From the NCBI RefSeq assembly GCF_007747445.1, contig NZ_CP036425.1, positions 868,001 to 932,000 on the forward strand: 64,000 nt of DNA, written 5' to 3'. The position numbers were made by a program, and so were the translations under genes. The stretch is from Poriferisphaera corsica. Its GTDB lineage: Bacteria > Planctomycetota > Phycisphaerae > Phycisphaerales > Phycisphaeraceae. Shown here piece after piece: positions 1 through 64,000 of this stretch. Position 1 is the first letter of the stretch. Each line of letters opens with the position of its first letter. The notes below the pieces were generated by a model that was not told the origin of the DNA, did no database searches, and worked only from the letters and a program-made list of their open reading frames with translations.

Positions 1-699
1 CTACTAAGTGCTTGTGTTTCACTTGATAGAGTCGCAGCCCAGACATCTTCCCTTTATGTCACAGAAGAAGCAGCGTCAAGCATCCGTGTGCCATATCAAC
101 GTAATGGGTCGAGCCTTGACCGACGTCTTGCAGTGTCAGTTTCACAAGCAAGCTTTACAGCGGTTCGTTTGCCTGAACTTCGTCAATTCGCAAAACATGA
201 TCTGATTCAGATCATTATTCAAGAATCCACATCAAGTGACTTTAAGTCATCAATGGATACCGGTAAGGAAACGACGATTGAAGGTAATGTGACGAATCTA
301 CCTAAGTTTCAACTTGCAGACTTACTTGAGCTTCGCATTGATCCCAACGGCGTGACTAATCCGCTGAAAATCGGCGCTGATTATAAGCAAGAGTTTAAGG
401 GTGACGGGGATATCAAAAAGACAGAAACGATTACGGGCAGGATTCAAGCGCGTGTCATCGATGTTAAACCAAACGGAACCCTCGTACTTGAAGCACGCAA
501 ATACAATCAGGTAGACGATGAAGTTGTCGAGATCGTCCTGACAGGCACATGTCGTGCTGAAGACGTTTCCTCCATGAACACCATCACCTCAAGTCAGCTT
601 TATGACTTGCATTTGGTTAAGAAGCACTCCGGAGAACTCCGCAAAGCGACTAAGAAGGGCATTCTTACTCGCATAGCAGAGACTATTTTCAACTTTTAA
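1..699 (+). CDS. flgH: Flagellar L-ring protein FlgH (5' end outside window)
   Basis: FlgH forms the outer-membrane L ring around the flagellar rod. The frame is open from base 1. The first codons read LLSAC, which looks like a lipoprotein lipobox with Cys at bases 13-15, so only the start of the signal peptide is missing. The mature part has the family signature SSLYVTEE, then HDLIQIIIQE, then a beta-rich C-terminal half ending in IAETIFNF. A downstream ATG at base 88 would remove the lipobox and the SLY segment, so it is not the true start. It lies 16 bp upstream of flgI in the same direction, in the usual flgH-flgI order. Confidence 0.9.
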   Translation, partial: LLSACVSLDRVAAQTSSLYVTEEAASSIRVPYQRNGSSLDRRLAVSVSQASFTAVRLPELRQFAKHDLIQIIIQESTSSDFKSSMDTGKETTIEGNVTNLPKFQLADLLELRIDPNGVTNPLKIGADYKQEFKGDGDIKKTETITGRIQARVIDVKPNGTLVLEARKYNQVDDEVVEIVLTGTCRAEDVSSMNTITSSQLYDLHLVKKHSGELRKATKKGILTRIAETIFNF

Positions 700-715
700 A
701 CACTGGGTAATCAAT

Positions 716-1825
716 ATGAAAAAGATTCATCAACAATTCATTTGTTTCGCAGTGTTTAGCCTCTTTATATTGGCGACACTTCAGCAAGTCAGTGCTGTGC
801 AGATTATGGATATCGCTAGGCCCAAAGGTGCTGAAACCAGTTCCCTAACCGCTTACGGCTTGGTTGTTGGTTTGAATGGAACTGGAGATGGCGGAAAGTT
901 TGATGCGACTAATCGTGCATTAGCACAAACAATCGCCCATCTAACAGATGAAACAGTGACCGCCTCTGAAATGTCATCGTCAAAGAACGTTGCGCTGGTC
1001 GCAATCTCAGCTGAAATACCTGCCTCCGGTGTTCGAGAAGGTGATCGTATCGAAGTCAAGGTGAGCGCCGTCGGATCAGCAAAAAGTCTCGAAGGTGGCC
1101 GCTTATTCCTCTCGCCAATGATCGGCCCATACCCTAATGCACCAATTTTTGCGATGGCAGAAGGTGCTGTTCAGATTAATGCAAACACGCCAACCAGCGG
1201 AGTGATTTATAGAGGGGCACAGCTGACTCGTGATGTGACTACACGCTTCCTCGATGAGTACGGCAACATTACTCTCGTACTTGATGAGCAGCACGCACAA
1301 CTCAATATTGCTGTGTTGCTCGCTGATCAAATCAATGCAGAACACAATCCAGATGATTTTTCTGGCGACCCAAGAAGAACAAGTCAAATTGCATGGGCTC
1401 AGGATGCAAAAAACGTCAAAGTCAACGTCCCACTCGAATACCGTCAGCATGTCGCACAGTTTTTAGCCAAGATCATGTCGACCTATATCCCCAAAGATTT
1501 TATGCGTGGACAGGCCGTTGTGTATATCAACATGAAAGAAGAAACAATCGCGGTTGATGGTGCTGTTGAGATATCACCGGTTGGTATTTCAAACAGTGGT
1601 TTGGAAATTTCAACGATCACACCAGCCCCAGTCGCCTCACCAATAAATCCAATTGTTGAAAGAAATCGATTCGTTGCAATGAATGCAAAGGAAGATGATA
1701 GCCCACAGCTGAATGATCTCATTGATACCTTTAACCAATTAAAGACGCCGATGAAAGATCGAATCAGCATTATCAAAGCCATGCATAAAAGTGGCAATAT
1801 CCACGCAAAACTCATTATCGAATAA
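716..1825 (+). CDS. flgI: Flagellar P-ring protein FlgI
   Basis: FlgI assembles in the periplasm into the P ring that supports the rod in the peptidoglycan layer. The 369 residues match the usual family length. A signal peptide (about residues 1-27, ending near VSA) is followed by the conserved N-terminal pattern DIARPKGAE, LTAYGLVVGLNGTGDG and later LLADQINAEHNPDD. The C-terminal part carries VAMNAKEDDSPQLNDLIDTFNQLK and ends in IIKAMHKSGNIHAKLIIE, as is usual for FlgI. It sits between flgH and the flgJ-like gene, and 4 bp separate its stop from the next ATG, which suggests one operon. Confidence 0.95.
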   Translation: MKKIHQQFICFAVFSLFILATLQQVSAVQIMDIARPKGAETSSLTAYGLVVGLNGTGDGGKFDATNRALAQTIAHLTDETVTASEMSSSKNVALVAISAEIPASGVREGDRIEVKVSAVGSAKSLEGGRLFLSPMIGPYPNAPIFAMAEGAVQINANTPTSGVIYRGAQLTRDVTTRFLDEYGNITLVLDEQHAQLNIAVLLADQINAEHNPDDFSGDPRRTSQIAWAQDAKNVKVNVPLEYRQHVAQFLAKIMSTYIPKDFMRGQAVVYINMKEETIAVDGAVEISPVGISNSGLEISTITPAPVASPINPIVERNRFVAMNAKEDDSPQLNDLIDTFNQLKTPMKDRISIIKAMHKSGNIHAKLIIE

Positions 1826-1829
1826 AACC

Positions 1830-2246
1830 ATGAATATCGAATCAATACAAAACTCGAATCTATCTTTGCCACCATCCATGATGGACACGCAAAGAGTATC
1901 TCATGAAAAATTTGATTCACTTGCCGCAGAAGCACGTGAAGCTTTGAATAAAAAGCCAAGTGAACTTGAAGCAAAAATTCGCGATGCTTCCGAGCAGCTT
2001 GTTTCCAGTTCATTTGTTTTGCCAATCCTGCAACAGATGCAAAATGATCCGTTCCGTAGCGAGCTTTTTCATGGTGGTCAGGCCGAAGATATTTTCTCAC
2101 AGCAATGGAATACCAAGATCGCTGACGACATGGTTAAACGTGCGAATTTCCCAATGGTCGAAGCGGTATACAACAAGATCATGAATCACGCCAGCAATCA
2201 AACCGGTGCAAATACTCAATCGAAAGCGTTAGATATCAATGGATAA
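1830..2246 (+). CDS. flgJ: Rod-binding protein, FlgJ N-terminal type
   Basis: This 138-residue protein corresponds to the rod-binding domain of FlgJ and lacks the C-terminal muramidase domain found in gammaproteobacterial FlgJ. It probably caps the growing rod in the periplasm. The recognisable stretch is SSFVLPILQQMQNDP, FHGGQAEDIFSQQWN and IADDMVKRANFPMVEAVY, at about residues 55-110. The ATG at 1830 is chosen because it follows the flgI stop by 4 bp; a longer frame from 1791 would overlap flgI. Its 3' end overlaps the FlgN-like gene by 8 bp, so translation is probably coupled. A peptidoglycan hydrolase partner is not in the window. Confidence 0.8.
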   Translation: MNIESIQNSNLSLPPSMMDTQRVSHEKFDSLAAEAREALNKKPSELEAKIRDASEQLVSSSFVLPILQQMQNDPFRSELFHGGQAEDIFSQQWNTKIADDMVKRANFPMVEAVYNKIMNHASNQTGANTQSKALDING

Positions 2247-2754
2247 ATCAATCGATAATCAAATCAACACGCTTGATCTAATCTTGCAAAAACAATTGCA
2301 ATTACACACCTCATTACTCGATTTGCTCAAGCAAAAACGTAATGCGATCGGTAGCAGTGACCCCTCGCAAATGACAAATATCTGTGAGCTTGAGCAGGAA
2401 AAAATACATCTAATCAAGCAGCTGGAAAATAAACGCCAACAGATTGTTATTAACGTAACGAAGCATCTGAATCCACAAGCAACTCTGCCGCTAACAATGC
2501 AGGATATCGCGCAGTATATCGGCGGCACCGAAGGTGATCGGCTGCTCATACGACGAAACCAATTACGCCAAAAGATGGAAGATGTACGCCAGCAAGCGTC
2601 AATCGCGAAACGCGCAACCGAGTCACTCATGCGTCACATGCAAAGTATTGTGCAAACAATCACAGCCGCCTCATCAGGGACTGCTTCATATGGCGATAGC
2701 GGCGTCATGAATAACCGAGGCATGAACATGAGTTCATTGAACTTAACTGCCTAA
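2239..2754 (+). CDS. flgN: FlgN-family flagellar export chaperone
   Basis: This 171-residue protein is predicted to be mostly alpha-helical. It starts with a long amphipathic heptad-rich stretch (DLILQKQLQLHTSLLDLLKQKRNAI), then a further helix (ICELEQEKIHLIKQLENKRQQ) that resembles the FlgN chaperone of FlgK and FlgL. The C-terminal tail is Gly/Ser/Met rich. The sequence similarity is weak, so the call rests mainly on position: it overlaps the rod-binding gene and directly precedes flgK and flgL, the two substrates of FlgN. It would act in the cytoplasm, delivering hook-associated proteins to the export gate. Confidence 0.7.
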   Translation: MDKSIDNQINTLDLILQKQLQLHTSLLDLLKQKRNAIGSSDPSQMTNICELEQEKIHLIKQLENKRQQIVINVTKHLNPQATLPLTMQDIAQYIGGTEGDRLLIRRNQLRQKMEDVRQQASIAKRATESLMRHMQSIVQTITAASSGTASYGDSGVMNNRGMNMSSLNLTA

Positions 2755-2778
2755 CTCGATATTTACCGGATCGTTATC

Positions 2779-4482
2779 ATGGGTTTAAATACCGCATTAC
2801 AAATCGGCCGATCAGGATTACTCACCGCTCAAACTGCTTTGGAGTTGACCGGTAATAATCTTGCGAATGCCGCAACGCCCGGCTACCACCGCAATAATGT
2901 TGTGCTTTCCGCGGTTGCTTCTCAAAGATTAGGCCCCAACGTTTATCTTGGCCAAGGTGTTCAGCTAGATAGTATCGTTCGTCAGACTGACGAAGCGCTT
3001 GAAGCCCGGATTCGTGGTTCAATCTCAGATGGTTCGTATTCTCAGACACGTACTGATTTGCTCAAACAAATCGAATCAATCGAAGGTGAATTTACCACCG
3101 TTAATGTCTCCAGTAAGCTAGGCAAATTCTTTGATTCATGGAGTGGTCTTGCGTCCAAACCACAGGATGATGCAAAGCGCACAATCGTTATTTCCGAATC
3201 TGAAACGCTAGCTCGCCACATTCAACAGATTGATAGCGAAATCAAGGACCTGCGAGGGCAAACCGATAGCGCCATCAAGCAAAGTGTCGTTTCCGTCAAT
3301 GATACGCTTGAGCAAATCGGTCAGCTCAATCAACAGATCGCACTCAGTGAACAGGGGACAGGCAATGCTTCTTCTCTCCGTGATCAACGTGACCAATTAC
3401 TCGCTGAGCTTTCGAAGTACATGGATGTTTCAACCGTCGAAATGCCCAGTGGTAGTGTCGATGTTTATGTTGGCTCAATTCCGATTGTGATGAACGGGCA
3501 ACCACAGCGCATTGAAGTTGCGTACGACACAATCAATGGTGTTTCAACACCTGTCATCAAAGCTGGCAAAGATAAAGATCCACTCGTGATGAATGGTGGC
3601 CAGCTCGGAGCTCTCATTGATTACCGCACCATTGATCTCGAAAAAACAATCGATTCTCTCGATTCACTTGCAAAACAGCTGATTTTTGAGGTCAACAAGC
3701 AACACTCCCAATCGCAAGGCCTTTCAGGCTTCACAGATATCACCGGCACTTACACAGTACAGGATTCCTCTGCCGCTCTTAATTCAGTCGCAGCAGGCAT
3801 GGAATTCACGCCAGAACATGGCAGCTTCAAAATCCATGTCAAGGATAAAAGCACAGGTCAGATGACAACCTCCGTTATCAATATCGATCTTGATGGTATT
3901 GGTGGCGACGATACCTCACTTGATTCACTCGTTGCTCAGATCAACAGCGTAGCCGGCATATCCGCTTCAATCTCACCTTCTGGCCAGATCAAACTCAACG
4001 CTGATGGCTCAAATCTTGAAATGTCATTCAGTGAGGATTCGAGTGGTGTACTTGCTGCACTCGGGGTGAATACATTCTTCGATGGCTACAACGCCACAAC
4101 AATCGCTGTAAACGATGTAATCAAAAGTGATTCTTCAAAAATCGCTTCAGGTCGCGGTCATCTTGCTGGTGATAATACAGCCGCTCTGGCGATTGACGCT
4201 TTACGCGACGAGCCTATTGATGGTTTTAATGGTACGTCAATCACAGATTTTTGGAACAAGCATGTCCAAGATCTCGCGGTCAATATTTCACAGTCAAACA
4301 GTCAAGCGACAGCTGACCAAACCGTTAAAAACAGTCTAGAAGCACAACAGCAATCTATCTCCGGTGTCAATGTTGATGAAGAAACCATCAACCTGATGAA
4401 ATACCAACAAGCATACCAGGCTTCTGCCCGTTACCTCAGTACCGTTCAGCAGCTTATGGAAACACTGCTCTCACTTGCCTAA
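2779..4482 (+). CDS. flgK: Flagellar hook-associated protein 1 FlgK
   Basis: FlgK forms the first junction layer between hook and filament. The N-terminus has the rod/hook family signature (LLTAQTALELTGNNLANAAT followed by PGYHRN). A coiled-coil region follows at about 60-190. The extreme C-terminus (GVNVDEETINLMKYQQAYQA ... ARYLSTVQQLMETLLSL) is the classic FlgK/FlgE ending. At 567 residues it is in the usual range. The ATG at 2779 lies 24 bp after the flgN stop. The downstream flgL start follows 37 bp after its stop, so flgK and flgL are very likely cotranscribed. Confidence 0.95.
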   Translation: MGLNTALQIGRSGLLTAQTALELTGNNLANAATPGYHRNNVVLSAVASQRLGPNVYLGQGVQLDSIVRQTDEALEARIRGSISDGSYSQTRTDLLKQIESIEGEFTTVNVSSKLGKFFDSWSGLASKPQDDAKRTIVISESETLARHIQQIDSEIKDLRGQTDSAIKQSVVSVNDTLEQIGQLNQQIALSEQGTGNASSLRDQRDQLLAELSKYMDVSTVEMPSGSVDVYVGSIPIVMNGQPQRIEVAYDTINGVSTPVIKAGKDKDPLVMNGGQLGALIDYRTIDLEKTIDSLDSLAKQLIFEVNKQHSQSQGLSGFTDITGTYTVQDSSAALNSVAAGMEFTPEHGSFKIHVKDKSTGQMTTSVINIDLDGIGGDDTSLDSLVAQINSVAGISASISPSGQIKLNADGSNLEMSFSEDSSGVLAALGVNTFFDGYNATTIAVNDVIKSDSSKIASGRGHLAGDNTAALAIDALRDEPIDGFNGTSITDFWNKHVQDLAVNISQSNSQATADQTVKNSLEAQQQSISGVNVDEETINLMKYQQAYQASARYLSTVQQLMETLLSLA

Positions 4483-4519
4483 GCATGAGTTAGTGAGATT
4501 AGAACTTAGGAATACAATC

Positions 4520-6472
4520 ATGAGTGGATACGGCTCAATCGTCGGACGCACAACCATGAATCTCAACTCAAATGCACTGCGATACAATCTCAATCGTACG
4601 CAGCTTGAGATGTTCAAAGTCCAGCAGCAACTTCAGACCAACCAAAAATATGCTGCGCCTTCCGATGGTGCAAGCGCAACCTCCGCTATCTTGCAGCTCA
4701 CACAACAGCTGCAAGCTCGTGAGCAATGGAACCTTAACCTGAACGAAGCCAAAAGCTCGCTTGATACAATCGATAGCTCGCTGAGCGAGATCACAAAAAC
4801 ACTTCTTGAATCCATCAGCATTGGCTCCAGCCAAATCGGTACCGGTTCAACCGAAGATACACGTAAAGATCAGGCCAAAGTGATTGATGAGCAACTCAAG
4901 TCAATCCTCACACTTGTTAATCAGCAATATAGCGGCCTTTCACTTTTCGGTGGAAACAATGGCGCCAGCAACGGCGGCAAGGTCTTTGAAGATTTTATGG
5001 GTGGCATCCGCTATGTTGGCGGCTCAGATAATCTCCAAACAAACTTCGGTGGCATTAACAAACAAGATTTCACTTCGAATGGGCTTGATGCTTTCGGGGC
5101 TCTCTCCTCACGCATTGAATCAAATGTCGACCTCCAGATTAAAGCAACACCTGAGACCCGCCTCGAAGATATTGAAGGCGCTGATCAGCTTGGTATCCGA
5201 GACGGCGGCATCCGCGTAAACGTCAACGGTTCCGAAATCTACGTTAATCTTTCTTCTGCCGAAACCATGGGCGATGTCGTCACGCGTGTTAATGATGCGA
5301 TCAACCTATCTGCTCCTGGTGCGGGTTCACTCGCTGTCACAGACGAAGGTTTCTCACTTTCCGCCACAGCGGGCAACAACATTACCATTTCCGAATCCGG
5401 CGGCGGTGCGACCGCTTCGGATCTCGGCATCAAACTGACCGCCACGCCAGGCACCACCGTCAACGGCCCATCCGTAAACCCAAAACTAACTCCTCAAACA
5501 GAACTGTCTTCGTTTGGCTCATCCGTCGACTTTGCCAGCGGACTGAAAGTTACGCAAGGCGGTGTCACAAAAACAATCGATTTTAGCAGTGCGCAAACTG
5601 TCGAAGATATGATGAATATCGTTGACCAGGCTGAGCTTGGCATCAAGCTTCAAATCAACGAAGCAGGCACGGGCTTCAATCTCATATCTGAGGTCAGCGG
5701 CATCCGTCTAACGGTTGGCGAAAACGGCGGCACAACCGCTCATGATCTCGGCATCTCATCGCTAGGCGATCAAACCCGCCTCGACTCCTTCCGTGAAGGG
5801 CTTGGCGTTGAGTCAGTCCATGATAAAACAGATTTCCGCGTGACAACTCACGACGGCACGACATTCGAAGTCGATGTTACCGGTGCAAACACCGTCAAAG
5901 ACGTGATTGATCGCATTAATGATGCCGCCACCACTGCTGGTCTAACGGTTGGTACTGATTTCTCTGTTGGTTATGCCTCAGACGGCACTGGCATCACTTT
6001 TTCCGATAACACAACTGGCACGAGTGATTTTCAGATCGAAAATATCAACGAATCACAAGCCGCGGAACATTTGGGGATCGCTAAAAACGCAGGCGCTACA
6101 AACAGCTTTACAAGCGACGATAACGCGAAGGTTGTCGTGCAGAATATTTTTACGAATTTAATGGATTTATCTGCAGCTTTGTACAAAAACGATGTCTCTG
6201 GCATCACTTTTGCTACAGATAAATTAGAGGATAGAAATAAAGAAGTGATTCTGGCTCGCGCAGCATCAAGCGTGGACGCGAACAGAGTCGCTTTGCAGCT
6301 CGAACGGTCGCTTGAACTTGAAACATCGGAAAAATCAATGCTTTCCCTTATTCAAGAGGTCGACACAACTGAGGCAATCACTCAGTTCCAGATGCTGCAA
6401 GTACAACTGCAGGCCTCCTTACAACTAGGAGCGCAAAACATGCAGAATAGCCTAATGAATTTCTTGCGCTAG
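4520..6472 (+). CDS. flgL: Flagellar hook-associated protein 3 FlgL, enlarged
   Basis: FlgL is the hook-filament junction protein just distal to FlgK. The N-terminal 130 residues (MNLNSNALRYNLNRTQLEMF, KYAAPSDGAS) and the C-terminal 100 residues (LLARAASS-type helix, EVDTTEAITQFQMLQVQLQA) are the conserved D0/D1 helices. At 650 residues it is about twice the length of enterobacterial FlgL. The extra length is a middle region of about three related modules, each with a TxLDxF/ITDF-like opening and a '(T)V(K/E)D(V/M)I(D/N)' helix, as in flagellin IN-motif insertions. ATG 4520 is preferred over upstream TTG 4475 because AGGA lies about 10 bases upstream and the TTG would overlap flgK. Confidence 0.9.
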   Translation: MSGYGSIVGRTTMNLNSNALRYNLNRTQLEMFKVQQQLQTNQKYAAPSDGASATSAILQLTQQLQAREQWNLNLNEAKSSLDTIDSSLSEITKTLLESISIGSSQIGTGSTEDTRKDQAKVIDEQLKSILTLVNQQYSGLSLFGGNNGASNGGKVFEDFMGGIRYVGGSDNLQTNFGGINKQDFTSNGLDAFGALSSRIESNVDLQIKATPETRLEDIEGADQLGIRDGGIRVNVNGSEIYVNLSSAETMGDVVTRVNDAINLSAPGAGSLAVTDEGFSLSATAGNNITISESGGGATASDLGIKLTATPGTTVNGPSVNPKLTPQTELSSFGSSVDFASGLKVTQGGVTKTIDFSSAQTVEDMMNIVDQAELGIKLQINEAGTGFNLISEVSGIRLTVGENGGTTAHDLGISSLGDQTRLDSFREGLGVESVHDKTDFRVTTHDGTTFEVDVTGANTVKDVIDRINDAATTAGLTVGTDFSVGYASDGTGITFSDNTTGTSDFQIENINESQAAEHLGIAKNAGATNSFTSDDNAKVVVQNIFTNLMDLSAALYKNDVSGITFATDKLEDRNKEVILARAASSVDANRVALQLERSLELETSEKSMLSLIQEVDTTEAITQFQMLQVQLQASLQLGAQNMQNSLMNFLR

Positions 6473-6528
6473 AAGGCGCACATAATGCGCAGCGTTGTGT
6501 ATCGTACGGCCCGATACCAAACGCAGCA

Positions 6529-6583
6529 GAAGGCAGGATGCCTTCGACCTCGTTGGAGTAACGAGTGACTATTTCCAGGATGG
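6529..6583 (+). promoter_or_regulatory. Candidate CsrA-binding hairpins in the fliW leader
   Basis: Two perfect 6-bp stems and one 3-bp stem each place GGA in the loop. They are GAAGGC/GCCTTC around AGGAT (6529-6545), CTCGTT/AACGAG around GGAGT (6549-6565), and CCA/TGG around GGA (6575-6583). GGA in a hairpin loop is the hallmark of CsrA target RNA, and csrA lies two genes downstream of flgL. Binding is inferred. Confidence 0.6.
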
Positions 6584-6602
6584 ATGGCCGCTATGAAGGT
6601 TA

Positions 6603-7058
6603 ATGATCATGATGATCAATACCTCGCGTTTCGGTGAAATGGAAGTCGATGATTCTCGGGTCATCTCTTTCGAAAAAGGTTTGCTTGGCTTCCCCAAATA
6701 CAGGCATTACGTCCTGATCGAAGCCGGGCAAGATTCCTACTTCTGGTGGCTTCAGTCCATCGAATTGCCTGAATTGGCTTTCGTCGTCACGGACCCAAGT
6801 CTCTTTGTTCCTACTTATCGCGTTCCTCTTCGTGAAGAACAGATGAAGGACATGGGCATGGATTCCGTCGAAGACGCACAAGTCTTTGTGATCGTAAACA
6901 AACGCGACAACGTTCTGACCGGTAATCTGCAAGGACCACTCGTTATCAATGTAGGTAGCCGCAATGGTGAGCAACTCGTCCTCAGTGACAGACGCTTCAC
7001 CACTCGTGTGCCACTCATTGAGATCGGCAATAACCTGCAGAAAGCAGCTTCTGCGTAA
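6603..7058 (+). CDS. fliW: Flagellar assembly factor FliW
   Basis: FliW binds CsrA and flagellin alternately; when it is free of flagellin it sequesters CsrA and so lets flagellin mRNA be translated. The frame shows the family pattern SRFGEMEVDDSRVISFEKGL, GFPKYRHYVLIE, FWWLQSIELPELAFVVTDP and, toward the end, GNLQGPLVINVGSRNGEQLVL. The 151 residues are typical. Three in-frame ATGs lie at 6603, 6609 and 6612; the AAGG at about 6596 fits the second best, so the first two or three residues are uncertain. It stands 130 bp after flgL, with a GGA-hairpin leader, and shortly before csrA and flagellin. Confidence 0.93.
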   Translation: MIMMINTSRFGEMEVDDSRVISFEKGLLGFPKYRHYVLIEAGQDSYFWWLQSIELPELAFVVTDPSLFVPTYRVPLREEQMKDMGMDSVEDAQVFVIVNKRDNVLTGNLQGPLVINVGSRNGEQLVLSDRRFTTRVPLIEIGNNLQKAASA

Positions 7059-7359
7059 TCCGACTTGCTGAGCAACTTGCGTGATGAACGATCAAATGCG
7101 AATTGTAGCTTCAAGCAAACAATACGCTGAAAATCCTTCACCACACACGATCGACCCACAGGTCAACACGTGTGTAATAACGCAAAACACTCTAAAAACT
7201 GTCGTAGCGATTGATGTTGTTTGTTGTAACGAGTAACTCACATTACTCAGGCATTCAAACCGAATAGCCTCAACTTCATCTGTCGCAAATGTGTTAACGG
7301 GACCCCGCGCACGGATACGCGCAGGGTAAACAATCGGCCCAAGGAAGGAGCCCGACACC
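7059..7359. other. Intergenic region fliW-csrA with leader elements
   Basis: No gene is supported here. There is an inverted repeat, GAGTAA/TTACTC, around a 6-base loop near 7231-7248. At 7307-7322 a GCGC...GCGC stem encloses ACGGATAC, a possible CsrA site (GGA in loop) in the csrA leader. An AAGGAAGGAG ribosome-binding region precedes csrA at about 7341-7350. Confidence 0.4.
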
Positions 7360-7629
7360 ATGCTGGTGCTTTCCCGTCAACGCGACGAAACGATCATGAT
7401 CGGTGATGAAATCGAAATCACCGTCGTCGATATTCGAGGGGATAAAGTCAGACTCGGTATTAACGCGCCAAGACAAGTTCAAGTACACCGTAAAGAAGTG
7501 TATGAGGCAATCAAACGCGAAAACGCCGAAGCCGCACGAGTCCAAGTCGAAGATCTTAACGTCGCTGACAAAAATCTGCGTGGACGAATTAACAAACTCG
7601 CCATGCATCGTCATAACAGGAACGGTTAA
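7360..7629 (+). CDS. csrA: Carbon storage regulator CsrA
   Basis: CsrA is a small RNA-binding dimer that represses translation by covering GGA-containing leaders. The N-terminus [20 protein letters not shown], the core [19 protein letters not shown] and the helix [14 protein letters not shown] are the complete canonical CsrA fold. The 89 residues include a longer C-terminal tail than the 61-residue E. coli protein. The tail, ending in RHNRNG, is basic. The start follows a strong AAGGAAGGAG box. The gene lies between fliW and the flagellin gene, the arrangement associated with FliW-dependent control of flagellin amount. Confidence 0.96.
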
Positions 7630-7746
7630 CTTCATACGGAATAGGGTTTAAACCAACCCGCCTTGATCTAAGCATTTGATAGATTTTCATACGTTTCATG
7701 GAAGAAGCAGCTCAGATCTTGGAATCCAAAACAGCTTAACGCTGAT

Positions 7747-7786
7747 ATCAGGCAGGAGCCTGATCAGACAATCAAGGAGGATTGTC
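7747..7786 (+). promoter_or_regulatory. Two GGA-loop hairpins covering the flagellin ribosome-binding site
   Basis: Two tandem perfect 7-bp stems directly precede the flagellin ATG at 7788. The first has arms ATCAGGC (7747-7753) and GCCTGAT (7758-7764) around AGGA. The second has arms GACAATC (7767-7773) and GATTGTC (7780-7786) around AAGGAG, which is the Shine-Dalgarno sequence itself. This matches the two-site CsrA target known from the Bacillus hag leader. Confidence 0.75.
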
Positions 7787-7787
7787 A

Positions 7788-9449
7788 ATGTCCAGAATTA
7801 ACACAAACGTTTCATCATTAATTGCTCGAAACAATCTCGCTAAAACCAACGGTGAACTCTCGACCAGTTTGCAACGCCTCTCTACAGGCCTCCGCATCAA
7901 TCGCGGTGCAGACGACCCCGCTGGGCTCATCGTTTCCGAAAGACTCCGCGCTGAAATGTCCGGCGTCACGCAATCGATCGACAACATCGAGCGTGCCTCC
8001 AACGTCATCGCCACCGCTGAGTCCTCACTTCAAGAGATCAACACACTTGTTCTCTCGATGAAGAGCCTCGTCCTTGAAGCCGCCAACACGGGTGCCTTCT
8101 CCAAAGAGGAAATCGAAGCGAACCAGTTGCAGATCGACTCCGCAATCGAGTCCGTCACACGTATCGCGAACACCACTACTTTTGCAGGTCTTAAACTGCT
8201 CAACGGCTCGCTCGACTACATCACCAAAGGTGTTAAAGCAGCCGAGATCACAGACCTCACCGTCCAAGGTGTCAACTTCGGTACAAACAACTCTTTGCCC
8301 GTGACCGTCGAAGTACTTCAGTCTGCTCAGCAGGCCAGCATGTACATGACCGTTACCGACTTCGATCATGCAACACCCCCCACCGACCCAACACTCAAAG
8401 ACGACGTGTCTTTCGAGATTATGGGCAACAACGGCGTCGAAGTCTTCGAATTCGCAGGTGGCACTGCTATCTCCGCGATGGTCTTCGCCATTAATACCAG
8501 CAAAGATGCAACAGGCATCACTGCTGAAGCCGGTGTCTCAGGTATTACACTCAATTCAGGTCAGTTCGGCACAGACGCTTTCGTCTCCGTCAGACGGCTT
8601 GATGGTGATGCGAACACAACTTTCCAAACACGCACCGCAGCAGACGTTGCAACCGCAGTTCCTACAACCGGCACACTCGTCGGTGGGTTCGACGCAGCAA
8701 AAATCGGTACATCCGAAAGAACAAGTAACCCAGATGGTACGGTGACCGTCAGACGCTTCTTTGATGGTGGAACCAACCCCGGCACCGACATGGACTACAT
8801 CGACACCATCGTCAACGCTGGTGAGCCCATCGAACGTGATGAAGGTGCAGACGTGCTCGCACTCGTCAACGGCAACCTCGCCGTCGGTGATGGCCTCGAC
8901 GTCTCACTACGCACGCAAGCACTTAACCTTGAGATGTCCCTCGATAAGGATGCAGCTCAGGTGATTGGTAGCCCATACACCTTCGAAATCCTCGGTGGTG
9001 GAGCAACCTATCAGATCGGGCCAGACGTTAACTCGCAGCAGCAGGTCGGTTTCGGAATCCAATCCGTTGCCGCATCAAATCTTGGCAACACCAATGTTGG
9101 TTTCCTCTCACAGATGAAATCGGGTGGACCCGCTTCGCTCGTCACGGGTTCCGATCCAGTTGACCAGGCACGTAATGCTGATGCGATTCTTGATGCAGCG
9201 ATCAATGAGATTTCCTCACTTCGCGGCCGCATCGGGGCGTTTGAGAAGAATACGCTCAATGCAACGCTTGCATCGCAACAGGTTGCCCTTGAGAACCTTA
9301 CAGCATCTGAGTCGCAGATTCGCGATGCAGACTTTGCGGAAGAAACCGCGAAGATGACTCGTGCTCAGGTTCTTCAGCAGGCAGGTCAACAGACTCTGTC
9401 GATTGCTAACTCCTCTGCTCAATCTGTTCTTTCACTCTTACAGAGTTAA
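7788..9449 (+). CDS. fliC: Flagellin
   Basis: This is the main filament protein. Residues 1-150 (MSRINTNVSSLIARNNLAKT, LQRLSTGLRINRGADDPAGL) and the last 100 (SLRGRIGAFEKNTLNATLAS, ADFAEETAKMTRAQVLQQAG, ending SVLSLLQS) are the conserved D0/D1 helices. The 300-residue middle is the variable surface domain. ATG 7788 is chosen over the in-frame TTG at 7782 because AAGGAGG at 7774-7780 is well placed for it. At 553 residues it is moderately large. A strong terminator follows. It is the last gene of the flagellar block, downstream of its presumed regulators FliW and CsrA. Confidence 0.97.
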   Translation: MSRINTNVSSLIARNNLAKTNGELSTSLQRLSTGLRINRGADDPAGLIVSERLRAEMSGVTQSIDNIERASNVIATAESSLQEINTLVLSMKSLVLEAANTGAFSKEEIEANQLQIDSAIESVTRIANTTTFAGLKLLNGSLDYITKGVKAAEITDLTVQGVNFGTNNSLPVTVEVLQSAQQASMYMTVTDFDHATPPTDPTLKDDVSFEIMGNNGVEVFEFAGGTAISAMVFAINTSKDATGITAEAGVSGITLNSGQFGTDAFVSVRRLDGDANTTFQTRTAADVATAVPTTGTLVGGFDAAKIGTSERTSNPDGTVTVRRFFDGGTNPGTDMDYIDTIVNAGEPIERDEGADVLALVNGNLAVGDGLDVSLRTQALNLEMSLDKDAAQVIGSPYTFEILGGGATYQIGPDVNSQQQVGFGIQSVAASNLGNTNVGFLSQMKSGGPASLVTGSDPVDQARNADAILDAAINEISSLRGRIGAFEKNTLNATLASQQVALENLTASESQIRDADFAEETAKMTRAQVLQQAGQQTLSIANSSAQSVLSLLQS

Positions 9450-9512
9450 GTCAGGTAGAAGCAAAGAATTAGAACTAAATTCGTTCATAGACATCCCGCA
9501 ATCGGATGAAAT

Positions 9513-9546
9513 AAAAGACCCGAAGCTTTAAGCTTCGGGTCTTTTA
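9513..9546. terminator. Bidirectional terminator between flagellin and trpG
   Basis: A long perfect inverted repeat, AAAGACCCGAAGC followed by TTTAA and then GCTTCGGGTCTTT, with A and T runs on the two sides. It can end transcription of the flagellin gene from the left and of the trpG-like gene from the right. Confidence 0.9.
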
Positions 9547-9596
9547 CATTTTGATCTATGGGTGGTTGAATGAGGCTGCGTAGTATTTGTAATCGT

Positions 9597-10202
9597 TTAT
9601 TTTGCAGTAGGTTGCGGGTAGCCGAGGAAGTTGGCGATCATGGATGGGCCTTCCTCGGTGAGGAAGGATTCGGGATGGAATTGGACACCTTCGAGAGGGG
9701 CAGGGCCGAAGATGCCGGGTTTGGCGCGGAGGCCCATGATTTCGCCTTCATCAGTCCAGGCTGAGATGTCGAATCGCTCTTCATCGAAAGAATCGCGGTT
9801 GATGACGAGTGAGTGGTAACGCGTTGCAGTTGAAGGGTTTGCGAGGTTGGCGAAGATGCCTTTATTGTCGTGATGGATGGGAGAGGTTTTGCCATGCATG
9901 ATGCGGGTGTTGCGTTCGACGATCATGCCGTAGGCCTGGCCGATAGATTGATGGCCTAAACATATGCCCAATAAGGGCTTGCGACCTGCAAAGGTTTTGA
10001 TGATATCGATCGAGACACCGGCTTCGGTGGGGGTGCACGGGCCAGGCGAGATGATGACGTGATCGGGGTTGAGTTCTAAAGCCTGCTCAGGTGTGATCTT
10101 ATCGTTGCGATAAACCTGCAGGTCGATGCTTGGATCGAGCTCGCCAATGCGTTGCACGATGTTGTAGGTGAAGCTGTCGTAATTATCGATCATCAGAATC
10201 AT
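9597..10202 (-). CDS. trpG: Anthranilate/aminodeoxychorismate synthase component II (TrpG/PabA)
   Basis: This class I glutamine amidotransferase subunit supplies ammonia from glutamine to chorismate in tryptophan or folate synthesis. It opens with ILMIDNYDSFTYNIVQ, has the oxyanion segment ISPGPCTPTEAG, the nucleophile elbow GICLGHQ with Cys81, and the catalytic His176 and Glu178 in VQFHPES. The 201 residues are complete and typical. No trpE or pabB lies beside it, so whether it serves tryptophan, folate or both cannot be decided here. It converges with flagellin across a shared terminator, and it is the first gene of the G-rich block on the + strand. Confidence 0.92.
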   Translation of the reverse strand: MILMIDNYDSFTYNIVQRIGELDPSIDLQVYRNDKITPEQALELNPDHVIISPGPCTPTEAGVSIDIIKTFAGRKPLLGICLGHQSIGQAYGMIVERNTRIMHGKTSPIHHDNKGIFANLANPSTATRYHSLVINRDSFDEERFDISAWTDEGEIMGLRAKPGIFGPAPLEGVQFHPESFLTEEGPSMIANFLGYPQPTAK

Positions 10203-10900
10203 GGTGTTAGTTTACGTTGAAAATGAGAGTCGTTCTAGGCGGCGCGGCGGGTTTGTGCGCATAAAGGCGCAGTGTGATGCAGTTTTGTGCGCATGAATTC
10301 TCGAAACTGATGATTTTCCCTAATCTAAAATGACCAGAAATGGCTAAGAAAACCGAAGATTTCATCAGTTTTGATGCGTTTTAAGTCAATTTTCGAAAGT
10401 TAGAATTCAAAGAATAAGGACTTGCAAACGCTCACTCATTTTTGTGCACGCGGAAAGATTTTTTACCGCAAGTTGAGTATGTGAATGGAGAGGTGAGGTG
10501 GTGCCAATCAATAGTTCGTGGAGTACGCGATTTGGTTGAGAGATTTTTTTTTGGGGGGGGTGTACAAGTGGTATTGGCATGGTGCGTGTTGATGTGTTGT
10601 TGGCTGAGAATGCAGCTCACTGCATTTCGGTGTTGTGTATTGTGATATGGGGTATGAATCATGGAAGACGATCGTTAATATCAATGAGAGTGGAGGCTTG
10701 GTGTGTGCTGGTAAGCAAATGGATGATATGTTGAAGAGGTCATCAATTGCAGGGGTTGCGTATTAACCGGATTTGAAATTCGACTTGTGTGTACTTGAGT
10801 AGAAGTTGAGGATGGGGATGTGCAGGCTTGCTGTTTATGTCTATTCAAGTGTTATATGTGAGTAGATGGTTGAAGAGTTTGTAAAGAGATGGAGCTGAGT
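10203..10900. other. Long intergenic region with TTTGTGCGC repeats
   Basis: No gene is supported; the open frames here lack family signals. The motif TTTGTGCGCAT occurs at 10252-10262 and 10284-10294, with a variant TTTGTGCACGC at 10441. The segment AGAAATGGCTAAGAAA at about 10336 recurs in related form downstream of dnaB (39612 and 39654). A T9G8 homopolymer lies at 10544-10560 and could be an assembly weak point. Confidence 0.5.
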
Positions 10901-12484
10901 ATGTTGCGGATCAATCGATTGTTAATAGTTTGTGCGGTGTTATGTGTTGGGGTGCTTTGCGTTGTTCATGAGTGTCATGGGCAGGGTGCGAGGGGGTGTG
11001 AGACTTGGCGGAGGTTTGTGCATGAAATGGAGAGCGGTGAGGAGCCGACGATTCATGATTTTTCGTATGCGGGGTATCGTTATGGCGAAGTTGATTTGCC
11101 GCGGGTTGAGGGACCGGTGTTTGATGTACGGGATTATGGGGCGAAGGGTGATGGGAAACATGATGATCGTGAGGCGATTGAGTTAGCTACGAAAGCGGCG
11201 AATGAAGCGGGTGGTGGTGTGGTGTATTTGTCGGCGGGGATGTATGCGATCAGTGAGCGGGGGACGGACGCGGGGCCGATGATGTTGAATGTTGCAGGTG
11301 GTGTGGTTTTTCGTGGTGATGGTGATGGGGAAGGTGGGACGGTGCTATGGATGAAGGATCGTTTGGATGCGCTGAATCCGAAGCAGATGTGGTCAACGCC
11401 TTACTTTTTTCAGGTGAATGGAGTCGCAAAGAGGAAGATTGAAAAACTGACTGAGATTGTGGGTTTCGCTCAAAAGGAATCGCGTCGGGTGAAGGTGGGG
11501 GATGTTGGGAAGTTGGCGGTTGGGCAGTGGGTGACGGTTGAATTGAGGGATAAGGCGATTGTGGATGAGGTGTTGTTGCCGTATGAGGTCGAGCCGCAGA
11601 TGACGGTGCTGCGTAATGAGGGTTTGTTGCTTCGGTTTAATATGCAGATTGTTGGTATTGAGGGAGATGAGGTTGAGTTTGGTTCGCCGTTCCGGATGAG
11701 GGTCGATCCGCAATATGGGTGGACGATTCGATCATATCGATATGCTGAGGAAGTGGGTGTTGAGGGGATTAGGTTTAAAGGGAATTGGCAAGAGCAATTT
11801 AAGCATCACAAGAATGCGGTGCATGATAGTGGGTGGTCTTATTTGCAGGTGAATCGCGTGGTGAATGGTTGGGTTCGGGATTGTACGTTTGAAGATGTTA
11901 GTAATGCTTTGGCGGTTATTCGAAGTGCGAATGTGACGGTGCGTGACGTTGTGATTGAGGGGAATGGTGGACATGCGGCAACACATGTCAGCGACTCTAG
12001 CAATTGTATGTTTGTGAATGTTGCGGACAAAGCGGGTCAGTATCATTCGTGTGGTGTTGCGCAACGTGCCTCGGGCAATGTGTTTTATCGATGCCAGTGG
12101 GTAAAGGATACGAGTTTTGAATCGCATGCGAACTATCCGATGGCGACATTGTTTGATCGGTGCCAGGGCGGGTTTATGTTGAATCGGATGGGAGGTCATA
12201 CGTCGAATCAGCCGAACCATATGGGTGGTTTGACGTTTTGGAATTTCAGGGGTGAGGGGGAGCCGTTGCGATTGTTGGAGTTTTGGCGAACGAAGTCTAA
12301 GTGGGGGAAGGTGTTGCCGCCGGTGATTGTGGGGTATCACGGGAACCGGACGACGTTTGATCGTAAGCAAGTGTTGGTGTTGGAGTCGCAGGGGAGGCCG
12401 GTGTATCCGGAGTCATTGTATGAGGCGCAGTTGGAGCGACGGCTAGGCGAGTTGCCTGAGTGGTTGGTGGGATATGCGAAGTGA
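10901..12484 (+). CDS. Secreted right-handed beta-helix protein, pectate lyase superfamily type
   Basis: Likely an exported polysaccharide lyase or hydrolase. A signal peptide (MLRINRLLIVCAVLCVGVLC...) leads into the pectate-lyase-3 hallmark FDVRDYGAKGDGKHDDREAI and GGGVVYLSAGMYAIS near residues 65-110. Beta-helix-like coils follow (NALAVIRSANVTVRDVVIEG). The C-terminal third (HANYPMATLFDRCQGG, HTSNQPNHMGGLTFWNF) resembles the domain called DUF4955 as I remember it. The substrate is not evident. The ATG at 10901 has GGAG six bases upstream; an in-frame ATG at 10889 would add four residues. It precedes two PEP-CTERM genes on the same strand, but 460 bp separate them, so a shared transcript is unlikely. 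Confidence 0.75.
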   Translation: MLRINRLLIVCAVLCVGVLCVVHECHGQGARGCETWRRFVHEMESGEEPTIHDFSYAGYRYGEVDLPRVEGPVFDVRDYGAKGDGKHDDREAIELATKAANEAGGGVVYLSAGMYAISERGTDAGPMMLNVAGGVVFRGDGDGEGGTVLWMKDRLDALNPKQMWSTPYFFQVNGVAKRKIEKLTEIVGFAQKESRRVKVGDVGKLAVGQWVTVELRDKAIVDEVLLPYEVEPQMTVLRNEGLLLRFNMQIVGIEGDEVEFGSPFRMRVDPQYGWTIRSYRYAEEVGVEGIRFKGNWQEQFKHHKNAVHDSGWSYLQVNRVVNGWVRDCTFEDVSNALAVIRSANVTVRDVVIEGNGGHAATHVSDSSNCMFVNVADKAGQYHSCGVAQRASGNVFYRCQWVKDTSFESHANYPMATLFDRCQGGFMLNRMGGHTSNQPNHMGGLTFWNFRGEGEPLRLLEFWRTKSKWGKVLPPVIVGYHGNRTTFDRKQVLVLESQGRPVYPESLYEAQLERRLGELPEWLVGYAK

Positions 12485-12944
12485 TGAAGTCGTGACCAAA
12501 ATGGGTGTAAAAGCTTACATATTATGCGTCACATTAGCGTGAATATGTTAACCTTTGGCTCACTTGGGTTTAGGTACATGATGAGGTTGGACAACAGTAT
12601 TTGGCATGCGCTGTCATATAAAAAACACGTATATCATAAGTTAAAAATAGTTGACAAGTGATATTCTGAGATTAGTATTTAGTCTTAAAGCTTGTAACGG
12701 ATTTATTGATTACCTATAGAGCTCCTACGTTTTTTTTTTGGCTTACGAATGTAAGCGTTTACAAATAGGTTTTGGCATCTGTTTAGCCGAGGGGTTTGGC
12801 TGAGATACCTGCGTGTTTCTCGGCGGGGTTATCTATACGACTAGATGTGTTTGTGATGTCGTAAAGATCGTTGATTTAACTGAAAACATCTTTCTTTTTG
12901 TTCCGGATCTTACATCTTTTTTCAAATTAAACGGAGAGTAGACT
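12485..12944. other. Promoter region upstream of PEP-CTERM gene
   Basis: No gene is seen. A sigma70-like promoter is suggested by TTGACA (12651-12656), a 16-base spacer and TAGTAT (12673-12678). A palindrome with arms TGTAA/TTACA lies at 12506-12519 and a LacI/CcpA-type operator at 12750-12763. Confidence 0.45.
12750..12763. promoter_or_regulatory. LacI/GalR-family operator-like palindrome
   Basis: TGTAAGCGTTTACA is a 14-bp near-palindrome with a central CG. It fits the general LacI/GalR operator form and the CcpA cre pattern TGWNANCGNTNWCA. It lies about 70-85 bp downstream of the putative promoter and 180 bp before the PEP-CTERM gene, so a bound repressor could block elongation or a second promoter. 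Confidence 0.5.
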
Positions 12945-13658
12945 ATGAGAGGCATATCAACAATTTTATGTGGTGCGGCGATGGGGTTGGCATTTTCAGC
13001 GGGTGCGCATGGTACAACATTAATTATTGACTTGGGTGATGATGATGAGGTTGAAAACATCAACTACATGGTTTTTGACAACCAGCAGGTGACCGATGCG
13101 GTTGATCTGGATGGAAATGCGACAGGTATTTCGATGAATTTGGCGTCGCCTACAGGTTTTAATGAGATCGGGCCAAACTGGAATGCAGGCACGCAGAATC
13201 CCGCTGGCCCGGTTGCGGATTATTTTGATGTGGGCATGACGGAAGACAGTTTGTTTGGTCATTCTGGGCCGTTTCTTGGGGTCGATGCACGTCCATTTGC
13301 TGAGTTTGAAATTGCGGGTTTAGATAAGGATGTGACCTATAATTTTACGATGTATGCAGGCCGTGCGGATGGGAATCTGGCGAACAGCCGTGAAACTCTA
13401 TACACGCTTTCCGGCGCTTCAAGTGTGAATGCACTATTGGAAGTGACGAGCAATGATGATCGGGTTGCGCAGTTGTCAGTGATGCCCGATGCTGATGGCA
13501 AGTTGGTGTTGAGAGTAGAGGCTGGCCCGGGTAACAATGTTAGCAATGGCTACTATTATTTGGGTGCGATGGCGATTGAATATGCTGCGATACCTGAGCC
13601 TGCGAGCTTGGCGCTTCTGGGATTGGGCGGTTGTGTTGCATTGCTGCGTCGTCGCTAA
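12945..13658 (+). CDS. PEP-CTERM protein
   Basis: An exported protein of 237 residues with an N-terminal signal peptide (about 1-27, ending SAGAHG) and a C-terminal sorting tail. The tail reads IPEPASLALLGLGGCVALLR followed by arginines: the PEP motif, a hydrophobic helix and a basic end. Such tails are processed by an exosortase, which is not in this window. The middle is beta-rich and acidic (DLGDDDE) with a repeat-like feel, and I recognise no enzyme domain. The upstream operator-like site suggests sugar-responsive control. Its stop is followed by 256 bp before the next PEP-CTERM gene. Confidence 0.8.
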   Translation: MRGISTILCGAAMGLAFSAGAHGTTLIIDLGDDDEVENINYMVFDNQQVTDAVDLDGNATGISMNLASPTGFNEIGPNWNAGTQNPAGPVADYFDVGMTEDSLFGHSGPFLGVDARPFAEFEIAGLDKDVTYNFTMYAGRADGNLANSRETLYTLSGASSVNALLEVTSNDDRVAQLSVMPDADGKLVLRVEAGPGNNVSNGYYYLGAMAIEYAAIPEPASLALLGLGGCVALLRRR

Positions 13659-13914
13659 GCATAAAGGACTTCTTGATTGGTGCGTCTCCCGGGTTGTGAG
13701 GTTTGCTCATAGCTCGGGGAACACCGAGTGATACGTGCGCATGGGAGTAACATGAGAGTGTAAGCTGAGTTGAGTGGTCAATACTTAGCGGATTTCGGTT
13801 TACTGAGAGCGTTAGGTGCTTGAATGCAGCGTTTGATTAGGCTGCTTCAAGATCCATTTGTAAAACTTTCATGCGCACGTTTATTTTTTGGCGGGTTGAT
13901 TGAAAGGAAGTATT

Positions 13915-14811
13915 GTGGGTATTAAACGCATCATTGTCGTGTTGATGGTCGTTGTGATGGGCGGGTTGATTGTTGGGGAGGCGGGGGCGGTTAATGTTTT
14001 GTTTTACGGTAATAGTTATACAAGGAAGTATGCGGTTGCGAATGTGTCGTTGCCGGATATGGTGAAGGCGATTGCTGATGCGGCGGGACAGCCGGATGTA
14101 TTTGTGAAGGATGCAGCGCATAATGGCCGCGATTTTGCCTGGCATTTGTCGAGCAATCAGGCGGTAATCGGCAACACGCTGAGTGCTGGTGAAAATTGGG
14201 ATTATGTAGTGATGCAGAATTATTCGACGCGGACGCTGACATCGCATTCTGCGGGTGATTTGACGAAGCATCGTCAAAATAGTGTGAAGCTGTATCAGGC
14301 GGTTGCGGATCATAGCGGAGATGTTGTGCCGGTGCTGTTTGAGACGTGGTCGCGTGCGCCGGGGAGTCCTGTGATGGATTCCTATGCAGATGGTCGAGCA
14401 GGTCAAGATCAGATGCAGGCTGAAATTAAGGCGGGGTATGCATTGGCTGCGGGTGATATTGATATCGCTGCTGATGCGGTGATCGCGAAAATTGCGGGTG
14501 TGGGTACGGCGTGGCAGACTGCAGATTTTAGTAATCTTCATCACACGGATCATTCGCATGCGAATCAACGCGGACGTATGTTGTCTGCATTGGTGATGTA
14601 CTCGACTATTTTTGAGGATGATACGCGAGATTTATTACTGTCTGGAAAGTTAGATACTGCGCTTGGGATGCTTAATCTGAGCTATGCGGATGGTGATGAG
14701 TTGACGCTGGTGTCTGATGCGGTTGCGAGCGTGCCGGAACCGGTGACGGGGATGATGCTGGTTGTTGTTGGTGGTGGAATGATGTTGCGTCGGAGGCGTA
14801 TTGCGGGGTAG
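13915..14811 (+). CDS. SGNH-hydrolase-like PEP-CTERM protein
   Basis: Probably an exported esterase. After a signal peptide (about 1-25) comes VLFYGNSYT, the SGNH block I with nucleophile Ser34. Near residue 220 is HHTDHSHANQRG, which fits the DxxH catalytic block V. The C-terminus VPEPVTGMMLVVVGGGMMLR plus arginines is a PEP-CTERM tail. Together these suggest a deacetylase or acylesterase directed to the envelope by an exosortase. The start is taken as GTG 13915 because AAAGGAAG ends four bases upstream; the longer TTG frame from 13900 would begin inside that box. Its length (298 residues) is normal for the family. Confidence 0.72.
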   Translation: MGIKRIIVVLMVVVMGGLIVGEAGAVNVLFYGNSYTRKYAVANVSLPDMVKAIADAAGQPDVFVKDAAHNGRDFAWHLSSNQAVIGNTLSAGENWDYVVMQNYSTRTLTSHSAGDLTKHRQNSVKLYQAVADHSGDVVPVLFETWSRAPGSPVMDSYADGRAGQDQMQAEIKAGYALAAGDIDIAADAVIAKIAGVGTAWQTADFSNLHHTDHSHANQRGRMLSALVMYSTIFEDDTRDLLLSGKLDTALGMLNLSYADGDELTLVSDAVASVPEPVTGMMLVVVGGGMMLRRRRIAG

Positions 14812-14820
14812 GTGGAGGGG

Positions 14821-15633
14821 TTATTGAACACCTAGAATCCAGCCTTCGAGGAGTGCGATTTCGCGCTCCTCTTTTGTTAATAATGGTGAAAAGAAAGTGG
14901 CGAGCTGTTGATTTTGATCTTGTTCTTGTAGCCATTTGACGATGGCGTTGGCGTCCCGCGCGTCAGCTTTTAGATTAGTTTTATATTTGTGCTTGTAGAG
15001 AGCGGGGTAGGCCTCGAGAATCACATGTTTTTGTGTTTTGGAAATGTCGAATCCATCGAAGGGCCAGAAGTGGAGGTTTGGGCAGTTGTCGCGGAGTTGA
15101 TGAAGCCAGGGGATACCTTCATGTGTGGAGAAGGCGACGTTTCGTTGACAATTTTCGTAGTCGAATACGGAGGCGGCAGAGCCTGAACGCTTTTCCGTGA
15201 TGCGTTTTTCGTTGGGGTGTCCTGCGTGTGAGATGCGGTGTTGTTTGCGGGTTTTGTATTGGGTACGCCGCTCATTTTTATCGGGATTCAAGTCGAGTTG
15301 ATCTTGCTGCCAAAGGGTGTGGTATTGAGAGAGGAATTCGGGGTATGAGGTGATGAGGTTGCGGCGGAAGTAATCGATGGGGAAAGAGAAGCCGTGGTCG
15401 AGGCCAATGACGATGCGGTGAGATGATTTGGTGTTGAGAATATTAGTGAGTGTGCGGGCGAGGTCAGTCCGTGACCAGTTTTTGGCGGTGGTGTTGTTAA
15501 AGGGAAAATCGCAGGGGAAGACGGGACTGGGCGCGTTCTTAAGATGCGTGAGGTAGAAAGCGATATTGCTGGGGCGGTCGATGGGTGATGCGGATCCAGA
15601 GTAGTCGATGCCGATGTATAGGTTGAAGAGCAT
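14821..15633 (-). CDS. DUF429-like protein (RNase H-fold predicted nuclease)
   Basis: A 270-residue cytoplasmic protein opening with NLYIGIDYSGSASP, the first strand and acidic residue of the RNase H-like fold of DUF429 proteins. A second conserved-looking block, RIVIGLDHGFSFP, and a late block, VILEAYPALYKHKYKTNL ... DARDANAIVKWL, complete the pattern. The function is unknown. The start at 15633 gives MLFNLYIGIDYSG; the frame can extend 10 codons further to 15663. It is convergent with the SGNH gene (9 bp apart) and separated from the next PEP-CTERM gene by a terminator. Confidence 0.6.
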   Translation of the reverse strand: MLFNLYIGIDYSGSASPIDRPSNIAFYLTHLKNAPSPVFPCDFPFNNTTAKNWSRTDLARTLTNILNTKSSHRIVIGLDHGFSFPIDYFRRNLITSYPEFLSQYHTLWQQDQLDLNPDKNERRTQYKTRKQHRISHAGHPNEKRITEKRSGSAASVFDYENCQRNVAFSTHEGIPWLHQLRDNCPNLHFWPFDGFDISKTQKHVILEAYPALYKHKYKTNLKADARDANAIVKWLQEQDQNQQLATFFSPLLTKEEREIALLEGWILGVQ

Positions 15634-15800
15634 TTGGCCTCCAAAATGAAAGGCTGGGAACATTGCCTTGGGCGTAGTTGTGTGGTGATGTGATAGGTTG
15701 TATGAGTGATGTGAGTGCGGTGTGTAATGCGTGCAGTTAATATTAAAAGACGGAATAAACTGATTTGTGATTTTAGCGGGGAAATCAGAATAGGTGAAGA

Positions 15801-15825
15801 AAAACCCGCAATCATGGCGGGTTTT
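15801..15825 (-). terminator. Terminator after PEP-CTERM gene
   Basis: AAAACCCGC and GCGGGTTTT flank a 7-base loop. It lies 25 bp after the stop of the minus-strand PEP-CTERM gene, with a T-rich tail on that strand. Confidence 0.8.
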
Positions 15826-15849
15826 AGCAAAAGAAGTGTTGGCTAAAGA

Positions 15850-16608
15850 TCAGGCTAGGGTGCGAGGTCGGCAGAGGAGTGTGAGTGTGGCGAGAACGAG
15901 TAGAGATGCTGATGCGGGCTCAGGGATTGGGGCGCTTTTAATGCGGACAGTAAAATCATCGATTGCTGTAAAGATGAGATGATTAATGCCACTGTCTAGC
16001 GTTGTGTTTGTTACAGCGATCCCGAAACCAAATTGCATTTGCCCATTGTTGAAATCAGGGTGAGAATCCAGAAGAATTGAACCGTTTGAAATTTCAGTGA
16101 AATTTTCAGCGGTCATTCCACTTCTTGATAAATTTTGAGCGAGATCATCGGTGGTAAATGAATCTATGACGGCTCTAAAAATTTTATTATTCTGATGAAT
16201 GAATAGGCGGGCAAATGCAACTGTTACGCTCGGTGGATTGTTGACGACAGGAAATACATGGATTTTAGCTGCGAGTGACTGAATCGGATCATGGGTTTGT
16301 GGGTCATAGAAGAAGTCTGTGAGAAAAAGAGGTTGCATCACAGCATTGAAATCATTTGGCGCATAGTTCAACTGGAATTGTTGGATTATGAAATTGCCTT
16401 GATTTTGTGAAGTAAACCTTGAAGAGGTTACTGAGAAAGAACTGTCGGGTTCTTTTGGGAAGGATGTAATTGTTGGCGACACAATGAAGGACCCGTCTTT
16501 AAAATCATTTTCACTAAAAGCAATGTCCGCAGTGAGGTTTGGGACAGAGAAACACATGCACATGACTAATGCTGCGATACTTTTTTTTATCATTCTTAGT
16601 GATTTCAC
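15850..16608 (-). CDS. PEP-CTERM protein
   Basis: A 252-residue exported protein. The signal peptide (MKSLRMIKKSIAALVMCMCF ... LTADIAF) is clear, and the C-terminus IPEPASASLLVLATLTLLCR ends in a basic cluster, so this is a PEP-CTERM substrate. The middle region (residues 30-220) is beta-rich with few charged residues and no motif I recognise. It is followed by a strong terminator and faces away from the LuxR pair. A 466-bp AT-rich region precedes it. Its unusual composition (many Asn, Ser, Thr, Phe) fits a surface protein. A specific function cannot be assigned. Confidence 0.75.
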   Translation of the reverse strand: MKSLRMIKKSIAALVMCMCFSVPNLTADIAFSENDFKDGSFIVSPTITSFPKEPDSSFSVTSSRFTSQNQGNFIIQQFQLNYAPNDFNAVMQPLFLTDFFYDPQTHDPIQSLAAKIHVFPVVNNPPSVTVAFARLFIHQNNKIFRAVIDSFTTDDLAQNLSRSGMTAENFTEISNGSILLDSHPDFNNGQMQFGFGIAVTNTTLDSGINHLIFTAIDDFTVRIKSAPIPEPASASLLVLATLTLLCRPRTLA

Positions 16609-17074
16609 GTTATATTTCCTTTGAGGTTCGATCTGTCTATTGGAACGATGATCATAAAATAGTTGAAATAATTAATGGATTAGTATTAACAAAATGAGCA
16701 TTATGAGGTTGAATTGTGATTCAACTGCGGGCTGATCTGAAAATAAAATTATTGCGCCGCTGTGAAGATGCCAGATCTGATGGGCGTAGCATGACTGTTC
16801 ATGTCAAGGCATGGTTAGCTATTGACAATTGCATTCATGTGGCTTGAGATTAGTTGGCAATTGTGTTTCTGAATCACGTTAAAAGTGATTCATTATTCCG
16901 CTGTAAAAGTTAATCAATAGTAAACGCTACGATGTGCCGCCTGACTCAGCATTAACTTTCGGCGTGAATTATGTCACAAGAGAAGGGAAATACAACATCT
17001 CAAATTTGGGAGGGTTGCTGATTAAGGAGACATAAATATCATGTTTTATAGGTTTATATGTGTGATTGCTGTAT
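16609..17074. other. AT-rich intergenic region
   Basis: No gene is seen. At 16871-16891 there is an inverted repeat GAATCAC...GTGATTC with a 7-base centre, a possible regulator site between the PEP-CTERM gene and the LuxR-type genes. Confidence 0.4.
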
Positions 17075-17881
17075 TTAAGAAGGAAGTTGGTTGCCGTCAC
17101 CGTGTGTAAAGCGTTTGGTGAGTTCGATGCGGCTGGAAACTTTGAAGTGTTTGTAGATGTGGCGGATGTAGGTGCGGACAGTGTTCTCTGTAAGATTGAG
17201 AAGATGGGCGATACGTTTGGGTGTATAGCCTTCAATGATGAGTGTAAAGACAGTTTGTAAGCGAGGTGGAAGTGGAGCGGGTGGGGAGTTTGGCGTTTCA
17301 GATAGTTCGAACTGGTGAAGCCAATCGACTTCTGAGATCAGGATGTGATTAATAAGGCAATCACGATCGCTAAATGATGGCTTGGACTTTGAACGATGGA
17401 TACAACAGCTTGAGAATATAAATTGTTCTGGATTGATGGGATAGATTGAGATGAGCGAGTCTCCAAGATCTGTTCGGTAGAGATGTTTTTTGTATGCATC
17501 TGATTGCTCGAAAAGCGATTGTGAAACAAGCTGAGGTCTTCTACGGGTCCAATGTCTGTTTGAAGTGCTATGGTGAATAATTTGCTGGGTGACTTCATCT
17601 TTTGGTAATTCGTAATTGATCGCAGCAAATGCAGTAAAGATATCTTCAGGCATGTTGTATAGAACATCGTATGCAATTGGAATATTGTTAGGTTCGAATC
17701 GCATGACATTCCAGAGCCAATAGTCGGCGTCAACAAGATCACACAATCCTTGCATCAGCTTTCGTTTTTTAGCTTGAATGCTACCTTGCATCATAGCGAT
17801 TTTACTGAAAAGCTGAACGATGGCGCGTACATCTTTTTGATGTAAAGAAGGTGATGTTTGGACAGGCGTGATTGGTTTCAT
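17075..17881 (-). CDS. LuxR-type transcriptional regulator (paralogue 1)
   Basis: A 268-residue regulator. The C-terminal 60 residues (LPPRLQTVFTLIIEGYTPKR, IAHLLNLTENTVRTYIRHIY, KHFKVSSRIELTKRF) are a LuxR/GerE helix-turn-helix. The N-terminal 180 residues have no domain I recognise but are alike in the neighbouring paralogue (LVDADYWLWNVM, NMPEDIFTAF, YELP, HWTRRR), so they probably form a shared sensory domain. No phosphorylation-site pattern of a receiver domain is visible. It ends 30 bp before the start region of nothing obvious; the paralogue lies 31 bp upstream on the same strand, so both may share a transcript. Confidence 0.8.
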   Translation of the reverse strand: MKPITPVQTSPSLHQKDVRAIVQLFSKIAMMQGSIQAKKRKLMQGLCDLVDADYWLWNVMRFEPNNIPIAYDVLYNMPEDIFTAFAAINYELPKDEVTQQIIHHSTSNRHWTRRRPQLVSQSLFEQSDAYKKHLYRTDLGDSLISIYPINPEQFIFSSCCIHRSKSKPSFSDRDCLINHILISEVDWLHQFELSETPNSPPAPLPPRLQTVFTLIIEGYTPKRIAHLLNLTENTVRTYIRHIYKHFKVSSRIELTKRFTHGDGNQLPS

Positions 17882-17911
17882 AGCTGCTTAGATGTGAGTG
17901 CTTTTGGGGGT

Positions 17912-18721
17912 TCAAAGTGGGAGGTGGTTGCCGTCACCGTGGGTGAAGCGTTTGGTGAGTTCGATGCGGCCGGAAACGTCGTAGTGTTTATAGATTTGCC
18001 GTATGTATGTGCGGACGGTGTTTTCGGTGAGATTGAGATTGTGTGCAATACGTTTTGGTGTGAGGCCGTCCATTAGAAGCGCAAAAACGGTTTGTAAACG
18101 GGGTGGAAGTTGTGCGTGTTGTGGGTCTTCGGTATTGAGTAGATCAAGATTATGAAGCCAATCGATTTCAGAAGTGATGATGTGGTAAATGAGGCATTCA
18201 CGATCAGTGAAACAGGGTTTAGAAGTGGTTCGATGGATACTGCCACCGGAGACGAGCATGGGGTCGCTCTGAATTGGGTAGATGGAAATGATCGAATCGC
18301 CGATATTGGTTTGTGATAGGTATTTCGTACAAAGCTCAGTTGTCTTGAAAATTTCAGGAGGGACAAGATGAGTGCGTTTGCGAGTCCAGTGTTTGCCGGT
18401 AGCTGTGTGCGCAGCTATTTGCTGATTGATCTCGCTATTGGGCAGTTCATAGTTGCCTGCGACAAAAGCGGTAAATATGTCTTCGGGCATGTTGTGGATG
18501 CATGAGTAAGCATGAGGTGTTTGATTAACTTCAAAGCTCATCACATTCCAAATCCAGTAGTCTGCATCGACAATATTGCAGAGACCTTTCATAAGTGCTT
18601 GTTTTTTGTCGCTAATGTTGCCGGCCATAGTGGCAATTTGACTGAGTAGGCGCACAATTGTACGAACGTCCTGATGATGGAGTTGGTCAACGATTGGCGG
18701 GGGGGATGTGTTTACAGGCAT
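17912..18721 (-). CDS. LuxR-type transcriptional regulator (paralogue 2)
   Basis: A 269-residue tandem paralogue of the adjacent regulator, colinear over the full length: NIVDADYWIWNVM, HNMPEDIFTAFVAGNYELP and HWTRKR in the sensory half, then LPPRLQTVFALLMDGLTPKR and NLTENTVRTYIRQIYKHYDV in the HTH half. The shared C-terminal sequence ELTKRFTHGDGNxLP is identical apart from one residue. The start is placed at ATG 18721; the longer frame begins at a TTG. It probably arose by local duplication followed by divergence. Its targets are not evident, but the flanking genes are PEP-CTERM proteins and a carbonic anhydrase. Confidence 0.8.
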   Translation of the reverse strand: MPVNTSPPPIVDQLHHQDVRTIVRLLSQIATMAGNISDKKQALMKGLCNIVDADYWIWNVMSFEVNQTPHAYSCIHNMPEDIFTAFVAGNYELPNSEINQQIAAHTATGKHWTRKRTHLVPPEIFKTTELCTKYLSQTNIGDSIISIYPIQSDPMLVSGGSIHRTTSKPCFTDRECLIYHIITSEIDWLHNLDLLNTEDPQHAQLPPRLQTVFALLMDGLTPKRIAHNLNLTENTVRTYIRQIYKHYDVSGRIELTKRFTHGDGNHLPL

Positions 18722-18775
18722 GTGAGTGATTGTAAACAAAAATGTGGGAGAGATGAAGGGATCGGGGGTTAGCGT

Positions 18776-19342
18776 TTAGGAGGTTAGCTCACGGAGCTTG
18801 CCGGTGTTGACATCGAAAATGAAGCCGCGGATGTTGGTGGCTTTGGTGAGGTATGGATGGGCTTTAAGTTTGGCGAGTTGTGTGCGGATATTTTTGCGGA
18901 TGTTAGGGAATGCGTGAAACTTGGCAGGTACGCATGGTGCACACTTGTAGTCGTCTGCGAGTTGGGTTTTGAATTTGTCTTCGTTGAACTTGGAGAGAGC
19001 GCAATCAGTGTGCCCGATGATGAGGATGTTTTGAACTTCTCGGGTTTCGACGGCAAGGATAAGGGATCTGATGACGTCTTCGGTGACGATGTTGCCGGCA
19101 TTTCGGATGACGTATGCTTGGCCGTTTTGGAGGCCGAGCGCTTCTTCGATGGGGATTCGGCAATCCATGCAGGTGACAATTGCGGTATTGAGTGGGGGTG
19201 TGATTGCTTCTGACGGGGGGATGTTGTGCCGAGAATTTGCGTATGCACGGTTGTTTGCAAGTAGCTGATCAATTGGAGAAAGGACTCGCGGGGTTGATGT
19301 GCGAGAATTTTTGACGGGCTTATGCAACAGCTGGCGTGTCAT
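18776..19342 (-). CDS. Beta-carbonic anhydrase
   Basis: Interconverts CO2 and bicarbonate in the cytoplasm. The zinc ligands are Cys58 (TAIVTCMDCR, with the Asp60-Arg62 dyad), His111 and Cys114 (IIGHTDC). The pattern YVIRNAGNIVTEDVIRSL and the C-terminal RGFIFDVNTGKL are typical of the beta class. At 188 residues it is of the short type. The N-terminal 20 residues are basic and Ser/Thr rich without a clear export signal. It stands upstream of the LuxR pair on the same strand, about 55 bp away, so a shared transcript is possible. Confidence 0.9.
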   Translation of the reverse strand: MTRQLLHKPVKNSRTSTPRVLSPIDQLLANNRAYANSRHNIPPSEAITPPLNTAIVTCMDCRIPIEEALGLQNGQAYVIRNAGNIVTEDVIRSLILAVETREVQNILIIGHTDCALSKFNEDKFKTQLADDYKCAPCVPAKFHAFPNIRKNIRTQLAKLKAHPYLTKATNIRGFIFDVNTGKLRELTS

Positions 19343-19550
19343 GGCTATATTTTACTGGCGCATGAGTTACGAAACAATTTTGTGGATCATTGTATGGAAG
19401 AAATCCACGTTTAATCAGATTGAGGCAGGTTTTGATCCTCGTTTTGAAAATATAAAGAGTCTTTATATTTTGAGGATTTCGGATCGGGTAGTGGTTTGAT
19501 GTGGAAAATGGGTGGGCGAGTTTTGAGATTTATATCGAAAGCAGGGAGTA

Positions 19551-19580
19551 AAAAAGCTCAGGTTTTAGGCCTGAGCTTTT
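19551..19580 (-). terminator. Terminator after leuS
   Basis: AAAAGCTCAGG and CCTGAGCTTTT flank a short loop, 42 bp after the leuS stop, with T runs on both strands. Confidence 0.85.
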
Positions 19581-19621
19581 GTATACGTTGGCGTGAAAGT
19601 GGTTAACACTTCCGGTGGGGA

Positions 19622-22456
19622 TTAGTTGGCGACGATGTTGATGAGGCGTTTGGAGATGACGATGACTTTGCGGATGGTCTTGCCGGCGATGTGTTCGGCG
19701 ACGTTTTCATCAGCTTTGGCGGCTTCTTCGATAGCTGCGTTGTCAGCGTCTGCGGGGATTGTGATTTTCGCACGGAGCTTACCGTTGACCTGTACGGGCA
19801 TTTGGATGGTGTCTTCGACAAGCATCGCTTCGTCGTAGGTGGGCCAATCGGCTTTGATAACAGAGTCGGTGTTGCCGAGTTTCTGCCAAAGTTCTTCACT
19901 GATATGCGGTGCGAATGGTGCGAGCATGCGGACGATGGCGTCCGCGGCTTCGCGTGGCGTACGGTCGAGTTTGACCAGTTCGTTGTTGAGTTGAATCATG
20001 GCAGCGATGGCGACGTTGAAGGCCATACCTTCCATGGAGTCGGTGACGCGTTTGATTGTTTTGTGGATCAGTTTTTTGAGATCTTCGGAGGCAGGATCGT
20101 CGGTGATGAGGCATTCGCCGGTTTCTTCGTTGAAGAAGTTACGCCATAGACGCTGGAGGAAACGGTGGACGCCGACGATATCGCGGGTGTTCCAAGGCTT
20201 GGATTGATCGAGTGGGCCGAGATACATTTCGTAGAGACGGAGTGTGTCGCAGCCATATTGTTCACACATTTCATCGGGGGCAACAGAGTTCTTGAGCGAT
20301 TTGCCCATCTTGCCGTATTCGCGATTGACTTCTTCGTTGTTGTGGAAGTACTTGTCGTCTTTTTCGATGACTTCTTCAGCGGGGACATACATGCCACGCT
20401 GATCGGTGTATGCGTAGGCTTGGATGTAACCTTGGTTGAAGAGGCGGCCGAAAGGTTCGGGGGTTGAGACGTGGCCGAGGTCGAAGAGGACTTTGTGCCA
20501 GAAGCGAGAGTAGAGCAAATGGAGGACGGCGTGTTCAACGCCGCCGACGTAGATGTCGGCGCCGCCGCAAGCTGCTTGACCCGGCTTGCCTTGTGATTGC
20601 ATCCAGTATTGTTCGATTTCTTCGCTACAGAAACGGTCTTCGTTGTTTGGGTCGAGGTAGCGGAGGTAGTACCAGCATGAGCCGGCCCATTGCGGCATGG
20701 TGTTGAATTCACGTTGCCATTTTTGACCATCAAGCTCGACAAACTTCCATGCGTCAGAAGCGTTGCCAAGTGGTGGGCGAGGTGGCGCGTTGGGATCGTC
20801 AGATGAGACCGGCTTAAAGTCGTCCATGTGTGGATGTTCGACCGGGAGCATTTCTTCGGGTAATGCGCGGATTTCGCCGGCGTTTGATTCTTCCGCACCG
20901 TGAAGGATGGGGAACGGTTCACCCCAGTATCGTTGCCGTGAGAAGAGCCAATCTCGGAGCTTGTAGTTGGTCGTGCCTGAACCGAGTTGACGTTGTTCGA
21001 GCCATTGAATGATGGTGTGCTTGGCTTCTTTGACTTCGAGGCCGTTGAGTGTGATTTCTTCGTTTTCAGAATTCAAGCCCACGCCATTGCCGGTCCATGC
21101 GGCATCGGCAATGTCATGATCTTCAGGTGAAGAAATGACTTCGATAATGGGCAGCTCGAATTTTTTCGCGAATTCGTAGTCTCGTTCATCATGAGCCGGG
21201 ACAGCCATGATGGCGCCTGTGCCGTAACCCATCATGACGTAGTCAGCGATCCACACCGGAATCTTTTGGTCATTGACTGGGTTCAGTGCATATGAACCGG
21301 TAAAGACGCCAGTTTTTTCTTTGGTGTCGTTTTGACGATCGATGTCGGTTTTTGAGGCAGCTTCTTTTTTATAGGCTTCTACAGCTGTTTTTTGTTCGTC
21401 TGTTGCTAAGCGATCAACAAGTGGATGCTCTGGCGCGAGAACCATGTAGGTTGCGCCAAAGAGTGTGTCGGGGCGAGTTGTGAAGACCGTGATTTCTTCG
21501 TCAGCTTCTTCTGCTGTGCCGTAAGCGAGCGGGAAGTGGACTTCCGCGCCTTCGGATTTACCAATCCAGTTACGCTGTAGGAGTTTGACGGGCTCGGGCC
21601 AATCGACCATATCTAAGTCATTGATAAGGCGTTCACAGTATGCTGTAATGCGGAGCATCCACTGCTTGAGTGGGCGTTTGTAAACGGGATGGTTGCCACG
21701 GTCTGACTTACCATCGTTGGTGACTTCTTCGTTGGCGAGCACAGTTCCCAGTGCAGGGCACCAGTTGACGGGCACTTCATCGAGGAACGCGAGGCGATAT
21801 TCAGCAAGCAGGTTTTGCTGTTGCTCGGCATCAAGTTCGTACCATTTGCGTGTGCCGATCGGATCGCCGCCGATAGCTGCCATGCCACCTTGCATGCCGA
21901 CGGGGACGAGGTTGCCGTCAAGATCGACTTCGAGTTCGCCTGACTCGAGCTTGCCGATCAGATGAGAGATCGGGCGGGCTTTGCCGGTGGATTCATCGAA
22001 ATATGAGTTGAAGAGCTGAAGAAAGATCCACTGAGTCCATTTGTAGAATGCAACGTCAGTCGTGGCGACGGAGCGATCCGTGTCATGTCCAAGGCCGAGG
22101 ATTTTGAGCTGGCGACGGATGTTGTCGATGTTTTTTTCGGTGGTTTCACGCGGATGTACGCCGGTTTCGACAGCGTATTGCTCAGCGGGCAAACCAAAGG
22201 CATCAAAGCCCATCGTGTGAAGGACATTGTGTCCGGTGGCACGCTTATACCGGGCGACGATATCGGTGGCGATGTAGCCGAGGGGGTGGCCGACGTGAAG
22301 GCCAACACCTGAGGGGTATGGGAACATATCGAGGGCGTAGAACTTCGGCTTTGAAGCGTCGAAATCAGATTCGCCAGGGTTTGGCATTTTGTAGGTCTGG
22401 TTCTCTGCCCAGGTCTGCTGCCAACGTGATTCAATGTCGATAAAGTCGTATTTCAT
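19622..22456 (-). CDS. leuS: Leucyl-tRNA synthetase
   Basis: Charges tRNA-Leu with leucine. The class I HIGH signature appears as PYPSGVGLHVGHPLGY near residue 50, and KMSKS as MGKSLKNSVAPDEM near 715. The editing (CP1) domain is present between (TVFTTRPDTLFGATYMVLAP, GTGAIMAVPAHDERD). After the catalytic core come the anticodon-binding helices and the C-terminal domain with MPVQVNGKLRAKI. The 944 residues are slightly longer than bacterial average because of an insertion around residues 125-210. It ends before a strong terminator and starts 162 bp from the FkbM gene on the same strand. Confidence 0.97.
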   Translation of the reverse strand: MKYDFIDIESRWQQTWAENQTYKMPNPGESDFDASKPKFYALDMFPYPSGVGLHVGHPLGYIATDIVARYKRATGHNVLHTMGFDAFGLPAEQYAVETGVHPRETTEKNIDNIRRQLKILGLGHDTDRSVATTDVAFYKWTQWIFLQLFNSYFDESTGKARPISHLIGKLESGELEVDLDGNLVPVGMQGGMAAIGGDPIGTRKWYELDAEQQQNLLAEYRLAFLDEVPVNWCPALGTVLANEEVTNDGKSDRGNHPVYKRPLKQWMLRITAYCERLINDLDMVDWPEPVKLLQRNWIGKSEGAEVHFPLAYGTAEEADEEITVFTTRPDTLFGATYMVLAPEHPLVDRLATDEQKTAVEAYKKEAASKTDIDRQNDTKEKTGVFTGSYALNPVNDQKIPVWIADYVMMGYGTGAIMAVPAHDERDYEFAKKFELPIIEVISSPEDHDIADAAWTGNGVGLNSENEEITLNGLEVKEAKHTIIQWLEQRQLGSGTTNYKLRDWLFSRQRYWGEPFPILHGAEESNAGEIRALPEEMLPVEHPHMDDFKPVSSDDPNAPPRPPLGNASDAWKFVELDGQKWQREFNTMPQWAGSCWYYLRYLDPNNEDRFCSEEIEQYWMQSQGKPGQAACGGADIYVGGVEHAVLHLLYSRFWHKVLFDLGHVSTPEPFGRLFNQGYIQAYAYTDQRGMYVPAEEVIEKDDKYFHNNEEVNREYGKMGKSLKNSVAPDEMCEQYGCDTLRLYEMYLGPLDQSKPWNTRDIVGVHRFLQRLWRNFFNEETGECLITDDPASEDLKKLIHKTIKRVTDSMEGMAFNVAIAAMIQLNNELVKLDRTPREAADAIVRMLAPFAPHISEELWQKLGNTDSVIKADWPTYDEAMLVEDTIQMPVQVNGKLRAKITIPADADNAAIEEAAKADENVAEHIAGKTIRKVIVISKRLINIVAN

Positions 22457-22618
22457 GGTGTAACGCCAGTGTGAAACAGGTTGTGGGGCAGGGTGCTCCG
22501 AAGAACGCTTGCCGTTGGGTGCCTATGAATAAGACTGCATTTTACTAAATAGTAGGGTATGCTGCCTGTTGGCGCGATCAGGCGCAGATTTGCTGTAATT
22601 GTGAGTTGAAAACGCAGG

Positions 22619-23593
22619 TCAGGCCGCAGCAAGCATAGGGGCGGGGCAATGAATGTGCTCCGCAATACGGCTTCGGCTCTGGTGGTCCTCCGCATGAATC
22701 CAGCAGACGTCATTCGTCACATCGCTTGAATATTCTGAAGTGGGCGAAAGCCGTAATTCGATCGGCTGCCAGCGTTTGTTGTGTGTACTGATGATGTGTG
22801 CTTGGTAGCCAAGATTCGACAGCAAATCAAAAAGCTCAGCCGCGGAACTGCCCGCTCGCTTGAGACAGCAAGGATTCATTTCAGTGATCAACACCGGGCG
22901 ATCATGAGTCAACGTGTCGGTGAATCCTCTTAGAGCTTGAGTTTCGTGTCCTTCAATATCCATCTTGATCAATTTGATTGGCTTGTGTTGATCAGTCAGA
23001 GATTGAATAAATTCATCACCGCGGATGGTTGCAATTTGTTCGGACTGCGTGAAGGTTTGCTGATCCTGTTCTGAGAGCTCGCTAAGTGTGCTATAGCCCG
23101 CATGTGAAGGGACGATCTTCAGCTCGGCTTCACCTGTTGCATTGCTGAAAGCTAGCGCGTGCAATTGTACATTTTCGATCCGATTTTTATGGAGTTGCCT
23201 CTGAATGCGCGAGCAGCAGTCGGAGTTAGGTTCGATCGCATAGACGCGTCCGTTGGGGCCGACGAGGTGAGATGATAGCAACGTCAGCATGCCAACATTT
23301 GCTCCCACATCAATCATGTGATCACCGGGTTGGATTAGTTTTTTCAGTACTAATTGAACGCCAGCTTCATAGAACTGTCCATGAAAATAGGTATAGCGAT
23401 CCATCCAGTCGCTGAGATGGCATTCCATAAGATAGCCATGATGCTTGCCTTTAACCCAACGGGTGGGCGCATTTTGCCAGAGGTGTTGCTTTGCGTTGCC
23501 GTTGCCCACGACATATTTGAAAAGGCGATCAGAGCCCGGACAATCATTCCGGGTGAATGGCGTGACGAGTGATGCAAGAAATGGCAGCAGCAT
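22619..23593 (-). CDS. FkbM-family methyltransferase
   Basis: An S-adenosylmethionine-dependent methyltransferase of 324 residues. Motif I is HMIDVGANVGMLTLL (about residues 95-110), followed by VYAIEPNSDCCSRIQRQL with the acidic residue that binds the ribose. A second conserved segment is IKLIKMDIEGHETQALRGF, typical of FkbM proteins. The family often methylates sugar hydroxyls of polysaccharides or glycolipids. The neighbours (leuS, a PagL-like outer-membrane protein) give no firm substrate. The start at 23593 is ATG. Confidence 0.85.
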   Translation of the reverse strand: MLLPFLASLVTPFTRNDCPGSDRLFKYVVGNGNAKQHLWQNAPTRWVKGKHHGYLMECHLSDWMDRYTYFHGQFYEAGVQLVLKKLIQPGDHMIDVGANVGMLTLLSSHLVGPNGRVYAIEPNSDCCSRIQRQLHKNRIENVQLHALAFSNATGEAELKIVPSHAGYSTLSELSEQDQQTFTQSEQIATIRGDEFIQSLTDQHKPIKLIKMDIEGHETQALRGFTDTLTHDRPVLITEMNPCCLKRAGSSAAELFDLLSNLGYQAHIISTHNKRWQPIELRLSPTSEYSSDVTNDVCWIHAEDHQSRSRIAEHIHCPAPMLAAA

Positions 23594-23766
23594 ATGAGCC
23601 TCATGGATTGTTGTGTTTCACGACAAAGCAGGCCTAAATACGGGCCTTTCAATCCATACAATCGGTGTAATCGGACTCGATCTTGCTTGAGATTGCAAAA
23701 ACAAGCATAGAAATGTCGAAAATTTCGTGTACTAATCGTGCAAATGGGGGTTGGATGATGACATTT

Positions 23767-24426
23767 TTAGAAATTCAACATCAGGCCCAGATACAGCTGT
23801 GCGCCATCGAGGCCGTCATTGACATCCGAGGTGCCTGCATTTGAGATGTGAATATAACGAGCGCCGCCCATGATTCTGAGGTTGTCTGTTGTGGGGACTT
23901 TAACGGTCCCGCCGAATCCGACGAGGAGCCGAAAGTCGTGATGTGAATCAGATGGAAAGTCGGTGTCAGCAAGTTGAAACCCCGCTCCGCCATCGAAGTA
24001 GACGGAGAAGGTGTCGTTGTTATCAATACCAAAGAAGTGCCAGCGAAAGAGCAGATCGAATCCGCCGACAACGCCCGTACCTTCGTAGGGCGTGAAATTA
24101 TTTTTCACATAGCCAACAAGCGGTTCGAAATTGATCGAGAGACCATCAACGAAGTAGTAGCCAAAGCCAAAATGTCCGGTGTACTCGAAGCCGTGATCTG
24201 GATCACCAACGATCGCCGAACCATAAAACTGTGCCGTCCAGGATCCTTCTGCGAACGGGTCGTCAGAACGGTCTCCGTTATCGGCCGGCTTGGCCAGAGC
24301 ACGTATATAATCCATGCTGAATGGTTTGGTTTCTTGGTTATCGTCCAACCGGAATGATTGAGCATGAACTCCAGAACTAACCAACAACACCGCAAAACAG
24401 ATGAAAGCGTGTACAAGCTGTGACAT
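23767..24426 (-). CDS. PagL-like outer-membrane beta-barrel protein
   Basis: An exported 219-residue protein with a signal peptide (MSQLVHAFICFAVLLVSSGV, cleavage near HAQ). The mature part is made of alternating aromatic/hydrophobic strands and ends in LYLGLMLNF, an outer-membrane barrel ending. Near the C-terminus is ARYIHISNAG, which resembles the His-x-Ser active-site segment of lipid A 3-O-deacylase PagL; that family is an acyloxyacyl hydrolase of the outer membrane. The catalytic assignment is inference from this short segment. ATG 24426 has GGAG about eight bases upstream; a TTG at 24450 would only add eight residues. Confidence 0.65.
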   Translation of the reverse strand: MSQLVHAFICFAVLLVSSGVHAQSFRLDDNQETKPFSMDYIRALAKPADNGDRSDDPFAEGSWTAQFYGSAIVGDPDHGFEYTGHFGFGYYFVDGLSINFEPLVGYVKNNFTPYEGTGVVGGFDLLFRWHFFGIDNNDTFSVYFDGGAGFQLADTDFPSDSHHDFRLLVGFGGTVKVPTTDNLRIMGGARYIHISNAGTSDVNDGLDGAQLYLGLMLNF

Positions 24427-24900
24427 TGAAAATAATCTCCAAAGGCACAAATACTAAGCAAGCGAAAATTATTTCACATACCGCATTGTGATGTTCAGTT
24501 CTATCGGGCAAATTGTGAAATCAGAATGAGTAAATCATGGGGTGATCACATCAGACTAATTGGTCCACAATTTCCGCGATTATCTGGATTATGCTCCTGT
24601 AAAATAAAAATGCAATAGCGGGCGGGAGGGGTTGCTGATTGTGCAAAATCAGGGCACAATAAACATAGTCATTGGCGGCGTGAAAACCTCGATGAAAAAG
24701 CTTTTTTTAGCGGTTTTCTTATGTAAATGCCTCGTTTTATCGGGGTGTTTGAACCGATTACACATATATCCAAGATGAAGTGATGACGTGATGGGGACTG
24801 TGGGTTGATCACTTTAGCGGGCTTACTGCATACGATGTTGATGTGGTGGCACGTTGATAGTTCTCTGAAATCTCGTTGAAGAACGACTGGAAATTAAGCA
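24427..24900. other. Intergenic region at a GC-skew flip
   Basis: This lies between divergent genes. Base composition switches here from G-rich to C-rich on the + strand. Apart from a possible very small lipoprotein-like frame at 24692-24778 nothing specific is seen. Confidence 0.4.
24692..24778 (+). CDS. Possible 28-residue lipoprotein-like peptide
   Basis: The frame begins MKKLFLAVFLCKCLVLSGC and stops nine residues later. This is a basic start, a hydrophobic core and an LSGC lipobox, similar in size and design to entericidin-type peptides. There is no clear ribosome-binding site, so it may be chance. Confidence 0.25.
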   Translation: MKKLFLAVFLCKCLVLSGCLNRLHIYPR

Positions 24901-26454
24901 ATGACAGATGCGAGCATCAAGCAAGAAGGCAAGAAAATTAACCTCATCGACACCTCCATGCGTGACGGGCACCAAAGTCTTTTGGCCACACGTATGAGCA
25001 CAGAGCAGATCATGCGCGTGCTGCCCCTCGTCGCGCCGATGGGTTATTCAATTCTAGAACTATGGGGCGGAGCCACACTCGACTCCGCGTTACGCTTTAC
25101 TGGTGACAATCCTTTTGATCGGCTCGAGCAGATGCGCGAAGTCTGTGACGAAGTCGAAAACAAGACCGGCCAGCACATCCAGATCCGTTCACTCTGTCGT
25201 GGCCAAAACCTCTTTGGTTACAACCCATATCCCGATAACGTTGTCTGCGAGTTTCTTAAAGAAGCCGTCCGTTCCGGCTCCGACCGTATGCGATGTTTCG
25301 ACGCACTCAACGATCATCGCAATCTCATCACCGCCATCATGGCCACCAAAACGTTCGACGGTCACGCCGAAGCCGCCATGTCCTACACCGTCTCGCCTGT
25401 TCACGACAATGAGCACTTCATTAACTTCGCTCGCCGCTGTATGGATGCCGGTGCCGACTCGCTTGCCATCAAAGATATGGCTGGCCTTCTCCATCCTTCT
25501 GATTCTTTCGCACTTGTCGAAGGTCTCAAATCAGAATTTCCGAACACAGAACTTTCGCTTCACTCACACTGCACCTGTGGCCTCGCTATCGCCTCCTACG
25601 TCGCAGCTATGATTGCCGGTGTCGATAACCTCGACACAGCCTATGGCCCAATGGCAGGCGGAACCTCACAGCCACCCACCGAGCTTATCGGTTTCTTCGC
25701 CAAAGAACTCGGCCTCGAACTTAATGCAGATCTCTCAAATGCACCAGAGATCGACGCCGAGCTTCGCCAGATCCGTAAGGAACTCGAAAAAGTCGACAAA
25801 GATCCTGCCCACTTCGGTAACCCTTGGCCAGCCCAGCCGACCGAAGAGATGCGTGCCAAGATCAAGCAAGCCATTGATCATCTCCGCAAGAAGGACCATG
25901 ATTCCTGCGATAAAGCGATCGAAATCATCGAAGAAATCATGGTCGCGCAAGGATATCCTGCCTCCGATCGTAAACAACTCGAATCACAAATCCCCGGTGG
26001 CATGTATTCCAATCTTTACAACCAACTTAAAGAGCAAGGCAAACTTGATCTGCTCGATAAGATCCTCGAAGAAGTTCCCAAAGTTCGTAAGGCCGCCGGC
26101 TATCTTCCGCTTGTCACGCCAACCTCACAGATCGTTGGCACCCAAGCTACATTCAACATCATGCAAGGCAAGCCATACGCGTTCGTCAGTGAACCATTCC
26201 GCGATGTCATGATGGGCAAGTACGGCAAGCTTCCTGGCCCCGTCGATCCCGATGTCCTCGAAATTGTTTCTCGTGGAGAGAAACCGCAATCCGGCCGCCC
26301 CGCCGATTTTGTTGAAGATATCGACCTTGAAAAAATCTATTCACAAGATAGTGATCATCTCATCCAGTCGCAACGGGATCTGCTCCTCATGATCCTCTTC
26401 CCGATGCCAGCCAAGCAGTTTCTTTCAAAAGAACGTGAAGCAGCCGGCGCATAA
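24901..26454 (+). CDS. Biotin-dependent carboxyltransferase subunit (5S / OadA / PycB type)
   Basis: Transfers carboxyl between biotin and a 2-oxoacid such as pyruvate. It opens with the metal-site motif DTSMRDGHQSLLATRM, has LWGGATLDSALRF, the carboxylated-lysine segment LAIKDMAGLL, and the metal ligands in LSLHSHCTCG. The second half carries QIPGGMYSNL and LPLVTPTSQIVGTQ, both conserved in transcarboxylase 5S and oxaloacetate decarboxylase alpha. The 517 residues end without a biotinyl MKM domain, so the biotin carrier must be a separate protein. No carrier or biotin carboxylase gene lies nearby. A terminator follows. Confidence 0.88.
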   Translation: MTDASIKQEGKKINLIDTSMRDGHQSLLATRMSTEQIMRVLPLVAPMGYSILELWGGATLDSALRFTGDNPFDRLEQMREVCDEVENKTGQHIQIRSLCRGQNLFGYNPYPDNVVCEFLKEAVRSGSDRMRCFDALNDHRNLITAIMATKTFDGHAEAAMSYTVSPVHDNEHFINFARRCMDAGADSLAIKDMAGLLHPSDSFALVEGLKSEFPNTELSLHSHCTCGLAIASYVAAMIAGVDNLDTAYGPMAGGTSQPPTELIGFFAKELGLELNADLSNAPEIDAELRQIRKELEKVDKDPAHFGNPWPAQPTEEMRAKIKQAIDHLRKKDHDSCDKAIEIIEEIMVAQGYPASDRKQLESQIPGGMYSNLYNQLKEQGKLDLLDKILEEVPKVRKAAGYLPLVTPTSQIVGTQATFNIMQGKPYAFVSEPFRDVMMGKYGKLPGPVDPDVLEIVSRGEKPQSGRPADFVEDIDLEKIYSQDSDHLIQSQRDLLLMILFPMPAKQFLSKEREAAGA

Positions 26455-26775
26455 ATAAGTCGATCTCAATTAAACCAAATCAAGCCTCGCAGATAGCGGG
26501 GTTTTTTTATTCGATAAAACCAGAAGTCCAATAATAACGCTCGCGAAATCTACCAAAAAGATCCACATAAATGACACCGAATCACAAACTCATCATTTAT
26601 AGGCCCCGGCAATAACAAACGTCGATATAACAATATCTATAAGAAGGTTGCGGTTGTATTTTTGTCCCTTCTTATTAACACCATTGTTAGGTTGTATTCA
26701 TCTCACAACTCATCTCAGATGTGTAGCTAGCAGTTACTCAGTTCATAGCTTGATATTGCGTCTGTTATATAGGTT
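26455..26775. other. Intergenic region with terminator
   Basis: After the terminator at 26485-26508 the region is AT-rich and shows no gene or clear promoter. Confidence 0.4.
26485..26508 (+). terminator. Terminator after carboxyltransferase gene
   Basis: CCTCGC, a five-base loop, GCGGGG and a run of seven T, 30 bp after the stop codon. Confidence 0.8.
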
Positions 26776-28284
26776 ATGATCGCGATGCCCATTCTCATAC
26801 TACTTATCGCCTTTTTTATGACGGGAGCTCTGACCGCTCAAACATTTACCTTCAACGCTCCTGATGGTGACAATGTCTGGACAACCGACTCTAATTGGTC
26901 AGGGGGTTCCGCTCCCGGCACAAATGTTGGTGGTGCTCTTTTCATAACGGCTGGTAACGTGACCGGCGGAAGTCCGGCCATCCCAATCACAGGCATTAAT
27001 CTCGATTACACAAACATCTCACAGCTCGTTTTTACCGCTGCAGGCGTCACCAACAACTACGACCTACAAGGTACAGGTAGCTTTACATTCAACGGTGATG
27101 CTGAAATCATCAATCAAAAAACTTTCACAAACACAATCAGCATCGATATCGTCGGGACCGGCGATAGCTTAAGCATCGAATCCGAAGAAGCAAGTATCGA
27201 ACTCGCAGGTAACATTGATCTTAATGATACTGGCGGCGTTAACTTGAATTTTGAAACCGACTCAACAATCCTAGAGAGTAGTGGGATAATCTCCGGCACA
27301 GGTGGCTCCGTAACAATCAATACTTCTACAGAATCAGGACGTGGTGTGAATCTCTTTGGAGCCAATACCTACACCGGTGGCACAACACTCGGTGGTAATG
27401 TCAATATCGACAACAACGCTTCCTTCGGCACCGGCGCAATCTCTGTTATTGATGACTCAAACCTTTCTAATCTCGCGGGTGCAACACTCACGTTAGATAA
27501 TAATATTAATATCACGCTAGGAAGTACCTTAACTTACAATGATGATGATAACCTTGTTCTTGATGGTGTTATCTCAGGTACCAGCACTTTCGCAAAAGGT
27601 GGTTCTTCCACACTCACCATCAACGGTACCAACACCATCTCCGGCAATTTCAACTTCTCGGGCGGTACCGTCATTGCTGGCAACGACGCCGCCTTCGGCA
27701 CCGCCGATGTAAATATCACTAGCAACACCACGCTCCAATCGGATGACGACGCACGTGCTTTAGCAAATGACTTCGAAATCTCAAGCGGAGCCACCATGAC
27801 CTACAGCGGCACTAACAGTCTAGTTAGCTCTGGCATCATCTCAGGATCTGGAGGAATCACACGCAGCAGTTCAGGTAATCTAACCCTCACTGGCAATAAC
27901 ACATTTACAGGGGGGATCAATAATGCACAAGGTACATTAATTGTTGGCAATAACAATGCTCTGGGAACAGGTACGCTCACGATATCAGGTGACTCAGAAC
28001 TTCAATCTAATGACAGTGATATTGACCTCGCAAACAGTATTACCGTCAACACAAGTCAAACACTTACTGTGAGTGGTACTAGTAATATTGAACTTTCCGG
28101 TGTGATTTCTGGCGATGGTGGTTTAACTAAAACAGGTTCACATGTTCTAATGCTTAGCGCTACGAACACCTATACAGGCGATACTGTTCTAAATGATGGT
28201 TCAATTTCTTTCGGTGCAGATGATGTTTTTGGCACGGGTGATGTGTCTGTTACAGGCACTACTATTTTTACAAATCCAAACTGA
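26776..28284 (+). CDS. Autotransporter passenger, 5' part, ended by in-frame TGA
   Basis: The first 502 residues of what is probably one autotransporter gene. A signal peptide (MIAMPILILLIAFFMTGALT) is followed by autotransporter-associated beta-strand repeats of the type GNNTFTGG, LTKTGSHVLMLSATNTYTGD and GTGxLxITG, each about 80 residues apart. The frame ends at TGA 28282-28284 in the middle of a repeat, and the same frame continues at once in the next entry. The passenger would be a secreted or surface-displayed beta-helix. Without the barrel it could not be exported, so as it stands this half is probably non-functional. Confidence 0.75.
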   Translation: MIAMPILILLIAFFMTGALTAQTFTFNAPDGDNVWTTDSNWSGGSAPGTNVGGALFITAGNVTGGSPAIPITGINLDYTNISQLVFTAAGVTNNYDLQGTGSFTFNGDAEIINQKTFTNTISIDIVGTGDSLSIESEEASIELAGNIDLNDTGGVNLNFETDSTILESSGIISGTGGSVTINTSTESGRGVNLFGANTYTGGTTLGGNVNIDNNASFGTGAISVIDDSNLSNLAGATLTLDNNINITLGSTLTYNDDDNLVLDGVISGTSTFAKGGSSTLTINGTNTISGNFNFSGGTVIAGNDAAFGTADVNITSNTTLQSDDDARALANDFEISSGATMTYSGTNSLVSSGIISGSGGITRSSSGNLTLTGNNTFTGGINNAQGTLIVGNNNALGTGTLTISGDSELQSNDSDIDLANSITVNTSQTLTVSGTSNIELSGVISGDGGLTKTGSHVLMLSATNTYTGDTVLNDGSISFGADDVFGTGDVSVTGTTIFTNPN

Positions 28285-28293
28285 ATTAGTGAA

Positions 28294-30429
28294 ATGTCAA
28301 TCAGTAACGATATATCCATTGACAATGGAGTTGTACTTCGTGCTCAAATTCGTGGTGATTTAACGCTTTCTGGTGTAATAAGCGGAGCAGGTAATTTAAA
28401 TATCAATGGGCTTATAGATTCAGATACAGTTACATTGACTGGCAATAACACCTTAACCGGAAACGTCATTCTATTCGACGGTATATTAATTGCAGGCCAT
28501 GACAATGCGATTGGCACTGGGAATTTGCAAGTTACTGGTAATGCTTCATTACAATCTAATGACGATTCACGAACACTTAGCAACAATGTCACAATTACGA
28601 ATAGTGATACACTAACCATTAGTGGAAGCAACAACCTCACCTTAAGCGGCGTCCTCTCAGGTGCAGGTAGCTTAACAAAAAGTGGTACTAATACGCTCAC
28701 ACTTTCAGGCATAAATACATACACCGGTCTCACGACTGTCTCCGCCGGCACACTTCTAAACTCCGGCACCATTGCAGGCAGTGTCACCGTCGGTTCAGGT
28801 GCAACACTTTCCGGCAGCGGAACAATCTCTACCAATCTCATAAACTCCGGCACTCTCTCACCCGGCACATCGCCCGGCACTCTCACCGTCGGCGGCGATC
28901 TCACACTCAACTCCGCTGGCACATATAACATGGAAATAGCTGATACCGGAATCGCTGGCACCGACTACGATCTCATCGACGTCACCGGCGCAGCAACCAT
29001 CGCTGGCGCACTCAACGTCATTGTTTTCGATACATACACACCAACCCTTGGTGACACATTCACCGTCATCGAAACCGACGGCGGTGCTACCGGCACATTC
29101 ACCACTATCACCGACAATCTTCCTGCAATGTTCTCTATAGAACAATCAATATCAGGCAACGACTTGGAAATTGAAATCGTTGCGCAACCACTAGGCCAAG
29201 CCGTCACCGCGCGTAACCTCGTCTTCGCCGCAGAAGCATTCGAGCGTATCCGAAATTCCTCACCCACTGGCGATTTAGCAACGGTCATTGATCAACTAGA
29301 AACACTTCAACAGCGCCCACTCGAAATCGCTTTCGAACAAATTGTTCCCAACTACCTCGTCACACAATCCCAAGCCACATTCCGCGGCATCGACGTTCAG
29401 AACAACAATATCAACGGTCGTCTCAATGAACTCCGTTACGGACTCCCCAATAATATCTCAAACAATCTCAGCATACAGCAGCCGCAAACCCATTCCGATC
29501 CTGAACGTGAGTTAGATATCGCCGCTCAAGCCAATCGACAAATCTTGCAGCAAGCGCAAGAAATCAACCGCTTCTCCGGATCAGGCTCCGACATCTGGGG
29601 TGCATGGATTTCAGGCTACGGTACCTTTGGCAACTTTGATGCAGCGCTTAGTCAAGCCGGTTACGCATTCGATACCGGTGGCGCCACACTTGGCTTCGAC
29701 TATCGCATCCTCGACACACTCGCCGCTGGCGCTTTTGCTGGCTACGCAAACACCGGCACAACCGTCGATGGTGGACAAGGCTCAAACTACACCAACACTG
29801 TCAACACCGGCATCTACATGACATGGTTCAACGAAGAAGGTTTCTACACCTCTGGCCTCGTCGGTGGCGGCGTCTCCTTCTATGAAAACAACCGCCGTAT
29901 CGTTTTCGGCAACATCGATCGCGTTGCCGAATCCTCTGCCACAGGTTTCTATGTCCAAGCTCTTGCAACCGGCGGCTATGAGTTCACATCCGGCAACTGG
30001 GGCTTCGGCCCACAACTCGCCCTTCAATACGTCAATCTTCAAATCGGATCGCACTCCGAATCCGGTGCCGATTCACTCAACCTCGATGTCGGCGCCTTCC
30101 AAGGCAACTCCTTCGTCACACGTTTGGGCTTTCGCGTCAATTACACCTACGAAACCGAAGACCTCCTCCTTGTCCCAGAAGTCGTTGGCTTCTGGCAACA
30201 CGAATACCTCTCCAACTTCCAAGTTGTCAACGTCGGCGTCCCCGCCGGTAATCAATCCTTCGCATACACAGGCATCGGCCCCTCTCGCGACTCCGGCCTT
30301 CTCGGCGTTAACCTCATCGGCATCAGTCACGACATGCCGCTCACATTCGACGTCCAGTACAACGTCGAGTTTACGCCCAATCAGTTTCTCGTGAACAACT
30401 TCTTTGTAGGTATTCGAGTCACCTTCTAA
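28294..30429 (+). CDS. Autotransporter, remaining passenger plus beta-barrel domain
   Basis: A 711-residue continuation in the same frame, starting at an internal ATG nine bases after the TGA. Residues 1-250 repeat the passenger motif (LTLSGVLSGAGSLTKSGTNT, NTYTGLTTVSAGTLLNSG). Residues about 430-711 form an autotransporter beta-domain: DIWGAWISGYGTFGN, then paired aromatic-rich strands, ending in NNFFVGIRVTF with the C-terminal Phe that outer-membrane barrels use. It has no signal peptide of its own, so it could work only if the TGA is read through or is a sequence error. Otherwise the locus is a pseudogene. Confidence 0.8.
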   Translation: MSISNDISIDNGVVLRAQIRGDLTLSGVISGAGNLNINGLIDSDTVTLTGNNTLTGNVILFDGILIAGHDNAIGTGNLQVTGNASLQSNDDSRTLSNNVTITNSDTLTISGSNNLTLSGVLSGAGSLTKSGTNTLTLSGINTYTGLTTVSAGTLLNSGTIAGSVTVGSGATLSGSGTISTNLINSGTLSPGTSPGTLTVGGDLTLNSAGTYNMEIADTGIAGTDYDLIDVTGAATIAGALNVIVFDTYTPTLGDTFTVIETDGGATGTFTTITDNLPAMFSIEQSISGNDLEIEIVAQPLGQAVTARNLVFAAEAFERIRNSSPTGDLATVIDQLETLQQRPLEIAFEQIVPNYLVTQSQATFRGIDVQNNNINGRLNELRYGLPNNISNNLSIQQPQTHSDPERELDIAAQANRQILQQAQEINRFSGSGSDIWGAWISGYGTFGNFDAALSQAGYAFDTGGATLGFDYRILDTLAAGAFAGYANTGTTVDGGQGSNYTNTVNTGIYMTWFNEEGFYTSGLVGGGVSFYENNRRIVFGNIDRVAESSATGFYVQALATGGYEFTSGNWGFGPQLALQYVNLQIGSHSESGADSLNLDVGAFQGNSFVTRLGFRVNYTYETEDLLLVPEVVGFWQHEYLSNFQVVNVGVPAGNQSFAYTGIGPSRDSGLLGVNLIGISHDMPLTFDVQYNVEFTPNQFLVNNFFVGIRVTF

Positions 30430-30488
30430 TCGACAATATAAAAAGCCAGCACATCATAAGCCAGCTTTCATGCACTCATTCATACTAA

Positions 30489-30983
30489 TCACATAATCGG
30501 CACAGAGATCCCTGCCGCTTTCCGCCATCCCGTCAGCTGACCAAAATGTGTTTCTTCATGTCCCGACATAACATGCATGATCAAATGGCCATACGTCGGG
30601 AAAAACGAACGCAACTCTTCAATCGGCATTTCGCTCATCATTTTTTCATCAGATGTCGCTTGTACGGTCGCAAGTAATGATTGATGAGTTCGCAGATAAT
30701 CCTCTAATAGCTGCTTTTTCGAAGGATATTTCCCCGGTTCATGGCTCGGTTTCGTTCCATAATCAAACAACGCCTTGTATCTCGCAGGTAAGAGCGATTC
30801 TCCTCTCAATAAACCAACCGCCATATCCGCAGTGACTGCCAAGTGTCCCAGCGTCCAAGCCGGATGGTTCACCTGCTTACCGGGTTGTTCCGTGAACCGT
30901 TCGCTCGGTATCGTATCTATTAATGCAAGTACAAACCGTTCACACATTTTGAATTCATCAATCAATAATTGTTTGTAACTCAT
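30489..30983 (-). CDS. DinB-family protein (copy 1)
   Basis: A 164-residue four-helix-bundle protein. His ligands typical of DinB/YfiT metal sites appear in HPAWTLGHLAVTADM (residues 40-55) and in the late HLIMHVMSGHEETHFGQLTG. The family includes DNA-damage-inducible proteins and thiol-dependent transferases; the exact activity here is unknown. It is the first of three homologous genes in a row on the minus strand, probably from local duplication. A 15-bp palindrome lies between this gene and copy 2 (31011-31025). Confidence 0.85.
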   Translation of the reverse strand: MSYKQLLIDEFKMCERFVLALIDTIPSERFTEQPGKQVNHPAWTLGHLAVTADMAVGLLRGESLLPARYKALFDYGTKPSHEPGKYPSKKQLLEDYLRTHQSLLATVQATSDEKMMSEMPIEELRSFFPTYGHLIMHVMSGHEETHFGQLTGWRKAAGISVPIM

Positions 30984-31010
30984 ATCATCCCTTTTGAAAC
31001 AGATTAATGC

Positions 31011-31025
31011 CTAACTGATGGTTAG
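31011..31025. repeat. 15-bp palindromic motif CTAAY-N5-RTTAG
   Basis: CTAACTGATGGTTAG lies between DinB copies 1 and 2. It is the first of a set of matches described in the findings; other exact copies are at 36733, 39359, 39439, 42167, 44767 and 47491. Confidence 0.6.
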
Positions 31026-31050
31026 TTTAGGGTTATCAATTCAATTCAGC

Positions 31051-31533
31051 TTAGCAATCAGCGGCCGCACGCCATTGTACGAGTTGGCCATAATGCACAC
31101 CTTCATGCCATGACACGATGTGAGATAGTAGGTGCCCATGAGTCGGAAATTTAGGCTTTGCTTCCTCGATTTCAACGAGCTTCGTGATCTCAGTATCTGA
31201 CAAATCTCGAATCATCTCGCAAACGGATTGATGCACACGCTGATAATCAGAGACAAGCTGATGCAATGAAGGGTAGATTGAACTGTTGTGAACGGGTGTT
31301 GATCCGGTATCAAATAATGTCACATATTCTCGTGATGTTACACGCTCGTGTCCCAATATACCCCGTAGCATATCACCAGCATTTGCTAAATGCCCCACCG
31401 TCCAGATCGGATGATTTACAATACCACCAGCCGGCTCTGCCAAGCGATCCTTTGGCAGTGTTTCTACCAATGCAATGAATACACGCTCATTCAACTGATA
31501 CTCGTCTATGAGATGCGATCTGAAATCAAGCAC
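31051..31533 (-). CDS. DinB-family protein (copy 2)
   Basis: A 160-residue DinB-like protein colinear with its neighbours: a first helix LIDEYQLNERVFIALVETLP, the His segment NHPIWTVGHLANAGDML and the C-terminal His pair in HGHLLSHIVSWHEGVHYGQL. The start is GTG 31533, supported by AGGAAG four bases upstream; no ATG is available. The metal-site His pattern is complete. Its role is unknown, as for copies 1 and 3. Confidence 0.83.
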   Translation of the reverse strand: MLDFRSHLIDEYQLNERVFIALVETLPKDRLAEPAGGIVNHPIWTVGHLANAGDMLRGILGHERVTSREYVTLFDTGSTPVHNSSIYPSLHQLVSDYQRVHQSVCEMIRDLSDTEITKLVEIEEAKPKFPTHGHLLSHIVSWHEGVHYGQLVQWRAAADC

Positions 31534-31590
31534 ATTCTTCCTAACTTAGATACGTACTACAAGATAAATGTGAGTCATCATGATGACCAC

Positions 31591-32082
31591 TTACTCACTC
31601 GCCAGCCCCGCGACTCTTCGCCATGTGCTCAACTGTCCCAGATGATACCCCTCATGCCCCGCCAGAACATGCACAAGAAACATGCCGTACGTCGGGAATC
31701 GTGAAATCAATCGTTCAACATCCATCTTTTTTGTAAACACCTCCGGTAACGCATCCTCCAATGCTCCAATTAATAATCGATGCATCTCCAAATACCCCTC
31801 CACTAACTCCGTTTTCTCTGGGTACATTGAGGCATCCGCAATCGGCTCACTCCCCACCTTAAACTTCGCGATCTCTTCCTCACTGCACACCGATTTCCCA
31901 CCCGTCAGTAACCCATACACCGTGTTTTCTGACACACGTAAATGCCCCAAAATCCACGCCGGATGATTCCGTATCCCCATCGGTTGCTCGGTGAACCTTT
32001 CCGCTGGGATCGTATCAATCAGTCCCATCGCAAGCCGTTCGTTTAACTGTAATTCTTCAATCAATTGTTTTGTACTGATCAT
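31591..32082 (-). CDS. DinB-family protein (copy 3)
   Basis: A 163-residue member of the same trio, closest in layout to copy 1: TIPAERFTEQPMGIRNHPAW, ILGHLRVSENTVYGLL and YGMFLVHVLAGHEGYHLGQL. The ATG at 32082 has an AAAAGGA box eight bases upstream and aligns with the other two N-termini; the frame extends to 32118 but those extra residues are unlike the paralogues. The three genes are separated by about 60 bp and may be one transcription unit. Confidence 0.85.
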   Translation of the reverse strand: MISTKQLIEELQLNERLAMGLIDTIPAERFTEQPMGIRNHPAWILGHLRVSENTVYGLLTGGKSVCSEEEIAKFKVGSEPIADASMYPEKTELVEGYLEMHRLLIGALEDALPEVFTKKMDVERLISRFPTYGMFLVHVLAGHEGYHLGQLSTWRRVAGLASE

Positions 32083-32191
32083 ATCTCGCATCCTTTTATT
32101 GTCATATTTTGTGACCATGGTAAAGCATAGCTCGCATGTCTAACATGATCCTCTTAGGATTTATTGCATCACTTCCATCTCATCCCATCAT

Positions 32192-33616
32192 TCACGCACC
32201 CACCAGAACCGCCCGCTTCATCAACCGCCACTGCATCCAAACCGCCGCGCATAATACAGTCAACCACATCACCATCGTCGACCAAACATAAAATAAATGA
32301 TTCAGCTCCAAGCCCGCCTTCCAACTCACCCAAATCAATCCCATCGCTATAGGCAGCCACAATACCCCGATCAAATAAACCCATGACACATAACATCCGC
32401 AAATAAAACTCAGGTACACCGTATTTCGCCCCAATTTGTTCCGCCCGAGCCCCCATACCCCCATCGCAACCGCGTACGTAACCAGCAGTACCCCCACGAT
32501 GGGCATTAAGCCATTTAATAACAACCATATCGCCATTCCCCCATCTACTGCATACAGCCAGTCGCCAAAGACGAAACCCCACACATGCTCCTGCGTGACT
32601 GCATATCCTCGGTCATCCACGATCCTCGGCCCTAGCTCCATCACCCAATGCAACCCACACAGCAATCCCACTAACCCACTCGTCATGACTGCCCGCCACA
32701 GCAACATTTTTACCCGTCTTGCCGATTGGGGATCATATAATCGCGTCCTATCTATCAACCGATTAGGCGATCTCCAGCTCATTTTTACCCCTTCCCAATA
32801 CCGAACCTGTTTCGGCGTCATCATCTCTCGCTCATGCGCCGCTCCACATTCCGGACAGCCCACAATCTTCGGAAAATCATAAAGCAGATACCCGCACCCA
32901 TTGCACTGCTTGGGCCATAGTGTTCTCACGCCAACGCCCGTCTTCCCATCCCACCATCGCGCATCATAACTCACAACCCGAAATAGCATTACCAGCCCCC
33001 ATACCCAAGCCATCACCACAAACCATCCGCTAATCGTATCTGTCTCCCGTAAATACCACGGGTACGCCGTCATCGCATCCCCCGCACTTGTCGCCGCCTC
33101 CCAATACGCATTTTTTATAGCCTCTAACCATAGATTAGGTACGCATCCCAGAATCCACACCCCCAAGAACCCCGGCCCCGCCAAACACAACCGTTCAAAC
33201 GTCATCCATACGCTTGTCCCATATCGCACCACTTCACCTCTTAAAGGAGCGATCAAAACTGATAGTCCAAATAAAAGCCCCCCCAAGATCGAAATCGATA
33301 CCAACCAGCCAATCATGAGTACGAGAAGTATCTTGAGCTTATCACTCATCTGACCGTTGAATAGAACTTCAAACTCACTCGAATACCCAACCCCATTTTC
33401 CCATAATCCGAACACCAAGTTGCTCAGAAACAGCGCAGCGATACTCACCAACAATCCAAACACCCCCATCCTCCACCCTTGCCCTTCATACCGCTTCGCC
33501 ATCGCTACCGGCCTCACCCACACCTGTAATAGATACCCCAGCAACTTCGCAAAACCGCCAGCATCCCCCCGTTTCGCCGCGATGCTCTCCAAACTTGCCG
33601 CCTTAATCTCAGTCAT
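32192..33616 (-). CDS. Multi-pass membrane protein with planctomycete zinc ribbon, YIP1-like
   Basis: A 474-residue inner-membrane protein. Residues 20-220 contain several hydrophobic helices laid out like a YIP1 domain (GVFGLLVSIAALFLSNLVFG, ILLVLMIGWLVSISILGGLL). In the middle is a zinc ribbon with four Cys: CNGCGYLLYDFPKIVGCPEC. This CxxCGY-L-x(n)-P-x(n)-CPECG layout is common in planctomycete proteins. A second set of four or five helices fills the C-terminal half. The role is unknown. On this minus-strand gene the + strand is C-rich, unlike minus-strand genes elsewhere in the window. Confidence 0.65.
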   Translation of the reverse strand: MTEIKAASLESIAAKRGDAGGFAKLLGYLLQVWVRPVAMAKRYEGQGWRMGVFGLLVSIAALFLSNLVFGLWENGVGYSSEFEVLFNGQMSDKLKILLVLMIGWLVSISILGGLLFGLSVLIAPLRGEVVRYGTSVWMTFERLCLAGPGFLGVWILGCVPNLWLEAIKNAYWEAATSAGDAMTAYPWYLRETDTISGWFVVMAWVWGLVMLFRVVSYDARWWDGKTGVGVRTLWPKQCNGCGYLLYDFPKIVGCPECGAAHEREMMTPKQVRYWEGVKMSWRSPNRLIDRTRLYDPQSARRVKMLLWRAVMTSGLVGLLCGLHWVMELGPRIVDDRGYAVTQEHVWGFVFGDWLYAVDGGMAIWLLLNGLMPIVGVLLVTYAVAMGVWGLGRNKLGRNTVYLSFICGCYVSWVYLIGVLWLPIAMGLIWVSWKAGLELNHLFYVWSTMVMWLTVLCAAVWMQWRLMKRAVLVGA

Positions 33617-33845
33617 ATCACCAGTTTACACACTCCCCCCTCACCTGTAACGCCCTATCTCCCATACCCGACTTCCTCTCCTGCCTCGCCTCAACGTGGA
33701 CCATGTAACAGTTCGCAACAAACCATCACAAATGACCCACTTAACCCTTTCCAGTCCGGTTATTTGCATCCCACCTCTCCCCCCTGTAACCTGTTTTTCT
33801 ACCGTGTTTGGCAGGGTACTGGGGTCGTTGACTACCTGCTATTTT
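33617..33845. other. C-rich intergenic region
   Basis: Between the divergent YIP1-like gene and the leader RNA candidate. No gene or clear promoter is seen. Confidence 0.35.
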
Positions 33846-33849
33846 TTAT

Positions 33850-34004
33850 TGCGTCTTGCGCCATGACTCACTGGGCTCGCCCAGCAAAATGAATTGCCAG
33901 CCATCTACAATCGCATTGGCGATCTCTCAGGCAACGCATGAGTAGCTCCGTAAGACGCATCAGTGTGTTCTTCCCGTCTCAGATTCGGGATTTTTTGCGT
34001 TCAG
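33850..34004 (+). ncRNA. Structured leader RNA candidate with terminator, upstream of sugar kinase
   Basis: TGCGTCTT (33850-33857) pairs perfectly with AAGACGCA (33952-33959), and ACTCA (33866-33870) with TGAGT (33939-33943) inside it. Within lies the perfect hairpin CTGGGCTCGCCCAG (33871-33884) and a longer imperfect stem. Downstream TCCCG/CGGGA and six T form an intrinsic terminator (about 33979-34000), 80 bp before the kinase ATG. This is the layout of a riboswitch or attenuator, but I cannot match it to a known class. Confidence 0.45.
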
Positions 34005-34083
34005 CTTCCATCAGCAAGCACCGTCTATATATAGATCCCATCGCTTGCCCGCATACGCTGAACCGTGGTATGGAGTATCAGTC

Positions 34084-35241
34084 ATGAACGAGCGTACACA
34101 AATCGCACGCGCAACCGCCGAAGGCCTCCGCGCCTTTTCCCCCAACATCGATCAAACCCCTGTCATGCTCGGCTTCGACGGCTTCGTCGATTCCATCATC
34201 GACGTTGTCGATCAACGCATCACCGCCGACAACTACACACCCATGCCCACCATCGATACCTACGGCAAGCGCATCTCTGCCGCCGCAGGTAAATCAGCTA
34301 ACTTCGAACTCGTCGTCAAACTCCGCAAACTCGGCGGCAACGGGCCCATCATGGCCAACGCCATGTCACGATCAGGCTTCAACGTCACCTACGTCGGCGC
34401 TCTAGGCTATCCAACCATGGACCCCGTCTTCCACGAACTCGCCGAGCGTGCCGAAGTTCACTCCATCTCAGAGCCTGGCTTCACCGATGCACTCGAATTC
34501 GAAGACGGCAAGCTCATGATCGGCAAACTCCAATACCTCAACGCCATCGATGTGCAAACTCTCCGCAACGCCATTTCCGACGATAAATTCTTCGACATCG
34601 TCAACCGTTCCGTCCTCATCGGCATGATCAATTGGACCATGTGCGCTCAAATTCACAAAGTCTGGCAATACATGCTCGACGAGGTCTACCCCAAATGCGA
34701 AGCCACCGTCAACGGCCGCAAACGCATGATCTTCATCGACCTCACAGACCCCGCAAAACGACCCGCCGAAGATCTCCGCGACGCACTTTGCATCTGCTCC
34801 GACCTCACTAAATACACCGATCTAACCCTCGGCCTCAACCTCGCAGAAGCCATTCAAGTCTCCGAAGTCCTCAACCTGAACGTCCCCGGCGATCCTCTCG
34901 ACACCGTCATTGAACGCGCCGCCGCCATCCGCGAAGCCATGAACATTGCCGGCGTCGTCGTCCATCCCCGCCAGGGTGCAGGCGCAGCCATCCTTGAAGA
35001 CGGCCAAGTCAAAACCGCCTACTTCAAAGGCCCATTCGTTGCCAACCCCAAACTCTCAACCGGAGCAGGCGACAACTTCAACGCCGGTTACTGTCTCGGT
35101 ATGCTCGCCGGTCTCACCCTCGAACAGCGTCTCTGTTGCGGCACAGGCACCTCCGGCTTCTACGTTCGCAACGCCAAGTCGCCAACCCTCAAAGACCTCT
35201 CCGATTTCTGTAACAACCTCCCAGAACCCGAAGGCGCATAA
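34084..35241 (+). CDS. PfkB-family sugar kinase
   Basis: A ribokinase-fold kinase of 385 residues. The start region VMLGFDGFVDSIIDVVDQ and GGNGPIMANAMSRSGFNVTY correspond to the substrate-binding part. Near the end STGAGDNFNAGYCLG is the PfkB signature 2, with the catalytic-base Asp and the anion hole. It is longer than ribokinase (about 310) because of an insertion near 185-245. The sugar substrate is not evident. ATG 34084 is chosen because GGAG lies about nine bases upstream; the longer TTG frame from 34045 reads into the leader. A candidate regulatory RNA precedes it and a terminator follows. Confidence 0.85.
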   Translation: MNERTQIARATAEGLRAFSPNIDQTPVMLGFDGFVDSIIDVVDQRITADNYTPMPTIDTYGKRISAAAGKSANFELVVKLRKLGGNGPIMANAMSRSGFNVTYVGALGYPTMDPVFHELAERAEVHSISEPGFTDALEFEDGKLMIGKLQYLNAIDVQTLRNAISDDKFFDIVNRSVLIGMINWTMCAQIHKVWQYMLDEVYPKCEATVNGRKRMIFIDLTDPAKRPAEDLRDALCICSDLTKYTDLTLGLNLAEAIQVSEVLNLNVPGDPLDTVIERAAAIREAMNIAGVVVHPRQGAGAAILEDGQVKTAYFKGPFVANPKLSTGAGDNFNAGYCLGMLAGLTLEQRLCCGTGTSGFYVRNAKSPTLKDLSDFCNNLPEPEGA

Positions 35242-35285
35242 TAAGCACCCACGCAACTATTATAAAAGCAAAAAAATAGGCCAAG

Positions 35286-35311
35286 GCTCAGCATAACGCT
35301 GAGCTTTTTTT
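35286..35311 (+). terminator. Terminator after sugar kinase
   Basis: GCTCAGC, ATAAC, GCTGAGC and seven T: a perfect 7-bp stem 45 bp after the stop. Confidence 0.92.
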
Positions 35312-35418
35312 GTCCTTGCAATGGGTATAGATAAAACTTCGCCTCTAGGCAAAATGATAGTTTTTGTTTTGACTCAATAATATGAGCCCGAAGACCACGC
35401 TGTTAACAACAGCCAGCT

Positions 35419-36123
35419 TTAATCGCGAGTGACTTCATATTCTAAATTCTGGTCTTTTAATGGCCAACACAATCCCTTTGTAAGTAACCATATTGCGAAT
35501 ACGATTTCTTGTAACACAACAGGTATTGTCATCATGCCATAACCAATAGAAACAACATCCAATAGCTGGAATAACAATAAAAAACTTGCAACTAGAAGTA
35601 GTGTATTCCCAGCGATCCCCCAGACTGACAACCATCTTGGGATTTGTTTTCCCATAAAAAATAGAGCGTATAAAATCAAACCCCCTAATCCTGTTGCTAC
35701 CATGACTCCTAAGTGATTGATCAAATCCCGTAATAGTTTTAACATCTCACCAATCGTCTCATAAAGCACGATGTTTGAACCTGAATCAGATGTGTATTTT
35801 TGACTGATAAGAATGAATGCAGGCAGTAATATCAGGCCCACCAACTGGAATGCTCCCGCTACAAATCGAAAACCAACGAAGCCAATAGATAGTGGCCGAC
35901 TAAAATCTCGAAGCACCGGATAGATGACAAGCGAGAATCCAATATAGATCGGAACTAACAAGAATTGAAATAACGCTCCGCTTAGAACTTGATTTTTGTT
36001 GGGATAGACTTCTTTGAGATAACTTTCCCCTTCAACCGAGGGCACGATGCTCAAAATGCCAGCAATCATGCCAAGGATAATGAGTGTTCCAGCAATTCGT
36101 GAAATGTGTTTGATTGAGGTCAT
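35419..36123 (-). CDS. DUF4386-like integral membrane protein
   Basis: A 234-residue inner-membrane protein with about six helices. It begins ISRIAGTLIILGMIAGILSI, and the later pattern LSGALFQFLLVPIYIGFSLV, FRFVAGAFQLVGLILLPAF and IPRWLSVWGIAGNTLLLVAS matches DUF4386 proteins as I remember them. The function is unknown. It converges with the sugar kinase and is followed upstream by a long region without genes. Its AT content is higher than that of most neighbours. Confidence 0.7.
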   Translation of the reverse strand: MTSIKHISRIAGTLIILGMIAGILSIVPSVEGESYLKEVYPNKNQVLSGALFQFLLVPIYIGFSLVIYPVLRDFSRPLSIGFVGFRFVAGAFQLVGLILLPAFILISQKYTSDSGSNIVLYETIGEMLKLLRDLINHLGVMVATGLGGLILYALFFMGKQIPRWLSVWGIAGNTLLLVASFLLLFQLLDVVSIGYGMMTIPVVLQEIVFAIWLLTKGLCWPLKDQNLEYEVTRD

Positions 36124-37120
36124 TAAATCTACGGCCTTGCGATGGATTTTAAGCTCTTTTTTATGAACGAAATCATAAGGTTCTTACGCGAATGATATTG
36201 CGATTTTAACAGGATCACATCCCAGCGATCATATGCTTCTTTCGTATCTGCTGACCCAAAGACAGTTCGTCGTATCCAGCAGCCAAAATCATCCGGAAAT
36301 ACGCCATTCAGCAAAACGGTATGCAGCTGAGGAGCGGTGGTGTTGTTTTCTGGGTAACGACAACGTGAGTGAAGACCTTCTCATCCGAAGGCCACTGCCG
36401 GTAGCCGCCCGATTTCTGTCGCCAGTGGATTACTTATTAAAATAGATGCGATCCATATCACATCGTTCATATCTGAAACTCAAAGAATCGAAATTACATA
36501 GATTATGTTAGAAACACATGAGTAAAGAGAGTGGCTCGAACGAGTTTTTGGTGTTCTATATATGGTTCGATTTTGCCGCCATTGAAAATATAGTCAAAAA
36601 TAATCTCGCCACATATCGTTTTGTAAAAATGTTTTCCCTAGCATGACAGAATTTCTCATACATATTCTGCGCGACAATGCGGTATGGCCCAATACTCAGT
36701 TTTAAATATAGTACAAGCGAATCATAATTGATCTAACTAACGGTTAGATTGTCGTTAGTCGTTAGAATTTCTGAATATAAAACGTTATTTCATATGCGGC
36801 ACTAAAAAATAAAATCAACCATAGCGAATAGATAGCGATGATAAACAGATAAGCCTTGTTTTTAAGGGGTTTAGTCATTTGCTTGAACAACTAATGTAAT
36901 TCCCTATATTCCGCGATATTCTCGCGATTGCGCTCGCATTTGCTTTTAGATGATGTATATTAATCACAGTTATTTTTGACGAGGAGAGTAGGGGGAGGGT
37001 CGATATTCCCTTCTGTATCTTCTCAATTTAATAATACTTGTAACTTTTATAACCCAAGTAGTTTGGGACTGCTTTTGATTTGATCAGGGTCTCAATCAAA
37101 ATGCTATGGGAGACGCATCT
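36124..37120. other. About 1 kb without a convincing gene
   Basis: Two short frames (36129-36314 on the minus strand, 36233-36445 on the plus strand) show no family signal. The minus-strand stretch VFPDDFGCWIRRT is followed in another frame upstream by VIHWRQKSGGYRQWP, so a decayed gene is possible. A 15-bp palindrome, CTAACTAACGGTTAG, lies at 36733-36747, inside a perfect ATCTAAC/GTTAGAT repeat, with GTCGTTAG repeated just after it. Confidence 0.4.
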
Positions 37121-37762
37121 ATGGGACGAACAACAAAAATTATTAAAACTAGCGTGCTGGCTTCAGCCTTAATTGCAGGCCCCGCAATGGCTGCCAGCTA
37201 TACTTACTCGAAAGGTGATTGGGCGCCCCCCGGTTCTGAGAACCCACCTTTCAGTGTCTCCAACACATGGAATGTCGATAATTCCGTCACCAGTGCAGGC
37301 ACAATCGAAGTCTGGTTCTTTGGCGATCTGGACAACATCGACGAGAACGTGCAGATCCAGTTCGAAAGTTTTGACCTCGGAACTCTCCTTGACGGCAACA
37401 TTGGCAATGACGTGTTTAATGCTGGTGCTGCTGGAGATCCGTTTTACGACGGATCAGTATCGAACCTTCAGTACGGTACGTTCAATAATCTTGGAGCGAA
37501 CGTGACCGACACTGGTACACAGCAAGTACAGATCCATTATGGCAAAGTATCGGTTTCGAAGGATGTGATCGATGCCCTCGTTGCAGACGGCATGGTCTCC
37601 TTCAGTCTGAACTTCACCGGCGACGTTGAAAACCTCATGCCACCCGCTCCAGTCGACGACTGGCTGCAGGTCAAGCTGACCTACGTCCCAACGCCTGCTG
37701 CCGCATCCATGGGCCTGGCCGCCCTCGCAGCACTCGCTTTCCGCAGAAAGCGCGACAAATAA
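37121..37762 (+). CDS. PEP-CTERM-like protein (VPTPAA tail)
   Basis: A 213-residue exported protein. The signal peptide is MGRTTKIIKTSVLASALIAG followed by PAMAA. The C-terminus VPTPAAASMGLAALAALAFR and the basic end RKRDK form a PEP-CTERM-like tail with VPTP in place of PEP. The middle is Gly/Asp/Asn rich and beta-like with no recognised domain. ATG 37121 is preferred because GGGAGA lies seven bases upstream and the signal peptide then begins normally; the frame extends to 37106. It stands 190 bp before dnaB. Confidence 0.75.
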   Translation: MGRTTKIIKTSVLASALIAGPAMAASYTYSKGDWAPPGSENPPFSVSNTWNVDNSVTSAGTIEVWFFGDLDNIDENVQIQFESFDLGTLLDGNIGNDVFNAGAAGDPFYDGSVSNLQYGTFNNLGANVTDTGTQQVQIHYGKVSVSKDVIDALVADGMVSFSLNFTGDVENLMPPAPVDDWLQVKLTYVPTPAAASMGLAALAALAFRRKRDK

Positions 37763-37955
37763 GCTGATCATGCGTCACGTCATCGTGACCACCAATAATG
37801 AGATTCGCAGGCATCGCTTCAGGCGGTGTCTGTTTTTTTGTCAATATTTTGCTGCAAATATCTCGAGAAGCACCCGAAAATGTTGATACTCTGTCAACAA
37901 GCCCGCGACAGATAAACCTGATTGTCAGTCTCACCGAAACCGCTAAATTGGGGTG

Positions 37956-39358
<1,403 letters not shown>

Positions 39359-39362
<4 letters not shown>

Positions 39363-39373
39363 TCGACGGTTAG
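39359..39373. repeat. 15-bp palindrome overlapping the dnaB stop
   Basis: CTAATCGACGGTTAG includes the TAA stop (39360-39362). A second copy, CTAACCAATGATTAG, lies at 39439-39453. Confidence 0.6.
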
Positions 39374-39772
39374 AAGGCTGCTCGTTTTGTTTTTATTGAG
39401 GGGGGGAGAAAAATTGTTGAAGAAAGTTTTGGCGTGAGCTAACCAATGATTAGACCTTTGTGTTTGTGTGCGCATTTCTATTGAGTAGACTGTGAGAATA
39501 GGGGTTAAGTGTGCGCACAAATGCGGTGTTATCCACAGAGAACGGCGCGTTTTGGCGCACAAAAAAGAAAATTTGATGGTTTTCCTGTATTCGAAATGGT
39601 TGGGAATTGAACAGAAATGGCCAGGAAATGTTCGGTTTGGGTGAGAAATGAATAGAAATCGCTAAGAAATCATCAGCGCGAATTAGGCCCAAAGCGCGTT
39701 TGTGCGCTTTTGTCATTAGGTGTGATATTTAGACTTTTTGGCATGGCTTTTGCATACGCGGTTTGGATGTTG
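39363..39772. other. Origin-like intergenic region after dnaB
   Basis: No gene is supported. It contains one perfect DnaA box TTATCCACA (39529-39537), the palindrome TGTGCGCACA (39510-39519), further GTGCGC/GCGCAC motifs (39463, 39551, 39698) and two AGAAAT-type repeats (39612, 39654). Related motifs occur upstream of 10.9 kb. One box alone does not define an origin. Confidence 0.45.
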
Positions 39773-40555
39773 CTATGTTTTTGAAAGCATGAAATGGCGG
39801 CTGAAGGAAGTGGTGGGTTGATGGGATTGGGTGAGTTTGAGGCCAAGCGGTGCGATGAGTGTTTGGAGGTCTTGATCATCGTAGAGGTAATGGATCTGAA
39901 TGGGTAAGTTTTGGCTGGCTGGTTTTTGGGGGGTGATTGGGGTGGTTGGAGTTGTTTGGGGGAGTGGGGTGAAGGTATGTTTGAATTGGAGGGTTTGGGT
40001 GTCGGGGTTGTATTGACCGCGATAGGTGAATTGGCCGGTGGAAAGGGTGTGGGCTCGGGTGATGTCGAGTTCTCGTTTTGGGGTGATGGCGTGCTTGTCC
40101 CACATTTCGATGTAGATGTGGCCAAGTCTATTCAAACGCTGTATGCAGAGTTTTAGGAGGGTGGCAAGTTCATCGGGTGGGAAGAGGCTAAAAGTGTAAT
40201 CAAGAGAATAGATGAGGTCGGCGGATTGGCTGCTGGAGACGAGATGATCTCGGAAATCCCTTTGTATGTAGGGAATTGGTGGATTGGTGGCGTGTTGTTT
40301 GGCGACAGTTAATGCGGCTTTTGAGAGGTCGATGCCTTGGATGTTGTGGTAGTTGCGATGGTGGAGTTCACGGAGGTGACGGCCTGTGCCGCAGCCGAGA
40401 TCCCAGAGGATGTGGTGAGGTTGGATGTTTGTTGCGTTGATGAGGGCCGTGATGTCTTGTTGGGTGGCATCCTTTGATTCCGCGTTGGGAAAGAGAGAGA
40501 ACCATGTGTCGAAGGTATGGGCGAGGTTCGAGGGGGAAGTGGTTGATGTACACAT
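39773..40555 (-). CDS. Class I SAM-dependent methyltransferase
   Basis: A 260-residue methyltransferase. Motif I is HILWDLGCGTGRHLRELH (about 48-65), followed by NIQGIDLSKAALTVAKQ with the ribose-binding Asp, and motif III-like ADLIYSLDYTFSLFPPDELA. The remainder (residues 160-260) is Thr/Pro rich in part (FTPLPQTTPTTPITPQKP) and probably shapes substrate binding. The substrate is not evident. It lies between dnaB's downstream region and a phosphoesterase on the same strand. Confidence 0.85.
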   Translation of the reverse strand: MCTSTTSPSNLAHTFDTWFSLFPNAESKDATQQDITALINATNIQPHHILWDLGCGTGRHLRELHHRNYHNIQGIDLSKAALTVAKQHATNPPIPYIQRDFRDHLVSSSQSADLIYSLDYTFSLFPPDELATLLKLCIQRLNRLGHIYIEMWDKHAITPKRELDITRAHTLSTGQFTYRGQYNPDTQTLQFKHTFTPLPQTTPTTPITPQKPASQNLPIQIHYLYDDQDLQTLIAPLGLKLTQSHQPTTSFSRHFMLSKT

Positions 40556-40581
40556 ATTGCTGCCGGATGTTGGGGGTAAAG

Positions 40582-40605
40582 AAAAAGGCGATCAGATGAT
40601 CGCCT
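40582..40605 (-). terminator. Terminator after phosphoesterase gene
   Basis: AGGCGATCA and TGATCGCCT form a perfect 9-bp stem with a two-base loop, and the tail on the minus strand is T-rich. Confidence 0.85.
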
Positions 40606-40620
40606 CTATTCGATGGTTAG
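40606..40620. repeat. Variant 15-bp palindrome after phosphoesterase
   Basis: CTATTCGATGGTTAG, one mismatch from CTAAY-N5-RTTAG, six bases after the phosphoesterase stop. Confidence 0.45.
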
Positions 40621-40625
40621 TTGTT

Positions 40626-41678
40626 TTATTTGGTTGCTTCGGGTTCGGTGTCGGGGTCTTGTGAGTCGAAGCGGTGGAGGGTGATGTTCTCGTATTGGAG
40701 TTTGTCGGGCAATGATTTGTCTTCAAAGATGGTTGAGTTGGATTTGAGGGCGAAGACGTTGGTGATTTTTTTATCGACGATATCGACGACGATGAGGGAT
40801 TGTTTTTGAGGTTCGGTTGTGCCGATGAGTTTGCGTGGGCCGTTGCCGCAGGCGTTGAGGGAGATGAGATTGAGGCCTTTTTTACGGGCTTTATAGTAGG
40901 CGTGATGATGGCCGGTGAAGAAGACGGAGACGTTATTGTCGGCGAAGAGTTTGGTGATGCGTGCGGCATCATCGGGGGTCATACATTGGGTTTCGCGGCC
41001 GTGAGCGATGGGGTAGGGGGGGACGTGTGCGGTTACGAAGACGTGGTCGAAGTTATTGGCGTTGGCGAGCGCTTCCTCGATGAAGGCCCATTGCTGTGAG
41101 TCGAGTGGTTCCATGGTGGTGATGTTGAGAGAGAGGAAGAGGATGTTGTTGACACTATGCGCGTAATAGGTGGGGAAGTCGTTGAGCCAACCGACGAAGT
41201 TCAGGGGCGGTTTGTTGTTGGGGTCTTGCCAACGTGCGCGGAAGACATCGCAGTCGATTTTGAAGGCGGGGTATCCTGAAGCGTCGTGGTTGCCGGGGGT
41301 TGGCGCGAAGGGGATGGCGGCGCGTTTGAGTGGGAGATAGACGGCGTTATCGAAGCCTTGCCACATGGAGTTGAGGATGTCTTGACCGAAGCCGCGTTTC
41401 TGTGCGGCGATGAGGTCGCCAGCGGAGATGACGAGATCGGGTTTGATGTGCTGGGTGGTGAGTCGGATGAGGTCGCGTACGTCTTTACGATAGGTGGTTT
41501 CGCCGTAGGATGAGTTGGCGTCGGAGAGGACGATAAAGCGTGTTGCGTTTTCGCCTTTGGGTTTGACGGGGATTTGATCGGGGCTGAATGGGAGGCGGTC
41601 GGCGGCGGCATTGAGTGTGGTGGTGAGGGTGAGGAGTAAGAGAGCCAACAGGGCGGGGATGTACGATAGCGATTTCAT
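40626..41678 (-). CDS. Exported metallophosphoesterase
   Basis: A calcineurin-like phosphoesterase of 350 residues with a signal peptide (MKSLSYIPALLALLLLTLTT ... NAAA). The metal-site motifs appear in order: FIVLSDANS (where the family usually has DxH), LVISAGDLI, PTPGNHDASGYP, FVTAHVPPYP and FFTGHHHAY. It would act in the periplasm or at the surface on phosphoesters or nucleotides. ATG 41678 with GGAG upstream is preferred; a TTG at 41684 adds two residues. The replaced first motif (DAN rather than DxH) is unusual and could change metal use. Confidence 0.82.
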   Translation of the reverse strand: MKSLSYIPALLALLLLTLTTTLNAAADRLPFSPDQIPVKPKGENATRFIVLSDANSSYGETTYRKDVRDLIRLTTQHIKPDLVISAGDLIAAQKRGFGQDILNSMWQGFDNAVYLPLKRAAIPFAPTPGNHDASGYPAFKIDCDVFRARWQDPNNKPPLNFVGWLNDFPTYYAHSVNNILFLSLNITTMEPLDSQQWAFIEEALANANNFDHVFVTAHVPPYPIAHGRETQCMTPDDAARITKLFADNNVSVFFTGHHHAYYKARKKGLNLISLNACGNGPRKLIGTTEPQKQSLIVVDIVDKKITNVFALKSNSTIFEDKSLPDKLQYENITLHRFDSQDPDTEPEATK

Positions 41679-41787
41679 GGGCAAAAACTCCGGTAGGGGG
41701 CGAGATGCTATTGTAACATTTCAATGATTGGATTGAAGGGGGATGTGGTGGAGTGATAAAAGTTGGGTTTGAGGGTTGTAAGAGGGT

Positions 41788-41915
41788 TTAGATTGCCTTG
41801 TGTAGATATTCACGTGTTGACCAGTGGGTCGTTACGTTATGAATGCTTATTTACGTGAACCTACTGCCGATGATGCTTCTGCTTATACGGCAAATAATGA
41901 TGCAAACTGCTCTAG
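41788..41915 (+). repeat. MITE-like interspersed element, copy A
   Basis: A 128-bp sequence homologous along its whole length to copy B (48288-48414). Shared blocks are TGGGTCGTTACGT, TGAxCCTxCTxCCGAT and TAATGATGCAAxxTGCTCTAG. Both copies begin TTAGA and end CTCTAG. Confidence 0.6.
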
Positions 41916-42073
41916 AATGCGTGCCAAGTGAGGATGATTGCGGTTTTGAGGGCGAGGCCGAGGTAAACGGTTTCGCCAACGTATTTGTCCCTAAAGCAAT
42001 CACGATAAAACTAGCGGGCGGGGCAGGTGAGGTTTGGGGGCATTTGTGTTGGTGGGATATATGTGTTGGGATG

Positions 42074-42103
42074 ACACCCTGCCACCGGCGGTAGCGGGCT
42101 TGA
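42074..42103 (+). repeat. REP-like hairpin 1 (ending GGGCTTGA)
   Basis: A stem around GGC (GCCACC...GGTAGC) followed by GGGCTTGA. It resembles hairpins at 44717 and 48569, which share the GGGCTTGA tail. Confidence 0.5.
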
Positions 42104-42130
42104 TGAGGGTAAGGGATTTAGGTGTGCACA

Positions 42131-42153
42131 AAAAAACCCGCCGAGGGCGGGTT
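42131..42153 (-). terminator. Terminator after DUF6607-like gene
   Basis: AACCCGCC, GAG, GGCGGGTT with an A-run on the + strand (T-run on the minus strand), 30 bp after the stop. Confidence 0.88.
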
Positions 42154-42166
42154 GGGGTTGTTTAGT

Positions 42167-42181
42167 CTAATAGACGATTAG
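42167..42181. repeat. 15-bp palindrome after DUF6607-like gene
   Basis: CTAATAGACGATTAG, an exact match to CTAAY-N5-RTTAG, ends two bases before the stop codon of the minus-strand gene. Confidence 0.6.
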
Positions 42182-42182
42182 G

Positions 42183-43187
42183 TTAGTTGGAATTTGTAAA
42201 GGTGAGTGGTGTGATGGCGGCGTGGATGAGTTCGTTGGCTTGGTCTTTGTGGGATTGGGTATATGAGTTTGATTTGTGGATGTCGTTGGCGATTTTGAGC
42301 ATTTCGCTGGCGACGGATTTGTTGTCTACTTTTTTGGTGATCTTGTAGGTTCTGGGTTGTTTGAGTTTGTTATGCCATGCGTTACGAACGTCAGCCCAGA
42401 ATGCTTTGGTGTTATCCCAGTAGAGGCGACCGGGGGTGAAGTCGGTTTGGTTGGTGCGTGTGTAGGTGTTGATGCCGATTTCGTGTGAGATGACTTCGAG
42501 TGGCTGGCCGGTGTCATCAAGGACGAGTTTCTGGTTGTCTTGCTCGTGGACCCAGCCATCAGGTGTGATGGTGTGGCGGTTCTTGGCGAGGAGAACGTCA
42601 TAGTCGCTACGGTTTGAGTATTCGCGTCGAGGGAGGGTTCGCCAAGTGTCTTGGGATTGCCAACTGGATTGGTTGCCGAGATGTGTCCACTGGCCGAGGG
42701 CTTCGTAGCGAGGAGAGTCGTCGACTTGATAGACGGCTTGGCTCCATTGGCCTTTTGATTCGTTGTCGTAGATTTCAGAGGTTTGGAAATTACGGTAGCC
42801 GATGTAGGTGGTGAGTTTGGTGTCCTGGTATTGCCAATCTTGGCGCCAATGTTTGGTGATGATGGGTTGATCGCTGTCTTCGAAGTACATGACGAGGATG
42901 TGTTGGAGTGAGATGAATGAGCTGGTGTCTTCGACGACAAAGACGTATTCGGTGGCTTTTGAGGTGTAGGGTTCTTCGAGTTGGTAATCGGGGATGCGAC
43001 TGAGGGTTTCGTGGAATTTGAATGAGACATCGAATTCGCCGGCCATGGCGAGGATCGCTTGGCGGTCGAGTTGGAATTTGGATTGAGTTGATGGTGGAGA
43101 GGAGGGGGAAGTGTTGGTGGGTGTTGAGGTTGCGCAGCCGACAAGCAGGGCGAGCAGGCAAAGGGGGATGATTGATTTGTAAAACAC
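42183..43187 (-). CDS. Lipoprotein, DUF6607-like
   Basis: A 334-residue exported lipoprotein with lipobox LLVGC at Cys18 followed by a Thr/Ser/Pro-rich spacer. The folded part starts near 45 (ILAMAGEFDVSFKFHETLS) and continues with YVFVVEDTSSFISLQHILVM and IITKHWRQDWQYQD, which match DUF6607 as I remember it. No catalytic motif is visible. The start is GTG 43187 with GGAAGGA upstream. It lies next to the AhbC/AhbD-like genes on the same strand; a link to heme or iron is a guess from position only. Confidence 0.6.
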   Translation of the reverse strand: MFYKSIIPLCLLALLVGCATSTPTNTSPSSPPSTQSKFQLDRQAILAMAGEFDVSFKFHETLSRIPDYQLEEPYTSKATEYVFVVEDTSSFISLQHILVMYFEDSDQPIITKHWRQDWQYQDTKLTTYIGYRNFQTSEIYDNESKGQWSQAVYQVDDSPRYEALGQWTHLGNQSSWQSQDTWRTLPRREYSNRSDYDVLLAKNRHTITPDGWVHEQDNQKLVLDDTGQPLEVISHEIGINTYTRTNQTDFTPGRLYWDNTKAFWADVRNAWHNKLKQPRTYKITKKVDNKSVASEMLKIANDIHKSNSYTQSHKDQANELIHAAITPLTFTNSN

Positions 43188-43376
43188 AGGCGTATCCTTC
43201 CGGATTATGTTGGGGGCGCTGTAGGCGAGGTTATTATATGAAATTGAGAATCAATATCAAATGCAAAGAAAGGGTGAATGCTTTCTATGGAGATTGATGG
43301 ATCGGGGAAGGATTGGGGATGAAGAGTTTGCGAGCTGTAAGCTTGCAGCTATTTGAGTTGTGGGTTGTGTGGCATG

Positions 43377-43406
43377 AAAAAACTGCGAGCTGGGGTGCTC
43401 GCAGTT
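43377..43406 (-). terminator. Terminator after ahbC-like gene
   Basis: AACTGCGAGC and GCTCGCAGTT form a perfect 10-bp stem, preceded by an A-run on the + strand (T-run on the minus strand). Confidence 0.9.
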
Positions 43407-43427
43407 GGGTGTGGTTTGGGTTGGTGT

Positions 43428-43442
43428 CTATTGGATGGTTAG
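43428..43442. repeat. Variant 15-bp palindrome overlapping ahbC stop
   Basis: CTATTGGATGGTTAG, one mismatch from the consensus, includes the stop codon of the minus-strand gene. Confidence 0.45.
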
Positions 43443-44641
43443 GTTGCGGGTGTGAGTTCTGTGTCGTTGAGGTAGCAGGAGGGGTCCATGCCGAGCCAGT
43501 TTTCGGTGGCGGCTTCGGCGCGGGTGCGGAGGTTGCCGTTGCAGATGTCGAGGAACTGACAAGAGCGGCATCTATCGGGGAGATAGTCTTTGCGATCGCG
43601 GAGTCGGGCGAGACGTTCGTCGTTGGCTGAGGCCCAGATTTCGGAGAATTTTTGATCTCGGATGTTGCCACAGTTGTAGTGCCATGAGAACTGGTCGTAG
43701 TGAACGAAGCCCATGGGGTCGATGGATGAGATGTTTGAGCCGGAGCGGTTGCCGCCGGTGCCTCGGAGTTGTTGCCAAACGTCTTCGGCTTTTTGCGGAT
43801 TTTGTTTTTGTAGTTGCAGGATTGCGTAGGCGGGGTCGGTGTGGTTGCCGACGGTGAGTACTTCGAGGGGTGAGCCAGATTGGTGGAGTTTGATGGTGCG
43901 GTCGAAGATCATGTCGACGACGTCGCGGGTTTGTTGGGAGGTGAGGTCGACTTTTTGCATTTTGCCGCCGCGGCCTGAGTAGGCGAGGTGGTAGACGCAG
44001 AGGCGGTCGATGTGGTATTCGTGGCAGAGATCGATGATGTCGTCGAGTTGGTGATAGTTGAGTGCGTGAACGGTGAAGCGAGCGCCGACTTTGATGCCGA
44101 CGTCTTTGCAGCGTTTGATGGCGGCGAGCGTTTGGTCGAAAGCGCCTTTCATGCCGCGGAGTTTGTCGTGGTTATCGCGGAGTCCGTCGATGGAGATGCC
44201 GACGTATTTGATACCGATGTCGGCGAGTTTGTGAGCGGTGGGTTGGTCGATGAGTAGGCCGTTGGTTGAGAGGGTGCATTGGATGCCGAGTGATTTGGCG
44301 TATTTGATGAGGTCGAGTGTGTCGGGCCGGACGAGGGGCTCGCCGCCTGAGAAGAGGACGGCGGGGACTTGGAATTCGGCGAGGTCGTCGAGGAGTGCGA
44401 TGCCTTCCTCGTGTGAGAGTTCGTTGGGGGCAGGGTTTGCGTCTGCGGATGCGTAGCAGTGGACGCATCGGAGGTTGCAGGCGCGGGTGACGGCCCAGAC
44501 CACAACGGGGCGTGGGGCATCGGGGAGGATGTTGTAGGTTTTGCCGGCGGGGTGTTGTCCGCGGTCACGTTTGGTGTGGCCATAGCGGAGGTCTTCGTTG
44601 CCGGCGGCGTGGTCGGCGAGGATATTGGATACGCTGAACAT
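43439..44641 (-). CDS. ahbC: Radical SAM protein, AhbC-like (didecarboxysiroheme deacetylase)
   Basis: A 400-residue radical SAM enzyme with the Fe-S cluster motif CNLRCVHC in RPVVVWAVTRACNLRCVHCY (about 50-70), followed by GGEPLVRPDTLDLIKYAKSL and VGISIDGLRDNHDKLRG. A SPASM-type second cluster region with Cys residues is at the end (CRSCQFLDICNGNLRTRAEA, DPSCYL). The whole layout, including YHLAYSGRG and HYDQFSWHYNCGNIR, matches AhbC as I remember it; AhbC removes acetate groups from 12,18-didecarboxysiroheme on the way to heme. AGGAG precedes the ATG at 44641. An AhbD-like gene lies upstream on the same strand. Confidence 0.82.
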   Translation of the reverse strand: MFSVSNILADHAAGNEDLRYGHTKRDRGQHPAGKTYNILPDAPRPVVVWAVTRACNLRCVHCYASADANPAPNELSHEEGIALLDDLAEFQVPAVLFSGGEPLVRPDTLDLIKYAKSLGIQCTLSTNGLLIDQPTAHKLADIGIKYVGISIDGLRDNHDKLRGMKGAFDQTLAAIKRCKDVGIKVGARFTVHALNYHQLDDIIDLCHEYHIDRLCVYHLAYSGRGGKMQKVDLTSQQTRDVVDMIFDRTIKLHQSGSPLEVLTVGNHTDPAYAILQLQKQNPQKAEDVWQQLRGTGGNRSGSNISSIDPMGFVHYDQFSWHYNCGNIRDQKFSEIWASANDERLARLRDRKDYLPDRCRSCQFLDICNGNLRTRAEAATENWLGMDPSCYLNDTELTPAT

Positions 44642-44716
44642 GGTTAAGGTTTTCTCCTGCAGGCGAACAGGGGTAAGAGAGTTTGGGGTTTAAGGGAGGT
44701 GAGGTGATGAGTAGAT

Positions 44717-44744
44717 CCCACATGCAGAGCATGTGGGCTTGAAG
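44717..44744 (+). repeat. REP-like hairpin 2
   Basis: CCCACATGC and GCATGTGGG around AGA (perfect 9-bp stem), followed by CTTGAAG. It lacks a T-run on either side, so it is not a standard terminator. Confidence 0.55.
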
Positions 44745-44766
44745 ATGTTAGCTGGTTTTGATCAGG

Positions 44767-44781
44767 CTAACTGATGATTAG
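44767..44781. repeat. 15-bp palindrome overlapping ahbD-like stop
   Basis: CTAACTGATGATTAG, exact match; it includes the stop codon (44778-44780) of the minus-strand gene. Confidence 0.6.
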
Positions 44782-46079
44782 ATGTCGGATGCGGCTGCTT
44801 GTTGGCAGGTGCATGCGTGCTCGTTGTTGAGCAGGTCGATGTTGGTTGTGTTTGATGTGGTGATGTGGTTATCGAGTGTGTATTTGCCGAGGTTTTTCTG
44901 GCGGTTGATGTGTTGCGCGAAGGTTGGTGGGATGTAGCCGCAATCGGGTTCGGGCGCGAGCATGTCGCCGGTGAGGGCTTTGGCGCGGGCGCGTGATCCG
45001 CCGCAGACGCAGCGGTAGTTGCAGTAGCCGCATTTACCTTTGAGGATTTCGGGTCGGCGAAGTTTTTTGAATGTGTCGCTGTTTTGGTAGATATCGACGA
45101 CGGACTGTTGGCGTGAGTTGCCGCAGTCGACGGGGAGGAAACCGGAGGGGTAGACGTCACCGATGTGTGAGACGAACATGATGCCTTTGCCGTCGTTGAG
45201 TCCGAGTGGCGCTTTGGAGGTTGAGCGTGGGTTGCCGTTTTGTGTGGGGATGGGTGAGGTGTTGCCGTTGGATTCGCGGTGGGGTCGGGCGACATCTTCG
45301 GCGGAGCCTTTGCCTTTGACGGGCATGGCGGCGAGGATTTCCTGTTGTTGCAGGAGGTAGCGGCGGTAGAAGGGTGCTTCGGTGGTTTTGATGGGGAAGG
45401 GGCGGCGTTGTGATTCGCGGAAGAGGGCTGCGAAAGAGTCTTTGTATTGCGGTGGGTCGATTTTGAGGTCGTTGATACCGCGGCCAACTGGGACGAGGTA
45501 GAAGACTGACCAGAGGTCGATATTGAGTGGTTCGAGGATGTCGGCCATGTCGGAGATTTGATCGACGTTGGCTTTGGTGATGGTGGTGTTGACTTGTGTT
45601 TCGAGGCCTAGTTTTTTAGCGACTTTGAGCATGTCGACGGCGTGTGTGAATGTGCCGGGGATGCCGCGTTGTTCGTCGTGTGTTGCGGCGTCTTTGCCGT
45701 CGATGGAGAGGCCGAGACGGGAGATGCCGGCTTTTTGTAGTTTCTTGAGTGAGGCGACGTTGAGTAGTGGTGTTGCTGAAGGGACGAATGAGACGTCGAG
45801 GCCAGCGGATTCGGTTGCGTAGGCGATGAGTTCGAAGATGTCGGGTCGTTTGAGTGGGTCGCCGCCGGTGATGACGAGGATGGGCTTTTTGGGGAATGTG
45901 GCGAGCTGATCGATGAGTGCTTTGGAGTCATCGGTGGAGAGTTCGTTGGGATGGGATTGAGGTTGGGCACATGCGCGGCAGTGCTTGCAGACGAGGTCGC
46001 AGGCGCGGGTCGCTTCGTAGAAGACGAGTAGAGGTGAGTGTTTGGTGTCTTCGATTTGGTATGTCCAGGCAGAACGCAT
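44778..46079 (-). CDS. Radical SAM/SPASM protein, AhbD-like
   Basis: A 433-residue radical SAM enzyme. The N-terminus has the cluster motif CDLVCKHCRACAQP, then VITGGDPLKRPDIFELIAY and LGLSIDGKDAATHDEQRG. A C-terminal SPASM segment GKCGYCNYRCVCGGSRARAK supplies cysteines for additional Fe-S clusters. The family includes heme synthase AhbD, which decarboxylates iron-coproporphyrin III. A Pro/Ser/Asn-rich insertion of about 40 residues (around 280-320) is unusual. ATG 46079 has GGAG seven bases upstream; a longer frame to 46139 has no such site. It probably acts with the adjacent AhbC-like protein. Confidence 0.78.
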   Translation of the reverse strand: MRSAWTYQIEDTKHSPLLVFYEATRACDLVCKHCRACAQPQSHPNELSTDDSKALIDQLATFPKKPILVITGGDPLKRPDIFELIAYATESAGLDVSFVPSATPLLNVASLKKLQKAGISRLGLSIDGKDAATHDEQRGIPGTFTHAVDMLKVAKKLGLETQVNTTITKANVDQISDMADILEPLNIDLWSVFYLVPVGRGINDLKIDPPQYKDSFAALFRESQRRPFPIKTTEAPFYRRYLLQQQEILAAMPVKGKGSAEDVARPHRESNGNTSPIPTQNGNPRSTSKAPLGLNDGKGIMFVSHIGDVYPSGFLPVDCGNSRQQSVVDIYQNSDTFKKLRRPEILKGKCGYCNYRCVCGGSRARAKALTGDMLAPEPDCGYIPPTFAQHINRQKNLGKYTLDNHITTSNTTNIDLLNNEHACTCQQAAASDI

Positions 46080-46402
46080 TGGTTTGCTCCAAATAATGTG
46101 GATGTAGCCTGTGACGATGACGGAGAACAGGCGGGTCATACGTCAGGGGATATTCGGATCATTTTATAGTTCTCTGGCTGTTGATGCACGTTTGGGGGTA
46201 AAGAAATGGGTGGAAATTTGCGGTGATGTAAGGTGTTTGGGATATGAGGGTTGTGAGGTGATGGGTGAGAGGGATGGTGGGAGTGGGGGGGATGCTGCGA
46301 GGCGGGGGAGATGTCGCTATGATTGGGCGATGTGAGGGGGCATTTGAGGGGGTGTATATACAGGAAGAGCATGAAAGGCGCGAAGGCGTGAAGGGATCTG
46401 CG
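46080..46402. other. G-rich divergent promoter region
   Basis: Between the divergent ahbD-like and cysQ-like genes. The + strand is strongly G-rich. No clear promoter or gene is seen. Confidence 0.35.
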
Positions 46403-47413
46403 ATGAGTTTGACGATGGATATGAGTCATGAGTTTGAGGTGGCGGTAACTGCGGTGCAGGCGGCGAAAAGTGTGTGCAGGCAGGTGCAGAGGGATTTGGT
46501 GGATGGCCATGCGATGGACAAGCAGGACAAGAGCCCGGTGACGGTGGCGGATTATGCGTCGCAGGCGCTGATTTGCGGGGTGATGGGTGAGTCGTTTGAG
46601 GGGATTGCGATTGTGGGTGAGGAGGATGCGGAGGATTTGCGGAAAGAAGAAAATGCGGGGATTCGGGGGATGGTGGTGGAGCAGGTGAATGGGATGCTGG
46701 AGGAGGGTGTGAGTGAGGCGGATGTGCTGCGGTGGATTGATTTTGGGAACGCTGAGCCGAGCGAGCATGAGCGGTATTGGACGCTTGATCCGATTGATGG
46801 GACGAAGGGGTTTTTGAGAAAGCAGCAGTACGCGATCGCGCTGGGTCAGATTTTCAAGGGTGAGGTGGTGATGGGGATTTTGGGTTGTCCTAATATGGAT
46901 ATTTTAGATGAGGATGCGGCGAAGCCGAGTGGATTGCTGATTACGGCGATCAGGGGGCAGGGGGCGTGTATGGTCGCGATGGATCAGCAGGTGGGTGATG
47001 CGGTACCGCTGCGGGTGAGTGAGGTGAGTGAGTTGAAGGATGCGCGGTTGTGCGAGTCGGTGGAGTCGGGTCATAGTGATCAGTCGACGAGTGGTGAGAT
47101 TGCAAAGCGGCTTGGGATTGTGAAGGAGCCGTACCGGATTGATAGCCAGTGTAAGTATGCGGCGATTGCGCGAGGTGATGCGGAGGTGTATTTACGGTTG
47201 CCAACGCGTAAAGACTATGAGGAGAAGATCTGGGATCACGCGGCGGGGATGATTGCGGTGGAAGAAGCGGGGGGCGTTGTGACAGATATTTATGGGAAGA
47301 AGTTGGACTTTGGGAAGGGTAAAACATTGAGTGCGAATCGTGGGATTGTCGCGACCAACGGTAGGTTCCATAACGAAGTGGTGAAGGTGGTGGGTGAGGT
47401 ATTGGGTTTATAA
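46403..47413 (+). CDS. cysQ: 3'(2'),5'-bisphosphate nucleotidase, CysQ/Hal2-like
   Basis: An inositol-monophosphatase-fold enzyme of 336 residues. The metal-binding motifs are IVGEEDAEDL, WTLDPIDGTKGFLRKQQYAI (the signature DPIDGTKGF) and, near the end, IWDHAAGMIAVEEAGGVVTD. These suit a nucleotidase that removes phosphate from 3'-phosphoadenosine 5'-phosphate in sulfate assimilation. The product is longer than E. coli CysQ, closer to the yeast Hal2 size. The start ATG 46403 follows AAGGGA by about seven bases; the frame continues upstream without family sequence. A weak hairpin follows at about 47443. Confidence 0.85.
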   Translation: MSLTMDMSHEFEVAVTAVQAAKSVCRQVQRDLVDGHAMDKQDKSPVTVADYASQALICGVMGESFEGIAIVGEEDAEDLRKEENAGIRGMVVEQVNGMLEEGVSEADVLRWIDFGNAEPSEHERYWTLDPIDGTKGFLRKQQYAIALGQIFKGEVVMGILGCPNMDILDEDAAKPSGLLITAIRGQGACMVAMDQQVGDAVPLRVSEVSELKDARLCESVESGHSDQSTSGEIAKRLGIVKEPYRIDSQCKYAAIARGDAEVYLRLPTRKDYEEKIWDHAAGMIAVEEAGGVVTDIYGKKLDFGKGKTLSANRGIVATNGRFHNEVVKVVGEVLGL

Positions 47414-47490
47414 CCTAAGCATTGATTAAAATAAAATTTGTAGCAGCTTGTGTGTAATGCATGAGCTGTTTTTTAAATTGATATTAAAGC

Positions 47491-47505
47491 CTAACGTGTT
47501 GTTAG
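47491..47505. repeat. 15-bp palindrome before DUF89 gene
   Basis: CTAACGTGTTGTTAG, exact match to CTAAY-N5-RTTAG, between the cysQ-like and DUF89 genes. Confidence 0.55.
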
Positions 47506-47515
47506 AGGTTTGATT

Positions 47516-48529
47516 ATGCGTACGTATTTGGATTGTATTCCTTGTTTTGTGAAACAGGCGTTGGGTGCGGCGCGGCAGGTGACGGATGATGAGGTGTTGA
47601 TTGAGCGGGTGATGAAGCGGGTGTGTCTGGCGGCAAGTGAGCTGAGTATGACGGAATCTTCGCCGGTGATGGGTCAGAAGATTCATCGGATTATCCGTGA
47701 GGAGACTGGGTGTGGGGATCCGTATGCAGAGATCAAAAAGCTGTCGAATGAGATGGCGATGCGGATGGTGGATGGAGCGAAGGCAGAGATTGAGGCTGCA
47801 AAACAGGTAGGAAACGAGGTTAGTGGGTTTGAGGTGGCAGTGCGGTATGCGATTGCGGGGAACTCGATGGACTTTGCGATTTATTTGGAATGGGATGAGA
47901 AGCGGCTGAATGATTCGCTGGCGGTGTTGAGGGAAAAGGTGATTGATAAGCAGGCGGTGGCGGATCTTTGGGAAGCGATCGGGAAGGCGGAGAAGATTTT
48001 AGTTTTGGCGGATAACGCAGGTGAGATTGTGTTTGATCGGTTGCTGATGGAGACGTTGCCAGCTAAGGTTTTGCCGCGGATTACTTATGCTGTGAAGGGG
48101 AGTGCGGTGATTAATGATGCACTGCGAGAAGATGCGGATGAGGTGGGTGTGAGTGATTTGGTTACGGTGATTGATAATGGGACCGATGCGCCGGGGACGG
48201 TTTTGGAGCAGTGTTCGGATGAGTTTATGAAGGCGTACCATGAGGCGGATGTGGTGATCTCGAAAGGGCAGGCGAACTATGAGACGCTTAGAGCGTCTTG
48301 CGAAATGACTTGCTCGTTGAGCAATGGGTCGTTACGTAAAAAACGCATCTCACATGAGCCTGCTTCCGATTGTTTCACAGGACATATGACACGTAATGAT
48401 GCAACTTGCTCTAGTGGTTGTGATCGCGAGGTGTATTTCTTGCTACAGGTGAAGTGCCCGATCATTGGGAAGTATGTTGATCAGGGTAAAGAGGTGGGGG
48501 ATTGGGTTGTGCAGCGGTATCGGCCGTGA
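47516..48529 (+). CDS. DUF89-family (ARMT1/damage-control phosphatase) protein with in-frame element insertion
   Basis: A 337-residue protein of the DUF89 metal-dependent phosphatase family. It begins RTYLDCIPCFVKQALGAA and has ILVLADNAGEIVFDRLL with the metal-binding Asp, TYAVKGSAVINDA and DVVISKGQANYETL. The next family segment, REVYFLLQVKCPIIGKYV, is separated from it by about 43 residues (258-300) encoded by a 127-bp repeat also seen at 41788. The insertion keeps the frame. Whether the protein still folds is uncertain. ATG 47516 with AGAGG upstream is preferred to TTG 47510. Confidence 0.8.
   Translation: MRTYLDCIPCFVKQALGAARQVTDDEVLIERVMKRVCLAASELSMTESSPVMGQKIHRIIREETGCGDPYAEIKKLSNEMAMRMVDGAKAEIEAAKQVGNEVSGFEVAVRYAIAGNSMDFAIYLEWDEKRLNDSLAVLREKVIDKQAVADLWEAIGKAEKILVLADNAGEIVFDRLLMETLPAKVLPRITYAVKGSAVINDALREDADEVGVSDLVTVIDNGTDAPGTVLEQCSDEFMKAYHEADVVISKGQANYETLRASCEMTCSLSNGSLRKKRISHEPASDCFTGHMTRNDATCSSGCDREVYFLLQVKCPIIGKYVDQGKEVGDWVVQRYRP
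48288..48414 (+). repeat. MITE-like interspersed element, copy B, inside DUF89 gene
   Basis: A 127-bp element with imperfect terminal inverted repeats: TTAGAGC-xxx-TTGC at the left and GCAA-xxx-GCTCTAG at the right. A small internal hairpin has TTGCTC/GAGCAA arms (48310-48324). It is colinear with copy A. Confidence 0.65.
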
Positions 48530-48568
48530 TGGGGGAGGGTGTTGTAGGCATTTAGGTGTTGGTTGTAA

Positions 48569-48600
48569 GACACCCCATGACCGGCGGTCATGGGCTTGAA
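48569..48600 (+). repeat. REP-like hairpin 3
   Basis: CCCATGACC and GGTCATGGG around GGC (perfect 9-bp stem), in the context GACACC...GGGCTTGAA, shared with hairpin 1. Confidence 0.55.
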
Positions 48601-48618
48601 TAAAATGGGTTGATTAGA

Positions 48619-48667
48619 CTAACTTATGGATAGAAAGCGAGTCGTGAGAGCGGCTCGCTTTTTTTGT
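48619..48667. terminator. 15-bp palindrome variant and terminator between DUF89 and acyltransferase genes
   Basis: CTAACTTATGGATAG (48619-48633, one mismatch) is followed by AAGCGAG...CTCGCTT and a T-run (48635-48667). The hairpin serves the DUF89 gene and possibly the convergent acyltransferase gene. Confidence 0.7.
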
Positions 48668-48702
48668 AGGAGAGGTGGGGTGTTGGTATGAAAGAATGAA
48701 AG

Positions 48703-49854
48703 CTATTTCGGGGGGGGGATTCTGGTGAAGTGTTTTTTGAGTTTTAGGAGGGGGGATTCGATGAGTTTGAAGCTGAGGGTTGCGGCGATGATGGTGAGGA
48801 GGGTGCCGAGAAGGAAGTCGAAATAGGCTTGATTTTCAGGGGAAATGTGAGGGGTGAGGAGTTGGCGTTGGAGGGCGAGTACCCACATGTGGTAGAGGTA
48901 CATGCCGTAAGAAATGAGGCCGATGTGGGTGATGGGTTTGAGGTTGAGTAGGGTGTGTGCGAAGTGTTTGGGGTTGAGAATGATGGCGGCGAGGATGAGG
49001 GAGAAGTTGAGTTGAATGAGGAGGCGGGGTAGGCCGAGGATGTTGGCGGGAGTGAAGTGGATGAGGAGGATGAGGGTGAGTACGAGGCAGGGGAGGGCGG
49101 CGATGTGAGCGAGTGGTTTGTAGAGTTTGTTGAAGGTTGGTTTGTGGTGAAGGAGGTAGGCGAGCCCAACACCGAGAAGGATGGGGGTGAAGGTGGACTG
49201 CATGATTTCCAACGATTGGAGATGGGCGGCGAGGTCGGGACTGAAGAAGGGGTAAATAAGTTGGAAATTGATGGCTTGAGAGAGGCAGAGGGCGAAAGCG
49301 TAGAAAAGGAAGCGGATGGTGGGTTTGGCGAATCGTTCGACGAGGGGCCAAAAGAGGTAGAACTGTTCTTCGGTGGCGAGTGACCAGAGGGGGGCGAGGT
49401 TGAGTGCGTGGGTATCTGACCAGTTAGAGGTATAGGTGAGATAGAGTGGGAGTTGTTGGAAGAAGGTGGTTTGGTGGTGAGGAGAGGAGAAGCCGAGGGC
49501 GAAAAGGAGGGTGAGGGCGATGAGGGAGAGGTAGTAGATGGGGAAGATGCGAAGGGATCGGCGTGCGTAGAAGGCGCGGAGAGAGATGGATTGGTGGATG
49601 GCGCGTTCTCGGATGAGGAGTGTGGTGATGAGGAAGCCGCTGAGGATGAAGAAGAGATCGACGCCGAGGAAGCCGCGGGTGAGGAGTTGGGCGTTGAGAA
49701 ATTCGGGTCGGAATGCGTGATGCCAAAGGACGGTGAGTATGGCGAAGCAGCGCAGGCCGTCGAGTGAGGTGAAGTGGCGGCGAGTGAGGAATTGCTGATG
49801 GGGTGTCAGTGGTGGTGGTGCGAGTGTTGTGGATGTGGCGGTGGCTGTTGGCAA
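48703..49854 (-). CDS. Acyltransferase 3 family membrane protein (OafA/YrhL type)
   Basis: A 383-residue inner-membrane protein. The family start RRHFTSLDGLRCFAILTVLW is followed by HHAFRPEF, then RGFLGVDLFFILSGFLITTL and FYARRSLRIFPIYYLSLIAL, which carry the conserved His and Arg residues. About ten helices follow, with NWSDTHALNLAPLWSLATEE as another conserved block. Such proteins O-acetylate or O-acylate surface polysaccharides. The start is TTG 49854, with GGAG six bases upstream; no ATG fits the N-terminus. It converges with the DUF89 gene across a terminator. Confidence 0.92.
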   Translation of the reverse strand: MPTATATSTTLAPPPLTPHQQFLTRRHFTSLDGLRCFAILTVLWHHAFRPEFLNAQLLTRGFLGVDLFFILSGFLITTLLIRERAIHQSISLRAFYARRSLRIFPIYYLSLIALTLLFALGFSSPHHQTTFFQQLPLYLTYTSNWSDTHALNLAPLWSLATEEQFYLFWPLVERFAKPTIRFLFYAFALCLSQAINFQLIYPFFSPDLAAHLQSLEIMQSTFTPILLGVGLAYLLHHKPTFNKLYKPLAHIAALPCLVLTLILLIHFTPANILGLPRLLIQLNFSLILAAIILNPKHFAHTLLNLKPITHIGLISYGMYLYHMWVLALQRQLLTPHISPENQAYFDFLLGTLLTIIAATLSFKLIESPLLKLKKHFTRIPPPK

Positions 49855-50206
49855 GGCGTACTCCGGCTTATGAGATGATGCTGTTTGTGATGCGGCATTG
49901 CGGTCGGGTACTGATTGCGTTTAAGCGTGTTTGGTGCCAATACAGGTTGCATTGACTGGTAGGTTGTTGTGTTGAGAATGCTTTCAAGGTGGGCTGCTGC
50001 GGTTTGTGGTTTTGGGGAGCACTGAATGTATGATGCTATTCGATTTTGTGTGGGTGTAGATTAATGGAGGGGGCGGCATAAAGAAAGCGTAAACGGTGAG
50101 GTTTACGCTTCTGGACGTTGGTGGTTTTTGTCTGTTATCAATTTATCGGACGCATGGATTGATGCGACCCGATTAATGTCTATTTCATGAATAGCTATGG
50201 GGGGGG
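49855..50206. other. Intergenic region
   Basis: No gene is seen. It contains a 10-bp-arm hairpin (50085-50110) serving the next minus-strand gene and a variant palindrome CTATTTCATGAATAG (50180-50194). Confidence 0.4.
50085..50110 (-). terminator. Terminator after YjfB-like gene
   Basis: AAGCGTAAAC and GTTTACGCTT flank a six-base loop; on the minus strand the tail is TTTCTTTA. Confidence 0.7.
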
Positions 50207-50422
50207 TTAGCCTCGGACGTCGATCATGGTGCCCTTGTGCGGCTCAGCGGCAATACGCTGGGCTGATTGTGCAGATTGGGCGGTATCGCTGATCATGTTG
50301 ATGATCATGTCGCCTTGCGTGCGGGCAGTGTCGAGTGCTTTTTTTGCCACAGCGGTGTCGATCTGTTGACGGACTTCGACCTGCTGCATTGCGCTAAATT
50401 GTGCGGTTAATCCATTGACCAT
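50207..50422 (-). CDS. YjfB-like putative motility protein
   Basis: A 71-residue protein matching the small YjfB motility family as I remember it: alternating helices with QQIDTAVAKKALDTARTQGD and an ending AAEPHKGTMIDVRG that fits the family's short C-terminal DxRG-like end. Its role in flagellar function is not known. It is far from the flagellar block. The ATG at 50422 has no strong ribosome-binding site. Confidence 0.65.
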   Translation of the reverse strand: MVNGLTAQFSAMQQVEVRQQIDTAVAKKALDTARTQGDMIINMISDTAQSAQSAQRIAAEPHKGTMIDVRG

Positions 50423-50619
50423 ATAGGGGTCATCGGCGAAAAATGCCTGAGGACTTGAAAGGTGAAGGGAATTATAGGTCTGAGATGGGACATTTGTTGC
50501 GATTTTGTGGTCTAGGTTGACGAGGAGAGTTGTTTATCGGACGTGTGGTTGGCTGGCAGGTTTCTTTGGGTGATCTGAGGGAGAGGGGTTGACTCTCCTG
50601 TTAGGGGAGGGCGTAGGCT

Positions 50620-51747
50620 ATGTATCGAAAGGTCGAGCTTATGCAGATGAATAGAAAGAAGTGGGTTATTAAATTTGGGGTGATGTTGATTGGGATGGTG
50701 ATGTTGCTGGGTGTGGGAGGGTTTTGGTATGTGAGCTGGCTGATGAAGCAGCCAATGTATGAAGTGGGGGATGCGCGAGATGAACGTCTGTTGAGGGGGC
50801 CGTTGCGTCCGCCGATTCAGACGGGTGAAGCGGGGGTTTGGTTGGTTGAGCCGGATGTTAAGTTGGCGTTTGATGTGTATGGTGAAGGTGAGGATGTGTT
50901 GGTGGTGCATGGGGGGCCGGGGATGCCGTATGGGAAGTTGTGGGACGGGCTTGAAGCGTTAACGGATCGGTACCGGTTTTATTTTTATGATCAGCGTGGG
51001 GCGGGACGATCAACGCGATTGTTCGATCGGTTTGAAGGAAACTATTACGAGAATATGGTGCGATTGGAGCAGGGATTGGGGCTGGGGGCGCAGGTCGCGG
51101 ATATTGAGCGGGCGCGGCAGATTTTGGGGCAAGAGCAGATCACGGTGATTGGTCATTCATATGGCGGGTTTGTGGCGATGCTTTATGCGGCGGAGTTTCC
51201 GGAACATGTGAAGAAGTTGGTTTTGGTTGCGCCTGCGGATGTGTTATTGCCTTGGGATGAGAAAGAGGGGGATGATTTGTTTGAGGGGACACGTGAGAAG
51301 TTGAGTGAAGGGGATCGGGTCGTGTTTGATAGGTTGATGTCGGAATACTTTAATTTTGCGGGTATTTTTGAGCGATCGGATGAGGAATTGGCTACGATTC
51401 ATGTTGGTGTAGGTAAGTATCTGCTTAAGGGACTGGGGGCGGATCATGTTGAGATGAATGATGCAGTGAAGAGTGGTGGGTGGTCGGTGTTTGCTGTCTA
51501 TTTCAGTCAGGGGCAGGCTGGTGATTATCGTGAAGCGCTGGAGCAGGTGAAGGCGCGGACGCTGATCGTGCATGGGGCGGATGATGTGATGGCTCGCCGG
51601 GGTAGTGAGCATTACCGCGAGATTGAAGGGAGTGAGTTTGTGGTTATTTCGGGTGAGAAAGATGGAGGGACGGCGGGGCATTTTGTTTATGATGAACAGG
51701 CAAAGAAATTTGGGGAGGTTGTTGGCGCGTTTTTGGATGAAGAGTAG
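50620..51747 (+). CDS. Alpha/beta hydrolase, proline-iminopeptidase-like, membrane-anchored
   Basis: A 375-residue hydrolase with an N-terminal membrane segment (about 15-40, VIKFGVMLIGMVMLLGVGGF). The hydrolase domain has the oxyanion motif VVHGGPGMPYGKLW, FYDQRGAGRST, the nucleophile elbow ITVIGHSYGGFVAM, an acid segment LIVHGADDVMARR and a final His in TAGHFVYDE. This pattern is typical of prolyl aminopeptidases and related hydrolases. A GGGAGG box supports ATG 50620; ATG 50641 is also possible. The MerR regulator gene starts 20 bp after its stop, so the two probably form an operon. Confidence 0.85.
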   Translation: MYRKVELMQMNRKKWVIKFGVMLIGMVMLLGVGGFWYVSWLMKQPMYEVGDARDERLLRGPLRPPIQTGEAGVWLVEPDVKLAFDVYGEGEDVLVVHGGPGMPYGKLWDGLEALTDRYRFYFYDQRGAGRSTRLFDRFEGNYYENMVRLEQGLGLGAQVADIERARQILGQEQITVIGHSYGGFVAMLYAAEFPEHVKKLVLVAPADVLLPWDEKEGDDLFEGTREKLSEGDRVVFDRLMSEYFNFAGIFERSDEELATIHVGVGKYLLKGLGADHVEMNDAVKSGGWSVFAVYFSQGQAGDYREALEQVKARTLIVHGADDVMARRGSEHYREIEGSEFVVISGEKDGGTAGHFVYDEQAKKFGEVVGAFLDEE

Positions 51748-51766
51748 GTCATGTTGGAGCAGATAG

Positions 51767-52573
51767 ATGTTCAGTATTGGTGAATTCTCAAAGGTTAGTG
51801 GATTATCGGTGAAGGCGCTTCGTTTTTATCACGAGAAGGGTGTGCTTGTGCCTGCACGTGTGGAAGGGGTGACGGGGTACCGGTTTTATGATTGGGAGAA
51901 TGTTGAGCAGGCTAGAGTGGTCGTTATGCTGCGCGGTTTGGAGTTTTCGATTGAGGAGATCAAGGGGATTTTAAAGGAGTGTGAAGGAGAGGGGGATCTA
52001 TTAGAGCGACTGGAGAAGAGAAAGTCGGCGGTGAAGGCGAAGATAAAATCGCAGCGTGATGTGTTGGCTGCATTGGATCAGGTGATCAATTTTGAGAAAG
52101 CGAGTTTGAAGATGAAAGCTGAAGGTCTGCATGAGATTGAAGAGCGTGTGGTGGATGGGATGTTGGTGGGAGGCGTGCGGATGAAGGGGCGGTATGAGGA
52201 GATGGGGAAAGTATTTGGGAAGTTGGGGCGCGGATTGAATCGGCATATTGGTGGGAATGCGATGTGTTTGTATTACGATGGTGTTTATAAGGAGGAGGGA
52301 GCGGATTTTGAGCCGATATTCCCTGTGAAGAAGGCGGTGAAGGTTGAGGGGATTGATGTACGTGAGTTATACGGGGGGCGAGCGATTTGTTTGAAGCATG
52401 TTGGGCCTTACGACAAGATTGGGGATGTGTATGGCTATCTGTTTGAGTATGCAAAAGAGAAGGGGTATGAGGTGGTATTGCCGACGCGTGAAGTTTATTT
52501 GAAAGGGCCGGGCATGATTTTTAAGGGGAATCCGGAGAAGTATGTTACAGAAGTTCAGATGTTGATTGCGTGA
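51767..52573 (+). CDS. MerR-family regulator with GyrI-like effector domain
   Basis: A 268-residue activator/repressor. Residues 1-70 (MFSIGEFSKVSGLSVKALRF, GYRFYDWENVEQARVVVMLR) are the MerR winged helix. A coiled-coil dimer helix (ERLEKRKSAVKAKIKSQRDV) follows. Residues 130-268 resemble the GyrI/AraC-type effector-binding fold: VVDGMLVGGVRMKGRYEEMG, AICLKHVGPYDKIGDVYGYL. This is the BmrR-like layout used to sense small hydrophobic compounds. GGAG precedes ATG 51767. It lies directly downstream of the hydrolase and likely regulates that operon. Confidence 0.88.
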   Translation: MFSIGEFSKVSGLSVKALRFYHEKGVLVPARVEGVTGYRFYDWENVEQARVVVMLRGLEFSIEEIKGILKECEGEGDLLERLEKRKSAVKAKIKSQRDVLAALDQVINFEKASLKMKAEGLHEIEERVVDGMLVGGVRMKGRYEEMGKVFGKLGRGLNRHIGGNAMCLYYDGVYKEEGADFEPIFPVKKAVKVEGIDVRELYGGRAICLKHVGPYDKIGDVYGYLFEYAKEKGYEVVLPTREVYLKGPGMIFKGNPEKYVTEVQMLIA

Positions 52574-52581
52574 TGCTTAGC

Positions 52582-52596
52582 CTAATCGAAAGATAG
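52582..52596. repeat. Variant 15-bp palindrome after merR gene
   Basis: CTAATCGAAAGATAG, one mismatch from CTAAY-N5-RTTAG, nine bases after the merR stop. Confidence 0.4.
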
Positions 52597-52731
52597 GTTT
52601 TAATAACCGAGGGAGTTGCCTGAAGAGGTTGGGGGTGGTGATGATCAACTGGGGTGCTGATTAAGCTGATAAATTGAGATGGAGTTGCGGCAGAATATTT
52701 TGTGATCAGCTTAAGTGATGGGAAATTCAAG

Positions 52732-53814
52732 ATGCATATGTCAGTGGGGAACTATGTTGCGTTGGTTTGGGTTGTATTTTTGAGTTGGGGTGTTGTTGGC
52801 TGTGTGGCTGGCGGTGGCGGCGAGATGGATGATGAGGATGTGAAGAAGGATGAGCAGCGATCTGATGATGAGGTATCGCAACAGGATGAGGATGGCGATG
52901 ATATTACGATGAGTGAGTTTGATGCGGAGGAGGAGCGTGGTGTGGGGCGTGATAATGCAGGCGAGGAAGCAGAGTCGGATTGGAATGCGCAGATGGCTGT
53001 GGATGACGGTGAGATGGAGGAAAGCGGTGAAGCTGTGATGGTCAGGGAGACAGATGAACAGCGAGCGAAGCGCGAGGCATGGGGGAATGAGAATACGAAG
53101 CAGATGAAGAAGATGAAGGGGTTTGGTCAGTTGGAGTATGGGAAATTGAGAGGCCAAATTCAGGGCGGTGAGTATGAGTCACCGGATCGTGTGTTTAAGG
53201 TGAGAGAGCCGATGCTGGTTGGGCCGAATGAGTCGGTGCTGGATTATTACAATGAAGATTTGGGGATGTGGGTTGTGAAGTTTTCGGATTATGATGGGCG
53301 TTTTTATACGGTGATGTGGGGGATGCCGGAGGGTCTGAATTTGGATGATCGGCTTAGCCATGAGGATCAGGCATGGGCGGTACATGCGTGGTTTGTGAAG
53401 CAAGCGGATGAGGAAGATGATGGGGAAGTGAAGGTATTGGATGCATATTATGATGCGATGATTGCGAATGGTGGCGTGGTGTCGTTGGATTATTGGGAGA
53501 AACGGAGTGCGGTGCTGCGATCTTGGGAAGAGGATCATCCGGATCGGGCAGGTGAGAAGGTTAAGAAGTATGAGCGTTTGGATCGGTATTTTGGAGCGTT
53601 TACGACGGTGTATCGAGGCAGAGTCGTGAGGTTAGAGGTGGATGATCGTGCGAATATGTTTGAAGAGGATCACGCGAAGCTCGGCGGCGAGCAGGGGCTG
53701 TGGACGAAAGAACGCCGGGTATATTTGATGAATGAGATTTTGGATTGGTCGAAATCTTTGAAGTTGAATCCGGGGGCGTTGGAGTTGGAAACGGTTGAAT
53801 CGCAACCAAGGTAG
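52732..53814 (+). CDS. Lipoprotein of unknown function with acidic spacer
   Basis: A 360-residue exported protein whose lipobox is WGVVGC at the end of a 24-residue signal peptide. Residues 25-110 are very acidic and low in complexity (MDDEDVKKDEQRSDDEVSQQ, GEEAESDWNAQ), then a folded part begins near 125. The latter has aromatic-rich segments (VLDYYNEDLGMWVVKFSDYD, ALHAW-type helices) without a recognised domain. The start is ATG 52732; the longer frame begins at GTG 52702. A hairpin at 53842-53870 could end its transcript. Confidence 0.6.
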   Translation: MHMSVGNYVALVWVVFLSWGVVGCVAGGGGEMDDEDVKKDEQRSDDEVSQQDEDGDDITMSEFDAEEERGVGRDNAGEEAESDWNAQMAVDDGEMEESGEAVMVRETDEQRAKREAWGNENTKQMKKMKGFGQLEYGKLRGQIQGGEYESPDRVFKVREPMLVGPNESVLDYYNEDLGMWVVKFSDYDGRFYTVMWGMPEGLNLDDRLSHEDQAWAVHAWFVKQADEEDDGEVKVLDAYYDAMIANGGVVSLDYWEKRSAVLRSWEEDHPDRAGEKVKKYERLDRYFGAFTTVYRGRVVRLEVDDRANMFEEDHAKLGGEQGLWTKERRVYLMNEILDWSKSLKLNPGALELETVESQPR

Positions 53815-53841
53815 CAATGAATAGAAATGCAGTGGTTCACG

Positions 53842-53870
53842 AAGCACGTCGTAGGGGGCGTGCTTTGTTA
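53842..53870. terminator. Hairpin between lipoprotein gene and scpA
   Basis: AAGCACG and CGTGCTT flank a 10-base loop followed by TTGTTAT. It lies between convergent genes and may serve both. Confidence 0.5.
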
Positions 53871-53880
53871 TATAAAGATG

Positions 53881-55308
53881 TTATTGTTGCTCTTCATTAT
53901 TATCTAACTGTTGCTTAGATTTATCAGCGGCGTCTTGTTCGTCATTACGCTGGCGGTGGGCTTGAAGTTTGCGCTCGATTTCATCGAGTTGAGCGTCCTG
54001 GTCTTCGGGGAGGAATTCCTCTTCATCCTCGCTGAGCCATCCTCCCTCTGTTTCATGGTCATCTTCTGGGGATTCATCGTCTTGGGTTGCATCGCCATTG
54101 GGATCGGCTGCAGGATTATGTCCTGTAGTTTGGGCGTTTTTAGCTGCGAAGGGGTTGGCGCGTTTTGATTCTTTGTAGACAGGAGGAGGGAAACCATAGC
54201 GGAGGTACTGCTCGCGTTCCCATTGGCGGAGATCGCGTTTCCATGCGGCTGCGTTGAATTTTTCGCCTGTTTCTTCGGCTTTTTGCTTGGCTTCTGCGGT
54301 GCGTCGCATTTTTTCACGGCGCATGTGATGTTGGAAACCAAGGAGGTCGGGCCAACCGTATTCGAGTTCGCCTGTTTCGGGGTTTTTCCATTTTTCTGAG
54401 GCATCGATGTCTTCGAGTGATTTGTTTTGATCCTCGACGGGGATGGGAACGAGTTCGATGTCGTCTTTAGCGGCGTTTTGTCGGATGGTAACGCGGTTGT
54501 TTCGTGCGAGTTCGAGTGTGGCGAGGAATAGGCCGATCATTTCGGAACGGTTGGTGCGGCCTGTGAAGATTTGTTGGAGGGACATGGGGCCGTCGGATGC
54601 GAGGAGGTCGTAGATGTCGTCGGCATGGACGGAGATGGGTGTGTCGTCGTAGGTGACTTCGTGGAAGTTTTTACGTCCGATGGAGTCGAGGAGGCGGCCG
54701 AAGGCGCGGCAGAGGTCGAGGACATTGATGTCGGCGAGGTCGATTTCAGGTTCTTCGGGCTGCGCGTCTGGGTCTTCCATGGCCTTTTTGGGGGCGGACT
54801 GGAAGCGGTTTTGCCATTCGTATTCGCGGTGTTCGAGTTCGATCGATGCGTCTTTGAATCGTTTGTAGGCGAGGAGTTGCTGGACGAGTTCGTAACGTGG
54901 GTCGGACTCGTCGAGGCGGTTTTGTTCTTCTTCGGTGAGCTCTTCTTCGCCGGAGCGCTCGCGGATGGCTTCGTCGATGCGTGGGACGAGGAGTTGAGAT
55001 TTGATTTCGAGGAGGGTGGCGGCCATGACGAGGAACTCGCCGGCACGGTCGACATCGAAGGTTTGGATAACCTTGATGTGATCAAGATATTGTTCGGTGA
55101 GTTCGGAGACGGGGATGTCGTAGAGGTCGATTTCGTTGCGGCGGACGAGATAGAGGAGTAGGTCGAGCGGGCCTGAATAGGCGTCGAGGCGGACTTTGTA
55201 GGCTTGAGGTGAGGCGGGAGAGGGATCGGCCTGATTAGGCGCGGGTGATGAGGTGGGCTGAGGGGCTTGTTTGGGGGTGGGTGGATTGTCGGGGGCTTGC
55301 TCGATCAT
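53881..55308 (-). CDS. scpA: Segregation and condensation protein A, with long C-terminal extension
   Basis: ScpA is the kleisin that joins SMC heads in the condensin complex. The N-terminal domain has YSGPLDLLLYLVRRNEIDLY and ISELT-like helices, and the C-terminal winged helix is in SLQQIFTGRTNRSEMIGLFL and LELARNNRVTIRQ. These are complete by residue 290. A further 185 residues follow, ending in a highly acidic, Gln-rich tail (DDESPEDDHETEGG, DNNEEQQ), which makes the protein nearly twice the usual 250. The N-terminus has a Pro-rich 35-residue lead. No scpB or smc lies beside it. Confidence 0.9.
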   Translation of the reverse strand: MIEQAPDNPPTPKQAPQPTSSPAPNQADPSPASPQAYKVRLDAYSGPLDLLLYLVRRNEIDLYDIPVSELTEQYLDHIKVIQTFDVDRAGEFLVMAATLLEIKSQLLVPRIDEAIRERSGEEELTEEEQNRLDESDPRYELVQQLLAYKRFKDASIELEHREYEWQNRFQSAPKKAMEDPDAQPEEPEIDLADINVLDLCRAFGRLLDSIGRKNFHEVTYDDTPISVHADDIYDLLASDGPMSLQQIFTGRTNRSEMIGLFLATLELARNNRVTIRQNAAKDDIELVPIPVEDQNKSLEDIDASEKWKNPETGELEYGWPDLLGFQHHMRREKMRRTAEAKQKAEETGEKFNAAAWKRDLRQWEREQYLRYGFPPPVYKESKRANPFAAKNAQTTGHNPAADPNGDATQDDESPEDDHETEGGWLSEDEEEFLPEDQDAQLDEIERKLQAHRQRNDEQDAADKSKQQLDNNEEQQ

Positions 55309-55473
55309 AGGGGAGTAATTTTAGCGGATTTTTGGGGGTGATGCTGGGCAGATTTGGGGGGATTATGGTGGAAAAGCGCGTTATGGCGATGAATGAGGGG
55401 TGGGGCGGTGAGTGAAGCGCGGCAGGGTGTATAATGGTGCTTTGAATCAACCTTGAGACTGGATGAACCATTC

Positions 55474-56547
55474 ATGACTGAGATGCCAAAAGAAACGTGT
55501 GATGGTGTGGGGAATAAGTCGAACGATCAGCGTTTTGCTGAGGAAGTGTTGCGGGTCGAGCGGGAAACGATCGGGCGGTTAGTGTTGGGGGATGCGTTTC
55601 ATGCAGCAGTGAAGTTGGTGCTTGAAAAAACGGGAGGCTGGATGTCGGGGGTCGGGGGTGCATCGAACGGTGGGTCGTTGGTGATCTCTGGGATGGGGAA
55701 ATCAGGGCTGATTGGGCAGAAGCTTAGCGCGACATTTGCGTCGACGGGAACGGCATCTCATTTCCTGCATCCATCTGAGGCGATGCATGGTGATCTTGGG
55801 AAAGTGCAACGCGGTGATGTGGTGATGATCTTATCATATGGCGGAAACACGGAGGAAGTTGTGTCGTTGGCGTCACTGCTGAGGCAGGATGATGTGCCGG
55901 TGATCGCGATGGTGGGGACGGATGATTGTGAGTTGGCAAGATTGTCAGAGGTGGTGTTGGAAGTGGGTGATATTACAGAAGCATGTCCGTTGAATTTAGC
56001 GCCGACAGCTTCAACGACGGCGATGTTGGCGTTGGGGGATGCGCTGGCGTTAACGGTGTCGCGGCGTCGTGATTTTGGGGTAGATGATTTTAAGCGCGTG
56101 CATCCGGGAGGTGGCTTGGGCAGGCAGCTGATGCCGGTGGTCCAGGCGATGCGGTTTAAGGTGGGAGAGAATTTGCCGCTGGTGAATGAGGCGGCGAGTG
56201 TTCGAGAAGCATTTGAGGAGGCGGACGCATTCGCAGCGAAACGAAAGATCCGTCGGACAGGTGCGATTTTGGTGGTGAATGATATAGGAGAGCTGGCGGG
56301 GATATTTACGGATGCGGACTTCAGGCGGTTGGCGATGAAGGGGGCTAATCAAGCGTTAGGTACGATGATTAAGGATGCGATGACGAAAGAGCCGCGAAAG
56401 CTGGGAAGTGATTCGATTGTGCGTGATGCGGTGCATCTGGTGCGTGAATTACGGATTGATGAGATCCCGGTGGTAGACGGTGCGAATCGACCTGTTGGGC
56501 TGGTGGACGTGCAGGATTTGATTGCTTTGAAAGTAATCGAGGGTTAA
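55474..56547 (+). CDS. kdsD: Arabinose-5-phosphate isomerase KdsD/KpsF
   Basis: Converts ribulose-5-phosphate to arabinose-5-phosphate, the first step of Kdo synthesis. The SIS sugar-isomerase domain (about 30-205) has SLVISGMGKSGLIGQKLSAT, FLHPSEAMHGDLGKVQRGDV and SYGGNTEEVVSLASLL. Two CBS domains follow (VREAFEEADAFAAKRKIRRT, DEIPVVDGANRPVGLVDVQD). The gap between is the usual linker. ATG 55474 is taken as start; the frame extends to a TTG at 55453. kdsC lies 650 bp downstream on the same strand, beyond a minus-strand gene. Confidence 0.93.
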   Translation: MTEMPKETCDGVGNKSNDQRFAEEVLRVERETIGRLVLGDAFHAAVKLVLEKTGGWMSGVGGASNGGSLVISGMGKSGLIGQKLSATFASTGTASHFLHPSEAMHGDLGKVQRGDVVMILSYGGNTEEVVSLASLLRQDDVPVIAMVGTDDCELARLSEVVLEVGDITEACPLNLAPTASTTAMLALGDALALTVSRRRDFGVDDFKRVHPGGGLGRQLMPVVQAMRFKVGENLPLVNEAASVREAFEEADAFAAKRKIRRTGAILVVNDIGELAGIFTDADFRRLAMKGANQALGTMIKDAMTKEPRKLGSDSIVRDAVHLVRELRIDEIPVVDGANRPVGLVDVQDLIALKVIEG

Positions 56548-56554
56548 GTGCTGA

Positions 56555-57046
56555 TTAGTATTTTTGTTTACAGGCGGCGTTCATCATTGCGCGGACGACG
56601 AGATGGTGGAATGGTCGGATGAGGTTGAAGTAGATGGGGCCGGTCCAGTGCTTGTATTTGACGACGGTGGTGACGGTGAAGTGGCTTTTATTATCGGTTG
56701 TGACAGCGAGCCAAGCAGCGAGGTGGTTATCTTCGGGAGCTTCGACAATCCAGTACTGATCTTCCTGGGCTTCTCGGACGGTGAAAAAGAGGGCGAGTTG
56801 GTTGGGGGTGAAGGGGACATCTTGCGGAGATGTGATGGTGGTGATCGTTGGATGGCCGGTCTTGAGGCGGAGGAGGGTAGTGAGAATGAGACGTATTTTA
56901 TAGAATATTTTGAGCCACCACGGAGAGTAGGATATGAAGCCGAGGATGAATTGGCGAAGGGTGAGATTGCAGGTGGTATGCTTGCGGTCGACGTGATTTG
57001 CGCCTTGGAGGTAAGGTTCGAGGATGGGATTGATTGGATGCGTCAA
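56555..57046 (-). CDS. DUF2867-like protein
   Basis: A 163-residue protein whose second half (QYWIVEAPEDNHLAAWLAVT, YKHWTGPIYFNLIRPFHHLV followed by VRAMMNAA) matches DUF2867 as I remember it. Its function is unknown. The start is TTG 57046, with a perfect AAGGAG seven bases upstream; the longer frame to 57382 has no such site and no family sequence, and would overlap kdsC. It ends seven bases from the kdsD stop. Confidence 0.72.
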   Translation of the reverse strand: MTHPINPILEPYLQGANHVDRKHTTCNLTLRQFILGFISYSPWWLKIFYKIRLILTTLLRLKTGHPTITTITSPQDVPFTPNQLALFFTVREAQEDQYWIVEAPEDNHLAAWLAVTTDNKSHFTVTTVVKYKHWTGPIYFNLIRPFHHLVVRAMMNAACKQKY

Positions 57047-57196
57047 TGTGCAACTCCTTGTGAACCAAGTAGAATTACTTAACAGACAGCCTAAGCAATA
57101 AAACTGACATTTCTTAGCGGAAGTATAATGGTTTATTGTCGATAATGTATATGTTGCGTGAATTAATAAATTGAAATGAGATAAGCGAGTTAGCTG

Positions 57197-57718
57197 ATGC
57201 GCGAGATTAAATTGATTGTATGTGACGTGGATGGCGTGCTTACGTCTGGTGAGATTATCTATGATAATCAGGGTAATGAACTGAAGAAGTTTAATGTGAA
57301 GGATGGGTTTGGGATTAAAGCTGCTCAGCTGACTGGTGTTAAGGTGGGTGTGATTACAGCTCGTGAGTCTGAGGTGGTACACAAACGGGTTGCGGAATTA
57401 GGGATGGGTGATTACTACCACTATGGCGTTCACGATAAGGCGGTGGCTGTCCAGAAATTAGCAGAAGCTGCGGGCTGTGAATTGGAAGAGGTCGCGTATG
57501 TGGGTGATGACGTGATTGATATGTCTGCGATGAAGTTGGTGGGGTATCCGATTGCGGTGGCTGATGCGGTGCAAGAAGTGAAGGACTTGTCGAAGCATGT
57601 GATGATCAATAAAGGCGGTGAAGGGGCGGTGCGTGAAGCGATTGAAATGATTCTCAAGACGCAGGGGACGTGGCATCGGGTGATTGAGACGTATGGTGGG
57701 GCAAGGAAATCGGTGTGA
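57197..57718 (+). CDS. kdsC: 3-deoxy-D-manno-octulosonate 8-phosphate phosphatase KdsC
   Basis: Dephosphorylates Kdo-8-phosphate in the Kdo pathway. The HAD motif I is LIVCDVDGVLTSGE with nucleophile Asp10 and acid Asp12. Further family segments are FNVKDGFGIKAAQLTGVKVG, VITARESEVVHKRVAELGM and VAYVGDDVIDMSAMKLVGYP. The 173 residues are typical for the small class. It shares the pathway with kdsD upstream. Its region also has a divergent DUF2867 gene. Confidence 0.92.
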   Translation: MREIKLIVCDVDGVLTSGEIIYDNQGNELKKFNVKDGFGIKAAQLTGVKVGVITARESEVVHKRVAELGMGDYYHYGVHDKAVAVQKLAEAAGCELEEVAYVGDDVIDMSAMKLVGYPIAVADAVQEVKDLSKHVMINKGGEGAVREAIEMILKTQGTWHRVIETYGGARKSV

Positions 57719-57762
57719 TGGTTTATCGAAGCATTGCTTTAGAGATGGCAACGATCTAATGG

Positions 57763-58473
57763 CTAGAGATGTTTGTTTGATACATCAAATAATTTATGGT
57801 GTTGGTTGAGCAACTTTGTGATGTATTGAGATTCTTCGACTGTGGCGTAAGGAGAGAATAATTTATACGTCTTGCCTGCGATGGTTTTGATTTGGGGTTT
57901 ATATGCGAATCCGTTGATAAAAGCGGTGTCTTTATCACCATTATCTTGGATGGCATAGTAGAAGAAGTTGATTTGATTGGCTGGGAAGAATTGTTTGCCT
58001 ATATGGGGTAGAGGTGATTCTTTCTTAGTGAGGCCGAGAGGAGAGAGTGTGAGAGTGGTTGTGTTGAGGATGGAGGCTATTGTGCCGTAGATCAAAAATA
58101 AGCCTATGATCCAAAAGATCAATAGGAAGGTGTTTTCTAGAAAGAACTGAAGTGTGAAGATGGGTTGGTTGTTTGCGATCGCTTGCCAGATGGGGATGCC
58201 GACGGCAGCGTTCCATAATAGCGTGATGATGACGGCGAAGAAGAATTGTAGTCGTGGCCAACGGTATTGAATGACGCAGGTGTCTTCAATGGTGTTGACG
58301 ATGATACGGTTGGTTGGCGGTTGGAGAGGAAGGTTGTTGGCTTGATTAGCAGTTTGGATGTAATTCTTAAGATTTATGTTTTTTAGGCAGTTGAGGCAAG
58401 AAGCATCGAGTGTTGCGATATCTAAGTTTGAGGCAGGGATAGGGTGCTTGCAATTTGGGCAGGTGATATTCAT
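57763..58473 (-). CDS. Zinc-ribbon membrane protein (paralogue 1)
   Basis: A 236-residue protein with an N-terminal CxxC...CxxC zinc ribbon (CPNCKHPIPASN ... ASCLNCLKN). Two hydrophobic helices follow (LQFFFAVIITLLWNAAVGIP; FLLIFWIIGLFLIYGTIASI), then a C-terminal beta-rich part. The layout is shared with the neighbouring gene. No function is recognised. It probably sits in the inner membrane with the zinc ribbon in the cytoplasm. Confidence 0.55.
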   Translation of the reverse strand: MNITCPNCKHPIPASNLDIATLDASCLNCLKNINLKNYIQTANQANNLPLQPPTNRIIVNTIEDTCVIQYRWPRLQFFFAVIITLLWNAAVGIPIWQAIANNQPIFTLQFFLENTFLLIFWIIGLFLIYGTIASILNTTTLTLSPLGLTKKESPLPHIGKQFFPANQINFFYYAIQDNGDKDTAFINGFAYKPQIKTIAGKTYKLFSPYATVEESQYITKLLNQHHKLFDVSNKHL

Positions 58474-58506
58474 GTTGCCGATCCAGATGAGGATTGGGGG
58501 CGATAA

Positions 58507-59214
58507 TTATGTGCCGACTGTTTGTAGTGAGGAGATGCCGGTTTGGCGTTCGAGTTCTTGCTCGATGTAAAGGGCGTGGGATTTTTCTGCGAGGCGTGCG
58601 GCGATGAGTTGATCTTTGCCTTCGATCATGATGGCGAAGACGTTGTAACGGGGCATGTCGTTGACGGTAACGCCACTTTTCTTGACGTGGAATTGTTTGA
58701 TTTGGGCGGGGTCGAGGCGTTTGTTGCCGAACCATGGGAATGGGCCGTGTGAGACGCGGAGCTGATTGGCGTCGAGTGAGTAGATGGTGCGGTTGAAGAG
58801 GCCGGTGATTGCAGAGTAGGAAGTGCCGATGCCAACGCAGATGAATGGGATCATGAAAAGGGGAAGGAACCAATCGACGTCGGATAGCGATTGGGCCGTG
58901 GCGATGTCTTTGATAGCCTGATAGACGAAGATGCTGACGATGCTGTTCCAGAAGAGGGCAAAGAAAAGGAAGAAGAAGGCGCCGCCGTTGAACCAGCGGT
59001 GGATCATACGAAAGCTGTGAGAATGTGGATCGATTTTAAGGAAGGCGGGTTTATCGACAGTGTGCTTGGTTTGGATAATACCTTCTTCTGTATCGGGGAG
59101 CTGATCGGTGATGCTGAAAATTGAATCGCATGCGTTACATTTAGCGATCATGTGTTCGATGTTGATGTCATCGGAAGGAATTGCTTTATTGCAGTTTTCG
59201 CATTGGATTTTCAT
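58507..59214 (-). CDS. Zinc-ribbon membrane protein (paralogue 2)
   Basis: A 235-residue paralogue of the previous gene: CENCNKAIPSDD ... KCNACDSIFS at the N-terminus, helices GGAFFFLFFALFWNSIVSIF and PLFMIPFICVGIGTSYSAIT, then the matching beta part with TIYSLDANQLRVSHGPFPW and WFGNKRLDPAQIKQFHVKKS. Its order and length match paralogue 1 except for small gaps. The two are 33 bp apart and likely cotranscribed. Confidence 0.58.
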   Translation of the reverse strand: MKIQCENCNKAIPSDDINIEHMIAKCNACDSIFSITDQLPDTEEGIIQTKHTVDKPAFLKIDPHSHSFRMIHRWFNGGAFFFLFFALFWNSIVSIFVYQAIKDIATAQSLSDVDWFLPLFMIPFICVGIGTSYSAITGLFNRTIYSLDANQLRVSHGPFPWFGNKRLDPAQIKQFHVKKSGVTVNDMPRYNVFAIMIEGKDQLIAARLAEKSHALYIEQELERQTGISSLQTVGT

Positions 59215-59231
59215 GTTGCCTCACTTTTGGG

Positions 59232-59543
59232 TTACTCCATCATTTCTAGCAGGTCGTTGATTTCTTGTGCGGCGTGGTCATCGCCTGATTCGACGGCCAT
59301 TTTGATGCCGAGATTGAGGACGGATTTAGCGTCGTGGTCTTCGCCAAGCTCAGAGAGCATTTTTGCTTTTTGGAAATAGGCGTAGCAATAGTGCTTATCG
59401 AGGTCGAGGGTTTTGTCGAGCCAATCGATAGCGGTTTGGAAATCTTCGGTTTTGGCGTGTTCGAGGGCGATGCCGTAAGTGACGAAAGGGTCAGTCGGGT
59501 CGGCATCGAACATTTTTTGCAATTGATTTAAGCGATCACTCAT
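59232..59543 (-). CDS. Small tetratricopeptide-repeat protein
   Basis: A 103-residue protein with TPR-like helices: PFVTYGIALEHAKTEDFQTA, IDWLDKTLDLDKHYCYAYFQ and KAKMLSELGEDHDAKSVLNL. This is a short two-to-three-repeat scaffold found in many planctomycetes. The start is set to ATG 59543; an upstream ATG at 59561 adds six residues. It lies 17 bp before the paralogue-2 stop on the same strand. Confidence 0.7.
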   Translation of the reverse strand: MSDRLNQLQKMFDADPTDPFVTYGIALEHAKTEDFQTAIDWLDKTLDLDKHYCYAYFQKAKMLSELGEDHDAKSVLNLGIKMAVESGDDHAAQEINDLLEMME

Positions 59544-59701
59544 GCGGGCATTATAATGCATTCACAATGTATTGAATAGAAATGAAAACGTTATGTGTTT
59601 TACATTTAACAGTTGATATTTTTTTAAGTACATTGCGAATTGTTCTTTTATTACAGTTTGTTTCGATCCATAATAATTAGTCGCTTAGCGAGATTGAAAA
59701 A

Positions 59702-60802
59702 ATGTCGCATTCTGAATTACTTTGTTTTTGCGGATCAGGTAAAAAATATTTCCAATGTCACACAAAATTTGAGGGTATGCAAGAGCCATCTGATAGAGAT
59801 TTGCATAATGTTGATCAATATGTTCCTCAAGAACGCGTATGCTACGCGCCCGACTTTCTACGAAAATGTAATGGTAAGATCATTAGGTCACATACAATAC
59901 AGAAAAAGGGTAGCTTGTCATTTATTGCGGATAATGGGCATGTTATCGGTGTGAAATTTGGTGATAAATACAATAATCATATACGGTTTGATAAAATTGG
60001 AATAAACAAAGCTTCGACATTTTATGGTTTTTGCCAGCACCACGATAAAGCGATTTTTAAGCCAATTGAAGATGTTGATTTTATTGCAAGTCCTATGCAG
60101 TGTTTCTTGATGTGTTTTCGAGCATTATGTTTTGAGTTGTATAAAAGTAGAGGGGCTGTGATAAATAATGATTATCGAGATCTTTGCTGCAGAGGCCAGC
60201 ACTATAGAGAACAATTAACAATTCATGAAAATGTGAGAAGATATAACGCGGAAACAAAATCAAAAATCCATGATCTGGAAATATTAAAACGATGGATGGA
60301 CAGCAGCATATCAAAAGGCGTAATACCAAAGAATTTTGCCTTTACTGTAATTGAGTACAACGAACAATCGCCATTTCATGTTTCAGCTGTGATTAGCCCA
60401 GAATATGATTTTGAGGGGCGACAATTACTAGAGCTATCAGATCTTAGCAGTTTTTCGGATCGTGTAATGATTTCAACAATCCCCTTGGAACGAAAAAAGG
60501 GTTGTATGGTTTTGGGGTGGAATTCGTCCTTCTGTGGGGCGTCAGAAAGTTTTGTGAATTCGTTTGTTGATCAAACTAAATTGCTTGGTTTTGATGTACT
60601 GTTGCAATCTTCAATTATATTAGCGGAGAATATTTATTTAAATCCTTCTTGGTGGGAGTCATTAGGTAGCCATCGTGATGTTTTAAATGATATGTTGGAG
60701 CATAATATTCAGGATTATGGCTTAAATAGTTTGAAAGATATCCAGTCGTCAGGCCTGTTTGATAGTACTGAATTCAGATTTCAGAGTTTCGGTGGGGGTT
60801 AG
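59702..60802 (+). CDS. SEC-C zinc-motif protein of unknown function, AT-rich
   Basis: A 366-residue protein beginning with a SEC-C motif (LLCFCGSGKKYFQCH, ligands Cys-x-Cys-x8-Cys-His). A second Cys/His segment, YGFCQHHDKAIFKPIEDVDF, lies near 103-122. The rest is helical and mixed and I recognise no enzyme. Its sequence is noticeably AT-rich (a sampled 60 bases had 23 G+C) and it has neutral GC skew, unlike its neighbours, which suggests recent horizontal gain. Its stop overlaps the convergent phosphodiesterase stop by four bases. Confidence 0.6.
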   Translation: MSHSELLCFCGSGKKYFQCHTKFEGMQEPSDRDLHNVDQYVPQERVCYAPDFLRKCNGKIIRSHTIQKKGSLSFIADNGHVIGVKFGDKYNNHIRFDKIGINKASTFYGFCQHHDKAIFKPIEDVDFIASPMQCFLMCFRALCFELYKSRGAVINNDYRDLCCRGQHYREQLTIHENVRRYNAETKSKIHDLEILKRWMDSSISKGVIPKNFAFTVIEYNEQSPFHVSAVISPEYDFEGRQLLELSDLSSFSDRVMISTIPLERKKGCMVLGWNSSFCGASESFVNSFVDQTKLLGFDVLLQSSIILAENIYLNPSWWESLGSHRDVLNDMLEHNIQDYGLNSLKDIQSSGLFDSTEFRFQSFGGG

Positions 60803-61311
60803 TCGTCAATGTCGATGATTTCGGCGGTGACGGTTTCTAGGTCGAGGATGGCGACGGTGCAGCGGCCTGTGAGCCAACCACAGCATTCACCGGGGTTGAG
60901 GAAGAGTGTTGAGGAGTCGTGGCCGGGGAGGGTGCGGGTTTCGTTGACGATTTCGTGGGTGTGGCCGGTGATGATGACGTCGGCGGGTTTGTTATTTGGG
61001 GTCATGTCATCGGTTTTGAGCCAATCGATGAAATGCGACATGACGATGGTTCTGTTGTGGAGTGTGACGGTGATCTGGTCTTCGAGATCGGGTAGGACAG
61101 ATTTGAGGCCCTTGCGTTCGCCATCGTTGTTGCCGAAGACGCAGTAAAGGGGGATGGGGAGAACTGAGGGGGCAATGAGCTTTGCGGCGAAGGGAGCGAC
61201 GTAGTCGCCGGCATGAAAGATAGCGTCAACGTTCTGCTTGCGGAAAAACGCGATGGCTTTCTTGAATGTGGGGAGGCGGTCGTGTGTATCGCTAATAACG
61301 CCGATTTTCAT
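60799..61311 (-). CDS. YfcE-type metallophosphoesterase
   Basis: A 170-residue calcineurin-like phosphodiesterase with MKIGVISDTHDRLPTFKKAI (motif D-x-H), AIFHAGDYVAPF, CVFGNNDGERKG and ITGHTHEIVNETRTL. This small class includes YfcE, which hydrolyses phosphodiesters in vitro. ATG 61311 is chosen because AAGGAG lies seven bases upstream; the frame extends to 61392. It faces the SEC-C gene and shares an upstream region with carB in divergent orientation. Confidence 0.88.
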   Translation of the reverse strand: MKIGVISDTHDRLPTFKKAIAFFRKQNVDAIFHAGDYVAPFAAKLIAPSVLPIPLYCVFGNNDGERKGLKSVLPDLEDQITVTLHNRTIVMSHFIDWLKTDDMTPNNKPADVIITGHTHEIVNETRTLPGHDSSTLFLNPGECCGWLTGRCTVAILDLETVTAEIIDIDD

Positions 61312-61694
61312 GGGAGGCTCCTTAAACGGGGTTTGCGAGGGTGTGAAATGGAGGGGTGAGGAGCGGGAGAGATTGTGACTAACTATGCACAATGCTATTC
61401 AAGATGGCAGAGAGGTCAATGGGGGACAGTCTTGCGTGCAATGGTTGAAGGAGGGAAAGATGGGGGAGATGGGATGATTCGATTAATAAGATGTGCGAAA
61501 TGGTGTGTATAGTGGGGTGAAAAGGGCGTCTGATTCGCCATTTGAGGGGCAAATGGGTAAACTTCATCAAATTTAGGTGAAAATTGTCTCGATCGGTGCG
61601 CGATTTGTTCGCGCTGATTTGTAGGCGATTGGTTTGAGTTAATGTTCCCGAAAGCTGGGCGCTGTGGCGCTGGTGCTGTTCTTACAGGTGAAAC
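61312..61694. other. Divergent upstream region of carB
   Basis: No gene is seen. A perfect 7-bp hairpin CCATTTG/CAAATGG (61538-61556) lies in the presumed carB leader, and a GCGC hairpin is near 61660. Confidence 0.4.
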
Positions 61695-64000
61695 ATGCCA
61701 AAAAGAGAAGATATCAAAACGATCCTGATCATCGGTGCAGGCCCTATTGTGATTGGCCAGGGCTGTGAGTTCGATTATTCAGGGACACAGGCGTGTAAGG
61801 CTCTCAAAGAAGAGGGTTACAACGTCGTGCTGATTAACTCGAACCCGGCGACGATTATGACCGATCCGGAGTTTTCGGACAGGACATATATTGAGCCGAT
61901 CACGCCGGAAGCGGTTGAGAAGATTATTGCGAAAGAGCAGGATGGGCCGTTCCACATTGATGCGCTATTGCCAACACTCGGTGGACAGACAGGACTTAAC
62001 TGTGCGTGTCAGATGTTTGATGCGGGTGTGCTTGATAAGTACGGCGTTGAAATGATCGGTGCGAACCGCGAAGTGATCTACCGTGCTGAAGACAGGCTAC
62101 AGTTTAAAGAGTGCATGGAATCAATCGGTTTGCAGTGTCCAAAAGCAGGCGTTGCAGAAACGATGGATGAAGCGAGAGCGATTCTCGAAGAAGTCGGCTT
62201 GCCAGCAATTATACGCCCGGCGTTCACGCTCGGTGGAACAGGCGGTGGGGTTGCATATAACTATGAAGAATTTGAAGACATCGCTAAGCGTGGGTTAGAC
62301 GCATCGATGAATAGTCAGATTTTGATTGACCAATCGTTGCTTGGTTGGAAAGAATATGAACTCGAAGTGATGCGCGACAAGGATGATAACTGTGTCGTGA
62401 TCTGCTCAATTGAGAACTTTGATCCGATGGGCGTACATACAGGTGATTCAATCACTGTGGCACCATCTCAGACGCTGACGGATAAAGAATACCAGCGAAT
62501 GCGCGATGCGTCGCTGGCAATTATGCGTGCGATTGGTGTTGAGACTGGCGGTTCGAACGTGCAGTTTGGTGTGAATCCGGCTGATGGTGAGATTGTGGTG
62601 ATTGAGATGAATCCACGCGTGTCACGTTCTTCAGCACTTGCTTCCAAAGCTACAGGATTCCCGATTGCAAAGTTGGCGGCTAAGTTAGCAGTCGGTTACA
62701 CGCTGTGGGAATTGGATAATGATGTTACAGGTGAAACCAAAGCATGCTTTGAACCAACGATTGACTATGTTGTGACGAAGATTCCTCGTTGGACGTTTGA
62801 GAAATTCCCAGAAGCAGACGAGACACTGACAACGCAGATGAAGTCGGTTGGTGAGGCGATGAGTATTGGACGTACGTTCAAAGAATCGCTGCAAAAAGGT
62901 ATCCGCTCGATGGAAGTGAAGCGGTTTGGCATTGGTCTTGATGCGAATGATAAGTGGTTGAATTCATCACGCGGTAAGAAGAATGCGGATGATTCGCCAA
63001 TTGAGTGGCCGATTAAGGCGACGAAACTTGAGCGAAAATTAGCAAGCCCGTCACAAGGTCGTATGTACTACCTGCGTTATGCGTTCAAGATGGGGAAGTC
63101 GGTCGAAGAAGTGAATGCAGCGACGGGCATTGATCCGTGGTTCTTGGATCAGCTTAAGCAATTGATTGATTTTGAGGACGTGCTTTGTAGCTATCAAAGG
63201 TTGGAAGACGTGCCAGCGGAAGTGATGAAGCAAGCAAAGCAATGGGGTTATAGTGATCCGCAATTGGCGTATCTGTATCTCGATACAATCGGGACAGAAA
63301 ACATTTTGAAGGTGCGTGAATACCGCAAATCACTGGGCGTTGAGCCTGTGTATAAATTGGTTGACACCTGTGCGGCAGAGTTTGAAGCAAGTACACCTTA
63401 CTACTACTCGGCTTATGAATCGCCTATTACGCAAATAGATGATAGTGGCAGTTCGACACAAGTTTATGACGATGAGATCCGTGTTACGGATAAGAAAAAA
63501 GTCATCATTCTTGGCGGTGGTCCGAACCGCATCGGGCAGGGGATTGAATTTGATTACTGTTGCGTCCAGGCTGCGTTTGCAGCGAAGGAGCTTGGGTTTG
63601 AAGCAGTGATGGTGAACTCAAATCCAGAGACTGTTTCGACGGACTATGACACCAGTGATCTGCTATTCTTTGAGCCATTGACGTTTGAAGATGTGCTGAA
63701 CATCTGTGAGCGTTTGAATGGGGGTGCGTTTGGAGCTTCTGATAGCAAAAACTTAGTCCATGGCGTGATTGTGTCATTTGGTGGTCAAACTCCGCTTAAC
63801 TTGGCGCATAGCCTTGAGCGGGCAGGTGTGCCGGTGATTGGTACTGCGGTCGATTCGATCGATCTTGCTGAAGATCGTGAAAGATTTGCTGAGTTATGTG
63901 ATAAGTTGAATGTGAAGCAGCCTGATAACGGTATTGCATACGATGTTGATCAGGCGATTGAGATTGCGAATCGTATTTCCTATCCGGTGCTGGTGCGTCC
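61695..64000 (+). CDS. carB: Carbamoyl phosphate synthase large subunit CarB (3' end outside window)
   Basis: Makes carbamoyl phosphate from bicarbonate, ammonia and ATP for pyrimidine and arginine synthesis. The N-terminus is [20 protein letters not shown], then [12 protein letters not shown] (ATP-grasp of the carboxyphosphate half) and [17 protein letters not shown]. The second half begins [20 protein letters not shown], and the window ends inside the second ATP-grasp domain. About 768 of roughly 1070 residues are present with no break. ATG 61695 is the start; a GGTG motif lies upstream. carA is not adjacent. Confidence 0.95.

Follow-up and report, generated by a model that had tools for sequence, protein, structure and literature searches.

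GGA-loop hairpins conserved in the flagellin, fliW, and csrA leaders point to a probable FliW-CsrA-flagellin homeostasis circuit in Poriferisphaera corsica and its relatives

The window analyzed here is a 64,000-nucleotide stretch, positions 868001-932000, of the 4,291,168-base, single-contig genome of Poriferisphaera corsica. It contains a flagellar gene cluster in the order flgH, flgI, an open reading frame without a Pfam match, flgN, flgK, flgL, fliW, csrA, and flagellin. The genes flgK and flgL were assigned from domain content and gene order, and the start of fliW was taken as 6609 rather than 6603 on the basis of alignment with relatives. In window coordinates, the last three genes of the cluster are:

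6609..7058, plus strand: fliW (PF02623, E 7.1e-34)
7360..7629, plus strand: csrA, 89 amino acids with N55 and a C-terminal extension (PF02599, E 7e-26)
7788..9449, plus strand: flagellin (PF00669, E 3.3e-30; PF00700, E 4.7e-17)

The FliW protein matches PDB chains 2aj7_A and 5dmb_A, the second of which is a FliW chain, and the best PDB match of CsrA is 5dmb_D, the FliW-bound CsrA of that same entry, with N55 aligned. Asparagine 55 of CsrA is described as required for FliW binding in Geobacter (PMC13407953, text available in part). The locus thus resembles a FliW-CsrA-flagellin partner switch in having a FliW homologue adjoining csrA and flagellin and a CsrA with both N55 and a C-terminal extension. 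A second, divergent CsrA of 65 amino acids without the extension is encoded at contig position 732996, beside a gene with a NifU-like domain. A sister species of the same genus, whose FliW is 93% identical, served for close comparison.

Three hairpins presenting GGA in the loop lie upstream of flagellin:

7693..7708, plus strand: flagellin leader hairpin A, GTTTC-ATGGAA-GAAGC
7747..7764, plus strand: flagellin leader hairpin B, ATCAGGC-AGGA-GCCTGAT, a perfect 7-bp stem
7767..7786, plus strand: flagellin Shine-Dalgarno hairpin C, GACAATC-AAGGAG-GATTGTC, a perfect 7-bp stem

An earlier note, made by reading this DNA unaided, had described hairpins B and C as tandem perfect hairpins, the second covering the Shine-Dalgarno sequence. 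Both lie exactly where it placed them and exceed chance expectation, as two hairpins with stems of at least 7 bp occurred in 0 of 300 dinucleotide shuffles (3/300 at a cutoff of at least 6 bp, and 0/300 at a cutoff of at least 5 bp, where three hairpins are counted). The fold of the whole leader is likewise unusually stable (z = -3.47, with none of 200 shuffles equally stable), and hairpins B and C are present in both the minimum free energy and the centroid structures. In the sister species, three of the seven pairs of hairpin B are changed on both sides while the AGGA loop is unchanged. Hairpin A, which the note overlooked, is identical there although the two flagellin leaders are only 66% identical.

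The flagellin leader thus combines a CsrA-type site over the Shine-Dalgarno sequence with a further site upstream, as in a FliW-CsrA-flagellin partner switch. In Bacillus subtilis, the same three proteins are encoded by adjacent genes and CsrA occludes the flagellin Shine-Dalgarno sequence through two leader sites, to which the candidate sites described here are alike (PMC6529632 and PMC7652899, as far as their available text goes). The flaA leader of Campylobacter jejuni carries two GGA stem-loops, SL1 and SL2, and FliW is the main CsrA antagonist in that species, in which, unlike here, fliW and csrA are not adjacent (PMC4894983, available text). Clostridioides difficile has two predicted CsrA hairpins before fliC, one of them over the Shine-Dalgarno sequence; its fliW and csrA genes are cotranscribed, and fliC is the sole CsrA target treated among the three genes in the accessible part of that source (PMC11898703). 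We regard the flagellin arrangement as a new instance of a known circuit.

To place the locus among its relatives, we surveyed the order Phycisphaerales, in which FliW and the synteny were found in 59 of 61 genomes, this one included. Fifty-eight FliW loci were taken; a csrA leader could be extracted from 57, and in 52 the flanks included a syntenic flagellin. Hairpins were scored when a stem of at least 5 bp enclosed a 4- to 8-nt loop containing GGA no more than 150 nt before the start codon. By this rule, a GGA-loop hairpin is present in 50/58 fliW, 40/57 csrA, and 48/52 flagellin leaders, compared to 32/150 leaders of other genes from the window and 27 loci (25/100 among those with at least 80 nt of noncoding sequence). 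Fisher's test gives p < 1e-7 for each leader type against the noncoding control, a value that ignores the kinship of the genomes, whose counts are not independent. When loci from both this set and the further set described below were grouped into 18 FliW clusters, the mean hairpin fraction was 0.84 for fliW (18 clusters), 0.57 for csrA (17), and 0.74 for flagellin (12). Hairpins per leader numbered 1.14, 0.82, and 1.29 for fliW, csrA, and flagellin, against 0.25, 0.21, and 0.12 in shuffles, and GGA in loops exceeded shuffles 4.9-fold, 3.5-fold, and 10.8-fold, respectively. Of the 12 other trinucleotides tested, the two that overlap GGA (AGG and GAG) were enriched 2.0- to 9.7-fold and the rest ranged from 0.1- to 2.4-fold. 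The further set consisted of the best 80 of 563 FliW relatives in named genomes, less 27 loci identical to those already taken; in it, GGA hairpins precede 41/52 fliW, 40/53 csrA, and 50/52 flagellin genes. Searching the three leaders of the window against Rfam returned nothing above the cutoff, and plus-strand promoter and terminator scans gave nothing informative.

The earlier note had made conservation of the stems in relatives a test of its reading, which the main elements of the flagellin and fliW leaders pass. For flagellin it is the Shine-Dalgarno hairpin that is conserved; at least two GGA hairpins of 5 bp occur in only 16/52 leaders of the order, so that the upstream site is not general. 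Across the 52 leaders, covariation in the Shine-Dalgarno hairpin is 0.134 versus 0.075 in shuffles (0/500 as high), with slid controls at or below 0.051, and five of its seven pairs show changes on both sides. Its two outer pairs are unpaired in 20 and 16 of the 52 leaders, and the tally of additional pair types is unremarkable (39/500 shuffles). A strict form of the hairpin is present in 44/52 leaders of the order and in 44/52 further leaders drawn from the best 80 of 563 relatives, leaving eight in each set without it. When up to one mismatch is allowed, the hairpin core is present in 78 of 248 genomes searched across the class, flagellated or not, and the reversed pattern in one. Of 20 class-wide core matches, three are not flagellin leaders and 17 sit immediately upstream of the flagellin gene of a fliW-csrA-flagellin cluster; 15 of these 17 loci have a GGA hairpin of at least 5 bp ahead of fliW, and 11 have one ahead of csrA.

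The loops of these hairpins bear on which partner selects them. All 88 strict hairpins, part of them from the best 80 of 563 relatives, were matched with the neutral loop NNGGAN; the first base is A in 88/88, and the second is A in 52, C in 27, G in 5, and T in 4. Pairing with the ribosome uses the sequence AAGGAGG and would favor A at both of these positions. The loop rule of RsmE/CsrA is ANGGAN (PMC7652899, available text), which fixes the first base only, so the observed pattern points to CsrA as the selecting partner and is the best evidence for that role that the leaders offer. A structure that tunes flagellin translation or senses temperature, unrelated to CsrA, would also fit a Shine-Dalgarno sequence held in a loop and the second helix that encloses the start codon in some families. 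It would not, however, predict a loop whose first base is fixed and whose second is free, or the GGA hairpins ahead of fliW and csrA, and we consider this explanation highly improbable. The second helix is formed by TAGCC before the hairpin and GGCTA of codons 1 to 3; it was seen in loci L029, L048, L009, L018, L153, and L154 and is paired in 43% of cells over the 52 rows.

Not every flagellin gene follows this arrangement. Four loci of one genus (L011, L012, L013, and L023) have no Shine-Dalgarno hairpin and carry a GGCCGC-GACGGAGT-GCGGCT hairpin just upstream, at -40 to -21, possibly a shifted candidate CsrA site. In P. corsica itself, three further tandem flagellins at contig positions 2960942-2966071 all lack a Shine-Dalgarno hairpin, and one of them has a CAGGAAG hairpin at -76. 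Control of the CsrA type may thus be limited to some flagellins of the genome.

The leader of fliW has sites of its own:

6473..6608, plus strand: fliW leader, from the flgL stop to the fliW start
6529..6545, plus strand: fliW hairpin 1, GAAGGC-AGGAT-GCCTTC, of the CAGGANG type, a 6-bp stem
6549..6565, plus strand: fliW hairpin 2, CTCGTT-GGAGT-AACGAG, a 6-bp stem
6573..6585 (core 6575-6583), plus strand: fliW site 3, CCAGGATGG

Of three GGA-loop hairpins claimed for this leader in the earlier note, the first two are sound: two stems of at least 6 bp were found in 0/300 dinucleotide shuffles (1/300 at 5 bp or more and 4/300 at 4 bp or more; at a 7-bp cutoff, no hairpin is counted). The third is a weak stem of two C-G pairs and one flanking T-A pair, at -2.2 kcal/mol by itself, and is of interest as a candidate site for the conservation of its sequence in relatives rather than for its stability. 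At CAGGATG sites, RNAfold closes one extra A-U pair to leave a GGA triloop. The leader as a whole folds with z = -2.36, and 6 of 200 shuffles were equally stable.

Conservation again differs from site to site. Covariation over the fliW sites in 57 leaders is 0.260 versus 0.131 in shuffles (0/500), with slid controls at or below 0.114; in hairpin 1, each of the six pairs has changed on both sides and 74.5% of cells are paired, although for the structure as a whole such a count of doubly changed pairs is not unusual (reached by 87/500 shuffles). At site 3, the inner pairs are kept and the outer pairs are broken in 33 and 23 of the 57 leaders. Hairpin 2 is unchanged in the sister species; elsewhere, other sequence replaces it, and a GGA hairpin stands there in some genomes only. 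The suggestion that fliW is itself a target of CsrA is well supported at the level of sequence. A GGA hairpin is carried by 50/58 of the leaders and by 25/100 of the controls. The sites lie upstream of the Shine-Dalgarno sequence without overlapping it, so that direct occlusion at fliW is unproven.

This placement would also suit a leader that serves mainly as a CsrA decoy, or sponge, rather than as a repressed leader. The motif CAGGANG is the repeat of CsrB, and 29/58 fliW leaders of the order contain at least two copies. The flaA leader of C. jejuni is reported to titrate CsrA (PMC4894983, available text). A pattern of three CAGGANG motifs matches at 12 places in the genome, the fliW leader and the array described below among them. 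A decoy would, however, require an abundant transcript, and only 13/52 further fliW leaders from the best 80 of 563 relatives have two CAGGANG motifs; we judge this role of the fliW leader quite unlikely. In the main text of the C. jejuni source, as available (PMC4894983), the fliW locus tag appears once, outside the start of the enrichment table, which speaks neither for nor against CsrA acting on fliW in that species. A literature search, mostly among papers outside subscription, found no report of CsrA acting on fliW and, in agreement with the earlier note, no CsrA study in Phycisphaerae.

The csrA leader, which the earlier note passed over together with the spacing of fliW and csrA, contains two candidate sites:

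7306..7321, plus strand: csrA leader hairpin, CGCG-CACGGATA-CGCG, a 4-bp stem, candidate CsrA site
7336..7353, plus strand: csrA Shine-Dalgarno region, GGCCCAAGGAAGGAGCCC, candidate second CsrA site

The hairpin is not significant in the window, where 50/300 shuffles were as good. In the sister species the stem differs, the GGA of the loop is retained, and the Shine-Dalgarno region is unchanged throughout (7336-7353 is identical, with a local fold of -6.4 kcal/mol). Across the order, csrA leaders often have long stems and ANGGA loops, and we consider them candidate CsrA targets too, though weak in the window.

In Bacillus, translation of csrA is coupled to that of fliW (PMC6529632, available text), whereas here 301 nt separate the two genes (170 nt in the sister species), each of which has its own leader with candidate CsrA sites. 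Translational coupling of the Bacillus type is therefore unlikely at this locus; coupling is a trait of Bacillus rather than an established hallmark of the system, and its absence lowers the likeness, not the membership. Among 79 loci, the gap exceeds 100 nt in 39, measures 41 to 100 nt in 16, and is 40 nt or less in 24. An A.GGA hairpin of 6 bp precedes csrA in 23/39, 7/16, and 0/24 of these classes, respectively, and any GGA hairpin of 6 bp in 29/39, 9/16, and 1/24; the csrA hairpins of the window and of the sister species both fall short of a 6-bp stem. This relation is an association only, since 20 of the 24 short-gap loci come from outside the class, and genes so close together have little noncoding sequence between them. 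All 53 further loci from the best 80 of 563 relatives have gaps above 100 nt, and 26 of the 53 have the A.GGA hairpin. These observations suggest that shared CsrA control of the fliW and csrA messages replaced coupling.

A rival explanation follows the Bacillus model, with CsrA acting on flagellin only and the hairpins before fliW and csrA being elements of processing or stability between cistrons. The Bacillus, Campylobacter, and C. difficile sources describe flagellin-leader sites in their available text (PMC6529632, PMC4894983, PMC11898703), and the middle fliW hairpin is not general and the csrA hairpin of the window is weak. Plain processing hairpins, however, give no reason for GGA in the loop, where it is enriched 4.9-fold before fliW and 3.5-fold before csrA compared to 0.4- to 2.2-fold for trinucleotides other than AGG and GAG. 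Moreover, the base at -2 of GGA is A in 29/38 csrA hairpins versus 17/34 control hairpins (p = 0.019). A restriction of CsrA to flagellin thus seems unlikely to us, and control of all three messages remains the preferred reading.

A further feature that was missed in the earlier note lies outside the window, between genes identified by Pfam as flgG and flgA:

contig 866663-866897, 1.1 kb before the window: flgG-flgA intergenic array, 235 nt with 16 GGA

The array includes three GGA-loop hairpins of at least 6 bp. The sister species has a 230-nt counterpart with 15 GGA and three matching hairpins, and in every one of them some pairs differ on both sides between the two species (the second hairpin was compared by eye). 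Density of GGA was rejected as evidence because another stretch of the window also reaches 18 per 235 nt, which leaves as evidence only the hairpins, the fact that they are re-paired in the sister species, and the location. No such array was found in 28 other loci, in which the next long open reading frame begins 3 to 102 nt after flgG (559 nt in one), and it has been seen only in Poriferisphaera. In Escherichia coli, CsrA inhibits csrA translation and is antagonized by the RNAs CsrB and CsrC, which have multiple GGA sites; Gammaproteobacteria are described as having no FliW, unlike the organism studied here (PMC7652899, available text). The array shares with CsrB/CsrC many GGA motifs, several of them in hairpin loops, but it is not known to be a separate RNA and has no Rfam Csr/Rsm match above the cutoff (RsmZ, 13.8 bits versus a cutoff of 44, E 0.55). 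A simple consensus scan found no sigma-70-like promoter and no plus-strand terminator. The array may act as a CsrA sponge, or it may instead be an flgA leader under strong control.

Comparison of the leaders shows that flagellin, fliW, and csrA are each preceded by conserved hairpins presenting GGA in the form that CsrA recognizes. The loops are ANGGAN in the hairpin over the flagellin start and in those before many csrA genes, and CAGGANG before fliW in many genomes. We consider it probable that, through these candidate sites, CsrA governs the translation of flagellin, fliW, and csrA alike and that the three genes form a FliW-CsrA-flagellin homeostasis circuit; the interpretation offered in the earlier note is to this extent supported, at the level of sequence. 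A CsrA dimer would bridge an upstream hairpin and the site at or near the Shine-Dalgarno sequence and so block the ribosome, and binding of FliW to CsrA would relieve the block. Cytoplasmic flagellin would sequester FliW until the flagellin is exported. With less certainty, since fliW and csrA are uncoupled here, free CsrA may repress both alike; equal repression would make the ratio of their synthesis independent of the CsrA level and hold it roughly constant, as coupling does in Bacillus, and autorepression of csrA would cap CsrA.

A broader proposal joins two parts, namely that Phycisphaerae balance FliW against CsrA through CsrA acting on both leaders rather than through coupling, and that in Poriferisphaera the flgG-flgA array adds an RNA sponge. 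Taken jointly, this is conceivable but doubtful. If true, a single flagellar gene cluster would encode two antagonists of CsrA, one a protein and the other an RNA, whereas FliW and the CsrB-inducing BarA-UvrY system have been reported to be anti-correlated (PMC4682653, available text).

What is new is that fliW and csrA also carry candidate CsrA sites, and that these are retained in a class on which the literature search found no CsrA work. The wiring of leader hairpins is widely kept in relatives and may take the role that coupled fliW-csrA translation has in Bacillus. If the circuit operates as proposed, CsrA control of flagellin would be legible from sequence across a little-studied class, and the A-N-GGA pattern in 88 flagellin loops would be an evolutionary readout of CsrA specificity far from model organisms. 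Within the phylum, two natural strategies for setting how much repressor is made relative to its antagonist could also be compared, one being coupled translation, with a short gap and no csrA hairpin, and the other shared RNA feedback, with a long gap and hairpins. Strains of Poriferisphaera are cultured, which makes the idea testable.
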